This document shows, one piece after another, positions 1 to 43,450 of a DNA stretch of 43,450 nt. The translations under genes and the position numbers were made by a program. The DNA comes from a virus. The notes below the pieces were generated by a model. It was not told the origin of the DNA. It made no database searches and saw only the letters and a program-made list of their open reading frames with translations. Where the stretch lies: IMG/VR virus record IMGVR_UViG_3300029258_003405, positions 1 to 43,450 of that record; one strand, 5' to 3'. Within the stretch, counting starts at the first letter, position 1; each line of letters opens with the position of its first letter.

Positions 1-12
1 GCACTGCTCATC

Positions 13-3000
13 TTGGACGGGGGGAGGGCACGCGCTGTCCGTATTAAAGCGAGGAACGCGGAGGAGGCCAGGAGAATCGCGTTTCGCGAATTGGGTGCAG
101 CAGAGGTTGTATTGCTGGAGGCGGCGTACAGGGGGGAGGTGACTGTCTTCAGGCGCACGGAGATAATGCGTGCCATGTCCTCTTCTCAGGCCTCAAAAGA
201 TGAGGCGGCGCAGCTCGTTTCTCCTAATGGAACTCTGGTTGAAAAGGCGTTGTCGCCCACGGACCCCGTGGACAACAAGATCATCAGTGACAGGTTAGCC
301 GGACAGTTGCTCTACGCGGAACGTAAACTTCTGGGGCCGAAGCTGGAGCAATATGTGAGGCAGCTCAATGTGGACTGGCCGAACCTCACTCCGGCGCAGC
401 TCAGTGAACAATTCGCCAAGGTTCGCACAGGGGTTAGAGGATTGCTCGGAGCTAGCTCTAGAGACATGTTGCCTACATGGCAAGCCCGCACGGAGGTTAC
501 GGTCAGCGGAGTGGTAAGCGGCACGAAGAAGGTAATGCAGACCAACTTCTTGCCGCAGATCGCAACGTCACTGTCGCAACCTAACCGCCAGGTTATCGAG
601 CAGATCTCAGCACAGCAAGGGTTCTTCATGCGGGATGCAGCCGGATTCCGTTCGGATCAAATCACGGCAGCCGGAAGACGTGTTGTGCAGGACGGGCTGA
701 AGCAGGGACTGGGCCGCAATCAGATCGCTGACAACCTCGCGAAACAATTACCTCAGGCATGGCAGAAGTACGGGAGAAATTACTTTCGCACAGTGGCCGC
801 AGTGTCCGTAAACCGAGCACGTTCATACGGTGAGATCTCAGGGTACACCGAGGCAGGAATCGAGCAGCTCGAGGTTCAGGCAGTACTGGACGAGAGAACT
901 ACAGATATATGTTTTGCTGCCGGCACAATGGTGTTGACGCCAAGGGGGGGGCGTCCGATAGAGCTGATAAATCAAGGGGATGAGGTCATAACAGGTCTTG
1001 GAATGAGGCGCAAGGTGAAGGCTGCAATGAGACGGACAACGAATGGTATACTTGAGTTGCTATTGTCGTCCGGTCGTCGCATAATGGTAACCGAGAATCA
1101 TCCAATACTCATGCCCGGAGGATGGATACCGGCGCGTGAACTTAGTGAAGGAGATAAGGTTGCCGGCGAAAGGACAATTCACAGCGGTGATGGTAGACTG
1201 CAAATGCCTCAATTGCGGAAAGCAATTCCGTACACGAGAGATATACACAAAACGTGGCGGCGGAAAGTATTGTTCGCAAGAATGCTGGCGCGGGCATCAG
1301 CGGAGGGGAAGAAGCAAGGCGTACTACGAACGGGTATGTCAAAAGTGCAAAAAAACATTCCGCGTAAGACCTTCCAGCATAGAGAAAGAACGTCGGTACT
1401 GTTCAATAGAATGTCGGCGAAATCGAGCAGATGTCAATTGCAGCACATGTGGGGAAACCTTTACAGTATCGATGAGCAGAAAAGAAACGGCGAAGTATTG
1501 CTCAATCGCATGTCGCGAACGCGGAAGAGAAATGACCAATGCCGAGAGATGGACAGCAGAGGCTTTAACCCAGGCTGGCTGGAAGTGGGAAAGAGAAAAG
1601 GGAATAGGCCGGTTTTCAGTGGATTTCATTGTGGAGGAATTGGGGTTGGCCATAGAGGTAGACGGAGAATATTGGCACGACAAGGCGATGGAGGCGAATC
1701 CTCGGCGCTACGATTCGGAAAGACGAAAAGAATCCGCGATAAAAGATCTGGGATTAAAGCTGATCAGGATAGACGGTGTCGTTTTGAAAAAAGCCCGAGG
1801 CAAATCGCAGCGGACAGCATTCGTGTTGAGCACTATATCAAAGGCGTTAGCAGTTGGCTCGAAGTAGTATCAGTCAAAAAGATCACAGGTGAGTTTACGG
1901 TCTACAACCTGAGCGTTGAAGATGACCCGACATATATTGCCGAAGGTGTGATAGTTCACAATTGCCGTTGCCTTGACGGTCAGATTATTGACACGAATCT
2001 TGCGAGCCAACAGGTTCTCAACGCGGCCTCGGTTAGACAGCCGGAGGACATCTTTGATGCTTCACCTTTTTTGAAGGAGAAAGTCGACCAGAACACGGGC
2101 ACAAAGTCTCTTGTGACAACCAATAACGGCACCAAGATCGCAGAGGTTACGCGCTCCGGTTATGGCCGAGTGGATGACCGCGGTCAGTTTAATAGAACCG
2201 TGGCGAATAACCAGTTAACGGACCACAACATCGGCCCACCCCCGTATCATCACCTGTGCCGTTCGTGGACGGTGCCAGTCTCAAGCACGGTCCAAGTTCC
2301 AAGGGGACAAGTGCCCAGGGCAGGCGGGACAACCCCACCGCTACCCCCGAGGATTGTCCCGAAAGGTGGACGCATTCCGCCAGGTGTTGGTCCGCGACCC
2401 CAGGTGGCTGGGCCGAATCCGACGCCAACAAATCCGAAGCCGACTGGGGAGCCAGACCCGATAGAGAGATACCCCTTTACTGGTGACTTCACTGGGGCGA
2501 CATCTTTGAGTCCGAGTCATTTCAGAGGTACCATCGGCAGGAATTTGAAGAATGCAGCCGTTTATCAGGAATATAGATTTGATCCGGTAACACGGGCAAT
2601 CAGAGCTTCGGGCAAAGATAAAATAGTCCCAAGGCTCACCCGAGAGCAGAGCCTTGCAGGCAAAAGACCTCTCGCGAACCTTTCTAAAAAACTAATATTG
2701 CCGAAGGATGTTTCTGGGGTTCGACTGTATGTTGAGAGGTTGGATCAATTTGCAATCAGGGAGGTTATCTTAGCCGAGTCAAGCCAGCTTCCGGCACGTA
2801 GAATTTATTCAATGAATTCCGTAAGAACCAACACTAACTATTACCTAAAATTCAATGGGGACAAAAAACGTGCAGCATCCTCATATTTAAAGAAGCTCCG
2901 TTCGGCGACTACCCCAAAGCATATCAAGGATGCAATCGCAGGGTTGGAAAAAAAAGGATACGTGCAAGGCACACATAGCTCCAAAGATGTTTTGTTTGGT

Positions 3001-4086
3001 GACACTAAAAGACCGATGAAACCTAAACCAGCCCCCAAGAAACCTAGGCCGGAGAAGAAACCGGAGAAGAAACCAATTACTAGTCCCACTGTACAGCCAA
3101 AACCAAAACCAAAAGTTCATAGGGTTACCCCAACTGGCCAGCTCGAACCCAAGCCGAAACGCAAGCCAAGGGCAAAGCCGGTGAGTGAAACACCCCCCAA
3201 GCCATCCCCCGGAGGGGCCAAAGACTATTCTCAATACGGGTTACTCGACGAGAAAACTCATTCCCTTATTGAACAAGTGCAAACCAGGGCAAAGATGGAA
3301 GCTGCTCGTATTTCTGATGCACTAAAAGCTGCCGAGGCGAAGTTCCCAAAAGGGCTTAGTGCACGGAAGCGAAAACATTTGAAGGCTAGGTCACTTAGGG
3401 ATTTTATAAAAGCTGACACGGGCCCTGTTGAAAAGTTCACTAGCGCTAAGGTAAAAAAATTCCAGACCAAAGAGTTGGGGGGATATTCAAAGGACTCTCT
3501 CGAAGCGGTGGCCCAGCGCAATGCCGCAAAAGGTTCCATGGAGCTTAAGAGGGGTTTTCGTGCATCGCAGGTCCGTCTCAAAGAAGTGTCGAGCAAGCGA
3601 GTGGCAGAATTGATGAATGACTCAAATAGTTTTTTGAGCCAACGCATGGTGGATGCTGCAAAAAAAAATGGGCTGCCCAGAGTTTACGAGGCGACACACA
3701 CAACGGGTGGTGCTTTCTATCTTGATTCGGTGAATGCAATAGTCCTTCCAGCGACTGACTACAGGGGAATGACACAAGTCTTCCGCCATGAGTACAACCA
3801 CTTTATGGATGTGCTTGGCAAGTGTGACAAGGCTGCTGCGAAGTGGAGAAGGTTAAATCAGACAGGTTCGACGATAACCCATCCGGGGGGGTATGATTAT
3901 GTGAAGGGCAAATGGGGAGATGTTTATACAGGCAGGGTTTACAAACACACTGGAACAGAGGTGAACTCAACCATAGCGGAGACACTGGAGCAGTGGCGCG
4001 GGGGTGACATGCTGCGTGCATATAACGCAAACCCAGAACACTTGGGACATTATTTAGCCCAGGCGAAAGGCTCGTTTTTACCATGA
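13..4086 (+). CDS. Minor head (Mu gpF-like) protein with intein and C-terminal HExxH domain
   Basis: This is a head morphogenesis protein that probably sits near the portal inside the capsid. Residues about 70-300 plus the segment after the intein form the Mu protein F-like domain. Its hallmark motif DERTTDI is split from CRCLDGQ by an intein (residues 300-650), so splicing would turn 1357 residues into 1006. After residue about 720 come a Pro-rich linker, an unrecognised domain (about 830-970), a second Pro/Lys-rich linker (about 1000-1060) and a C-terminal domain with HEYNH at 1259-1263, a zinc-metallopeptidase-type HExxH, with acidic residues downstream in AETLE. The extension is AT-richer than the head domain. 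The listed start is TTG at 13, but the frame is open to base 1, so the true start may lie outside the window. The gpF-like call is firm. The peptidase function is inferred from the motif only. Confidence 0.8.
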   Translation: MDGGRARAVRIKARNAEEARRIAFRELGAAEVVLLEAAYRGEVTVFRRTEIMRAMSSSQASKDEAAQLVSPNGTLVEKALSPTDPVDNKIISDRLAGQLLYAERKLLGPKLEQYVRQLNVDWPNLTPAQLSEQFAKVRTGVRGLLGASSRDMLPTWQARTEVTVSGVVSGTKKVMQTNFLPQIATSLSQPNRQVIEQISAQQGFFMRDAAGFRSDQITAAGRRVVQDGLKQGLGRNQIADNLAKQLPQAWQKYGRNYFRTVAAVSVNRARSYGEISGYTEAGIEQLEVQAVLDERTTDICFAAGTMVLTPRGGRPIELINQGDEVITGLGMRRKVKAAMRRTTNGILELLLSSGRRIMVTENHPILMPGGWIPARELSEGDKVAGERTIHSGDGRLQMPQLRKAIPYTRDIHKTWRRKVLFARMLARASAEGKKQGVLRTGMSKVQKNIPRKTFQHRERTSVLFNRMSAKSSRCQLQHMWGNLYSIDEQKRNGEVLLNRMSRTRKRNDQCREMDSRGFNPGWLEVGKRKGNRPVFSGFHCGGIGVGHRGRRRILARQGDGGESSALRFGKTKRIRDKRSGIKADQDRRCRFEKSPRQIAADSIRVEHYIKGVSSWLEVVSVKKITGEFTVYNLSVEDDPTYIAEGVIVHNCRCLDGQIIDTNLASQQVLNAASVRQPEDIFDASPFLKEKVDQNTGTKSLVTTNNGTKIAEVTRSGYGRVDDRGQFNRTVANNQLTDHNIGPPPYHHLCRSWTVPVSSTVQVPRGQVPRAGGTTPPLPPRIVPKGGRIPPGVGPRPQVAGPNPTPTNPKPTGEPDPIERYPFTGDFTGATSLSPSHFRGTIGRNLKNAAVYQEYRFDPVTRAIRASGKDKIVPRLTREQSLAGKRPLANLSKKLILPKDVSGVRLYVERLDQFAIREVILAESSQLPARRIYSMNSVRTNTNYYLKFNGDKKRAASSYLKKLRSATTPKHIKDAIAGLEKKGYVQGTHSSKDVLFGDTKRPMKPKPAPKKPRPEKKPEKKPITSPTVQPKPKPKVHRVTPTGQLEPKPKRKPRAKPVSETPPKPSPGGAKDYSQYGLLDEKTHSLIEQVQTRAKMEAARISDALKAAEAKFPKGLSARKRKHLKARSLRDFIKADTGPVEKFTSAKVKKFQTKELGGYSKDSLEAVAQRNAAKGSMELKRGFRASQVRLKEVSSKRVAELMNDSNSFLSQRMVDAAKKNGLPRVYEATHTTGGAFYLDSVNAIVLPATDYRGMTQVFRHEYNHFMDVLGKCDKAAAKWRRLNQTGSTITHPGGYDYVKGKWGDVYTGRVYKHTGTEVNSTIAETLEQWRGGDMLRAYNANPEHLGHYLAQAKGSFLP
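910..1962 (+). mobile_element. Intein inside the minor head protein
   Basis: This is a self-splicing protein element of about 351 residues (host residues 300-650). It begins with Cys300 in CFAAGTMVL (block A). It has a block B TxxH motif, TENH at 360-363, followed by a G-D-V turn (EGDKV). It ends with VYNLSVEDDPTYIAEG (block F) and the terminal His649-Asn650, followed by Cys651 as the +1 extein nucleophile. All residues needed for class 1 splicing are visible. The recognisable splicing parts total only about 125 residues (910-1170 and 1855-1962). The roughly 225 codons between them are basic, low-complexity and unlike any intein block, because that DNA codes for a homing endonuclease in another frame. 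Insertion within the most conserved motif of the host domain is typical of inteins. Confidence 0.93.
1190..1867 (+). CDS. Zinc-finger Vsr-like homing endonuclease, nested out of frame in the intein
   Basis: This is a DNA endonuclease expected to cut intein-less alleles of the head gene and so drive homing. Three zinc fingers of the form CxxC-x16-18-CxxxC occupy the first half. The second half is a PD-(D/E)XK fold of the Vsr/DUF559/EDxHD type: a Glu in the TAEALTQAG helix, VDFIV, then AIEVDGEYWHD, YDSERR and a final LGLKLIRIDG. Its frame is +1 relative to the intein, and it fills the place where an in-frame endonuclease domain usually lies. ATG 1190 directly precedes the first finger. GTG 1187, TTG 1160 (with AAGGAGA 5 bases upstream) and GTG 1136 are alternatives. 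It stops at 1867, just before the C-terminal splicing blocks. Family assignment is strong. Expression from an internal start is inference. Confidence 0.85.
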   Translation: MVDCKCLNCGKQFRTREIYTKRGGGKYCSQECWRGHQRRGRSKAYYERVCQKCKKTFRVRPSSIEKERRYCSIECRRNRADVNCSTCGETFTVSMSRKETAKYCSIACRERGREMTNAERWTAEALTQAGWKWEREKGIGRFSVDFIVEELGLAIEVDGEYWHDKAMEANPRRYDSERRKESAIKDLGLKLIRIDGVVLKKARGKSQRTAFVLSTISKALAVGSK

Positions 4087-4457
4087 TCGGAAAATTGCCG
4101 ATTTTAAACAAGGGGGGGGAGCAGGTTGCAACCCTCCGTTGGAAGGGAACCGTTTGGTCCGGCAAAGGGGAATGGATGTGGTTCAAAGACAAGGATACAG
4201 AGAAAAAAATCCTAAATGCAGTGAAGGTGAACGCGGAATTAAAAGGGCAGAATTTTTCAGATATGATGAGTGATGCCAGGTGGGTGAAGGGTTGGCAGGG
4301 TTTTTCTGGTTGGTATCAGGCATTAAATCTGGCGCTCCCTGCATTTGGAATGCAGATCGACGACAAAAATATTGTGTGGCCACTCAAGCCAATTGAGGGG
4401 CCGGAACAGGATTTTGATCCGGAAAGGGCACAGGGCACTGAAAACGGTATAAGTTGA
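4083..4457 (+). CDS. Hypothetical protein translationally coupled to the head protein
   Basis: A 124-residue protein I do not recognise. Its ATG overlaps the stop of the head gene (ATGA), so the two are probably translated together. It is rich in Trp and Lys, has no membrane segment and no signal peptide, and ends in an acidic tail. Base composition is AT-rich like the C-terminal extension of the preceding gene (23 of 60 G+C in 4201-4260) and unlike the earlier head domain. A G8 tract at 4112-4119 lies early in the frame. Position and composition suggest it travelled with the metallopeptidase-like extension, possibly as a partner. That is inference from context only. Confidence 0.7.
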   Translation: MIGKLPILNKGGEQVATLRWKGTVWSGKGEWMWFKDKDTEKKILNAVKVNAELKGQNFSDMMSDARWVKGWQGFSGWYQALNLALPAFGMQIDDKNIVWPLKPIEGPEQDFDPERAQGTENGIS

Positions 4458-4482
4458 CAGTGCCTCTGTAGCGATGTAGGTT
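4454..4482 (+). promoter_or_regulatory. Candidate promoter, weak -10
   Basis: A perfect TTGACA at 4454-4459 overlaps the stop codon of the preceding gene. It is followed after 17 bases by TAGGTT (4477-4482), which matches only three of six -10 positions. It lies just upstream of the ATG at 4490, whose own ribosome site is weak. A chance match is quite possible. Confidence 0.2.
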
Positions 4483-4489
4483 TAAAAGA

Positions 4490-4855
4490 ATGGAACTAAT
4501 AATCCCTAGCCAACACAAGTCTGGCGACCGCTCCTTTGCCGAGCTGTTATTGTCGCCGCAACAAACACTGAGGGCACGACAAATGTTCGCCAAGTGTTTA
4601 AAGAAATCCTTTGACGAGGATGAGCGGCGACACGGGAAACCATTTAGGGACAGGGTACAGACACGGGACGAGATGAAACGGCGTGCTTTGATAATGGCAC
4701 ACTGGTTTCGTATTTTCCGAGGGGACTTGGGCTACTCAATGGCACGGTGCGAGGCCGAGATGTACAACGCCCTCCGGAGTGAAATTGACGGTGAACTGTA
4801 CACACCGCCATCGACTGACAGGTCGTTCGGTGTGCCGGAAGGAGAACTACTATGA
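4490..4855 (+). CDS. Hypothetical head-region protein
   Basis: A 121-residue protein of unknown role. It looks soluble and mostly helical, rich in Arg, Glu and Met, with a segment ALIMAHWFRIFRGDLGYSMA in the middle. No motif I know is present. The ribosome site is poor (AGG about 11 bases upstream of the ATG). The stop overlaps the ATG of the next gene (ATGA at 4852), which supports it as a genuine operon member. It lies between the minor head protein and the acidic repeat/protease group, so a head-assembly role is likely but not shown. Confidence 0.7.
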   Translation: MELIIPSQHKSGDRSFAELLLSPQQTLRARQMFAKCLKKSFDEDERRHGKPFRDRVQTRDEMKRRALIMAHWFRIFRGDLGYSMARCEAEMYNALRSEIDGELYTPPSTDRSFGVPEGELL

Positions 4856-5778
4856 ACAAGAAATTCCTGGAAATCGTGGCACGCCAGACAGAGCTCGCCA
4901 TGAAGGTCGCAGCCGGCAAAGCATCCGACGAGGAAATCGCCGAGCTGAAAAAGTTAACCACTGCTGTCAAGGCCGCAACCGAGCCGACCGAGCCAGCCAA
5001 GACAACGCTGAAGACCATGACCTTGGCCGAGTACAAGGAGTGGCATGATGGCGCAGTCAAGGTTGTAGAGGAGAAGGGCGACAGCGAGCTGCTTGCAATA
5101 GTGAAACGCAACCTGGCAGCGGTGAAAAGCCAAGACGTGACGGATTCCGAAGGGGTTGTAGCGGTTGAGGTGCCTTTGGAGAAATCCGAAGAGGACAAGA
5201 TTGCCGCATTGGAAGCTCGCATTGCCGAATTGGAAGCCAAGGGGGCGGACACTGACACCGACACCGACACCGACGCTGACGCCGACGCTGACGCCGACAG
5301 TGACGCTGATGCTGACACGGATGCCGACGACACCAACAAGGGCGACAAACCAACAGCCCAGGCTCTTGCCTTGGAGGCGATTGACACACTCCTCGTTAAG
5401 TACGAGAAAATCAAGAAGCTTATCGAGTCAGGCTCTCTCACACGTGACGAGATTGATGAGATATGGGAGGGTGACTGGAGACTCAAGGATGTCATTGTGC
5501 AGGGTGCTGAAATTCTCAAGAAGACAATAGAGCTTAAAGAGGCTATTGAGACTTGTACAATTGAACTCGAAAAGCTCGCCAAGGAAGAAGATGACACCGA
5601 CGGCGACACCGACGACGATGGTGAAGGTGACGGCGAAGAGGGTGCGGGCGAGCCAGAAGGCACCAGCAAGGGTGACGAGCCGTCTCCCTGGCTATCCGGT
5701 GGGGACATGTCACCGAGGGCCTCCGCTGATGAGCAGCTAGCTGCCATCAACAAGAACAAGAACAAGCACGGCTACTAG
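4852..5778 (+). CDS. Acidic repeat protein, candidate prohead core/scaffold component
   Basis: A 308-residue, strongly acidic protein. The N-terminus is helical (residues 1-130, including a short coiled coil IAALEARIAELEAK). Next comes an alternating Asp-Thr/Asp-Ala tract of about 28 residues, a second helical block (about 165-250), a second Asp-rich stretch and a Gly/Ser/Pro tail. It sits immediately upstream of the prohead protease, where core or scaffold proteins are often encoded. Highly acidic helical proteins are common among those. No sequence family is recognised, so the role rests on position and composition. A strong GGAGAA site precedes the ATG. Confidence 0.75.
   Translation: MNKKFLEIVARQTELAMKVAAGKASDEEIAELKKLTTAVKAATEPTEPAKTTLKTMTLAEYKEWHDGAVKVVEEKGDSELLAIVKRNLAAVKSQDVTDSEGVVAVEVPLEKSEEDKIAALEARIAELEAKGADTDTDTDTDADADADADSDADADTDADDTNKGDKPTAQALALEAIDTLLVKYEKIKKLIESGSLTRDEIDEIWEGDWRLKDVIVQGAEILKKTIELKEAIETCTIELEKLAKEEDDTDGDTDDDGEGDGEEGAGEPEGTSKGDEPSPWLSGGDMSPRASADEQLAAINKNKNKHGY
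5248..5332 (+). repeat. Imperfect GACRCY-type hexanucleotide repeat coding (Asp-Thr/Ala)n
   Basis: About 14 tandem six-base units (GACACC, GACGCT, GACGCC and variants) encode alternating Asp with Thr, Ala or Ser. The first units are nearly identical, which suggests recent slippage expansion. Because the unit is six bases, changes in copy number keep the frame open. Confidence 0.85.
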
Positions 5779-5799
5779 ATCCCAGCGAGGAGGTGACCC

Positions 5800-6825
5800 G
5801 TGGAAATCGGTATCTTCACGTCGACCCGAGAAAACGACGATGGCGCTCCCATCTCCTTCTTTGGTTACAACGATGAGACTATTCTCGCAGCGTTGTACAA
5901 AGCAGCAGGTGCCATTACTGGGCCTGGTTTAACCAACTACGATCCTGAAGCCGGGATGAGTGTCCAAAAGGTCGGCGAGGTACGGATAGAACCTGTCGAT
6001 GACAGTGCTGTTTATGTCGTTCAGGCAGATGGGGCGGAGAAGCCTGAAGGAGGGCGAACCCCATCGGGTGCCAACGGTACATGGACAGTTCAGTCACTCA
6101 TTTTCAGCAAGGACAACTTCTCGTTGGCAGAAGCTCGAAAGTGGGTAAAGGATCATGACGGGTTCGGAGACTACGGTGCAGACGAAACAAGCACCTCCTA
6201 TCGATTCCGACAATATGATCCTCAATACTTTTCCGAGTATCGGACCATTACCATAGACACGGGCATCAGCGCGGCCTATGGCAAAATCGACAAGGACACG
6301 GAACGCACCGCTGACGACGCCAAGAAAGAGCTGGAGGCCAGCATCACGCGCTGGGAAGCTGTGCACAATGTCAATAAGGCGATCATGGCCGGAGGCCTCA
6401 AGGTACTCGCTGGCTCCGCCATAGTGAACAAGGCCGAAGATGGGGAAGAGGAACGGTTCGTTATGAGCCTGGTACTCGAGCCCAATGACGGCAAAGACGG
6501 GGCCCCTTTAAAGCCCGACACCCAGGGCGACATCTATTCAGCTGCCGATGTACGGAAGGCCGCGCACAGTTGGATGGAATTTTACGGAGCAATGGATCTG
6601 CAACACTCGTGGAAGGCACTCGGAAAAGAGAAGGTCAGACCACTTGAGTGCTCTCTTGCCCCATGCGATTTCAAACTCGGCGAGGGCGACAATGCATATG
6701 ACGTCATAAAGGGCACCTGGCTCCTTGCCGTCCGCGTGGTCGACGATGAGCTTTGGAAGCAAGTCAAGGCTGGAGAGATAGGTGCATATTCAATCGGAGG
6801 TACTGCCGTCCGAGAGGAAGTTTAG
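5800..6825 (+). CDS. Prohead maturation protease, XkdF-like (S78-type)
   Basis: A serine protease expected to cleave scaffold and capsid proteins during prohead maturation. The C-terminal half carries the family pattern of the XkdF-like domain (Peptidase_S78_2). LEPNDG...DTQGD is followed by ADVRKAAHSW, then AMDLQHS with the candidate catalytic His269, then KGTWLLAVRVVDDELW and KAGEIGAYSIGG with the candidate nucleophile Ser331. The N-terminal 200 residues contain the FSLAEARKWVKDH segment that accompanies such proteases in phage. The start is GTG at 5800, chosen because GAGGAGGTGA lies 4-5 bases upstream. The order protease, scaffold, capsid around it is standard. Confidence 0.9.
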   Translation: MEIGIFTSTRENDDGAPISFFGYNDETILAALYKAAGAITGPGLTNYDPEAGMSVQKVGEVRIEPVDDSAVYVVQADGAEKPEGGRTPSGANGTWTVQSLIFSKDNFSLAEARKWVKDHDGFGDYGADETSTSYRFRQYDPQYFSEYRTITIDTGISAAYGKIDKDTERTADDAKKELEASITRWEAVHNVNKAIMAGGLKVLAGSAIVNKAEDGEEERFVMSLVLEPNDGKDGAPLKPDTQGDIYSAADVRKAAHSWMEFYGAMDLQHSWKALGKEKVRPLECSLAPCDFKLGEGDNAYDVIKGTWLLAVRVVDDELWKQVKAGEIGAYSIGGTAVREEV

Positions 6826-6838
6826 CAGGAGGATTATC

Positions 6839-7714
6839 ATGATGGCGCGACCAAGAGTGACAGTTTTTAAAAGCGAAGGTGGTGACGATGATAAGAAGAA
6901 GACCTTCCGCTTGACCGAAATCGAGGCGGAGTTTGTGAGCCTGGTAAGGGCAGGGGCCAACCGGCAAAAGGGCTTCCAGGTAGTGAAGGCCGACGCCGTT
7001 TGTGTGTGTTCTGCTTGTGGCTCAGAGGCACCAGTCGTTCCCGATACAAAATGCGAGAAATGCGGCGAGCCAATGGTGCTCAAGGAAACGGAAGAAACCC
7101 CTCCGGCAGACACCGAAGACGGTGCCGGAGATGACAGTTCTAATGACGGTGACACCGATGGCCAGGTGGACACCGGAAAGGAATCAAGTGACAACGACGG
7201 CGAAGGCACAGACACTGACGGCGACAGCACTGAAGGGAGCGGAACCGATCTTTCCTCCTGGCTCACCGAAGCAAGTGCCGAGGTCGAGACGCTATCACTG
7301 GACGATGCAGTTCAGCGGGCACTCGACGGTCATTCCGACAGCGTAGCCGACGACGGAACGTCACCAGGATCTCAGGCGCAAAAGATCGAAGACGCGGGTG
7401 CGCCTACCGTGGTGGCCGAGGAAGAGGATGAAACAGAGGATAGCGAGACTGAAAAAGATCAGAAGATCGCAGAGCTGGAAGGGAAGCTGGCGAAGGCGCA
7501 ATCGGAACTGCGTAAAGCGCGACAGCAACTCACGAAGGCCCAGGCGAAAGCTGCTCGGCTCGCTAAAGGTGTTGGCAGGACCAGCGTCATGCACACAGGA
7601 GAGGTGACGGCGAAGGGTTCGCAGCGAACTGACACCGAGGACGAAGGCCCATCCAAGGGAACATTTGAGAGCGGTGGCGATATTGCCGCGGCTGTTTCCA
7701 ATGGGCGTATCTGA
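6839..7714 (+). CDS. Zinc-ribbon, acidic, coiled-coil protein; probable scaffold
   Basis: This protein of 291 residues lies directly between the protease and the major capsid gene. The N-terminal block FRLTEIEAEFVSLVRAGANR with a following KGFQVVKAD resembles the segment at the start of XkdF-type protease proteins. A CSACG/CEKCG zinc ribbon follows (about residues 58-80). Next come a long Asp/Glu/Ser/Thr tract, a heptad-rich coiled coil near residues 205-245 and a polar tail. Coiled coils just before the capsid gene are typical of scaffolds cut by the protease. The start is ATG 6839 (or 6842) after AGGAGGA. An upstream ATG at 6782 lies inside the protease gene and has no ribosome site. Confidence 0.8.
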   Translation: MMARPRVTVFKSEGGDDDKKKTFRLTEIEAEFVSLVRAGANRQKGFQVVKADAVCVCSACGSEAPVVPDTKCEKCGEPMVLKETEETPPADTEDGAGDDSSNDGDTDGQVDTGKESSDNDGEGTDTDGDSTEGSGTDLSSWLTEASAEVETLSLDDAVQRALDGHSDSVADDGTSPGSQAQKIEDAGAPTVVAEEEDETEDSETEKDQKIAELEGKLAKAQSELRKARQQLTKAQAKAARLAKGVGRTSVMHTGEVTAKGSQRTDTEDEGPSKGTFESGGDIAAAVSNGRI

Positions 7715-7744
7715 ACAACTCGAAACCACGGAAGGAAAGTAAAA

Positions 7745-8683
7745 ATGGCAACCCCTAACAAGACAATCATGGCAAAGGCCGATATGGAGGTCGCAGACCT
7801 TATTGCCGACGGTGGGTATCTCCAGTCGGAGCAAGCAGAGAAATTCGTCGTTGACCTGATCAAAGAGTCCGTCCTCATGAGACTCGTGAACGTGACGGGG
7901 CTAAAGTCCCACACGAAGCTCATCGATAAGGTGGGCATCAACGGTCGCGTATTGCGACCGGGCACCAGCGGCCATGCGTTGCCGGCAGCCGACCGAGCGA
8001 AACCAACAACTGCGCAGGTCACGCTCAACACGCACCTCATGAAGGGTGAGATTCGTCTCAACGACGAGGTGCTTGAGGACAACATCGAAGGCGGGAACTT
8101 CAAGTCCACCGTCATGGCGATGATGGCCGAACACGTTGCCCTGGACATGGACGATCTTCTGGCCAATGGCGACACCACATCAACCGACCCGTTGCTCGCA
8201 CTCCTCAACGGCATGATCGTTTCGGCGACCGCGCACGTTGTGAATGCTGGTGGTGCAACCATCGCCAAGTCGATGCTGAAGGATGCCATCAAGGCGATGC
8301 CTTCGCAGTACAACCGGATGAAAAGGAATCAAAGGTTCCTAACCTCCGAAGACGCGGCCATCGACTATCATGATTACCTGGCGGACCGAGCCACGGTACT
8401 CGGCGACAAGAAAATCGAAGACGACTCCGCGGACAAGTACGGGAACAGGGCCATCCTCCCCGTGCCGGTATTCCCGGACAATCTCGGTGTTGGCACCGAC
8501 GAGACAGTCATCCTCTTGCTCGACCCCAAGAACGCACAATGGGGTCTGTGGAGGAAGGTGAGAGTGGAGACTGACCGCGACATCACCACGGGTGAGTGGA
8601 TCATGGTTACCTCCGTCAGAGCCGGGTTCGCCTACAAGGAGAGCGATGCGGTAGTGAAAGTCATAGGAGTCCAGACCCAGTAA
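7745..8683 (+). CDS. Major capsid protein, HK97 fold (XkdG-like)
   Basis: The main shell subunit, 312 residues. The pattern fits HK97-fold major capsid proteins of the protease-processed type. It has an N-terminal helical arm, a region of conserved Gly/Pro turns (RPGTSGHALPAADR), KGEIRLNDEVLEDNIEGG (the E-loop/spine region), a long helix ending in LALLNGM, and the P/A domain segment PSQYNRMKRNQRFLTS. The C-terminal strand is RVETDRDITTGEWIMVTSVRAGF. Length is normal for the family. GGAAGG lies upstream of the ATG. The protease and scaffold directly before it confirm the call. Confidence 0.93.
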   Translation: MATPNKTIMAKADMEVADLIADGGYLQSEQAEKFVVDLIKESVLMRLVNVTGLKSHTKLIDKVGINGRVLRPGTSGHALPAADRAKPTTAQVTLNTHLMKGEIRLNDEVLEDNIEGGNFKSTVMAMMAEHVALDMDDLLANGDTTSTDPLLALLNGMIVSATAHVVNAGGATIAKSMLKDAIKAMPSQYNRMKRNQRFLTSEDAAIDYHDYLADRATVLGDKKIEDDSADKYGNRAILPVPVFPDNLGVGTDETVILLLDPKNAQWGLWRKVRVETDRDITTGEWIMVTSVRAGFAYKESDAVVKVIGVQTQ

Positions 8684-8742
8684 AACAGTTCTGCACGAAT
8701 CAGGATATTAGGTCTTTGATTTGATGCGAAAGGAGAACGACA

Positions 8743-9264
8743 ATGACAATCACTCTGATACCCCTTGATCATTTCTCTGGTCAAAAGGCGATAACCAACA
8801 AACCTGGGGGCGATGACGTACGCAAACTCGCGGAGATCATCAGGGAGCTCCAGACGGAAGCCAATGTATCCGAAGCCGACATCGTCGCATTGGAGACGCT
8901 GGTCAATAGGGGTTCTGTTCAGGTTGTTACCGATGAGCAGATCACGGCTGCTACCAAAACCACGGTAGCGTTCATTGCCCCGGCCGACGGGGAGATCGTG
9001 TACGTTGCGGCCTACCCACAAGTAGCTGCCGCTGCTGGTGAATCAATGACGATTGATGTCAAGATCAACGGGACAACCGTACTGACTGCTGTTGTCACAC
9101 TTGATGACAGTACCAGCACTGACGTTGTAGCGGGAACCCTTGCTGCGGCAGTCGCTTTCTCACAAGGTGACAAAATCACCATCGAGCGCGCATACACCGC
9201 AGGCGGAGGCCCGACCCCGATGACAGACACTGCGGTGTCGGTAGGAAGCAGGTTCTCTGAATAG
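8743..9264 (+). CDS. Possible capsid decoration or head-fibre protein
   Basis: A 173-residue protein directly after the capsid gene. The N-terminal 55 residues are polar and helical (DVRKLAEIIRELQTEANVSE). The rest is a small beta domain rich in Ala, Thr and Val (PADGEIVYVAAYPQVAAAAG, followed by DVKINGTTVLTAVVTL). The beta part looks like the cement or head-fibre modules often encoded here. No family is matched by name. It has a good site (AAAGGAGAA) before the ATG. The role is inferred from position. Confidence 0.7.
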   Translation: MTITLIPLDHFSGQKAITNKPGGDDVRKLAEIIRELQTEANVSEADIVALETLVNRGSVQVVTDEQITAATKTTVAFIAPADGEIVYVAAYPQVAAAAGESMTIDVKINGTTVLTAVVTLDDSTSTDVVAGTLAAAVAFSQGDKITIERAYTAGGGPTPMTDTAVSVGSRFSE

Positions 9265-9305
9265 GTAATCTGTTTGGTTGGATGAAATGAAGTAACTAGA
9301 AAAAA

Positions 9306-9321
9306 CGTCGGTTTACCGGCG
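9306..9321 (+). promoter_or_regulatory. Small hairpin ahead of the next ribosome site
   Basis: CGTCGG TTTA CCGGCG forms a six-pair stem (one G-T pair) with a four-base loop. It lies just before the GGAAGGAAGG site of the gene at 9339. It could affect translation or message stability. No function is shown. Confidence 0.3.
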
Positions 9322-9338
9322 GAAGGAAGGAAAATAAA

Positions 9339-9692
9339 ATGGCAATCGGAGCAATCACAATCGAATCCGTCCGGGAAACCAGGGACGGTGGTCAGGAAAT
9401 CCTGATGAGCTTCGCAGGGGATGGAGCGTATGTTGCCGGCGGAACTGCCGACTTCAATGACTCGGTTCGTGAAGCAATCAAATTGGCTGCTGCCGCAGCA
9501 TCGGACAGTAACGTCCGCGGCGAGGAGCAAGTGGCGGTGATGTACGTCGTGCCCGTAACGGCAGGCGTTTACGTGCCAAGCTACGACTATGCAGCCGACA
9601 AGCTGTTTGTTTATGACAACAGCACCGATGCCGAATCGGTAGTGGCGAACATGAGCGCGACCACATTCCGCCTCGTCGCCGTCTGCAAGTAG
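9339..9692 (+). CDS. Hypothetical capsid-associated protein
   Basis: A 117-residue protein with mixed beta structure (IGAITIESVRETRDG, VAVMYVVPVTAGVYVP) and an Ala-rich helix (REAIKLAAAAA). It follows the putative decoration gene and has a strong GGAAGGAAGG site. Small single-domain proteins here are often decoration or head-completion proteins, but no family is recognised. There is no membrane segment or signal peptide. Confidence 0.7.
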   Translation: MAIGAITIESVRETRDGGQEILMSFAGDGAYVAGGTADFNDSVREAIKLAAAAASDSNVRGEEQVAVMYVVPVTAGVYVPSYDYAADKLFVYDNSTDAESVVANMSATTFRLVAVCK

Positions 9693-9722
9693 CAGCAAGC
9701 GTAGGTAAAAAATTCTGGGGAT

Positions 9723-9753
9723 GCGGCCATTCCACAATGAAGGGGATGGCCGC
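9723..9753 (+). terminator. Stem-loop, possible attenuator or weak terminator
   Basis: GCGGCCATTCC pairs with GGGATGGCCGC (eleven pairs, one G-T) across a nine-base loop. It lies in the 103-base gap between two genes. No T-run follows, so a classic intrinsic terminator is unlikely. It may protect or process the abundant capsid transcript. Confidence 0.45.
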
Positions 9754-9795
9754 GGAACCGGACGCAGGTAGTAGTAAGATACAAAGGAGAAACCG

Positions 9796-10440
9796 ATGAT
9801 TACAGCAGTAAGACTTTTGCCCCGAGACGAAAAAAAGGGACATGGAATGCTGACCTACTTCTCGGCGAACAGCCGTACGAAGTACACTGCTGGGGACGGC
9901 GTCAATCCGTCGCCATTCCGTGTGATAAGAAGCCAGGGAGAGATTGCTGAGTTGGAAAAGTTCCCTCAGTTCGAAATCCTTGAATTCGACAGCATGGACC
10001 AGTTGCACGAGTATGTGCAGCAGGAGATGGAGGAGAGAGCTCGCCTCGGCCAGCCAGCAATACGCGCTGCAATCTTGGGTAATGCAGCTCCCGCTAAGGT
10101 AGTGCCGAAGAAGGTGGTGCCACGGAAAGCAACGAGCACACGGTTGCCCCCGGCAGCGAACGGGCCACAGTCCGATCCCAGCGCTACCAACACGGGACGC
10201 AAGCCAACGGCACCAACGGCACCAACGGCACCAGTGGCTCCAGAGAAGAAACCTTCCGAACCTCCCAAGCCGAAGCCTAAAGTGCCGGAGGCTACAATGG
10301 AGATGAAGAAGAAAACACTCCTATCCATCGCCAAAAAGGTAGGTGCTGACGTTGGCCCGAGAGCAACGAAGGCCGAGATCTTGGCGGCAATCAAGGGAGA
10401 AGCGCAGAAGCGTTCAATGCGTCCTGCCGAAGACGAGTAG
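9796..10440 (+). CDS. Head protein with Pro/Ala linker and C-terminal HeH-like domain
   Basis: A 214-residue protein in three parts. The N-terminal domain (about 1-80, MITAVRLLPRDEKKGHGMLT...) may bind the capsid or neck. The middle is a Pro/Ala/Lys-rich linker (about 95-165) containing APTAPTAPVAP. The C-terminal helical hairpin, LLSIAKKVGADVGPRATKAE, resembles HeH/LEM/SAP or Rho-N type motifs seen in other phage head proteins. Such tails may bind nucleic acid. AAAGGAGAA precedes the ATG. The domain call is by eye and tentative. Confidence 0.7.
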   Translation: MITAVRLLPRDEKKGHGMLTYFSANSRTKYTAGDGVNPSPFRVIRSQGEIAELEKFPQFEILEFDSMDQLHEYVQQEMEERARLGQPAIRAAILGNAAPAKVVPKKVVPRKATSTRLPPAANGPQSDPSATNTGRKPTAPTAPTAPVAPEKKPSEPPKPKPKVPEATMEMKKKTLLSIAKKVGADVGPRATKAEILAAIKGEAQKRSMRPAEDE

Positions 10441-10457
10441 TCGTCAAGGAGGACGTC

Positions 10458-10730
10458 ATGGGAAAATCACCGGAGCCGAGACACTCGGTTCATAGAGAAA
10501 CGGGCGAGCTTGCCCTGGCAGCTTACGCCCACATGCGAGGAATGCGAATTGTCAAAGCCGAGGATTCCAGGCGAGGCAGGATTACCGAATACCGATTCAC
10601 CATCCATGACCCGGACGGCATTTGGGATCAAGTCTGCATCGAGTTTGCGAATTCAGAGGCTCAAAAACATGACGCATCAGTGAGGACTTTGAAACGGCTG
10701 TGCAAGCGCTCAGTCCGCAACGGCAACTGA
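10458..10730 (+). CDS. Small hypothetical phage protein (DUF5659-like pattern)
   Basis: A 90-residue protein with the pattern of a small phage family: an Ala-rich helix near the N-terminus (ELALAAYAHMRG), then an exposed beta segment EYRFTIHDPDG, and a C-terminal EFANSEAQKHDASVRTLKRL. It reads as one compact alpha/beta domain. It has a clear AAGGAGG site and lies 27 bases after the previous gene. The role is unknown. Confidence 0.7.
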   Translation: MGKSPEPRHSVHRETGELALAAYAHMRGMRIVKAEDSRRGRITEYRFTIHDPDGIWDQVCIEFANSEAQKHDASVRTLKRLCKRSVRNGN

Positions 10731-10740
10731 AGGGTAAACG

Positions 10741-11778
10741 ATGCCAATCGCCAATCTCAATTGGGGTCTGTCACAGACGGCGCTTGACACGTTAATCGCG
10801 GCAGGCTTTGACCAGTGGGTTGTTGAGCGCGAAGACGCTGGTCCTGTTTGGAACGAGATTTCCTACGCAACCACAAGACCACCACTTGTCGCCGATGTCC
10901 TGAATTATGTTTACGCAGATCCGAACGCACCTGTAGACGCCGTGGGAGATCCGAGTGCCTCTTACAGGGCGACACCACGGAAGTCCTCAGACGCGACACT
11001 TGACACCCCAATAGCAGCGACCGCGGTGCGGCGCGGATACCTGGTTCCACAAAACATATGGGACGAGGGCTACGCAAACCCACCGTGGACCGCACCTAAA
11101 ATCTGGGTCGCAATCGACCGCGCAACAGCTACCATCGACAACGTATGCCAACAGTGGTTTGAACCGCGATATTCACAGTTCATTTACGACGGCGTAGATC
11201 ACGACCAGCAGTGGCTGAACCAGCCAATCTGTGCGCTGCATCAACTGCTGCAGGATGACGTTGTCGTAGACCTTTCCGATCTCGAGGTTTACAACAGACA
11301 TCTCACTCGTGGCCAACTGCATCCGGACGACCGACAGAACCCGAAGGTCACTTATGCACAGGAATACCCCGCGGGTTATCGAGGCCGCAGGCGTCGCATC
11401 TATGCCGATGCCGCGCTGTTTGGCAAAGGCCGGAAGAATGTACTGATGAAAGGCGTGTTCGGGTACACCGAACTCGGCGCTGGGCATGTAGCGGCAGAAA
11501 CCGCCGACGGCTCGCAGATACCAGTAAGCTACGGGTCCGTTCCGGTGGAGATCGCAAGGGCAGCGTTGCTGCTTACGGTGGGTTACATGGAACCAATCGG
11601 GGACCAGAGCGAAGCCTCCCTGGCGAACCGCATCACGCAGATCAAAACGAGGGATCAGTCAATCAGCTTTTCTGACGCGGCTGGTTCCGACCAAGGATAC
11701 GGACTGACCGGCAATTTAGAAGTAGACAATATTCTAATGAGGTATGCCGGTCCAATGAGAATGGGAACGGTGGGCTAA
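10741..11778 (+). CDS. Head-tail connector/adaptor protein candidate
   Basis: A 345-residue protein at the position of the head-tail adaptor. The segment KIWVAIDRATATIDNVCQQW followed by FEPRYSQFIYDG resembles the helix-beta pattern of HK97 gp6-like connectors, where a helix bearing an aromatic FxP turn joins a strand. The rest alternates helices and strands, with a C-terminal helical part carrying NLEVDNILMRYAGP. It begins 10 bases after the previous gene. The stop overlaps the next ATG (TAATG). It would form the ring under the portal. Family confidence is moderate and position is supportive. Confidence 0.65.
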   Translation: MPIANLNWGLSQTALDTLIAAGFDQWVVEREDAGPVWNEISYATTRPPLVADVLNYVYADPNAPVDAVGDPSASYRATPRKSSDATLDTPIAATAVRRGYLVPQNIWDEGYANPPWTAPKIWVAIDRATATIDNVCQQWFEPRYSQFIYDGVDHDQQWLNQPICALHQLLQDDVVVDLSDLEVYNRHLTRGQLHPDDRQNPKVTYAQEYPAGYRGRRRRIYADAALFGKGRKNVLMKGVFGYTELGAGHVAAETADGSQIPVSYGSVPVEIARAALLLTVGYMEPIGDQSEASLANRITQIKTRDQSISFSDAAGSDQGYGLTGNLEVDNILMRYAGPMRMGTVG

Positions 11779-12296
11779 TGGGTATCATCACCAGAGGGCG
11801 ACTCATAAATAAGTTTGTCGCCGTGGTGAGCCGGTTCGACACCGAGGAAACTGCCGATGTTGTTGGTGGAGGTTACGACCCTGAATTCGACGAGCCGTTG
11901 CCAGTGGATGACGGTACGCAATTGGGAGCGAGCTCTCGCCGCTACATGGCGGAAATCAGAATCCCTGTGCAACTAGATCGGAAGTCCTGGGGAGAGACCC
12001 AGATGACACGCGGTGGTAAGCAAGTTAAAGCTGACATCGTGCTTGTTTTTCACTGGCCAGATCTGTTCAACATGGGGCTCATTGATTCTGATGGCGAACC
12101 CATCCTAAAGAAGGGCGACAGAATAGACAAAATAGAAACACGCTTGGGTGCTACTGAGGCTACCTTCAAGAACCCTCCTGGCATGTTCATTGACGGGATG
12201 GAGCGAGCAGGCCATGGCCAAGCTCCATTCGGTAACCCCAGGACGAACCTGCTGTACGTGTACGGTATGTACGACCGGGTAGCGGAGGCAGTCTAG
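11778..12296 (+). CDS. Head closure (stopper) candidate
   Basis: A 172-residue, largely beta protein. It lies between the adaptor and the gpG/gp10-like tail completion protein, which is where the head closure protein usually lies. Visible features include VQLDRKSWGETQMTRGGKQV and a short DSDGEPILKKGDRI strand-turn-strand, compatible with the small beta barrel of stoppers. Start and stop both overlap neighbours (TAATG and TAGTG). No named family is recognised. Confidence 0.6.
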   Translation: MGIITRGRLINKFVAVVSRFDTEETADVVGGGYDPEFDEPLPVDDGTQLGASSRRYMAEIRIPVQLDRKSWGETQMTRGGKQVKADIVLVFHWPDLFNMGLIDSDGEPILKKGDRIDKIETRLGATEATFKNPPGMFIDGMERAGHGQAPFGNPRTNLLYVYGMYDRVAEAV

Positions 12297-12829
12297 TGGT
12301 AAAGGTGGACATAAAGATGGTCGGCATGCAGCAAACCCTCGCCAGGATCGGTTACTGGTCGAAGAGTTCCGAGCGTGCTGTCCAGAGAGCAGTTGCCAGA
12401 AGGGCACAAATGCTCCGCAGGGAGATCCAGAGGGGCATCCGATCCCAGGCCCCGGGGGGACAGCAGTTTGAACCGTTAAAGCAATCCACTATTGACGCCA
12501 AAGGCAGTAGCAAGGCGCTCATCGACAAGGGCGATCTCGTCCGCAGCGTGAACGTTACCAAGGTAGGTTCCGGCAACCAGATAGTCTACTTTGTAGGCGT
12601 TCATCGCAGTGCAGTTAGTAAGGACGGGCAGTTCCTGGCCAACATCGCCGAGATTCACGAGGAGGGTTCCAAGAAGGTGAAAGACCGTCCACCGGCACGT
12701 CCGTTCCTGAGACCTTCATACAATGTTTGGGCCCAGACCGCGCAATCGGAATTCGCGAAGGACGTGGCCAAGTCTCTTGATCTTCAGGGTTCACACAAAG
12801 AAGCAGTGATTGCTGTGGGGGGATTCTAA
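12296..12829 (+). CDS. Tail completion / virion morphogenesis protein (gpG/HK97 gp10-like)
   Basis: A 177-residue protein of the phage virion morphogenesis type. Hallmarks are a basic helical N-terminus (RAVQRAVARRAQMLRREIQR), ALIDKGDLVRSV, then IAEIHEEGSKKVKDRPPARP with FLRPSYN. The LxxTGxL-like, HExG and PARPFL elements are the family signature. It helps join or terminate the tail at the head. The start is GTG at 12296, overlapping the previous stop by one base. The stop overlaps the next ATG (TAATG). The call is good. Confidence 0.8.
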   Translation: MVKVDIKMVGMQQTLARIGYWSKSSERAVQRAVARRAQMLRREIQRGIRSQAPGGQQFEPLKQSTIDAKGSSKALIDKGDLVRSVNVTKVGSGNQIVYFVGVHRSAVSKDGQFLANIAEIHEEGSKKVKDRPPARPFLRPSYNVWAQTAQSEFAKDVAKSLDLQGSHKEAVIAVGGF

Positions 12830-13797
12830 TGGCTATCCCCACAGTAACCAGCACGAGCCCTAATTCCGGCAGTACCCGAGGCCGGAACATCATCCGAATA
12901 GTCGGTACCAATTTCAGACTGCCCAACGCACCGGCAGCGACAGGACCTATCCAAAGCGACCAGCAAAAAACGGTATCGGTTCAGTTCGAAGGCGTTGAAT
13001 CAGAGTGGGCCTACGCAGCGAGCAGTAATTTAATCCTGGCGAAGGTTCCACCGTGGACAGGTTCCTACAGTGTCTCATTTCCTGTAGGGGTTGACGTGAG
13101 GGTTGCAAACCTTGACGACTCTGGCGTGGAGATCCCCACGGAGAATGCAACTTTGGTTGATGGATATTCTCAGAATAGGATGAGCCTGGCAGCAGAGCCC
13201 TATCTGCAGTATGTCATCCGCCAGGTAGTGAAGTTGTTCCGAATTCACGTGCTCGAGAACACGCACCACACCACCTCCCGCGATTTCAGTTTGACTCCAA
13301 CGCAGCAAAAAACGGTTCGCGCTGAAGGCCCCCTGGTTCAGCTTCACGGTCCGCGGATGCCTATTAATAGATTCTATTCTTCCAACAGGGAGGAGCCGGA
13401 GGACGACCCCCTCGGCGGCGTCGACGGCAGAATGAGGCGGGAAGTTCCTGTCACCGTGGATATACAGTTTGGGGTTTCCATTTGGGCGAAAGGTGACAGA
13501 CACTTGAAGGCGCTTACCCAGGCGTTACTTTTGTTCCACCGAGACGTTATAGAGGTACCCGTCCTGGTGGACCCAGGAGATCCGTCCAAGGGTACAAAGG
13601 ACTATGAGTTTGTGATGCCCTGGAACGGCTATCCGGAGGCGAACACCGACCCTAATCAGAGTGATTTGCTATCCGTAACGGCACAATCGCATCTTCGTGG
13701 GGTGCACATCGATGAAAACTTTGGTACTATTATCGAACGAGGCTGGATAATTACGCAGAACAATGGCGAGCCTGTGTTGGAAGTCCAGACCACGTAA
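12829..13797 (+). CDS. Neck or tail-terminator protein with N-terminal IPT/TIG domain
   Basis: A 322-residue protein. Residues 3-96 form an immunoglobulin-like IPT/TIG domain: PTVTSTSPNSGSTRGRNIIR starts it, followed by VPPWTGSYSVSF and VRVANLDDSGVE. After residue about 115 comes a helix then beta structure (YLQYVIRQVVKLFRIHVLEN, and later VTVDIQFGVSIWAKGD). The latter is compatible with a tail-terminator-like fold, but I cannot show this. Ig-like domains on virion proteins often decorate the surface. The gene lies directly before the sheath group. Confidence 0.65.
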   Translation: MAIPTVTSTSPNSGSTRGRNIIRIVGTNFRLPNAPAATGPIQSDQQKTVSVQFEGVESEWAYAASSNLILAKVPPWTGSYSVSFPVGVDVRVANLDDSGVEIPTENATLVDGYSQNRMSLAAEPYLQYVIRQVVKLFRIHVLENTHHTTSRDFSLTPTQQKTVRAEGPLVQLHGPRMPINRFYSSNREEPEDDPLGGVDGRMRREVPVTVDIQFGVSIWAKGDRHLKALTQALLLFHRDVIEVPVLVDPGDPSKGTKDYEFVMPWNGYPEANTDPNQSDLLSVTAQSHLRGVHIDENFGTIIERGWIITQNNGEPVLEVQTT

Positions 13798-13811
13798 TTC
13801 GGAGGGAGCCA

Positions 13812-14243
13812 ATGGCTGGAACAATCAAAATAGAAAACAGGACCGAGCGGCATATCCAATACCGCATTGAACATCAAATTGTTTGTGTGAAAATTGGGAG
13901 GTGTCTCTGTCAAAAAGGCCGAAGGGGCACGGTCACATCATCTGTGCATGTTCCCGGTGGCAAAGGCAAGAAGACAGGGGACATACCGGCCTCGGTATTA
14001 TTGTTGCCACAGGTCCTGAAGGACGCGGCAGGTATGAGGCCGCGGATAAAAATTCACGGTACGCAGGTCGAAGAGGAAGTGAAAGTGGAGACAGAGAAAC
14101 CAGATGACGAGACCGGTTCTGACGAGAGTGATACCGGAGAGGATTCTCCACCGGAAAAAGAGACCGCGAATAAGGAACAGGCGAAATCCACCAAGCCGAG
14201 GACAAGAGGCGGCAGAGGCGGACGGCAGGGAAAGAAAAAGTAA
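13812..14243 (+). CDS. Hypothetical protein with charged C-terminal tail
   Basis: A 143-residue protein. The first 80 residues form a small domain (IENRTERHIQYRIEHQIVCV, with a later IPASVLLLPQVLKDAAG). The rest is a disordered Glu-rich then Lys/Arg/Gly-rich tail. It resembles small proteins found between neck and sheath genes in other phages, whose role is unknown. GGAGGGAG precedes the ATG. A weak CCCCA/TGGGG hairpin (14269-14287) lies in the short gap that follows. Confidence 0.65.
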   Translation: MAGTIKIENRTERHIQYRIEHQIVCVKIGRCLCQKGRRGTVTSSVHVPGGKGKKTGDIPASVLLLPQVLKDAAGMRPRIKIHGTQVEEEVKVETEKPDDETGSDESDTGEDSPPEKETANKEQAKSTKPRTRGGRGGRQGKKK

Positions 14244-14303
14244 CAAGGGAGACCACCCGTAAACCAAGCCCCACAAAAAGGATGGGGTAATAGGAGGAAG
14301 ACG

Positions 14304-16556
14304 ATGGCAGCAGAACTTATTGCCTCGAAAGTGGTCATCCTCGAGGAGGAGCCGTCAATCCCGACCATAGCAGCGTTGCCCAGTGCGGTTACGCTTTGCT
14401 TGGGAATCACCGAACGCGGGGTCATCGCCGATCCGCAGCTCCTGACATCCTTTGAGGAATACCAACGAAGTTTCGGCGGGTTCACGCTGGACAGTGAAGT
14501 ATGCGTAGCTGCATACGGATTCTTCCGGCAAGGAGGCACATTCATGTGGGTCTCCCGAACCTGTCATTTCACGGACCTTACTGATCCCAATACGGCAACG
14601 GCAGCCAAGGCTTCGGTAATGCTCCAAAACACGGGCTCATTAGCCACCCCAGCCTCGGTTGGACCAGGCACTGAAGTTGGGCCTTTCCCCATGAGCGACG
14701 GGGATCACATCGACATCGACATCGGAGCAGGTCCGGTAGTTTCGACGTTCAATGGCGCGGCGGCGGACATTACCGACACCGTGGTCTATCCCATCGGCCC
14801 CCTGGCTGGTGGCGAAACGATGGGCATTACCATTGATGGTGCTTTCGGTGACCAAGAGCAGACGATTACGGCAGTCGGTGGTGAGACTACGGCTGCGAAC
14901 ATGATAGATCTCATCAACTCTCAAATCGTTGGCGGGAGAGCGGTGCTTTCCGGTGCGAATGTCCAAGTGGTTACCGACGTCAAAGGTACCAGCGCGGGTG
15001 TCCAGATCACCACGAGCGGCACGCTCAATGCCATCCTGCTTTTCCCCACAGCCAAAGACAGCGGCACGGGCAATGTGGCCGACATCGAAGGCGGCGTTAC
15101 AGGGCCCGAGGTGGAGGCTATTGTTGAGGCTGCACTCGCAGCGGCTGTTGATGTGATCATTAACGGCACGGGCACTCTGACGATAGAGACTGTCGCCACA
15201 GGGGTAGCAGCAGAAATCCAGGTGGAAGTAACTTCCACGGTTGATTTCGGGCTCGACAACCTTCTGCACAATGGTACCGATGCAACGCCAGCGAACACGC
15301 TGCTGTGCGAGGGCAAGACACCAGGTTCCTACGCGGACAACATCACCATCGTGATAGCTGCGGCAACCAACGCCGTTTCTGCAAATTTCAACCTGCAGGT
15401 TGTTCTGAGTGGGGTTGTGAAGGAGACCTTCACCAATCTCTCGATGGATGACTCCAGCACCAGCTATGTGGAGACCATCATCAACGATGTCAACCTGGGC
15501 TCCCGTCTCATCGCAGTGACCGACCAGGGTTTAACCCCCGTGTCTATCAAGCGTCCCGCAGACGGAACATCTGCCGCCATGACAGGTGGTGACGACGGAC
15601 TGGTAGGAATCACCGATGCGGACTATGTTGGAAACGTAGCTGGCCCCACTGGTCTCTACACTTTCGACCGTGTCCAAACGGGTCGAATCCTCATCGTCCC
15701 TGGACTCTACACCGAGGTTGTTCACAAGGGCATGCTGGACTACGCCGAAATAGATCGGAATGGGTCCCTATTTTGCTTCTTGGATTGCCCACCGCAAAAC
15801 ACCAAGACACAAGTTGTCGCCTACCTCACGGGAGCGGGGCTTCTTGAGTACTCGGAGTTCGGCACCATTCACTGGCCGTGGATAACAGTAGGGAATCCAC
15901 AGCCAGCCGTGTACGGCACCGATGACAACATCACCGTCCCACCCTCGGGCTGGCTCGCCGGCAAATGCGCGGCCAACGACCAGAGGCTCGGTGGGGTGTA
16001 CGAGCAACCTGCTGGCTACGGACCTGGCGGCTGGGGAGTTATCCGCGGCATGACCGGAGTCGAAGACGACCCACAGGGCCAGACAGACCACGAGTGCCTG
16101 GATGAGAAAGCGCGAGACTACGTACAGTCGTACCGCATCAACCCGATGAACAGGACCGCCCAAGGGCTCTGGTACGTCGACGGGCACTACACCTTGAAGT
16201 CCACCGGAAACTTCCCGAGCATTGGCGAGCGACGAGGAGTCATCTTCATCGCCACTTCGCTCCAGGAAGGTCTTGCGATCTTCAAGCACCGCTTCAACAA
16301 CCGAACAAACCGGCAACGAGCGAGGCGCAGCATCAGGACATTCCTCATCGCCGAGATGAACAAGGGAGCGTTCCGCAGCACGAATCCTGCGGATGCTTTC
16401 TTCGTGGATGCAAGCGACGCCCTGAATCCGGTGATGAACGAATTCGCCGGCATCATGACCATCCGTATCGGCCTTGCGACAAACAAGCCGACCCAGTGGA
16501 TCATCTTGCTAATTACCCAGGACACCAGAGCGCTCGAAGAGTCGCTCGCGGCCTAA
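14304..16556 (+). CDS. Contractile tail sheath protein with inserted beta modules
   Basis: The sheath subunit that contracts around the tube to drive DNA delivery. The conserved C-terminal half shows the family pattern: ERRGVIFIATSLQEGL, then NNRTNRQRARRSIRTFLIAE, MNKGAFRSTNPADAFFVD and a final RIGLATNKPTQWIILLITQD. The N-terminal arm (1-110) is typical. At 750 residues it is larger than the roughly 400-500 residues of simple sheaths. The excess lies near residues 112-333, where Gly/Asp/Thr-rich beta modules (ITIDGAFGDQEQTITAV) interrupt the core before it resumes at GKTPGSYADNITI. These probably face outward. AGGAGGAAG precedes the ATG. Confidence 0.93.
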   Translation: MAAELIASKVVILEEEPSIPTIAALPSAVTLCLGITERGVIADPQLLTSFEEYQRSFGGFTLDSEVCVAAYGFFRQGGTFMWVSRTCHFTDLTDPNTATAAKASVMLQNTGSLATPASVGPGTEVGPFPMSDGDHIDIDIGAGPVVSTFNGAAADITDTVVYPIGPLAGGETMGITIDGAFGDQEQTITAVGGETTAANMIDLINSQIVGGRAVLSGANVQVVTDVKGTSAGVQITTSGTLNAILLFPTAKDSGTGNVADIEGGVTGPEVEAIVEAALAAAVDVIINGTGTLTIETVATGVAAEIQVEVTSTVDFGLDNLLHNGTDATPANTLLCEGKTPGSYADNITIVIAAATNAVSANFNLQVVLSGVVKETFTNLSMDDSSTSYVETIINDVNLGSRLIAVTDQGLTPVSIKRPADGTSAAMTGGDDGLVGITDADYVGNVAGPTGLYTFDRVQTGRILIVPGLYTEVVHKGMLDYAEIDRNGSLFCFLDCPPQNTKTQVVAYLTGAGLLEYSEFGTIHWPWITVGNPQPAVYGTDDNITVPPSGWLAGKCAANDQRLGGVYEQPAGYGPGGWGVIRGMTGVEDDPQGQTDHECLDEKARDYVQSYRINPMNRTAQGLWYVDGHYTLKSTGNFPSIGERRGVIFIATSLQEGLAIFKHRFNNRTNRQRARRSIRTFLIAEMNKGAFRSTNPADAFFVDASDALNPVMNEFAGIMTIRIGLATNKPTQWIILLITQDTRALEESLAA

Positions 16557-16568
16557 AGGAGAATAGAT

Positions 16569-17027
16569 ATGACCGTTCCTGAAAATTGGGATAAGAAGTT
16601 CTCCTTCGTAATTGAAGTAGATGGGCTCGACAGGGCTGCCTTTCAGAAGAGTAGCCCCATCGAGATGGAAGCAAACAACGTCGCTTATCGCGAAGGTGGA
16701 AGACTGCATCCGCACAACGCTCCTGGCCTGGTAACCTTTCCGGAGGTAACCGTGGAGCGCGGTTCAACTGATGACTACGACCTGTACAACTGGGCCGTAG
16801 ACACCTACAACGCATCGTCGGGCACAGGGGTGGTTCCACCGGAGCTCTTCCGTACTCTCGATGTCGTACAATTGGACCGTGCCAGGGATGAACTGAAACG
16901 GTTCACGTTGTACAAATGTTATTGCCGAAAATGGTCCAGTGGTGACTGGGACAATGACGCCGATGAAGTGAGAATCGAATCGGCCATCATCGTTTACGAC
17001 TACTTCGACCAGGAGGCCGTAGCTTAG
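16569..17027 (+). CDS. Tail tube protein (T4 gp19-like)
   Basis: The inner tube subunit, 152 residues, a normal length for the gp19-like family. The pattern FSFVIEVDGLDRAAFQKSS followed by YREGG and LVTFPEVTVERGSTDDYDLY matches the beta barrel of T4 gp19-type tubes, including the strand just before the polar STDDYDLYNW loop. The C-terminal strand is ESAIIVYDYFDQE. It lies directly after the sheath, as expected. This tube type is also the one used by extracellular contractile injection systems. Confidence 0.92.
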   Translation: MTVPENWDKKFSFVIEVDGLDRAAFQKSSPIEMEANNVAYREGGRLHPHNAPGLVTFPEVTVERGSTDDYDLYNWAVDTYNASSGTGVVPPELFRTLDVVQLDRARDELKRFTLYKCYCRKWSSGDWDNDADEVRIESAIIVYDYFDQEAVA

Positions 17028-17034
17028 TTCATTC

Positions 17035-17049
17035 GCGCCACACTGGCGC
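17035..17049 (+). terminator. Perfect hairpin after the tube gene
   Basis: GCGCCA CAC TGGCGC is a perfect six-pair stem with a three-base loop, eight bases after the tube stop codon. No T-run follows. It may stabilise the tube message or reduce read-through into the chaperone gene. Confidence 0.45.
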
Positions 17050-17064
17050 ACAGGTATAGGCAAT

Positions 17065-17096
17065 GCCGGCAGGGGTCGTACTGCGGTCCCTCCGGC
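17065..17096 (+). other. Second hairpin in the tube-chaperone gap
   Basis: GCCGG (17065-17069) pairs with CCGGC (17092-17096), extended by AGGG (17071-17074) with CCCT (17088-17091) around a one-base bulge. With the hairpin at 17035 it forms a tandem pair filling the gap ahead of the AAGGAGGGG site of the next gene. Confidence 0.4.
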
Positions 17097-17140
17097 TGGG
17101 CCCATTTGGGCATGAAAAAGTAACAGGCAAGGAGGGGTTT

Positions 17141-18055
17141 ATGCGAACCGAAATCGTACAACTACCATCAGGGGCATCTGTCACGCTCCGCAAGATCAGC
17201 ATGAAAGAGGAGAACCATCTGACGGGTGCTATCCGCTCTAAGCGCAGGAAGCAGAACAAGGTTCTCGTCGACGTTGTTGACGCGTGCTGCCTTGGCTTCG
17301 AAGAAACTGGTCCCTACACATGGGCCAGAAAAGGCAACAAGGTCGATTGGCAGAAGATGCTTAACGGAGATTTCATCGCGGCGATGATAGGGTTGAGGAA
17401 ACTCTCCTACCGTGAAGGCGTTAACTACACGGTGGATGTCAAGTGTACCAACAGGGCATGCAACAACCGCTTTCAGCATACCGTGAACCTGGACAAGGAT
17501 CTTTTTTACCAGCAGCTCCCTCAAGAGTCCTTCGACAAACTGATGGAGGACGAACCGTTCACCGTGGAGATCCAGGGGAAGAAGGTTCACTTCAAGCTTA
17601 ACTATGTGGCGGACGAAACCTTCCAGGAAAAACTCGAGAAGAAGTTTCCTGGGCGTGGCATGTCCACCCTGTTTCGCTCACGCATATCGAAAATCGAAGG
17701 CGTGAAACCCAGGGATTGGATGAACTGGCTTGATGGCGAAACAGAGGGGAAGAAGAAGGGCCCGTACGAAGGGCTCGATTCAGATGACGCCGAGGATCTG
17801 CGGTTGGCTTTTTTCAAGGTTGACTGCGGGGTTGACACCGAGGTGGAAGCTGAATGCCCGCGTGGCTCTTGCGGGGAGGTGTTTACATTCGAACTCCCTT
17901 TTGCTGGAATGCTCTCACCTGGAAGGGCATCCGACGAGAAGAGGAGGAGGAGACTGAAGGCTCAAGAGGAGCCGGACGAAGACATAGATCTGGAGACCCA
18001 AGAAGAAGAATCCGAAACACCGGAAGCGGACTCGGATTCATCCTCGGAGGACTAA
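17141..18055 (+). CDS. Tail assembly chaperone, zero-frame product (T4 gp26-like)
   Basis: A 304-residue protein in the place of tail assembly chaperones, between tube and tape measure. The N-terminus (VQLPSGASVTLRKISMKEE) and the paired cysteine motifs (CTNRACNNRF and ECPRGSCGEVF) resemble the gp26/baseplate-hub-assembly type family, with a probable zinc site. The C-terminal 40 residues are low-complexity and acidic. ATG 17141 is chosen because AAGGAGGGG lies directly upstream. An in-frame ATG at 17063 lies among hairpins with no site. The next open frame lacks a start and overlaps this one in the -1 frame, so this is probably the short product of a frameshift pair. Confidence 0.8.
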   Translation: MRTEIVQLPSGASVTLRKISMKEENHLTGAIRSKRRKQNKVLVDVVDACCLGFEETGPYTWARKGNKVDWQKMLNGDFIAAMIGLRKLSYREGVNYTVDVKCTNRACNNRFQHTVNLDKDLFYQQLPQESFDKLMEDEPFTVEIQGKKVHFKLNYVADETFQEKLEKKFPGRGMSTLFRSRISKIEGVKPRDWMNWLDGETEGKKKGPYEGLDSDDAEDLRLAFFKVDCGVDTEVEAECPRGSCGEVFTFELPFAGMLSPGRASDEKRRRRLKAQEEPDEDIDLETQEEESETPEADSDSSSED

Positions 18056-18231
18056 CCGAGGAGGATATTCGCCGGGTTCGTTTCGAACTGTCATGGCTAC
18101 CCCTCTTCGGATCTGGACTCCACATGAGCTACGGAGATACTTGGGATCTGGAGATGGACGAAGTGGCGGACCTGCTTGAATGGTCGGCCGATGAACGTGA
18201 GCGTGAGTTTAGGGCAGCGTTCAAAAAATAA
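17854..18231 (+). CDS. Downstream part of tail chaperone, probably made by -1 frameshift
   Basis: The coding part here is the C-terminal 65 residues (GGLTEEDIRRVRFELSWLPL, ending in LLEWSADEREREFRAAFKK). It looks like a real folded domain placed directly before the tape measure gene. It lies in the -1 frame relative to the chaperone and overlaps it by about 200 bases. The ATG at 17854 has no ribosome site, and the only other ATG (18124) would remove most of the domain. The layout matches lambda G/GT-type frameshift pairs. Shifting at 17896 would give a fusion of roughly 360 residues. The frameshift itself is inference. Confidence 0.6.
   Translation: MPAWLLRGGVYIRTPFCWNALTWKGIRREEEEETEGSRGAGRRHRSGDPRRRIRNTGSGLGFILGGLTEEDIRRVRFELSWLPLFGSGLHMSYGDTWDLEMDEVADLLEWSADEREREFRAAFKK
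17896..17902 (+). other. Candidate -1 slippery heptamer C CCT TTT
   Basis: This is the only X XXY YYZ heptamer in the zero frame that I find in the overlap 17855-18055. A short bulged stem (GGAATGC 17906-17912 with GCATCC 17927-17932) follows after three bases. The site is fairly far upstream of the zero-frame stop, so a non-canonical site nearer 18050 remains possible. Confidence 0.45.
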
Positions 18232-18242
18232 CGAGGTAGTGC

Positions 18243-20837
18243 ATGGCTCTCAATCAATTTGGAGCAGGTTTTACACTGACGGGACGCGACATGGCGTCCC
18301 CCGTTGTGAACCGTGTTGCAACATCCTTCACCGGACTCCAGCGTAGCGTACAATCTGGCGCTGCTGGAATGAATAAGGCCATGGGTAGCCTCGCCATAGG
18401 CTTCGCCTCGCTCAAGCTAGGTCAAGGTCTAGCCGGAATTGGCGTGGCGAGTGCTGATGCCGCGGGGAAGTTTGAGGAGGGACTGGCGGGAATAGCGGCT
18501 GTTTCACGTGCAACATCCGATGAGCAGATCATGCTGCACGACAAGGCGTTGCGATCTGCCATGGCCTCGCAGTTCAGTCCCGATGAAGCTGTGCAGGGGT
18601 TGACAAACCTGGCTACCGCTGGGCTCAAGGCGAGGGAGCAGATCGAGGTTCTAGATCCTGTGCTCAACCTCGCAGCCGGTTCAATGGGTCAGTTGGGATT
18701 GGGTGAAGCAGCGAACGCTGTGGTTGGTACCCTGAAGTCCATGGCCTTTGAGGTCAAGGACGCCACGATAGTCACTGACAAGCTGCTGAAAATAACACAG
18801 CTCACGAACTTCCAAGCACGCGATTTTGCCATAGGATTAGCGCGAGCGACTTCCACGGCGAAGCTGTATGGGCAGTCGTTGGACGACACGTTGATCCAGA
18901 TGGGTCTGCTCCGCAACCTGAACATCGAGGCATCGGTCGCTTCCACCTCATTGAGAGAGGCGTGGAGGCGTCTTGCATCAGATCAGAAGTCACAGCAAGC
19001 AGTCATGGAGCAAGGCGTTACGATCTTCGATGAGCAAACGGGTAAAATTCGCCCACTGATGGATGTGATGGGCGACCTTGCTACGAAGACCAAGGACCTC
19101 ACCGACAAAGAGCGTATGCGTATGGCAACGCAGGCGTTCGGTGTTCGCGGCATGGCGGCGTTCAATGCGGTGGCCGAAGCCCGCAACACAATCATGGTAG
19201 ACGGCATTGCCGTTACGCTTGAAGGTGCGGACGCCATAGCCTCCCTGCGTAAGGAAATGGAGGAATCCTCTGGGGTGGCGGAAGAATTCAAGCAGAAACT
19301 GCTTGACACCTACGAGGGACAAAAGAAGTTGATTGGCGGTGCCAAGGAGGCGCTGGCCGTTGTTACCGGGGAGGCCGCAGCGAAGCTGTTCAAGCCCGTG
19401 GCCGCGGTCATTTTTGATTTCATATCCGGCTTGGCCGAGCTGATGAACTCAATTCCCACAGAGGCGAGGCAGGTAATCATCGGTGTCGTGACCGCTCTCG
19501 GGAGCCTGATAGCCATGGCTGGTGGGATACTTTTGTTCCAGGGTGTGATGAATATGCTCGGCCTTTCCTTCGGTGGCGTAGCAATTACATTGGGCAAATT
19601 TCTCGCGATTGGAATCCCGGTGATGGTCCTAATGTCCGGCCTCGCCGTTGGGGCGTACGCGCTGTACCGGGCGTTTAGCCAGAATGCCGGAGGGATCGGA
19701 ACGAGCTGGGAGGAGATGGTCACCAAGATCAAGGTCGGCTGGCAAGTCATCATGGCCGTGGTCAAAGGAGACGATATTGGCGAGGAACTCCAGAAGCAAA
19801 TTGAAGACGCTGGCATGGAGGGTTTCCTCACCAGGTTCACCAATTTCTGGGAGCGCATACAATCCCTCTGGGAAGGTATCAAGAAAGGTTTCGAAATCGG
19901 TGTCCTGGCACTTGCGGATTCCCCCGCTTTCATAAAGCTGAAGGATACAATCAAGGGAGTACTGGAGTTATTCACGGGCACCGAGATGGGCAATAGCCAG
20001 GAGGCGCTGGATGACTGGAAGGACAAAGGGGAAACAGCAGGCATGAAGCTGGCGTCCTTGGGCGAGAGCGCGGCGACAGCCCTCACTAAGTTGATAGAAT
20101 TAGGAAAGGGTTTCCTCAACTTTATTAGTGATATGGATGGCTCGGATGTAACAGGGAAAATTGATGGTTTCGTGGACTCCTTCAATACCCTGGCGGATGC
20201 ACTGCATGCGATCAAGACTCTCGTGAAGGTGATTGTTAATGCCTTCATGACAATCCCCGCGGCAATCGGCGAAACACTTGCAGCGTTTGGTCATCTGTTT
20301 GAAGCTCTGGGCACTTTGCCGAAGGCGTTCACCACGAAGCAGATGGACGTGTGGGCCGACCATTACAAAAGAACATTCGCTTCCGGGAGCGCTTTCGAGT
20401 CCACCCTGGGATTCGCCAGAGGTGCGGCCGAGGCTGTGGACGAGCGATTCGCCTATGTCGCCAATGCGCGGCAATCCGAAAGGGCACGCGGCACACGGGA
20501 AACTAGTGCAGCAGATCGGATAACAAACCTCACTAACCTGCGAGCTCGCAAGAAGAATATCGAGGAGTGGGTAAACCTGTCCATCAACGAATGGAGGAGC
20601 AAAACAAGGGGTACTGAATCGGAGGGTAATTTAGCATTCGGAGAAATGGGCCGAGGCGCACAGAACCAATGGCTTGAGGAGCTGGTAAAGATCAGCAAAG
20701 GGATCGAGAAGCTGTCCAACCAGAAGCCAGTCATAAATGTAGACGGCGAATTACTGGGTAGAGTTACGGCAGAGAGTTCAGCGTTCACGGGCGAAGACGG
20801 GCTTGATGATGTGGAAGTAATGCCCGTTGTTTATTAG
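18243..20837 (+). CDS. Tail tape measure protein (TP901 type)
   Basis: Sets tail length and is ejected at infection. Residues about 60-330 match the TP901-type core, rich in Ala and Gly helices: ASQFSPDEAVQGLTNLATAG, then VASTSLREAWRRLAS and MATQAFGVRGMAAFNAV. Hydrophobic stretches near 405-480 (VIIGVVTALGSLIAMAGGIL, then IPVMVLMSGLAVGAYALY) are the membrane-active part. The C-terminal part is helical. At about 0.15 nm per residue, 864 residues predict a tail near 130 nm. No muralytic domain is visible. An ACGAGG site lies upstream of the ATG. Confidence 0.92.
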   Translation: MALNQFGAGFTLTGRDMASPVVNRVATSFTGLQRSVQSGAAGMNKAMGSLAIGFASLKLGQGLAGIGVASADAAGKFEEGLAGIAAVSRATSDEQIMLHDKALRSAMASQFSPDEAVQGLTNLATAGLKAREQIEVLDPVLNLAAGSMGQLGLGEAANAVVGTLKSMAFEVKDATIVTDKLLKITQLTNFQARDFAIGLARATSTAKLYGQSLDDTLIQMGLLRNLNIEASVASTSLREAWRRLASDQKSQQAVMEQGVTIFDEQTGKIRPLMDVMGDLATKTKDLTDKERMRMATQAFGVRGMAAFNAVAEARNTIMVDGIAVTLEGADAIASLRKEMEESSGVAEEFKQKLLDTYEGQKKLIGGAKEALAVVTGEAAAKLFKPVAAVIFDFISGLAELMNSIPTEARQVIIGVVTALGSLIAMAGGILLFQGVMNMLGLSFGGVAITLGKFLAIGIPVMVLMSGLAVGAYALYRAFSQNAGGIGTSWEEMVTKIKVGWQVIMAVVKGDDIGEELQKQIEDAGMEGFLTRFTNFWERIQSLWEGIKKGFEIGVLALADSPAFIKLKDTIKGVLELFTGTEMGNSQEALDDWKDKGETAGMKLASLGESAATALTKLIELGKGFLNFISDMDGSDVTGKIDGFVDSFNTLADALHAIKTLVKVIVNAFMTIPAAIGETLAAFGHLFEALGTLPKAFTTKQMDVWADHYKRTFASGSAFESTLGFARGAAEAVDERFAYVANARQSERARGTRETSAADRITNLTNLRARKKNIEEWVNLSINEWRSKTRGTESEGNLAFGEMGRGAQNQWLEELVKISKGIEKLSNQKPVINVDGELLGRVTAESSAFTGEDGLDDVEVMPVVY

Positions 20838-20846
20838 GAGACACGG

Positions 20847-21446
20847 ATGGCAGAGTCAAGAAAAATAGGGGGCCAACGTCCAGTGGGAGCGGTGCGCGGT
20901 TACTGCCATAACCTGTTGCTGGATGAAACAGGAAACCCGGATATGCCAAGCATGATCGTTTTCCCGTTTCGCCCTACGCTTGTGACCACCGACACCTCTG
21001 TAAGCGACGACTCCATGGATGTCATGGGCATGTCCCATCAGTATAAAACTTACAAGAACACGACCAACACCAGGGTGGCCTTTGATCTGTACATGAACGC
21101 CCTGATGATGATGAAGGAGGGAGAGGGCGGAACTGGGAATGACATACTCGAGCAGATAAAAAGCGAGATGCAAAAGTACCGAAGGTTCCTCCAGGCTCTC
21201 TTGTATCCGGGATATGCCGCGTCCGGAATAATCACTGCCCAGCAGCCACCGTGCATTCTGGTTCTGCCTGGGATCTGTACGCTGCGGATGAAGCTGAAGC
21301 AACTCGGCGAAATGTTCGAGGCAGTTTTTGTGGACGGCGAGCCGAAGGAACTCAGGATGCGTGTTGCTTTCGAGGAGGCACCAATGGCGAGGGTTTCGAT
21401 GGAAGAAGTTATGATGAACGGAATGTTCAGAACGTGGGGTCAGTAG
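20847..21446 (+). CDS. Tail tube initiator / hub adaptor (CIS-tube-like domain)
   Basis: A 199-residue protein following the tape measure. The fold pattern, with an N-terminal strand MIVFPFRPTLVTT, a middle strand TRVAFDLYMNALMMM, a helix ILEQIKSEMQKYRRFLQALL and a final PKELRMRVAFEEAP strand, resembles the CIS-tube/gp54-like family. That family caps the tube end and joins it to the hub. In many contractile systems this domain is paired with a LysM domain. Here the LysM-like protein is the separate next gene, two bases downstream. Confidence 0.7.
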   Translation: MAESRKIGGQRPVGAVRGYCHNLLLDETGNPDMPSMIVFPFRPTLVTTDTSVSDDSMDVMGMSHQYKTYKNTTNTRVAFDLYMNALMMMKEGEGGTGNDILEQIKSEMQKYRRFLQALLYPGYAASGIITAQQPPCILVLPGICTLRMKLKQLGEMFEAVFVDGEPKELRMRVAFEEAPMARVSMEEVMMNGMFRTWGQ

Positions 21447-21447
21447 C

Positions 21448-21792
21448 ATGGCACTGACTGGCTTCAGCAGATACCGTTACTGCACCGTACTGGATCTGGG
21501 CGACGAGAATAACACCAAGTATCTGGATGAGCGCGAGCCGTTTAGGTTCAAGGATGAGCGCGACAATCGCATTCACGTGGCCGTCGAAGGCGACACATGG
21601 TGGACCCTTGCATGGAAGTACTTCCGCTTCGCCAGAATGCCCTCATTGTTATGGTGGCTACTGTGCGAGTTCCAGCCGGTGCCCGTTATCGACCCGACTA
21701 TCAAAATAGCGAAGGGGACTCAGATTTTCATCCCTTCCGAGCGCTTGGTTAGGACCCAGGTATTCAACCGTGAACGCAGGCGGTATCACTAG
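21448..21792 (+). CDS. Baseplate wedge protein, gp53/LysM-like
   Basis: A 114-residue baseplate protein. The pattern RYRYCTVLDLG, YLDEREPFRF, VAVEGDTWWTLAWKYF, WWLLCEFQPVPVIDP, IAKGTQIFIPSERL matches T4 gp53-like proteins that carry a LysM-type fold (GDT...LA.K...I..G..I.IP). It links tube, hub and wedges. It begins one base after the preceding stop, which implies translational coupling. Confidence 0.85.
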   Translation: MALTGFSRYRYCTVLDLGDENNTKYLDEREPFRFKDERDNRIHVAVEGDTWWTLAWKYFRFARMPSLLWWLLCEFQPVPVIDPTIKIAKGTQIFIPSERLVRTQVFNRERRRYH

Positions 21793-21800
21793 GAGGAGCG

Positions 21801-23195
21801 ATGCCATTCGGAGGAGCACAAGTCATCATCCAGTTAATCGATTTTGATTACGGTGATGATTCCTACTACGGGGATTACCTCGATATGGTGTATTTCCTGC
21901 AGAACCGGATGCTTTCGTTCAGAGTTCTTGACAGAGACAAGGGGAAGGACACGCTGCGGATACAGTTGCGCAACGACGATTTCAAAATTGTGGACTCTCC
22001 AGTTTTCGCAAAGGGGCAAAAGTTCCTTGTTACTTGGGGCTGGCCTGGGGACATGGCCACACCCCGTAGGTTCGTTGTTCAAAAGGTGAAAGGCGGCAAC
22101 CCTGTTACGGTGACGGCACATTGCCGGCTTTCGCTGATGGACAAGGAGAAGAAGTCGCGCTTCGAGGAAGGCATGACGGACTCCGAATTCGTTCGCATGG
22201 TCGTTGAGGAGTACGGCTACTCAGGAATCTACCAATGGGTAGAAGAAACCCACGTGCGTCGGGACATAACGCAGTCGCACAAGACCGATGCGCGGATGCT
22301 TCACAAGCTGGCGAAACGCAACGGGTTCGTGTTCTATGAAGACGCCACGGGCATCCATTTTCACAAGCGCAATTACAACGCCGAGCCTGCTCGCTGGTAT
22401 GTCTACCGGCAGGACGAAGGCCGCGGAGACATTCTTGGCGAGCCCAAACCCGAGATCAACATGAGCAAAGGCATCTCCAAGGTGAAGGTGACCTTCAGAG
22501 ATCCACGCACCAAAGAATACGGCGAGGTATTTGGCGGACCCGACGACACGGAGCTGGACAGCCTGGGCGAAGAGACGGAGATGGGCGACGCCGATGATCC
22601 GAACCAGGGTCGCAGGGCGGACAGGATGACGCGCATCGACGTTCGCCACGGTGGCAGCATGACCAGGGAGGAGGCGCAGCTCGAAGCCAACGCCAGGTAC
22701 ATTGAGACAGCCTCCGCTCGGTATAAGATGACCGTGCCGGTTATCGGTGACCCAAGCATTAGTGCGAAGGTTGTCGTAGGCTACGTTGGAATAAGTGATG
22801 TTCTGGACGGTCTGTACTACATCAAGGAATGCGAGCACGTCATAGTTGGTGGCAAATATGTACAGACACAGAAGCTGCGCAAGAACGCGGTGAACAAAAT
22901 AAATACCGCGAAGAAGGCCAAGCGCGGTTCCAAGGAGAAGAAAAACCCCAACGTCATAGATCTGGGCGAGAGTCTAATTTTAGGGGAAGTGCCAACGCTG
23001 AAAAAGCAATTGACCCTCACCACCAATGCGGCTGGTGAAGTGGTAACCTCCTATGTTTTCACCGATGGACAGGAGGGGACAGTGGGATTAACACGAGATC
23101 TGACGCCAGGTGAGGTGCAGAATCTAAGCGACCGAGCGCTTGAGGAGCTGTACCAGCTCGGAGCGCAATCGGCAGAACCGGATTCAGGAAGCTAA
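21801..23195 (+). CDS. Baseplate hub protein, gpD/gp27-like
   Basis: A 464-residue hub subunit of the late control D / gp27 / VgrG-N type. Visible elements are an N-terminal beta barrel (LSFRVLDRDKGKDTLRIQLR, then FLVTWGWPGD and VTVTAHCRLSLMDKEKKSRF), the helix TDSEFVRMVVEEYGYSGIY, and the diagnostic DARMLHKLAKRNGFVFYED. The C-terminal barrel includes SAKVVVGYVGISDVLDGLYY. The last 100 residues form an added basic then acidic extension. It forms the trimeric base of the spike encoded next, whose GTA/ATG overlap at 23195 suggests coupling. Confidence 0.9.
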   Translation: MPFGGAQVIIQLIDFDYGDDSYYGDYLDMVYFLQNRMLSFRVLDRDKGKDTLRIQLRNDDFKIVDSPVFAKGQKFLVTWGWPGDMATPRRFVVQKVKGGNPVTVTAHCRLSLMDKEKKSRFEEGMTDSEFVRMVVEEYGYSGIYQWVEETHVRRDITQSHKTDARMLHKLAKRNGFVFYEDATGIHFHKRNYNAEPARWYVYRQDEGRGDILGEPKPEINMSKGISKVKVTFRDPRTKEYGEVFGGPDDTELDSLGEETEMGDADDPNQGRRADRMTRIDVRHGGSMTREEAQLEANARYIETASARYKMTVPVIGDPSISAKVVVGYVGISDVLDGLYYIKECEHVIVGGKYVQTQKLRKNAVNKINTAKKAKRGSKEKKNPNVIDLGESLILGEVPTLKKQLTLTTNAAGEVVTSYVFTDGQEGTVGLTRDLTPGEVQNLSDRALEELYQLGAQSAEPDSGS

Positions 23196-23785
23196 TGGGA
23201 TCAGGATTTGAGGGCGACCAGTTTGAGGGCCAACGCTACTTCGGAGTTTACGAAGGCCGGGTAGTTGACAGGGACGACCCCGATCTCAACGGGAGGATCA
23301 GGATACAGATCCCAGGCCTCATAGACGAGCGCTCGGCGTGGGCGAGGCCACGTGGTGGTGGCTCCAAGAACTGGGGTATGGTCAAGGTCCCCCCCCTCCA
23401 TTCCGACGTGTTGGTTCAGTTTATCAATGGCAACATTGACAGGCCGATATACGAGCCTTTCGATTATGGGGTTCCCGAGGCTGGTCGCGAGATGTTTCCC
23501 GAGCACGACCATCCGGACGTGATAGTCGCAGGCTTCGGTCCGTTCCGCCTGGTGATTGATTTGAAGGAGGGAGTTGAACCGTCATTGATGGTGAAGCAGG
23601 TGGCTCAATTGGCGGATGGTTCCGAAACCGACACCGCGTGGTTCCTGATTTCCGAGAATTCAGTACAGTCTCATGGCGATTCCGCTGCCGAACTTCACAG
23701 CGGTGGAATTACCAGCGTAGACAGCGAAGGAGATGTGCAAGTAAAAGGCAGAAAAATGATGCCCGTAGAAAGGCCGGTCTCATGA
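23195..23785 (+). CDS. Baseplate spike protein, gpV/gp5 OB-fold
   Basis: A 196-residue central spike. Residues 15-95 form the gpV/gp5-type OB fold: YFGVYEGRVVDRDDPDLNGR is followed by IRIQIPGL, SAWARPRGGG and LHSDVLVQFINGNIDRPIYE. The remainder, ending in HSGGITSVDSEGDVQVKGRK, is a short beta-rich stalk. There is no lysozyme domain, unlike T4 gp5. The protein trimerises on the hub and punctures the outer cell layers. Confidence 0.9.
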   Translation: MGSGFEGDQFEGQRYFGVYEGRVVDRDDPDLNGRIRIQIPGLIDERSAWARPRGGGSKNWGMVKVPPLHSDVLVQFINGNIDRPIYEPFDYGVPEAGREMFPEHDHPDVIVAGFGPFRLVIDLKEGVEPSLMVKQVAQLADGSETDTAWFLISENSVQSHGDSAAELHSGGITSVDSEGDVQVKGRKMMPVERPVS

Positions 23786-23898
23786 TGGGCGTAGAAGCGC
23801 GTAGACGGACGCCAGAGGGCGCAAGCGGTCACACGGGCGAGGGTATGGGTCGACAAGAGAACGCGGCAGGGGCTCCCTGCTGGGCACGCGAGGATTGA
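23782..23898 (+). CDS. Possible 38-residue small protein
   Basis: A short frame starting ATGATG that overlaps the spike stop (ATGA) and ends one base before the next ATG, exactly filling the 114-base gap. The product is MMGVEARRRTPEGASGHTGE and 18 more residues, rich in Gly, Ala and Arg. It has no PAAR pattern that I can recognise. The tight coupling on both sides favours translation, but the gap could also simply be a spacer. Confidence 0.35.
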   Translation: MMGVEARRRTPEGASGHTGEGMGRQENAAGAPCWARED

Positions 23899-23899
23899 A

Positions 23900-24676
23900 A
23901 TGGCATTTCCCCCTGAAGATCTGTGCATAACACTTCCCGTTCTTTCCACGCCGGATGATGTTTGTTTCCCTGGTGGGTTCTGTCTGAGCTACATCATGGA
24001 CGCCATTGGCAAGATACCGAGCTCCTCCGATATGTCGCTGGATTTCTTGGGCCAACTTGGGCCGGCAATGACGCCTCTCATCCCGTTGTTCAATATTCTC
24101 GAGACAGTGCTCAAGATCTTCAAGTGCCTGGAGGCGATACCCGATGCAATCACGTCGTTAGATCCCAGCGAGTTACTGACATGCGTCCCTGAACTGGCGG
24201 CATTGATTGACCAGCTGCTCAAGATGGTTCCGCAGTTGTCCATTCCCAAGATGGTCATTGCCCTCATACGAAATGTGGCGAGGCTCATCAGGGGGATAGC
24301 CGCGGACCTCCGCCACCTGGAAAGAGAACTCCTGCGAATTGCAGAACAGATTGACAGGGCTGCAGATCTGAACGACGTCAAAATGAACGGGTTCCTGGTT
24401 TGTTCTCAGAAGACGGTTGAAGACACTGCGCTCTCATTTGCCGAGGCACTAAAGGGGATTGGCCGCATCGTTCTGCTGATCAATATTTTTATCGGACTCT
24501 TCGGGGGCGAGGAGATCCCATGCTTTGGCACCTTAATCGAAGACAATCTTGGCGAGGGCTTTGACGTTATAATCGACTTGCTGCTTACGCTTGCGGAGGT
24601 TTTGGAGTCGATCGCGGATGCGATTCCAGATCCAGATTTGGCACTAACACTCGCAATGGGCGACCAGCGGTGTTAA
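23900..24676 (+). CDS. Helical baseplate-associated protein of unknown function
   Basis: A 258-residue protein encoded between spike and gp25-like genes. It is helical and rich in Leu, Ile and Cys, with a helix-rich centre (KMVIALIRNVARLIRGIAAD, followed by LRHLERELLRIAEQIDRA) and a hydrophobic stretch IVLLINIFIGLFGGEE near residue 195. The context suggests a baseplate or tail-tip component, perhaps membrane-interacting. I do not recognise a family. GAGGATTGAA precedes the ATG. Confidence 0.75.
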   Translation: MAFPPEDLCITLPVLSTPDDVCFPGGFCLSYIMDAIGKIPSSSDMSLDFLGQLGPAMTPLIPLFNILETVLKIFKCLEAIPDAITSLDPSELLTCVPELAALIDQLLKMVPQLSIPKMVIALIRNVARLIRGIAADLRHLERELLRIAEQIDRAADLNDVKMNGFLVCSQKTVEDTALSFAEALKGIGRIVLLINIFIGLFGGEEIPCFGTLIEDNLGEGFDVIIDLLLTLAEVLESIADAIPDPDLALTLAMGDQRC

Positions 24677-24687
24677 AGTGAGGTAAT

Positions 24688-25098
24688 ATGGCGAACATAA
24701 AAGAACAGTTTGGTAGCGGTATTGTCTGTCCATTTCAAAGGGATGGCAAAGGGGATTTCGCCAATGATACTGGACTGAGGCTTTTAAAATCGGACATAGG
24801 GGAACTACTCGGAATTGTTGGCCCATCTAATATCGAACCAGGGGAGCTCCCGTGGGACCCGGACAGGGGCAGCCGTATAGACACGTTACGCCACCGTGGT
24901 CTACACACTGAGATGACACGGGCACTCGCTGAACAGTACACATCGGAAACTATCCGGAGATACGAAAACCGAGTGCTGGTAGGGCCTACAAAAGTAAGCG
25001 ATGAAAATGACACCACACTGAGGGTAGACTTCAGTTTCGCACCCAAGGGAGTCCAGGAGGGCGAACTGGAAACGGTGCCAATTCTCGTGGAGAAGTAA
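24688..25098 (+). CDS. Baseplate wedge protein, gp25/gpW-like
   Basis: A 136-residue protein of the T4 gp25 / P2 gpW family, which starts sheath assembly. Typical elements are GIVCPFQRDGKGDFANDTG at the N-terminus, LRLLKSDIGELLGI, GELPWDPDRGSRIDTLRH (the conserved EW.p.fG-like part) and the C-terminal FSFAPKG strand. The length fits. It is directly followed by the gpJ-like gene, as in most contractile systems. Confidence 0.88.
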   Translation: MANIKEQFGSGIVCPFQRDGKGDFANDTGLRLLKSDIGELLGIVGPSNIEPGELPWDPDRGSRIDTLRHRGLHTEMTRALAEQYTSETIRRYENRVLVGPTKVSDENDTTLRVDFSFAPKGVQEGELETVPILVEK

Positions 25099-25099
25099 G

Positions 25100-26635
25100 A
25101 TGACACTACTGCCAGAAAATTACGATTACACAGACAAGGATTTCGAGTCGCTCCGGGAGCGTACCTTCAATCTTATTAGCTCTGTGTTCCCGGACTGGAG
25201 CGACGAGGCCGTCGCCAACTTCGGGAATATCCTGGTGGAATCGTTCGCCTGGATTCTCGACGTGCTGATGTTCTATCAAGATCAGCAGGCGCGGGAAGGC
25301 CGGTTCGGTTATGTTCAACTGAGGAAGAACATGATCGCACTTGCCAAGCTCATCGGATATGAGCTCCCCTCGGCCTCGGCTGCCACAGTAGACGTCCTGT
25401 TGACCATCAGCAACGCTGCCGACCTGGCGGGCATCGTGACGCCCTCCACAACTCCAGTGGTGGTTCAGACGGAGGAAGTGACAGATCCAATAAAAGGGGA
25501 GCTGCAAGGCACCGTCTCATTTGATCTTTCCCTGGGGGAAACTTCCAAGACGTTCTCTTGGCAGCACTCCCAGACGCAGACGCCGTATGTAATCGCGAGC
25601 AACGGGAGGCCGGACCAAACCATCATACTTCCCTTTGGGCCGTTTTTGGACGGCACTGAGGTTCCTTCGACTCCTACCCAGCCACTATGGACAAGGGTTG
25701 ATAGCTTTTACAATTCGGGGCCAAACAGTCGCGACTACAGGGTACAGATAGATCAGAATGACCGAGCCTCCGTGATTTTCGGTGACGGAAATAATGGCGA
25801 GATCCCCATCGGCAACATCACCATACCTTACAAAACCGGTGGGGGGATTTACGGAAACGTGGAGCCCAACTCGCTGAAAAAGGTGGTGGGCAAGTTTACC
25901 GATGCGTCCGGACGGCAGGCGTACATTACTGCGACCAACGCTTCCGAAGCAGAAGGTGGTGGGCCACGCGAAGAGGTTGATGCCGCAAGGGTGAACGCAC
26001 CGGAATCCATACGGGCCATCAACAGGACGGTTGCCCGTGAAGACTTCGAGATAAATGCCAAGAAGGTGGCGAGTGGAGGCGTGGGCCGCGCACTCATGCT
26101 GACGTCGAATGAAGATCCTGTCATCGGCGAGAACCGCGGGAAGCTGTTCATCGTTCCCAAGACCGGAGGTGTCGCAAGCGAGCTACTCCTTCAGGAGGTT
26201 CGGGACATAATCACGCTGCCACCACCAGACGGTTTTCCTCATACGGTGACCTTTCAACCGGAAGTTCTGACCGCAGTCTACAAAACAATAGATCACTGGG
26301 TCACAATCTGGTTGAGTGAAGGCGCTGTGCCGAGTGTGGTGAAGGCGAACATTGCTGCCGATCTCGAGGATTACTACGAGCCCATGCTCGCCAGTGGTGA
26401 GCCCAATCCCAATGTGGACTTCGGGTACTACTACAAGGACTCCCAGGGGGACCCCGCTGGGGCGATACCCTGGGACGATATTTTCGACGTCATCAAACAC
26501 GCTGATGGGGTCAGGAAAGTGGACCGTAGCATGCGACTGAACGGTGCCGCTGCCGATGTGACAATTAACAACTGGGAGTTTCCCGCGAACGGGTTGCTCA
26601 CAGTCATCAATGGAGACACAGCCGCAGCGATCTAG
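25100..26635 (+). CDS. Baseplate wedge protein, gpJ/gp6-like
   Basis: A 511-residue baseplate J-like protein. The N-terminus (YDYTDKDFESLRERTFNLIS) and the helical region FAWILDVLMFYQDQQAREGR are typical. The core has VIFGDGNNGEIPIGN and ITIPYKTGGGIYGNVEPNSL, and ESIRAINRTVAREDFE, which is the family's hallmark before a C-terminal domain. It dimerises in the wedge and triggers contraction. It begins one base after the gp25 stop. Confidence 0.92.
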   Translation: MTLLPENYDYTDKDFESLRERTFNLISSVFPDWSDEAVANFGNILVESFAWILDVLMFYQDQQAREGRFGYVQLRKNMIALAKLIGYELPSASAATVDVLLTISNAADLAGIVTPSTTPVVVQTEEVTDPIKGELQGTVSFDLSLGETSKTFSWQHSQTQTPYVIASNGRPDQTIILPFGPFLDGTEVPSTPTQPLWTRVDSFYNSGPNSRDYRVQIDQNDRASVIFGDGNNGEIPIGNITIPYKTGGGIYGNVEPNSLKKVVGKFTDASGRQAYITATNASEAEGGGPREEVDAARVNAPESIRAINRTVAREDFEINAKKVASGGVGRALMLTSNEDPVIGENRGKLFIVPKTGGVASELLLQEVRDIITLPPPDGFPHTVTFQPEVLTAVYKTIDHWVTIWLSEGAVPSVVKANIAADLEDYYEPMLASGEPNPNVDFGYYYKDSQGDPAGAIPWDDIFDVIKHADGVRKVDRSMRLNGAAADVTINNWEFPANGLLTVINGDTAAAI

Positions 26636-26644
26636 GAGGACGAC

Positions 26645-29600
26645 TTGGTAAGGCCATATAACAGATGGGACCCAGGGGCGAATGCGAGCATGGTTGTCTC
26701 TCCTGGTGACGGTCCTCTTGTGATTGAAGGCGGCGACGAGCTATGGCCTCTGCTTGTCAAGCAGGCTATACGGCCAGAGCTGTATAGCAACTTGGATTAC
26801 GTGGAGTATCTTCAGGAATTGATATACGAGGATGGGGTAGACCCCAGAACCGGACCCCATATTCTCGGATACCAATACATGCCCAAGAACATGTCTTTCT
26901 TTGGTGCCGATCCTGCCAACGGGGAACCACGCCCAGATGATGCTGCTGACACCTACAATGGAGAGAACTACCGCTTCGTGAACTGCGGTCACAGGTTCGC
27001 TCTCCGGGGCCTCATCTCGGCGTTTATGGAAGACACGCTGAATGTAGATTTCCAGGTTCGCTGGGGTGACGGTGTCTCGAGACAAGCTTCAGACACAAGA
27101 GGCGCATGGACGGGAGCGGTACTTTCGCTGTTGAATGGCGCTACGATGGACGCCGACTACCTGGCCTACTGTTTACACGGCAAGCGCGTCGGAGATGCCA
27201 ATTGGGAGCACCGGGGCAGTCTCGTGGATTCCCCTATCGCTGGGTACACGCCCACAACGGTTGTTGCAGGCCCCTGGAATAGCGTGGATTCAGGGGAAAC
27301 TCGGATATTAATTACCGGCGGACCCCCGGCATGGACAGTCAAAACCCAGTATTGGGACCCAGGCATCCCCGATTGGGTTGACATTTCCACCCAAGTTGTT
27401 GACCTGCAGAACTACGCAGTTCCTGGTAGCGAAGACCAATTCGCAATGTTTGGGTATCTCTTTCACGGGGCAACAAAACACCTACCAGGGGTGGTGCCCA
27501 GCCCTGCGCCATATCAGGACACATACTTTCCTAAAGTTTCAATTTCCCAATTCACACCATTCGTCTTGGACATGATTGACTGGTCGGCCAGGGAAAAGGA
27601 AGAGAAAACAGAATGGCTGACCGGTCTTCCCGCATGGTGGGATGCACCGTTGGAAATAAAGATTCCAGCCACCGATATTGTCACCTGGCCGGAGGGGTCA
27701 ACTTACGGGCCAGAAAAGATCCGAGAGTTTGACGCGGACGAGCAGTTGTGGGGAGTGAAATTTCTGCCGGATACGATTCTTGCGATGTCGGCAATTGAGG
27801 ATCGAAAGTTCCTGACCCGGACCAACCTCGCCGGCAAGTATGAGCCCGTCTGTCTCTTTGACGTAGATGCCTTGGGGCCTAGCCTCCCATTCGCTTATGT
27901 GGGGCGCTACAAGCTGGACGACCCTGCCTCATGGGGAGAGGAGCGCTGCCTTGTCTCCTTCGGCGATGCCGGCTCCGGGGCTGCCCCTGGTCCATCCACC
28001 AACGGGATGGGGATCACGTGGCGCGAAGCCAACGGCGGAGAGCTCGTTTTGAAATACTGGGATGGGGTTGCTGCCGGTTGGTTAGAGCTTACCGCGCCAC
28101 TGCTCATTGAAGACTGCGGAGATCAACTGGTTGAAATAGGGGTGGCGTGGACAGGATTGCGGGGTTCACTTATTGGATTGCCCGACAATGAATTGAGAAT
28201 TGTGGTCGACGGGGTAACGCTGGCTTCGGTTGTTGAGCCCAATTTACAAACCGTAGGCACGTACCTGTCGAATATCGGAAGCGGAGCGCCACATCAGCGT
28301 CACAGCTTCAAGGGCATGTGGTATGGTGGAGCCTCGTTCATCGAGTCCGCGTCCAACAACGATCTCCTGCATGCTTTTGAGGAACCTTCGGAAGGAGGGT
28401 TTGAAAACCCGAGTTTCGAAATCGAGGCCGAGTCCGGGAGACCTGGCGAGGCGGAAGACTGGCAATGGGATTCTTTCCAGGGCATCGGTGGCTGGGCGGA
28501 TTTCTCAGCCTATCGCGAGGATCTTGCACCCTACAGGTATGGCCGTGAAGGGTTCGACGGTGGATGGCTCAGGGGCTACGCATGGATGTATGCCGACGAA
28601 ACAGCCCGATTGGCCGCCATAGGATTCACAGCCGACGACGTGGGCAAGGCCGCTTGGCAATTGGACACGAATGAGAACTTCATCCTTGCCAACCATTCGC
28701 CAATAGCCTGGGTGCGCTCAGAAGTTGGAGAGAACCAGGGCTGGTGGAATGAGCTTCTGATTACAGCAATTGCCGCGGCAGTATTTAACGAAGGCATTCC
28801 CAGCTACGAAACGACCATGGAGATATTCCAAATATGGGACGGACTCCCCTGGTTGGATGCTTACAATCTCATCCCCCCGTGTCTCGATACGCTGGGACCG
28901 TATGGCGGACCGACCGGGTTCGACGGGTGGTATGATGCAGTACTCGGGACCAACCTTGATTCCCTGTGCGCAGAGGATTTCGAGGAGGCGTGGGGCAATG
29001 ATCCGTTCAGCACAGCAAGCTCTTACCAGTGGTATCCCGGCACGGCGAACGGGATTCTCCGTGGTGATCCAATAGAAGTCAGCACGGAAACCCCACTGGT
29101 GATACCTCCGAATAAAAATCAATTGTGCTTCATCAGCGACATACTTTCGCAGCCCATCCTGTTTTCGCTGCCTTCGGCAGAATACACCAGTCTCAATAAG
29201 CTCAGAGATGATTTGAATGCGGCGATGACACCTTTGTTACCTGCTGGCTCTGGTTTGGAATGGCAGAGATGGAAAGATGGGCCTATACCTGGGAACGGTT
29301 TGACTTTCGGTTGGGACGGCTCCACTTTGGGGCCCCTTTGGTTTGGTTTTGCTGCCGTGGATTCAATGATGTCCAAAGATCTGAGAGGCATACTGGGCAT
29401 GCGAGGGTTCAGTCCGGGTGGAAACTATACCGGAGTGGGGATACCCGCTTGGATCTATCCTGCGCTACCTGCCGGAGTTGACGCGGACGACAGGTTTCTT
29501 TTCGACACCTGGTCATACACCGAATACTTTCCCGTCACTGATCCGTATCTGGGATTAATGCTTCTGGAATATGGCCAGGTGGGTGCAATTTTTGATTCGG

Positions 29601-29779
29601 CGGTACCAGATCCTACTTACATGGAACGCTTCACCCTGGAGGGCTGGGTGTCGCCTTCGGCGGTTTGGATAACGGACTTATCGATGGTATCATTAACTCA
29701 GGCAATGTTTGATGGCGGGACGGAGCCACTGGAACAGTTTATTGACACAGAGTGGCCGGATGAAATGTTCCCGACATAG
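26645..29779 (+). CDS. Large baseplate/appendage protein with LamG-like domain
   Basis: A 1044-residue structural protein after gpJ. The N-terminal 150 residues (ELWPLLVKQAIRPELYSNLD...) probably anchor it to the baseplate. A concanavalin/LamG-like beta sandwich lies near residues 410-570 (FAYVGRYKLDDPASWGEERC). A segment near 645-690 (YADETARLAAIGFTADDVGK) matches a motif in the gpI-like protein at 37389. The rest is Trp/Gly/Asp-rich and beta. The start is TTG at 26645, chosen for its strong AGGAGG site five bases upstream. It may bind host glycans, which is inference from the fold. Confidence 0.75.
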   Translation: MVRPYNRWDPGANASMVVSPGDGPLVIEGGDELWPLLVKQAIRPELYSNLDYVEYLQELIYEDGVDPRTGPHILGYQYMPKNMSFFGADPANGEPRPDDAADTYNGENYRFVNCGHRFALRGLISAFMEDTLNVDFQVRWGDGVSRQASDTRGAWTGAVLSLLNGATMDADYLAYCLHGKRVGDANWEHRGSLVDSPIAGYTPTTVVAGPWNSVDSGETRILITGGPPAWTVKTQYWDPGIPDWVDISTQVVDLQNYAVPGSEDQFAMFGYLFHGATKHLPGVVPSPAPYQDTYFPKVSISQFTPFVLDMIDWSAREKEEKTEWLTGLPAWWDAPLEIKIPATDIVTWPEGSTYGPEKIREFDADEQLWGVKFLPDTILAMSAIEDRKFLTRTNLAGKYEPVCLFDVDALGPSLPFAYVGRYKLDDPASWGEERCLVSFGDAGSGAAPGPSTNGMGITWREANGGELVLKYWDGVAAGWLELTAPLLIEDCGDQLVEIGVAWTGLRGSLIGLPDNELRIVVDGVTLASVVEPNLQTVGTYLSNIGSGAPHQRHSFKGMWYGGASFIESASNNDLLHAFEEPSEGGFENPSFEIEAESGRPGEAEDWQWDSFQGIGGWADFSAYREDLAPYRYGREGFDGGWLRGYAWMYADETARLAAIGFTADDVGKAAWQLDTNENFILANHSPIAWVRSEVGENQGWWNELLITAIAAAVFNEGIPSYETTMEIFQIWDGLPWLDAYNLIPPCLDTLGPYGGPTGFDGWYDAVLGTNLDSLCAEDFEEAWGNDPFSTASSYQWYPGTANGILRGDPIEVSTETPLVIPPNKNQLCFISDILSQPILFSLPSAEYTSLNKLRDDLNAAMTPLLPAGSGLEWQRWKDGPIPGNGLTFGWDGSTLGPLWFGFAAVDSMMSKDLRGILGMRGFSPGGNYTGVGIPAWIYPALPAGVDADDRFLFDTWSYTEYFPVTDPYLGLMLLEYGQVGAIFDSAVPDPTYMERFTLEGWVSPSAVWITDLSMVSLTQAMFDGGTEPLEQFIDTEWPDEMFPT

Positions 29780-29788
29780 GAGGACCAC

Positions 29789-30538
29789 ATGGGTCAACTT
29801 GATTGGAATGATGTAGGGGGCTCACTCAGCGACGCGACCTTGGCACGCGGCGTAACCAACGGTATCGCAAGACCTCCGTCGTCAGGGCCGAACGACTTCG
29901 TGTACGGCTATAACTCCTTGGACGGCACGGTCACCGGAGCCCACGGCAAATACGTGGACCTTTCAGGCTTTACGCCTACTGGGTCGTTGTTGTCAGATCC
30001 GGATGGCGGTGGTTCCGTGCGTGGTGCCCTGAAGCGCGTATCATCGCCGAACAATACGGGCATGTCGCCTATGCTTTTCTTTTGCGGACAGGGGGCCCCG
30101 GTTTCGGTGAACGACTACTGTTATGTCCTGGGGCTGCTCGACGCCGACCCCTATGAGATAGTGTTGGCCAAGATGCAACTGGTCAGTGGGCTGGTGGAGG
30201 CCGAGGAGAACGTCACAATCCTTGCGCGTTCCTCGAGCCAGTACGCCATGGGTGACGGACTGTGGCACCATCTCAGGCTGGATGCCATCGTGCAGCCGAA
30301 CGGCGATGCGCTTCTCAAGTGTTTTGAGAATGACCTGAACAGTCATCCTGTTGGGAGCACTCCCGATTGGCAGACTATCCCAGGATTCCCTACGGATGGG
30401 GTTGTGGACGATGTCCTTCAGATCCTGACCAGCTCACCCCCCTTGTGGGGTGGATACGTGGGGTTTGCGTTTCAGGTTTCGCAATCGCTAAACCGGCGCG
30501 GAGCATTCGACGCGCTTGAGGCTTACAGGGTGACTTAA
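29789..30538 (+). CDS. LamG/jelly-roll-like appendage protein
   Basis: A 249-residue, beta-rich protein. Features are VRGALKRVSSPNNTGMSPML, a middle strand YCYVLGLLDADPYEIVLAK and GDGLWHHLRLDAIVQPNG. The last is the W..LrL strand common in concanavalin-like domains measuring a surface ligand. It is followed by a C-terminal strand GGYVGFAFQVSQSLNRRGAF. It appears related in design to the next protein. AGGAGG precedes the ATG and the stop overlaps the next ATG (TAATG). Confidence 0.65.
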   Translation: MGQLDWNDVGGSLSDATLARGVTNGIARPPSSGPNDFVYGYNSLDGTVTGAHGKYVDLSGFTPTGSLLSDPDGGGSVRGALKRVSSPNNTGMSPMLFFCGQGAPVSVNDYCYVLGLLDADPYEIVLAKMQLVSGLVEAEENVTILARSSSQYAMGDGLWHHLRLDAIVQPNGDALLKCFENDLNSHPVGSTPDWQTIPGFPTDGVVDDVLQILTSSPPLWGGYVGFAFQVSQSLNRRGAFDALEAYRVT

Positions 30539-31677
30539 TGATCACTTGGTTGGATAGACTGCGAGGTTCAGGCCAGGGGCGCTCGGTACCAGAGTCGTTC
30601 ACGCCACCGGACGGTGAGTACGTGTTCATTCTTGGTGCGGAAGGGCAGCCCGAACCCGCAGTGTTGTCCGATGGTGATTTCACCGAGGTCAAACAGGTAG
30701 TGGACCTTACCGACTGGGATCTCGTGGTGGCAACAATGGATACCGTGGGGCAGGTAATGTCTCAGGCTCAACCCCCTTCCGGTTTCCCCAGCGACTATTC
30801 TCCCCTATGGCATTTCAATTACAACATTGGGCTGCCGACTGCCCGCAATCTGGTTACCGGAGGCTTCACTGTCGATGACCAGGGCGACATCGAAGTGGAC
30901 AACGAGAACTACTCGCCATTGCTGACGCGGTGCCGCAGGATACCTGTTGGCAGCACGTCGGCAAAATTACTTGGACAAAACACTCCCCAGTGGTTCTCGG
31001 GTTCTCCCCTGGACAATTACACGTTTCAAATGTGGGTGAATTTCGACGCCGTCGCACATGCGGGTTCTTCGGGCATAAGCCCCATTCTATTCAAGTGCGC
31101 TGATGCCACCCCGAACGGCGTCAACTTCGGACTTTCAGGAACCTTTGGACCGTCTGCTCACCAGTGGGTGGTTTCGGTCGTTCATCACGCGGCTGGCACC
31201 ACAAGCACAACCTTTCCCGGTTTTGTCTGGGACACGCCTAACCCAGGTTGGAAGCTTGTCACTGTGACCTGGGATCTTTCCATTGTCACGCCAGGTGACA
31301 GGCTGAAATTGTATATCGATGACAACCCAACACCGTATCTAGGGGCAGCTCCCTTGGCTGGTTCTCCCAATGCTGCTGCGGTAGCCACCCCCCTGGAAAT
31401 AGCCGACCCAGATCTGTGGGGGCTAATCGACGAAATGAGGATGTTGGATGTAACACTTTCGCCAACCGAGATCGCTGCGAGCTACGATGCTTGCACAGTG
31501 TTCTCTACGCCTATTGATTTTGAGTGGTTGATGCAGATCATTATCAACGGTGAAATTTATGGCGAGCGTGTTGTGAGGCCGGACGAGTCCCGGCGCTGGA
31601 CGGACTTCAAGGCACCGGTGAGACATTTGAACGGCGACTGTGAGGTAGCCTTCAGGCTCGCGCTACAGGAGATTTAA
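30538..31677 (+). CDS. LamG-domain tail/baseplate protein
   Basis: A 379-residue protein. Residues about 155-310 form a LamG/concanavalin-like domain: YTFQMWVNFDAVAHAG, ISPILFKCADATPNGVNFGL, the strand WKLVTVTWDLSIVTPGDRLK with LYIDDNP, and the closing helix-turn WGLIDEMRMLDVTLSPTEIA (D-x-R-x-x-x-x-x-L-t). The final 60 residues are a small separate domain. It probably decorates the baseplate or fibres and binds sugars. Ligand is unknown. Confidence 0.75.
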   Translation: MITWLDRLRGSGQGRSVPESFTPPDGEYVFILGAEGQPEPAVLSDGDFTEVKQVVDLTDWDLVVATMDTVGQVMSQAQPPSGFPSDYSPLWHFNYNIGLPTARNLVTGGFTVDDQGDIEVDNENYSPLLTRCRRIPVGSTSAKLLGQNTPQWFSGSPLDNYTFQMWVNFDAVAHAGSSGISPILFKCADATPNGVNFGLSGTFGPSAHQWVVSVVHHAAGTTSTTFPGFVWDTPNPGWKLVTVTWDLSIVTPGDRLKLYIDDNPTPYLGAAPLAGSPNAAAVATPLEIADPDLWGLIDEMRMLDVTLSPTEIAASYDACTVFSTPIDFEWLMQIIINGEIYGERVVRPDESRRWTDFKAPVRHLNGDCEVAFRLALQEI

Positions 31678-31678
31678 A

Positions 31679-34600
31679 ATGGCAACCAAACCGAAAACAG
31701 GAATCAGGACACCAGCGGAATATATAGACCCTTTTATTTCTCCGTTCGACGATGTTTTTGCTGTTGATCTGGACGATTGGATTGACGCCAACGCTGCTGA
31801 CAATAAACTGTTTTTACATGCGGCATCGCCTTCGGATTATCCTATATTCAACTCCGGCACGGGCAATGTTGTATGGGGCAACTTTACGATCAACACATCG
31901 CGCTCCGGTGGTGTATTAAGCGTGAACAGTGGCTCTGTGGCTATACCTGATGGTCAGTGTCTGTATGTGGACGCGCCGACTAGACCTTTCGCTGGCCAGA
32001 CGGTTGTTCCGGCTGTTATTGCCATCCCGCAACTGGGAAGAGATCGGATTGTTCTGGGTGTCCGGCGCGGCAATAACTTCTACCGATTTGTATGGGGGGC
32101 TGGTGGGTTGGCTGCAATCGGCAGCAGTACAGATAATGCGGTAGTGCGATGGAATGGGACAGGCGGTGATTCTCTTCAGGACTCTCCCAACACGACGCTG
32201 TCGGATGTAGGCATTCTAACCACCAAGGGTGTTGAAGTAGAATATGCCGACATGGACAATTCGGTGGCCAACCCCAGCCACAAAGAAGGCCGCACCTTTT
32301 ATGACAACACCAATAAGGCGCTCTCTTATTACAACGAAGAAGCGGACGTCGCCCTGAACATGTGCCGCGAGGACGTCATACGGGTCTACAATGATACCGG
32401 TGGTGTGCTGGCCAACGGGAAAGTCGTCTACATAAATGATGCGGTTGCCGGCGCTCCCAAAGTAGAACTCGCGGACGCCAGGGAATTTGATAAGTCGCGA
32501 ATCATTGGCATGGTTACGCACGACATAGAGGACGGGACCTACGGCTATGTGACGCATTTCGGCGACGTCAACGATTTGGATACCTCGGGGAAAAGCCTTG
32601 GAGATCTCTGCTACCTAGACCCTGCCAATCCTGGGGATTGCACTACCACCAGGCCCACGGATGGAAACTTCCCGGTGATAGTTGGTGTCGTCACAATTGT
32701 ACACGCCTCAACGGGCAGGATGCTGATACTCCCCAACATATCGCAGTACACGGCGGAGACTATTCAGATAACCGGGTGGGCCGACATTCAGCAGTACACC
32801 GTGGCGTTTGTTGATCTCACTCGCACTCTTACGTTGACTCCGACGGCCAGTGAGTTCCGTTGGTACGAAGGCGGAGTGAAATACACCAAGGCCACGGACA
32901 GCATTGTAATTTCGGACACCGAGGGATTGCACGCGATCTATTACAACGCCGGAACGCTGGTGGATTTGGCGAACCCCACGCAGTCGCAGATGGAAACCAT
33001 CATACGTACGTACCCAACGGTCGCGTATGTTTACTGGGACCAGACCAACCAGGAATGCATCTACCTGGGCTTTGAGCCGCACACAATCGGCATGCCGTCG
33101 ATGACGCATTCGTACCTGCATTTCACGCGGGGGGCTCAGTACATCAGCGGTTCGGCGGCCACCAATGTCGTCGCCGATGCGTCTGGAAATGTCGACACGC
33201 ACGCCCAGTTCGGCGTTGACAGTGGCGTGTGCGCTGATGAGGACGTCCCATTTTTCCCGATCTCGGTGGCATCCACGGTGGGTCTGCCTATTTATTATCT
33301 GTCTGGCCCAGAGGGCAGCCCAGTTGTCCGCAAAACGACCAACGCGGGATTCTCCATAGACACCGCAGGCACCGGCAGGATGGCCTACAATTATCTCACG
33401 GGAGGCAATTGGACAGTAGCGGAAGTCGCTAATGGTGACTGTGCTCTTTGCCACGTGTTCGCCATAAACGATGCGGTCGCTGGCAGGCGCACCATTGCGT
33501 TCATGGGACAGGGCGACTACGGCAATGTTACACTGGCCAGAGAGGGTGCGCTTACAGAAATATCCAGTTTGATATTGGGGGGTCTGGTATCTCCCGAAAT
33601 GGTACCTCTGTACACGTTTATTTTCGAGACTCGAAACAGCTATAGTAACTCGGTCAAATCTAGGGTCAGAACTACTGATGCCGGCGATGACTACATAGAC
33701 TGGAGGCAAACTCCTCCAGGGGTGGGCGGTGGCACGGCTGCGGTGTCTCCCGTATTTTCGGATGCCGAGTTCACCATATTTGATGATGCAGATCCCACCA
33801 AGACAATGATGTTCCAGGCATCGGGAATAACCACGGGCACGCAGCGGATTTTCACGGCACCCGACAGGGATGGCGTGATAGCCCCGACATTGGATGAAGC
33901 CTATGACAACGAGGCTTCGGGGACAAAAACCGTTGTAGCGGATGATGGCACAGTACTCTTTGAAACACATACGGTTTATGATCTTGAGGTGGATATATCT
34001 GGTAATAACAATCCATCGGTGAATGGCTCCCCCACTTACTATGGGTTTAAAGTTACGAACGGTGCCGATAGCGTACAAATCGTCAAGGAGGGCACTGATG
34101 AGATAAGTTTTTTTGCCGCAGTTTATGATTTTTCAGTTGCAGCCAGTGATGACATTATACTGTCTGCCACAGACACAATCAGCTGGTCCGGCATCAATGC
34201 TTCGCTTTCTGGCGCGGGGGCTCTTGCAATAGCCAGCGATTTCACCCTGACCGGCGGGGGCACGATTGCCAGCACATCAAACGGGCACATACTCGCAGCA
34301 CCACACGGTACAGGGAATTTTGGAATCGGCTCAATAACTCCTTCCTACGATTTCTCGATTGGATCGGCGGATGGTAGCAATCAGATTGGGATTTACCACG
34401 ATAATTCCAATGTCTATTTCAAAACTGATGATGGATTTTTTAGATTTATAACCGACGAGGGGACAAACACCAGCACATACATACAAGTATATGGCAAGGG
34501 AACAGGCGTTGGATATTTAAATGTTTATGATGAAGATGATTTGGAAAGGCTGGAAACTGCGTGTTCATTAGGTGTTGGTTATATAAGGACCGCCGGAACT

Positions 34601-35659
34601 AGTCCTGCTGAATTGAGTTTGCAACATACTGCACATTCAGATGTTTTATGTTTTGGAACGGCTGCCGATGGTGAGACCCGAGAATTGAAGATCTATGGTT
34701 ATTACTCAGGTGATGCAAGAAGATCTCTCGAAATCGGAGTAGGCATCGACGCAGCCGATACCGCTTCTTTTGACGGTGTTTCGAACTACATGTTCGACGG
34801 GGTCATTTACACACCTGACGGCGGACTCTCAACCAACTGGGTAACCAATAGTCTCTCCATGGGTCACGATTCGAGCACGCACACATCATGGATACAATCG
34901 GGAGACACCGGTGGTACAGAATTAAAGATCAACGAGCAGGGCGGTTGGGTGCTATTTGGTAACGGTTCATTTGGATCAATTACCAATAGCAATGGTCACA
35001 TTGGATGTACCCGCCTGGAGTGTAACTCTGTTGCATGGTTTGATTCGGGAATAATTACAGGGAATAACCAATCTATCCAAAGTTTTGGCGGCGCTGCCAA
35101 TTATGGTGCATTTTATCCCAGAATAACCGCACAGACCAACAATGCGCCGATCTTGGCGACTGGCGCAATAGGCAATTATATATTATTTTGTGAGAATGCT
35201 GATATATCATTTAATTGGTCCCTTGCTGCCCAAACCACCCCAACTCTGGCAATTTGCGGAGCAACTCAAGACACAACCCACATCGGTCTACTTGCACATG
35301 ATGACACCGATTTCACAATTGATTCACTGACACTTACAACCAAATTCAAATCAGGTCTGAAACACAACGTCACCACCGTAAACGCCGCCACATACGATCT
35401 CCTAGCCTCTGATTACTATGTCCATGTGACCTACACAGGAACCGGGGCAGTCACGAGCTTGACCCTTCCATCGGCTCAAGTGGTATCAGGTAGGACGATC
35501 TATATCAAGGATGCTGGGGGTAACGCCTCTACAAACAATATCACAGTAGATACCGAAGGATCGGAAACCATCGACGGATCAGCAACCTTGGTCATGTCCA
35601 CAGATTATCAAGCCATCCAACTTTATAGTGATGGTTCTAACTGGTTTGTAGCAAACTAA
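31679..35659 (+). CDS. Tail fibre protein
   Basis: A 1326-residue fibre. The N-terminal region (IRTPAEYIDPFISPFDDVFA) is a likely attachment domain. The middle has repeated Gly/Asn/Ser/Thr-rich beta segments such as NAVVRWNGTGGDSLQDSPNT, a pattern frequent in trimeric fibres. The last 110 residues (VTSLTLPSAQVVSGRTIYIK, ending in AIQLYSDGSNWFVAN) are a common fibre-tip module. No S74 chaperone is seen. From about 34000 the DNA becomes AT-richer, suggesting exchange of the receptor-binding part. The ATG lies one base after the previous stop. Confidence 0.85.
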   Translation: MATKPKTGIRTPAEYIDPFISPFDDVFAVDLDDWIDANAADNKLFLHAASPSDYPIFNSGTGNVVWGNFTINTSRSGGVLSVNSGSVAIPDGQCLYVDAPTRPFAGQTVVPAVIAIPQLGRDRIVLGVRRGNNFYRFVWGAGGLAAIGSSTDNAVVRWNGTGGDSLQDSPNTTLSDVGILTTKGVEVEYADMDNSVANPSHKEGRTFYDNTNKALSYYNEEADVALNMCREDVIRVYNDTGGVLANGKVVYINDAVAGAPKVELADAREFDKSRIIGMVTHDIEDGTYGYVTHFGDVNDLDTSGKSLGDLCYLDPANPGDCTTTRPTDGNFPVIVGVVTIVHASTGRMLILPNISQYTAETIQITGWADIQQYTVAFVDLTRTLTLTPTASEFRWYEGGVKYTKATDSIVISDTEGLHAIYYNAGTLVDLANPTQSQMETIIRTYPTVAYVYWDQTNQECIYLGFEPHTIGMPSMTHSYLHFTRGAQYISGSAATNVVADASGNVDTHAQFGVDSGVCADEDVPFFPISVASTVGLPIYYLSGPEGSPVVRKTTNAGFSIDTAGTGRMAYNYLTGGNWTVAEVANGDCALCHVFAINDAVAGRRTIAFMGQGDYGNVTLAREGALTEISSLILGGLVSPEMVPLYTFIFETRNSYSNSVKSRVRTTDAGDDYIDWRQTPPGVGGGTAAVSPVFSDAEFTIFDDADPTKTMMFQASGITTGTQRIFTAPDRDGVIAPTLDEAYDNEASGTKTVVADDGTVLFETHTVYDLEVDISGNNNPSVNGSPTYYGFKVTNGADSVQIVKEGTDEISFFAAVYDFSVAASDDIILSATDTISWSGINASLSGAGALAIASDFTLTGGGTIASTSNGHILAAPHGTGNFGIGSITPSYDFSIGSADGSNQIGIYHDNSNVYFKTDDGFFRFITDEGTNTSTYIQVYGKGTGVGYLNVYDEDDLERLETACSLGVGYIRTAGTSPAELSLQHTAHSDVLCFGTAADGETRELKIYGYYSGDARRSLEIGVGIDAADTASFDGVSNYMFDGVIYTPDGGLSTNWVTNSLSMGHDSSTHTSWIQSGDTGGTELKINEQGGWVLFGNGSFGSITNSNGHIGCTRLECNSVAWFDSGIITGNNQSIQSFGGAANYGAFYPRITAQTNNAPILATGAIGNYILFCENADISFNWSLAAQTTPTLAICGATQDTTHIGLLAHDDTDFTIDSLTLTTKFKSGLKHNVTTVNAATYDLLASDYYVHVTYTGTGAVTSLTLPSAQVVSGRTIYIKDAGGNASTNNITVDTEGSETIDGSATLVMSTDYQAIQLYSDGSNWFVAN

Positions 35660-35703
35660 TGAGCATTCATCCCTGCAAGGGTTTAACGAAAGGAACAAAA
35701 ACA

Positions 35704-36093
35704 ATGCAATGGAAAAATAGAATACTCATGGATCTGGCATTCGACTGCAATCCTGAAGAGGATAGTGAAGACGAGGAACTCGATCTGGCTAGGTCGGTTT
35801 TCACGAAAATCGCCAGCTTTCTGGCTGGTGACGGGGAAGACCCTCCAGTCGGAAAAGCTTCCAAACGGCTAAACACGGACACAAATGTCCTATCGATGAC
35901 AATCAGGATTCCGCATCCAGCAACAGAAGATCCGGTATCTCCGACATTTGCTGTGGCAGAGGCGCTTCACACGAAACTCAAAAACAATCTGGACAATTTC
36001 CCTCCGCTAGTAGATGGGGCACTCCCCAAGTTCAAATTCCTGTTGGAAATGCACCCCGACGATCCAGAGGAAGAAGAGACAGAGCCCGAATAG
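35704..36093 (+). CDS. Hypothetical acidic protein
   Basis: A 129-residue protein with acidic segments at both ends and a predicted alpha/beta core (VLSMTIRIPHPATEDPVSPT, then KLKNNLDNFPPLVDGALP). ATG 35704 is preferred because GAAAGGA lies nine bases upstream. An in-frame ATG at 35659 overlaps the fibre stop but has no ribosome site. No family is recognised. It opens the cassette of small genes between the fibre and the gpI-like gene. It might be a fibre-assembly helper, judged from position only. Confidence 0.65.
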   Translation: MQWKNRILMDLAFDCNPEEDSEDEELDLARSVFTKIASFLAGDGEDPPVGKASKRLNTDTNVLSMTIRIPHPATEDPVSPTFAVAEALHTKLKNNLDNFPPLVDGALPKFKFLLEMHPDDPEEEETEPE

Positions 36094-36113
36094 AAACAAA
36101 CTTGGAGGACTGA

Positions 36114-36338
36114 ATGTCGCAGAAAATCAAAGCTTGTTACAAATGTGGTTCCGCTGAACACGTGGAACTGGAAAGCCGGATGCACACAGCTAAATACAAA
36201 GGCAAGCTGGTGACATACAGGCATGAGGAATCCTTCTGTACAAAATGCAAGCGATACTACGAGCACGAGCCCGTGCAAACGGATGCGAACAAAAAGCGGC
36301 TGCATGCCGCATGGCTGCAACTGAGTGGCCAGGAATAG
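36114..36338 (+). CDS. Small zinc-ribbon protein (MqsA-N-like pattern)
   Basis: A 74-residue protein with CYKCG near the N-terminus and FCTKC about 34 residues later, a two-CxxC zinc ribbon with intervening basic strands. The layout resembles the N-terminal zinc domain of MqsA/YgiT-type antitoxins, but there is no helix-turn-helix, so it is not a full antitoxin. It may bind nucleic acid or a protein partner. CTTGGAGG precedes the ATG. Confidence 0.65.
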   Translation: MSQKIKACYKCGSAEHVELESRMHTAKYKGKLVTYRHEESFCTKCKRYYEHEPVQTDANKKRLHAAWLQLSGQE

Positions 36339-36377
36339 ACAAGGCAAAGCAAAGGCAACAGGCAAAGGAGAGCGAAA

Positions 36378-36905
36378 ATGAAAGTAACGAAAACACAACA
36401 GCAATTGGTGGCAATGTGGAATGCCGTGAACGAGCTGCTTGCGGACGAGGAAAAAGGCGGGGTCTTTTTTCTGTTGACGTTGGCGGAAATAAAGATGGCA
36501 CTGAAACCAGTAGTGGAAAAGCTCGAAACAGTTCAAAAAACTTTCGCCGGTGAATTAGATGCGAGACGCAGGAAGTTGGACAAAAAGGCATCTGAGCTAT
36601 CCAGGAAGGACTCCAAGGGCAATGCGGTACGCTTTGAAAATGGTGGCTACGCTATACCCGTGGAGAATGTAGACCAGCTGGAAGAGTTTACTACCAAGCT
36701 GGATGAAGAATACAAAGACTCATTGACACTGGAGAAGGGGTACAGTGAGTCCCTCATGGCAACGGAGGAGACGCTGGAGTTGCCACAAATAGCGCGAAAA
36801 TTATTGCCACCCAAGATGAAGGGTTACCAGGCGGAGGCTCTCTTTGATTTGATTCACACAGCAAAAGCCGAGGAGGTTCAGGAGGACAAAGGAGAGCCAG
36901 AGTAG
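36378..36905 (+). CDS. Hypothetical helical protein (DUF1617-like pattern)
   Basis: A 175-residue protein, mostly helical with coiled-coil potential (LKPVVEKLETVQKTFAGELD) and a short beta insert GNAVRFENGGYAIPVEN. The pattern, a helical hairpin with a small beta turn and a second helix pair, recalls small phage proteins of the DUF1617 type, but this is a weak match by eye. AAAGGAGAG precedes the ATG. Function unknown. Confidence 0.65.
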   Translation: MKVTKTQQQLVAMWNAVNELLADEEKGGVFFLLTLAEIKMALKPVVEKLETVQKTFAGELDARRRKLDKKASELSRKDSKGNAVRFENGGYAIPVENVDQLEEFTTKLDEEYKDSLTLEKGYSESLMATEETLELPQIARKLLPPKMKGYQAEALFDLIHTAKAEEVQEDKGEPE

Positions 36906-36939
36906 GCATAACACCAACGGGGGCAAAGGGAGGTCGTCT

Positions 36940-37377
36940 GTGACGGGTACATCAAGCACCAAGATACTTCAGGAGCAAATCAACCTGAAGGCCGATCAGA
37001 ATTGGGCAAAGGCCAAATTTGAGTCTATAGAAAAGGATGAATCGGAAACAAGAGAGATCGCTCTGAGTGCCAAGAGAGAACTAGCCAGGGAGAAGGTTAT
37101 CAAAATAGGTGCAGTGTTTGCAGTCATGGTTATCATAGGGGGTGTACTGGCCTCACATTTCTCTGTAAAAAACCAGGCACAAAACACAGCGGAGGCGATG
37201 GATGTTGTCCAATCTACGGTAACCGAGATGCAAGAGGATCTTGAGTATGTCAAGATCAGGATTACGGAGGACCCACGGGAGGAAGAAGAGAAGGAGCGCA
37301 AAAGAGCCGAGGCTATTGCCGATGCAGTAAAGAAAGCGTTGGAAACTAAGCCAGCAACGGGACGCAGAAGTAGATAA
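36940..37377 (+). CDS. Single-span membrane protein with coiled coil; holin-like candidate
   Basis: A 145-residue protein with one clear membrane segment at about 53-74 (VIKIGAVFAVMVIIGGVLAS). It is flanked by an N-terminal amphipathic helix (DQNWAKAKFESIEKDESETR) and a long charged C-terminal coiled coil. The start is GTG 36940 after AAAGGGAGG. Proteins with one span and coiled coils include some holins and membrane anchors of the XhlA kind, but those usually place the span at the C-terminus. No endolysin lies nearby, so a lysis role is only a possibility. Confidence 0.6.
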   Translation: MTGTSSTKILQEQINLKADQNWAKAKFESIEKDESETREIALSAKRELAREKVIKIGAVFAVMVIIGGVLASHFSVKNQAQNTAEAMDVVQSTVTEMQEDLEYVKIRITEDPREEEEKERKRAEAIADAVKKALETKPATGRRSR

Positions 37378-37388
37378 GGAGTTTTTCC

Positions 37389-39701
37389 GTGTCGATGACA
37401 GTCGAACAATTATTGGCCACCCTTGGAATAGACAGTGCCGAGGTGACCGTCTCTCCATCAGGGCGGTATGTACTGATACAGAGAGATCCCCAGCCGGACG
37501 AGACCGATATACCCATTACTACTGATGTGATATTTATGTTGGTGGATCTGGATGGGGCACCCAACGACCCTGGGTTGGTAACACCGGCATTCGACTTTTA
37601 TGTTGATGGCAACCATGTTTTGTCTTTCGTCGGAGGGGTTCCCGTCTGGACAGCCCCATGGACGGGTGTTTACGAAACACACACCCCGAGCTCCCCGTAT
37701 GCTTTTTGGAAGTTCACGAGTCAGCAGCCGGGCACATTGTTTACATCGGAGCAGGAGGTGCCTGTCCAGCTTGATCTCCTGTCCGGTGGGGGCTGGGGAC
37801 ATGCACCCTGGGGACATTTCCCTTGGGGACATATACCTGCCGCAACTCCAGCGCAAACTTACCTCTATTCATTCACGATAGAGGATCTGACCCCTCCCAA
37901 ATTAATTTCCGCGCAAGGCATTGACCCGTTCACCGTGCGCGTAACGTTTGACGACGACATGGCTTTGTCCGGCACGAGCTCTGCACTTGACCTAGCCAAT
38001 TGGGCCAACACTATCCAGCGTTGGAACGTGGATCCACTGCCAGGGGTCACACTCGATGTCACAGGCGTCGTGGTGGCCGACGTGGTCACTCCCTACCCGG
38101 TACCGGTCGCCTGGGTCTACGCAAACGCAACGGCTCGTACCGGGGCAACAGGCTTTGTTGAGGACGACGTCGGGAAAATTGCATTTCAAGAGAGTGACTC
38201 AACCTACTGGATGCTGATTGACACGTCCCCCACCTGGTTAGCGGTGGAGATCGGTGCACAGTTTGACCTTACGGTAAACTGGGAGATGACGCCGGACTGT
38301 CCTTACGAAATCACGGCCAACCCAAATCTTGAGGACGATGCCGGCAACACCATGGACCCCAGTTACAGCTCGGCCGCCTTCCCTGGGTTTGCCCCTGAAA
38401 TTCCCGAAGGCCGAGCGTTCTCTCATTGGGAACATATGATTCCGGCGAAGAACAAGCGGGAAGATCTCACCAGGGATCTCGAGCGTACCAGCAACTGCAT
38501 CGAAGAAGTCCTTGCGTGGATGATGTATTACGTTGACCGTTTCACCGACCAGTTCGACCCCGACAAGGCCACCGACGAACAAATCGATGCCATGCTTTAT
38601 GATATGGGGAACCCGTTCTCCGCGTGGACGGAGCTCGAGCTCACGGCCAATCAGAAGCGCAAGCTGCTCCGCATCTTGATTGAGATATACAAAAGCAAGG
38701 GGACGGCCTGGGGAATAGAACAAACGATCTTTTTCCTGCTCGGCGAGGTGGTACATGTTGTTCCCTATTTGCAAGGCGGATGGGTATTGGGCGAGGATGC
38801 CCTTGGTAGTGGTGCAATTGCCGAGGTGATGAATGACACGGCGGCACCCTGGGATTTCACCGCGGTTTCCCAGCCGTGGGAATTGACACTGAAGATTGAT
38901 GGTGGTGCCGAACAAACTATTACATTTATCCCTGGACACTTTGCCAACCCGGCAGCGGCCACAGCCGACGAGGTGATAGCGGTAATTGTGGCGCAACTAT
39001 CCGGTGGTTCAGCTTACGAATTGTACCCAGGGCAATCAGCGGTGGCAGCCGGCACGAGCGCCGAGCCGTTTGCAGTTTCCCCTGGGGACACGCTGTCGGT
39101 GCTCGTGGACGGTGACCCGACTCCCCTGGCTGTAACGCTCGCCGTTGCCGACATAGCGACCCCAGGAGCTGCTACGGCATCTGAGCTGGCAGCGGCAATC
39201 AGCAACGCGCTGGTTGGCTTTATTGTGGGGCACGATGTCGCAGGGAGGCTGGCGCTAGAGACCGTGGAGCGAAGCGACGCCGCGAGCATAGAAGTGCAAG
39301 CGGGCTCCGTGCAGGTGGCAACAGGGCTGCCAACGGCGGTACAGAACGGCTCCGACTTGCCGCAGATCTCAATCTACAGCAACAAGGCCGGGGTCTCGGC
39401 ATCCGTCGAAATAACAGGTGGGGTGGCCAACGACGTGCTCGGTTTCAACACGGAGTTCATCGGCTCTACCGGTGGGGCGGTGTTGGCCCCGGACGACCAG
39501 TACACGCTGTACTCGTTCGACATCGAAACCGAAAATGTGCTAACCTCCGAACAGACAGCAATCGTGAGGAGGGTGGCTGAATACATGAAAGTGGCGCACG
39601 AACATTTAATCGACATCCGGACGGCGGAACCACTGCCGTGGCCAGACGCATGGGTGTTGGGTGTTGATGAGCTGGATGTGTCTACGGAGCTGGCAGAATA
39701 A
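37389..39701 (+). CDS. Baseplate protein, gpI-like, with inserted beta modules
   Basis: Residues about 350-460 match the P2 gpI-type wedge/fibre connector: LTRDLERTSNCIEEVLAWMM, then DQFDPDKATDEQIDAMLYDM, NPFSAWTELELTANQKRKLL and IEIYKSKGTAWGIEQTIFFL. The last of these is the strongly conserved iyr.kGT element. The N-terminal half has a Gly-Trp repeat (GGGWGHAPWGHFPWGHIP) and an Ig-like domain. The C-terminal 250 residues contain two copies of a beta module (LKIDGGAEQTITF and VLVDGDPTPLAVTL). The start is GTG 37389 after AAGGAG, with ATG 37395 as an alternative. The protein is unusually long for the family. Confidence 0.85.
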   Translation: MSMTVEQLLATLGIDSAEVTVSPSGRYVLIQRDPQPDETDIPITTDVIFMLVDLDGAPNDPGLVTPAFDFYVDGNHVLSFVGGVPVWTAPWTGVYETHTPSSPYAFWKFTSQQPGTLFTSEQEVPVQLDLLSGGGWGHAPWGHFPWGHIPAATPAQTYLYSFTIEDLTPPKLISAQGIDPFTVRVTFDDDMALSGTSSALDLANWANTIQRWNVDPLPGVTLDVTGVVVADVVTPYPVPVAWVYANATARTGATGFVEDDVGKIAFQESDSTYWMLIDTSPTWLAVEIGAQFDLTVNWEMTPDCPYEITANPNLEDDAGNTMDPSYSSAAFPGFAPEIPEGRAFSHWEHMIPAKNKREDLTRDLERTSNCIEEVLAWMMYYVDRFTDQFDPDKATDEQIDAMLYDMGNPFSAWTELELTANQKRKLLRILIEIYKSKGTAWGIEQTIFFLLGEVVHVVPYLQGGWVLGEDALGSGAIAEVMNDTAAPWDFTAVSQPWELTLKIDGGAEQTITFIPGHFANPAAATADEVIAVIVAQLSGGSAYELYPGQSAVAAGTSAEPFAVSPGDTLSVLVDGDPTPLAVTLAVADIATPGAATASELAAAISNALVGFIVGHDVAGRLALETVERSDAASIEVQAGSVQVATGLPTAVQNGSDLPQISIYSNKAGVSASVEITGGVANDVLGFNTEFIGSTGGAVLAPDDQYTLYSFDIETENVLTSEQTAIVRRVAEYMKVAHEHLIDIRTAEPLPWPDAWVLGVDELDVSTELAE

Positions 39702-39736
39702 TGAGCGCAGAAAAACAAAAAAGGGGTATGTAAGCC

Positions 39737-41605
39737 ATGGACATATTTGACTACTATTTTAAACAGATTGTGACACAAGGCCAATTGGACTGGGCCTTTG
39801 ATAGGGTCCAAGATGCCATGTACGGAATCTCCGTCGACAACGACCTCTTTGGCATAGTGGACGGTCTCGGGATTTCCGAACATGCACCAACCCCTGACAA
39901 GACCATAGATCTGGCTGGGCCGGGTACAGCCTACGACAAGTCGGGACAACGGTGTAATATACCCGATGCCTTGACCGTTGTAGACTGTTCACAGGATGAG
40001 TTCGGGACTGATTCCAATCCGCCCACGGCCACGTATCAAAGGTACATTTCTGTCTTTATCCGGTTCGATAGAAACCTCACAGACCCGGCGTTGGATGGAA
40101 ATAATATCACCGTCTGGACAAAGCAGCTCGAGTCATTCGAGGTTTTCGTGCGGCTGGGTGCTGAGGCACCTGTCGGCACGGCTGTTCCAGCACCGCTCAT
40201 GGCGGATGCAATACTGCTCGGTGACATCCTGGTAACCAATGGTTTCACGGCGATTGTCAACGGTGATATTGACAGGACGCGCAGGGAGGACTGGGTCAGA
40301 TTTACGGGTTCTGTTCTTGGTGACCGCGTATACGGTACACCGAAGGATGCAGTAGAAGACATTCTGGCGCTAATCGAAAGTTGGGGTGGCGCACTTCCAT
40401 TTTCTTTTGGCCAGAACTGGTATAACAGTGTGGTGGTCAAGGGACCCTCCCCGCCTCCCGCCACGATGCAGCAGGCGCTTGATGCCATCATCTTTGATCT
40501 CACCCAGATCCAAACATTCTCCGAGGCCACACTTAAAGCGGGTGCGGAGCTAATTGGGATGAAGGGCTCGCCACCGTGGGCATACACCACTACTTGGACC
40601 AATATCAACGTGCATGACGCGGTGGTCAGTGTGGGCCAGGATTTGAATCAGCATATTGGCGGCAGTGCACCTCAGCACCCTGCAAGCGCCATCACTTTCG
40701 CCCCATATGGGTTCATCGCGGCAACCGACGTGCAAACTGCGATGCAGGAAATATTGGATGATCTGGCAGCAACATCCCCTCAAGCTGGTGCGTCATATAT
40801 CGGTTCCAAGGCATTATCTTCAACCCCTGATTCCCTGGTTGCCCAGCCGGTCGAAGATGCAATTGGGGATCTGCTGACCTATGTGAATGCAAGGGCTCGA
40901 AAAGGCAGCGCTGAGACCATAACGGCATCATGGCTCTTTGAACAGCTCATTAGATTGAACGATGAAAATGCCTATATCCGCGGCGAAGAGACAACTTCCG
41001 GCGATTATTTCCCTATCTTCCAACACAGCTCATTGCGTGGAAGAATATTGTATTCGGGTTCATCCGGGGCAATAGTGCTGACGTACAACTGTTCGTTCGA
41101 CAATTCCACCAACCTTTGGCATTACGACCTCAACACTGAGCACAGTTTCAAACTTACACTTTCCAGCACCGGATTATTTTTGTCCAAAATGGATAAGGAT
41201 GATCCCAACCACGACGCATCCGGGTGGTCCGAGACTGAATGGACAGGGGAAATACAGTGGGGTGATGACGAGGCCATCTCCATGCATGTCTTTGCGACAG
41301 CCAGTGCAACTTCTGGGTACGCATATTATGACCGCGTACAGTACGCATTACAGGTTTTCAACGCGGGTTCGGATTCCGAAAACATGCCCAACAGCAACGC
41401 TGTAACATGGCACGCCAAACTGCCGTCGGCACTGGTCTCTGGAGACATAACAGTAACTGCCGACACTGCTGTTAATTGGTCGTCAACTCCTACCGTGTCA
41501 GATGTGAATCAGTTTGGGTGCATTGTTGGCGGAACATCGGACAGCATTGCTGCTGATACAGCAGCCTACAGTTTCGGAAAAATCGAAGTCGACATGACGG
41601 TTTAA
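39737..41605 (+). CDS. Tail fibre / baseplate-attached structural protein
   Basis: A 622-residue protein following gpI, where fibre or fibre-connector genes lie. The N-terminus (MDIFDYYFKQIVTQGQLDWA) and the following beta domain (residues 30-200, ISVFIRFDRNLTDPALDG) recall baseplate-anchoring parts of fibres. The region 280-400 contains two repeats of the form AQxxLddl (TDVQTAMQEILDDLAATSPQ and VEDAIGDLLTYVNAR). The C-terminal 200 residues are a beta tip domain rich in Ser, Thr and Trp. AAGGGG lies ten bases before the ATG. Confidence 0.75.
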   Translation: MDIFDYYFKQIVTQGQLDWAFDRVQDAMYGISVDNDLFGIVDGLGISEHAPTPDKTIDLAGPGTAYDKSGQRCNIPDALTVVDCSQDEFGTDSNPPTATYQRYISVFIRFDRNLTDPALDGNNITVWTKQLESFEVFVRLGAEAPVGTAVPAPLMADAILLGDILVTNGFTAIVNGDIDRTRREDWVRFTGSVLGDRVYGTPKDAVEDILALIESWGGALPFSFGQNWYNSVVVKGPSPPPATMQQALDAIIFDLTQIQTFSEATLKAGAELIGMKGSPPWAYTTTWTNINVHDAVVSVGQDLNQHIGGSAPQHPASAITFAPYGFIAATDVQTAMQEILDDLAATSPQAGASYIGSKALSSTPDSLVAQPVEDAIGDLLTYVNARARKGSAETITASWLFEQLIRLNDENAYIRGEETTSGDYFPIFQHSSLRGRILYSGSSGAIVLTYNCSFDNSTNLWHYDLNTEHSFKLTLSSTGLFLSKMDKDDPNHDASGWSETEWTGEIQWGDDEAISMHVFATASATSGYAYYDRVQYALQVFNAGSDSENMPNSNAVTWHAKLPSALVSGDITVTADTAVNWSSTPTVSDVNQFGCIVGGTSDSIAADTAAYSFGKIEVDMTV

Positions 41606-41616
41606 GAGGAGCGAAA

Positions 41617-42042
41617 ATGGGACTCATATCGTACAACGGAAAAACTCGGGAGATAGTTTTCAGGTGCTCTGGCTGCAAAGACAAAGAACAATCTCCTGAG
41701 CGCACGGTTTCGGAGGCGGATATTGAATTGGCATTAGGAGGGGGGTTTGCCGGACTTATGTTGCCGCTTTGCACCTGTCATGCCCGATCTTACATCCTGC
41801 CCGGCAAAGAGCTGAAGGGACCGGTGAGTCACATGAGAGCCGTGCTTTTCAAGCGGAGGTATGATGCGGCTAGGGGAGACTCAAATTTAGATCTGGCACC
41901 GTACAAGGAGTATGTCGACGCGCTGCGAGCATCGTATGCGGAGGTCGGCACCCAGGAGGCTGCGGAGCAGTTTGAAGGCTCCTGCTCTGTCAATCTGGAC
42001 AAAACCATCAAGCCACTGAAGTCATCGGTCAAGCCGGAATAA
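41617..42042 (+). CDS. Hypothetical CxxC protein
   Basis: A 141-residue protein with CSGC near residue 17 and CTC about 35 residues later, possibly a metal site, then a helical C-terminus (EYVDALRASYAEVGTQEAAE). No family is recognised. AGAGGAG precedes the ATG. It closes the tail operon, and the longest gap in the window follows. Confidence 0.65.
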   Translation: MGLISYNGKTREIVFRCSGCKDKEQSPERTVSEADIELALGGGFAGLMLPLCTCHARSYILPGKELKGPVSHMRAVLFKRRYDAARGDSNLDLAPYKEYVDALRASYAEVGTQEAAEQFEGSCSVNLDKTIKPLKSSVKPE

Positions 42043-42128
42043 CCCAACCCTTAATTATTTTCACCCTTTGACTGCGCGGGTATTAGCACAGCAGAGGGCC
42101 GTAACCCTTGCTATAACAGCGTTTGGTC

Positions 42129-42150
42129 GTGACAAAAAAAATGTTGTCAC
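42129..42150. promoter_or_regulatory. Inverted repeat GTGACAA-N8-TTGTCAC, candidate operator
   Basis: Perfect seven-base arms (42129-42135 and 42144-42150) flank an A-rich eight-base centre. It lies in the 136-base gap between the tail operon and the HNH gene. The spacing of 22 bases fits a dimeric repressor site or a small hairpin. No T-run follows, so it is not a clear terminator. TTGTCA (42144-42149) followed after 17 bases by CATAAC could be a weak promoter, but it would lie only seven bases before the ATG. The rest of the gap, 42043-42128, shows nothing clear. Confidence 0.45.
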
Positions 42151-42178
42151 ATGTTAAATATTGGGGCATAACTAGGTT

Positions 42179-42631
42179 ATGACTACTAAACAACAAAACA
42201 AAATAGCAAAACGAAAAAAACTGGACGAACAACGCAAGGGTACCGAGAGACCAACAGGACAGTGGATTCGTACTGACCTGAGACTAGCCATCTACCTAAG
42301 AGATGAATTCCGGTGCGTATATTGCGGAAGCGACCTACACGGGGCAGCGCCAACGGATCTCACCCTTGACCATATTCACCTCTGGTCTAAGGGGGGAGAG
42401 AACGACCCAACTAATCTCATAACAGCATGTAGATCTTGCAACTGTTCCCGCGGGGCCAAGAGCCTGAGTCAGTACGCCGACGAGCACACGCGGAAGGCGG
42501 TACGCCGGCAAACGCGCAGGGAGATTCGGAAGTACCGCGAGCTGGCCCGTTCTATTCTCAACGGCGAAGCACCCGAGGAAACTTTGCAGAAACAACCGCG
42601 ACCCTGGAGGTCGCGAAGGAGGACGAAATGA
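42179..42631 (+). CDS. HNH endonuclease
   Basis: A 150-residue nuclease of the HNH type with a zinc-bound beta-beta-alpha core. C46-x2-C49 (CVYCG), then LTLDHIHLWSKGG with Asp64-His65, Asn79 in DPTNLI and C84-x2-C87 (CRSC) supply the two metal-binding Cys pairs and the catalytic His. The tail is basic. Stand-alone phage HNH genes act either in DNA packaging or as homing endonucleases. This one lies away from terminase genes. Its ribosome site is weak. Its stop overlaps the next ATG (ATGA). Confidence 0.88.
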   Translation: MTTKQQNKIAKRKKLDEQRKGTERPTGQWIRTDLRLAIYLRDEFRCVYCGSDLHGAAPTDLTLDHIHLWSKGGENDPTNLITACRSCNCSRGAKSLSQYADEHTRKAVRRQTRREIRKYRELARSILNGEAPEETLQKQPRPWRSRRRTK

Positions 42632-43299
42632 AAGCGAAAAAAATCACTGTAAACGAGTTGAACGATGTAGTAACTATCGAAGAGGAATTCATTAAAAAAG
42701 GGTTACCCCATTTTCTGAAGCGCTGCGAGGCCGAGCATGTCCAGAAAACATTGGACAGCAACAAGGGTAGTATATTTACCTTCGGCAAAAGCTATTTTTA
42801 CAGATGCGGTGGAACCCCGGAGAAGCTCCGGGACAGGGTGGCGAAACAATTGAAGGAGGCTGGTTTCCATGCCGAGGCAATAACATGGGGAGACAACTAC
42901 GCATCTTTCCGCGGAGGCTGCAAACCCATGTCCGCCAGGGACAGTTTCTTCTGGGCCACCTTTTTGGTGAAAAGAACAGGTGACGTAGAGGCGGAGAAAC
43001 CGGCAGAGGAAAAACCGGCGGAAGACTGGCAGCCCAAAAGGGGGGAGACTGTTTATGCTTTTCAGGCGAGTTACAAACGGGTGGTCAGCGCACCAGTTAG
43101 ATCTATAACCGGAGACACGGTAATTATTTTGGATACACCAGCCAACGAAAGATCTTCCTACTCGTTTCATTGGGTCGGCCGTACCCCCAAGGAGGCGATG
43201 AACAAAGCCCTAACACAAATCATATCCGAGCGTGATCATCTGAACGGACTAATAAATTTCCTCGTCGTGCACAAGGACGGACCAACGGATGCAGAGTAG
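42628..43299 (+). CDS. Hypothetical protein coupled to the HNH gene
   Basis: A 223-residue protein. The N-terminal domain (about 1-115) is alpha/beta with Cys and aromatic residues (FGKSYFYRCGGTPEKLRDRV, then FHAEAITWGDNYASFRGG). A Glu/Lys/Pro linker (VEAEKPAEEKPAED) joins it to a C-terminal part with beta strands and a helix (APVRSITGDTVIILD). ATG 42628 is chosen for AAGGAGGACG upstream and the ATGA overlap. A farther in-frame ATG at 42436 lies inside the HNH gene. Family unknown. Confidence 0.7.
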   Translation: MKAKKITVNELNDVVTIEEEFIKKGLPHFLKRCEAEHVQKTLDSNKGSIFTFGKSYFYRCGGTPEKLRDRVAKQLKEAGFHAEAITWGDNYASFRGGCKPMSARDSFFWATFLVKRTGDVEAEKPAEEKPAEDWQPKRGETVYAFQASYKRVVSAPVRSITGDTVIILDTPANERSSYSFHWVGRTPKEAMNKALTQIISERDHLNGLINFLVVHKDGPTDAE

Positions 43300-43312
43300 C
43301 GAGGCTAAACCA

Positions 43313-43450
43313 ATGAAAGGAAATTGTTACAAAAGTTCCGGTGAGTATCTGATGGACGAGTGGCTCAAGGGCGAGCATGAGCAGTACACTTTGGTACATG
43401 GTATTCCTACGCTTACAGTAGAACCGTTCACCAGATATGGCCACTCATGG
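43313..43450 (+). CDS. Hypothetical protein, 3' end outside the window
   Basis: An open frame of 46 codons runs to the window edge. The visible part (MKGNCYKSSGEYLMDEWL, later LVHGIPTL and GHSW) resembles a widespread small phage family with a GNCY start and a VHG...GHAW pattern, whose function is unknown. The ribosome site is not obvious. It begins 13 bases after the previous stop. Confidence 0.6.
   Translation, partial: MKGNCYKSSGEYLMDEWLKGEHEQYTLVHGIPTLTVEPFTRYGHSW

Follow-up and report, generated by a model that had tools for sequence, protein, structure and literature searches.

A phage minor head-protein gene is interrupted by an intein and, very probably, the best explanation of the locus is a homing intein whose endonuclease is encoded in an overlapping reading frame. 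The gene opens the window (the whole 43,450-nucleotide stretch of virus DNA analysed here, an IMG/VR record). The intein occupies 910-1962 and the endonuclease gene 1160-1867, both on the forward strand; relative to the intein frame, the endonuclease is read in +1. A preliminary description of this DNA had proposed an uninterrupted intein frame running over a complete endonuclease frame, and this is borne out: there are no stops over 1-4086, Pfam and NCBIfam intein families match the head-protein frame, and Vsr-like families match the endonuclease frame. The same layout is found in dozens of other phages, and thus points to a widespread building plan rather than a one-off oddity.

The intein and the gene nested within it

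The first gene of the window is a single stop-free frame (1-4086, forward strand) encoding a head protein of the Mu gpF/SPP1 gp7 (MuF) type, its 5′ end truncated by the contig edge. Profile searches with this frame matched phrog_13868 (E=5e-39) and TIGR01641 (E=4e-8). The N-extein spans 1-909 and has a homologue in contig L002; the C-extein, at 1963-4086, begins with Cys+1 (CRCLDGQII). L002 carries the empty allele (ERTTDICRCLDGQII), in which ERTTD-I/C-RCLDGQII is continuous over the insertion site, and the insertion in the window is therefore precise and in frame. An ordinary HNH endonuclease gene (42179-42631; PF01844, E=4e-13) lies near the far contig end.

The intein matches Pfam Intein_splicing (E=1e-14) as well as NCBIfam intein_Cterm, and all class 1 residues are present in the window: C1, the TENH box, HN, and C+1. 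Its N-terminal splicing domain (910-1176, residues 1-89; PF14890/PF13403) holds Cys1 at 910-912 and the TxxH box, TENH, at 1090-1101. The C-terminal splicing domain (1813-1962; TIGR01443) ends with His-Asn at 1957-1962; this block had previously been placed from 1855, but the folded part starts near 1813. Across 11 inteins, C1, T61, H64, H350, and N351 are invariant. When the intein frame is modelled with AlphaFold2, residues 1-89 and 302-351 adopt a Hint fold with high confidence (pLDDT ~95 for both domains), for which the best Foldseek matches are the mini-inteins 2lwy, gp41-1, and Mtu RecA. Residues 90-301, with pLDDT <50, form a stop-free, disordered linker (1177-1812), which is the endonuclease DNA read in the intein frame and is no more conserved than a control frame. 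With motifs, fold, and empty allele all present, the element is, by sequence, a Hint-fold class 1 intein, its splicing itself being predicted. A run of eight G residues (943-950) lies inside the N-terminal block, where the frame is confirmed by homologues.

The endonuclease frame is open from 1091 to 1867 and ends at its own TAG (1865-1867). From TTG 1160 it encodes 235 residues, 34-44% identical to other members of the family described below. Three Cys4 zinc-finger units (1205-1513), with Cys pairs conserved in 38 relatives and a modelled pLDDT of at least ~90 for most of their length, are followed by a nuclease domain (1544-1864) assigned by Pfam to the Vsr/DUF559/MTES_1575 families (PF18741, PF04480, and PF03852). 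Residues E129, D155, D168, and H173 of this domain are invariant in the 38 relatives. The structure model, computed from an alignment without two rows from annotated records, has a mean pLDDT of 92 and is less confident at the 5′ end. Its nearest solved fold in Foldseek is 3r3p, the I-Bth0305I catalytic domain (E=1.3e-4, 24% identity), with Vsr 1cw0 at E=7e-4. The match came from the fold search; a sequence search of the PDB with the nuclease returned 3r3p only weakly, at E ~0.5. On sequence and model together, the predicted enzyme has a nuclease domain of the Vsr type, in which the catalytic acids and histidine are conserved. DNA encoding structure in both frames is confined to the overlap ends, with ~17 nt at the 5′ end and ~50 nt at the 3′ end; the latter arises because the folded C-terminal splicing block begins at ~1813, so that the last ~50 nt of the endonuclease gene overlap structured intein.

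TTG is a weak start codon in most bacteria. The Shine-Dalgarno sequence upstream of TTG 1160, AAGGAG (1148-1153, spacer of 6), is formed by the conserved E-G-D codons of the intein itself, and its pairing energy is -8.8 kcal/mol versus a median of -8.5 for window genes. In 8 of 9 members, TTG directly follows the intein L-x-x-G-D motif and the motif codons are the Shine-Dalgarno (AAGGAGATAAGG-TTG in the window); L012 has an ATG start with a different Shine-Dalgarno, and a partial member, L186, shows no obvious endonuclease start. In L121 and L123, the Shine-Dalgarno is not unusual for their gene. Mini-inteins without an endonuclease code the motif as GGCGAC, with energies of -3.2 and -3.4. The endonuclease therefore probably has a separate start at TTG 1160, used via the hidden Shine-Dalgarno, a better placement than the 1190 proposed earlier.

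One insertion site and selection against stops

Relatives were sought with endonuclease-alignment scans, a DNA pattern for the head-intein junction, and frame checks. The scans are pattern-based, and all counts from the collection are thus to be read as "at least" rather than as estimates of frequency. The contigs are metagenomic, except for deposited phages and one Streptomyces genome. At least nine further inteins occupy exactly the site of the window intein in diverged phages (L009, L010, L012, L118, L119, L121, L122, L123, and the partial L186; L120 is another contig carrying the L121 element). In all nine, the endonuclease lies in the same relative frame and the intein frame is without stops; in the nine complete elements, counting that of the window, the endonuclease has its own TAG stop. 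These homologues lack the stops that would have refuted the earlier one-chain reading, and ten members exclude a sequencing error. Pattern scans with the single endonuclease or whole-intein sequence had no matches, and those with the exteins matched L002 only. A pattern scan also recovered two mini-inteins without endonuclease at the same site, L185 (165 aa) and L188 (175 aa). Both empty and mini-intein alleles, for which the preliminary description had advised a search, therefore exist, and one site is found in three states: empty, mini-intein, and hidden endonuclease.

All ten endonucleases group in a single clade (support 100/99), with 34-56% identity for most pairs. Such divergence with the same frame relation marks a stable state; the suggestion that the window intein is an intermediate between contiguous and split inteins finds nothing in the data that shows transience. 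Other layouts do occur in MuF-type genes. L171/L175 (2387-5257) contain a MuF intein with a Vsr-like endonuclease in frame, inserted a few residues away, and in L036 (2816-4886) a MuF-like gene is interrupted at a second site (PPLMWNA) by an intein whose endonuclease is fused in frame to the N-intein and whose C-intein lies in an overlapping ORF of another frame, making it a broken or split intein. As these in-frame (L171) and broken (L036) inteins carry the same enzyme family, the layouts either interconvert or arose repeatedly, and conversion between them is possible.

Several candidate relatives were set aside. The mycobacteriophage portal inteins (ET08, Gizmo, and Colt) match in the N-block but sit in another gene, and the one translated, from ET08, has a long in-frame insert resembling an ordinary LAGLIDADG endonuclease and no hidden endonuclease. 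The MuF intein of Vibrio phage 1.265.O is at a different site and has no hidden ORF. Sense-strand "open frames" in L033, L034, and L048 are short GC-rich chance frames or a frameshift.

Over the 226 codons of the overlap, the intein frame has no stops and the third frame has 17. Shuffling synonymous codons within the endonuclease produces 8.5 stops on average, with 0 of 100,000 permutations stop-free; under phage codon usage the average is 12.8, and 0 of 20,000 randomisations are stop-free. A second frame open by chance, earlier put at under 1 in 1000, is thus far rarer still. The codon choices responsible can be seen directly: a third-position T, prone to create a stop before AA, AG, or GA, is found there in 0 of 70 cases in the window endonuclease versus 33 of 154 elsewhere, and in 0 of 678 versus 336 of 1760 across the nine complete elements, window included (Fisher P 2e-52).

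In pairwise comparisons, changes are concentrated at codon position 3 of the endonuclease. Identity between L010 and L122 is 0.76 for the endonuclease, 0.54 for the intein frame, and 0.52 for the control third frame; the corresponding values for L121 and L123 are 0.83, 0.72, and 0.71. Since the intein frame is as identical as an unused frame and the linker is disordered, selection preserves the protein sequence of the endonuclease, and all that it maintains in the intein frame, the ends apart, is freedom from stops. The selection on both frames proposed at the outset is therefore real for the endonuclease sequence; in the intein frame it acts against stops and not on the amino acids, which fare no better than those of the third frame.

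Terminase and antisense counterparts

In a flank of L038, an HNH endonuclease is encoded out of frame, in the other sense frame, within a terminase-type intein, which makes an independent recurrence of the layout. The same arrangement is present in the deposited genomes of Tetrasphaera phage TJE1 (terL at 13379-15565), Acinetobacter phage Highwayman, and Rhodobacteraceae phage LS06-2018-MD07. All three loci are annotated merely as terminase large subunit. In TJE1 and Highwayman, Pfam detects intein domains when the terminase frame is searched and HNH_3 when the overlapping frame is searched. Among the best 80 HNH relatives in IMG/VR, 71 lie out of frame inside an uninterrupted host ORF, 64 of them with an intein C-terminal motif; one of the 71, L200, seems to be the TJE1 genome a second time. 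Of ten hosts checked with Pfam, seven contain a named terminase, and every one has an intein or Hint domain. Across 59 loci of this large-terminase (TerL)-HNH class, which include some near-duplicates and were chosen for being open, ~109 stops are expected and none is seen; un-nested relatives have 2-12. The TerL host frame is naturally stop-poor (P0 often 0.1-0.4), so single TerL loci are weak evidence. L267 (260-3832), a terminase ORF, appears to contain two inteins.

On the opposite strand, at least twelve distinct inteins (L011, L013, L019, L023, L025, L028, L029, L033, L051, L057, L094, and L124) carry a Vsr-like endonuclease in codon-aligned antisense, with the intein frame open throughout; most are in MuF-type head genes. 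Pfam identified an intein or Hint domain in 8 of 8 antisense hosts searched and a MuF domain in 6 of 8. L094 is from a Streptomyces alboflavus genome. The free-standing status of many Vsr-like relatives was rejected once an opposite-strand scan placed them antisense inside inteins.

Codon use separates these groups. Sense-nested Vsr-like enzymes have 0 of 643 sense-stop contexts and 37 of 299 antisense-stop codons; in antisense-nested enzymes the figures are 127 of 579 and 0 of 270, and in other Vsr-like enzymes 218 of 915 and 93 of 403. Within one enzyme family, each nested group avoids exactly the stops of its own host frame, which is a double dissociation. Hidden-endonuclease inteins likely constitute a large and largely unrecognised class of phage mobile elements, in which the splicing frame is a protein-level intron that needs only to be stop-free, and in which the endonuclease may be related to it as -1 sense, +1 sense, or codon-aligned antisense.

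Related overlaps were also encountered outside this set. In L003/L035 (mycobacteriophages Camster and Seagreen), L040, L043, L044, L089, L090, and L095, the strand opposite a Vsr-like endonuclease has an open frame of 258-387 aa; some of these loci apparently lie inside, or split, DNA methylase genes, and the annotated gp55 of Camster is the antisense frame. L174 (836-1336 and ~1858-2540), L178, L179, and L180 contain ShiLan-like methylase insertions with a hidden HNH, with seemingly two such insertions in the one methylase gene of L174.

Mechanism, competing explanations, and known systems

A ribosome on the intein frame would cross the endonuclease DNA, which in that frame specifies a linker that is disordered and without meaning. 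The splicing blocks would then pair, excise the linker-bearing intein, and join the head protein, as the intact splicing residues and the empty allele suggest. A second ribosome, initiating at TTG 1160 via the Shine-Dalgarno in the L-x-x-G-D codons, would make the free zinc-finger and Vsr/EDxHD-type enzyme, a product for which coding conservation is shown and the start is inferred. This enzyme would cut intein-free head genes at the conserved ERTTD-I/C-RCLDG, a target specificity deduced from the insertion site, and recombination would copy the element in.

An enzyme made by +1 ribosomal frameshifting upstream of 1160, yielding a head protein-N-intein-endonuclease fusion, is improbable. Because the endonuclease frame extends open upstream as far as 1091, slippage between there and 1160 would be productive, but in 8 of 9 members the start codon and Shine-Dalgarno lie at an equivalent position, the latter is absent from mini-inteins lacking the endonuclease, and no conserved slippery site was noticed in an unsystematic look. 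It is much less probable again that this is a split, or fractured, intein gene with a free-standing endonuclease and separately translated halves. Vsr-like enzymes are those reported in such genes, as cited in PMC12350094, and the MuF intein of L036 is broken and carries an enzyme of this family; against this, the intein frame has no stops in 10 of 10 members and is under strong selection against them.

The remaining explanations each have a negligible probability. One frame might be alive and the other open by accident, and for many single TerL-HNH loci the naturally stop-poor host frame lends this some force; in the MuF class the permutations and the pooled P of ~1e-52 weigh against it, as does the avoidance by sense- and antisense-nested enzymes alike of exactly the host-frame stops. 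Sequencing or assembly frameshifts could have displaced an in-frame endonuclease domain, given an error-prone G8 run and the existence of the in-frame relative L171, but two compensating errors would be needed, the layout recurs in ten independent elements and three deposited phage genomes, and the endonuclease ends at its own TAG in every complete member. Homing endonuclease genes are common in introns, and the insert might be removed as an RNA intron with the intein signatures incidental; yet no Rfam family matched 800-2100 even at E<=1, and the splicing residues are invariant in 11 inteins.

Searches of the open-licence literature yielded no description of an intein whose endonuclease is out of frame or antisense. 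Because inteins are usually recognised by protein searches, an endonuclease that is out of frame or encoded on the opposite strand goes unseen, leaving an intein that seems oversized and endonuclease-less. The layout would explain how a homing gene can be freely expressed inside a splicing element without fusion to the splicing domain, and it provides clean examples of long overlapping genes, antisense ones too, for which the cause of the overlap is understood. It also suggests how a contiguous intein could become fractured through the gain of one stop codon. If correct, the in-frame fused endonuclease is one of several arrangements, at least in phage head and terminase genes, and the layout is directly testable in deposited genomes such as that of Tetrasphaera phage TJE1.

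Canonical homing inteins such as PI-SceI share with the window element a contiguous precursor, a Hint splicing fold, an enzyme between the N and C blocks, and insertion at a conserved motif; the window endonuclease differs in having another frame with its own start and stop, and the linker in being unconserved and disordered. Fractured genes, which according to Dassa and colleagues in 2009 reportedly comprise split inteins with a free-standing Vsr-like EDxHD endonuclease, have in common the nuclease superfamily, the phage setting, and an endonuclease ORF between intein halves, but the window intein is unsplit, and one frame, kept open by selection, runs across the endonuclease gene. I-Bth0305I and other EDxHD homing endonucleases offer the nearest solved catalytic fold; the window enzyme, however, has three Cys4 zinc-finger units and is nested in an intein, not an intron. 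Endonuclease genes in group I introns are likewise independent ORFs with their own start within a splicing element, whereas splicing in the window is at the protein level, and the endonuclease DNA must therefore be translatable in the host frame. A Mu-like cryoconite phage is reported to carry an intein with a 0.8 kb homing endonuclease in its minor head protein (PMC7468147), which is possibly of the same kind.

Arsenault et al. 2025 (PMC11855218) described the ShiLan domain and the Pacc40 insertion in phage DNA methylases, with a hidden HNH and no splicing domain. As in the window, a stop-free in-frame insertion encodes an endonuclease in another frame (a zinc-finger HNH in ShiLan), and the distribution is disjunct. 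ShiLan, lacking a splicing domain, is thought to be retained in the methylase, whereas the window element is a bona fide intein with a Vsr-like enzyme in a structural head gene. The nearest published precedent found is this 2025 methylase insertion, which is not an intein.
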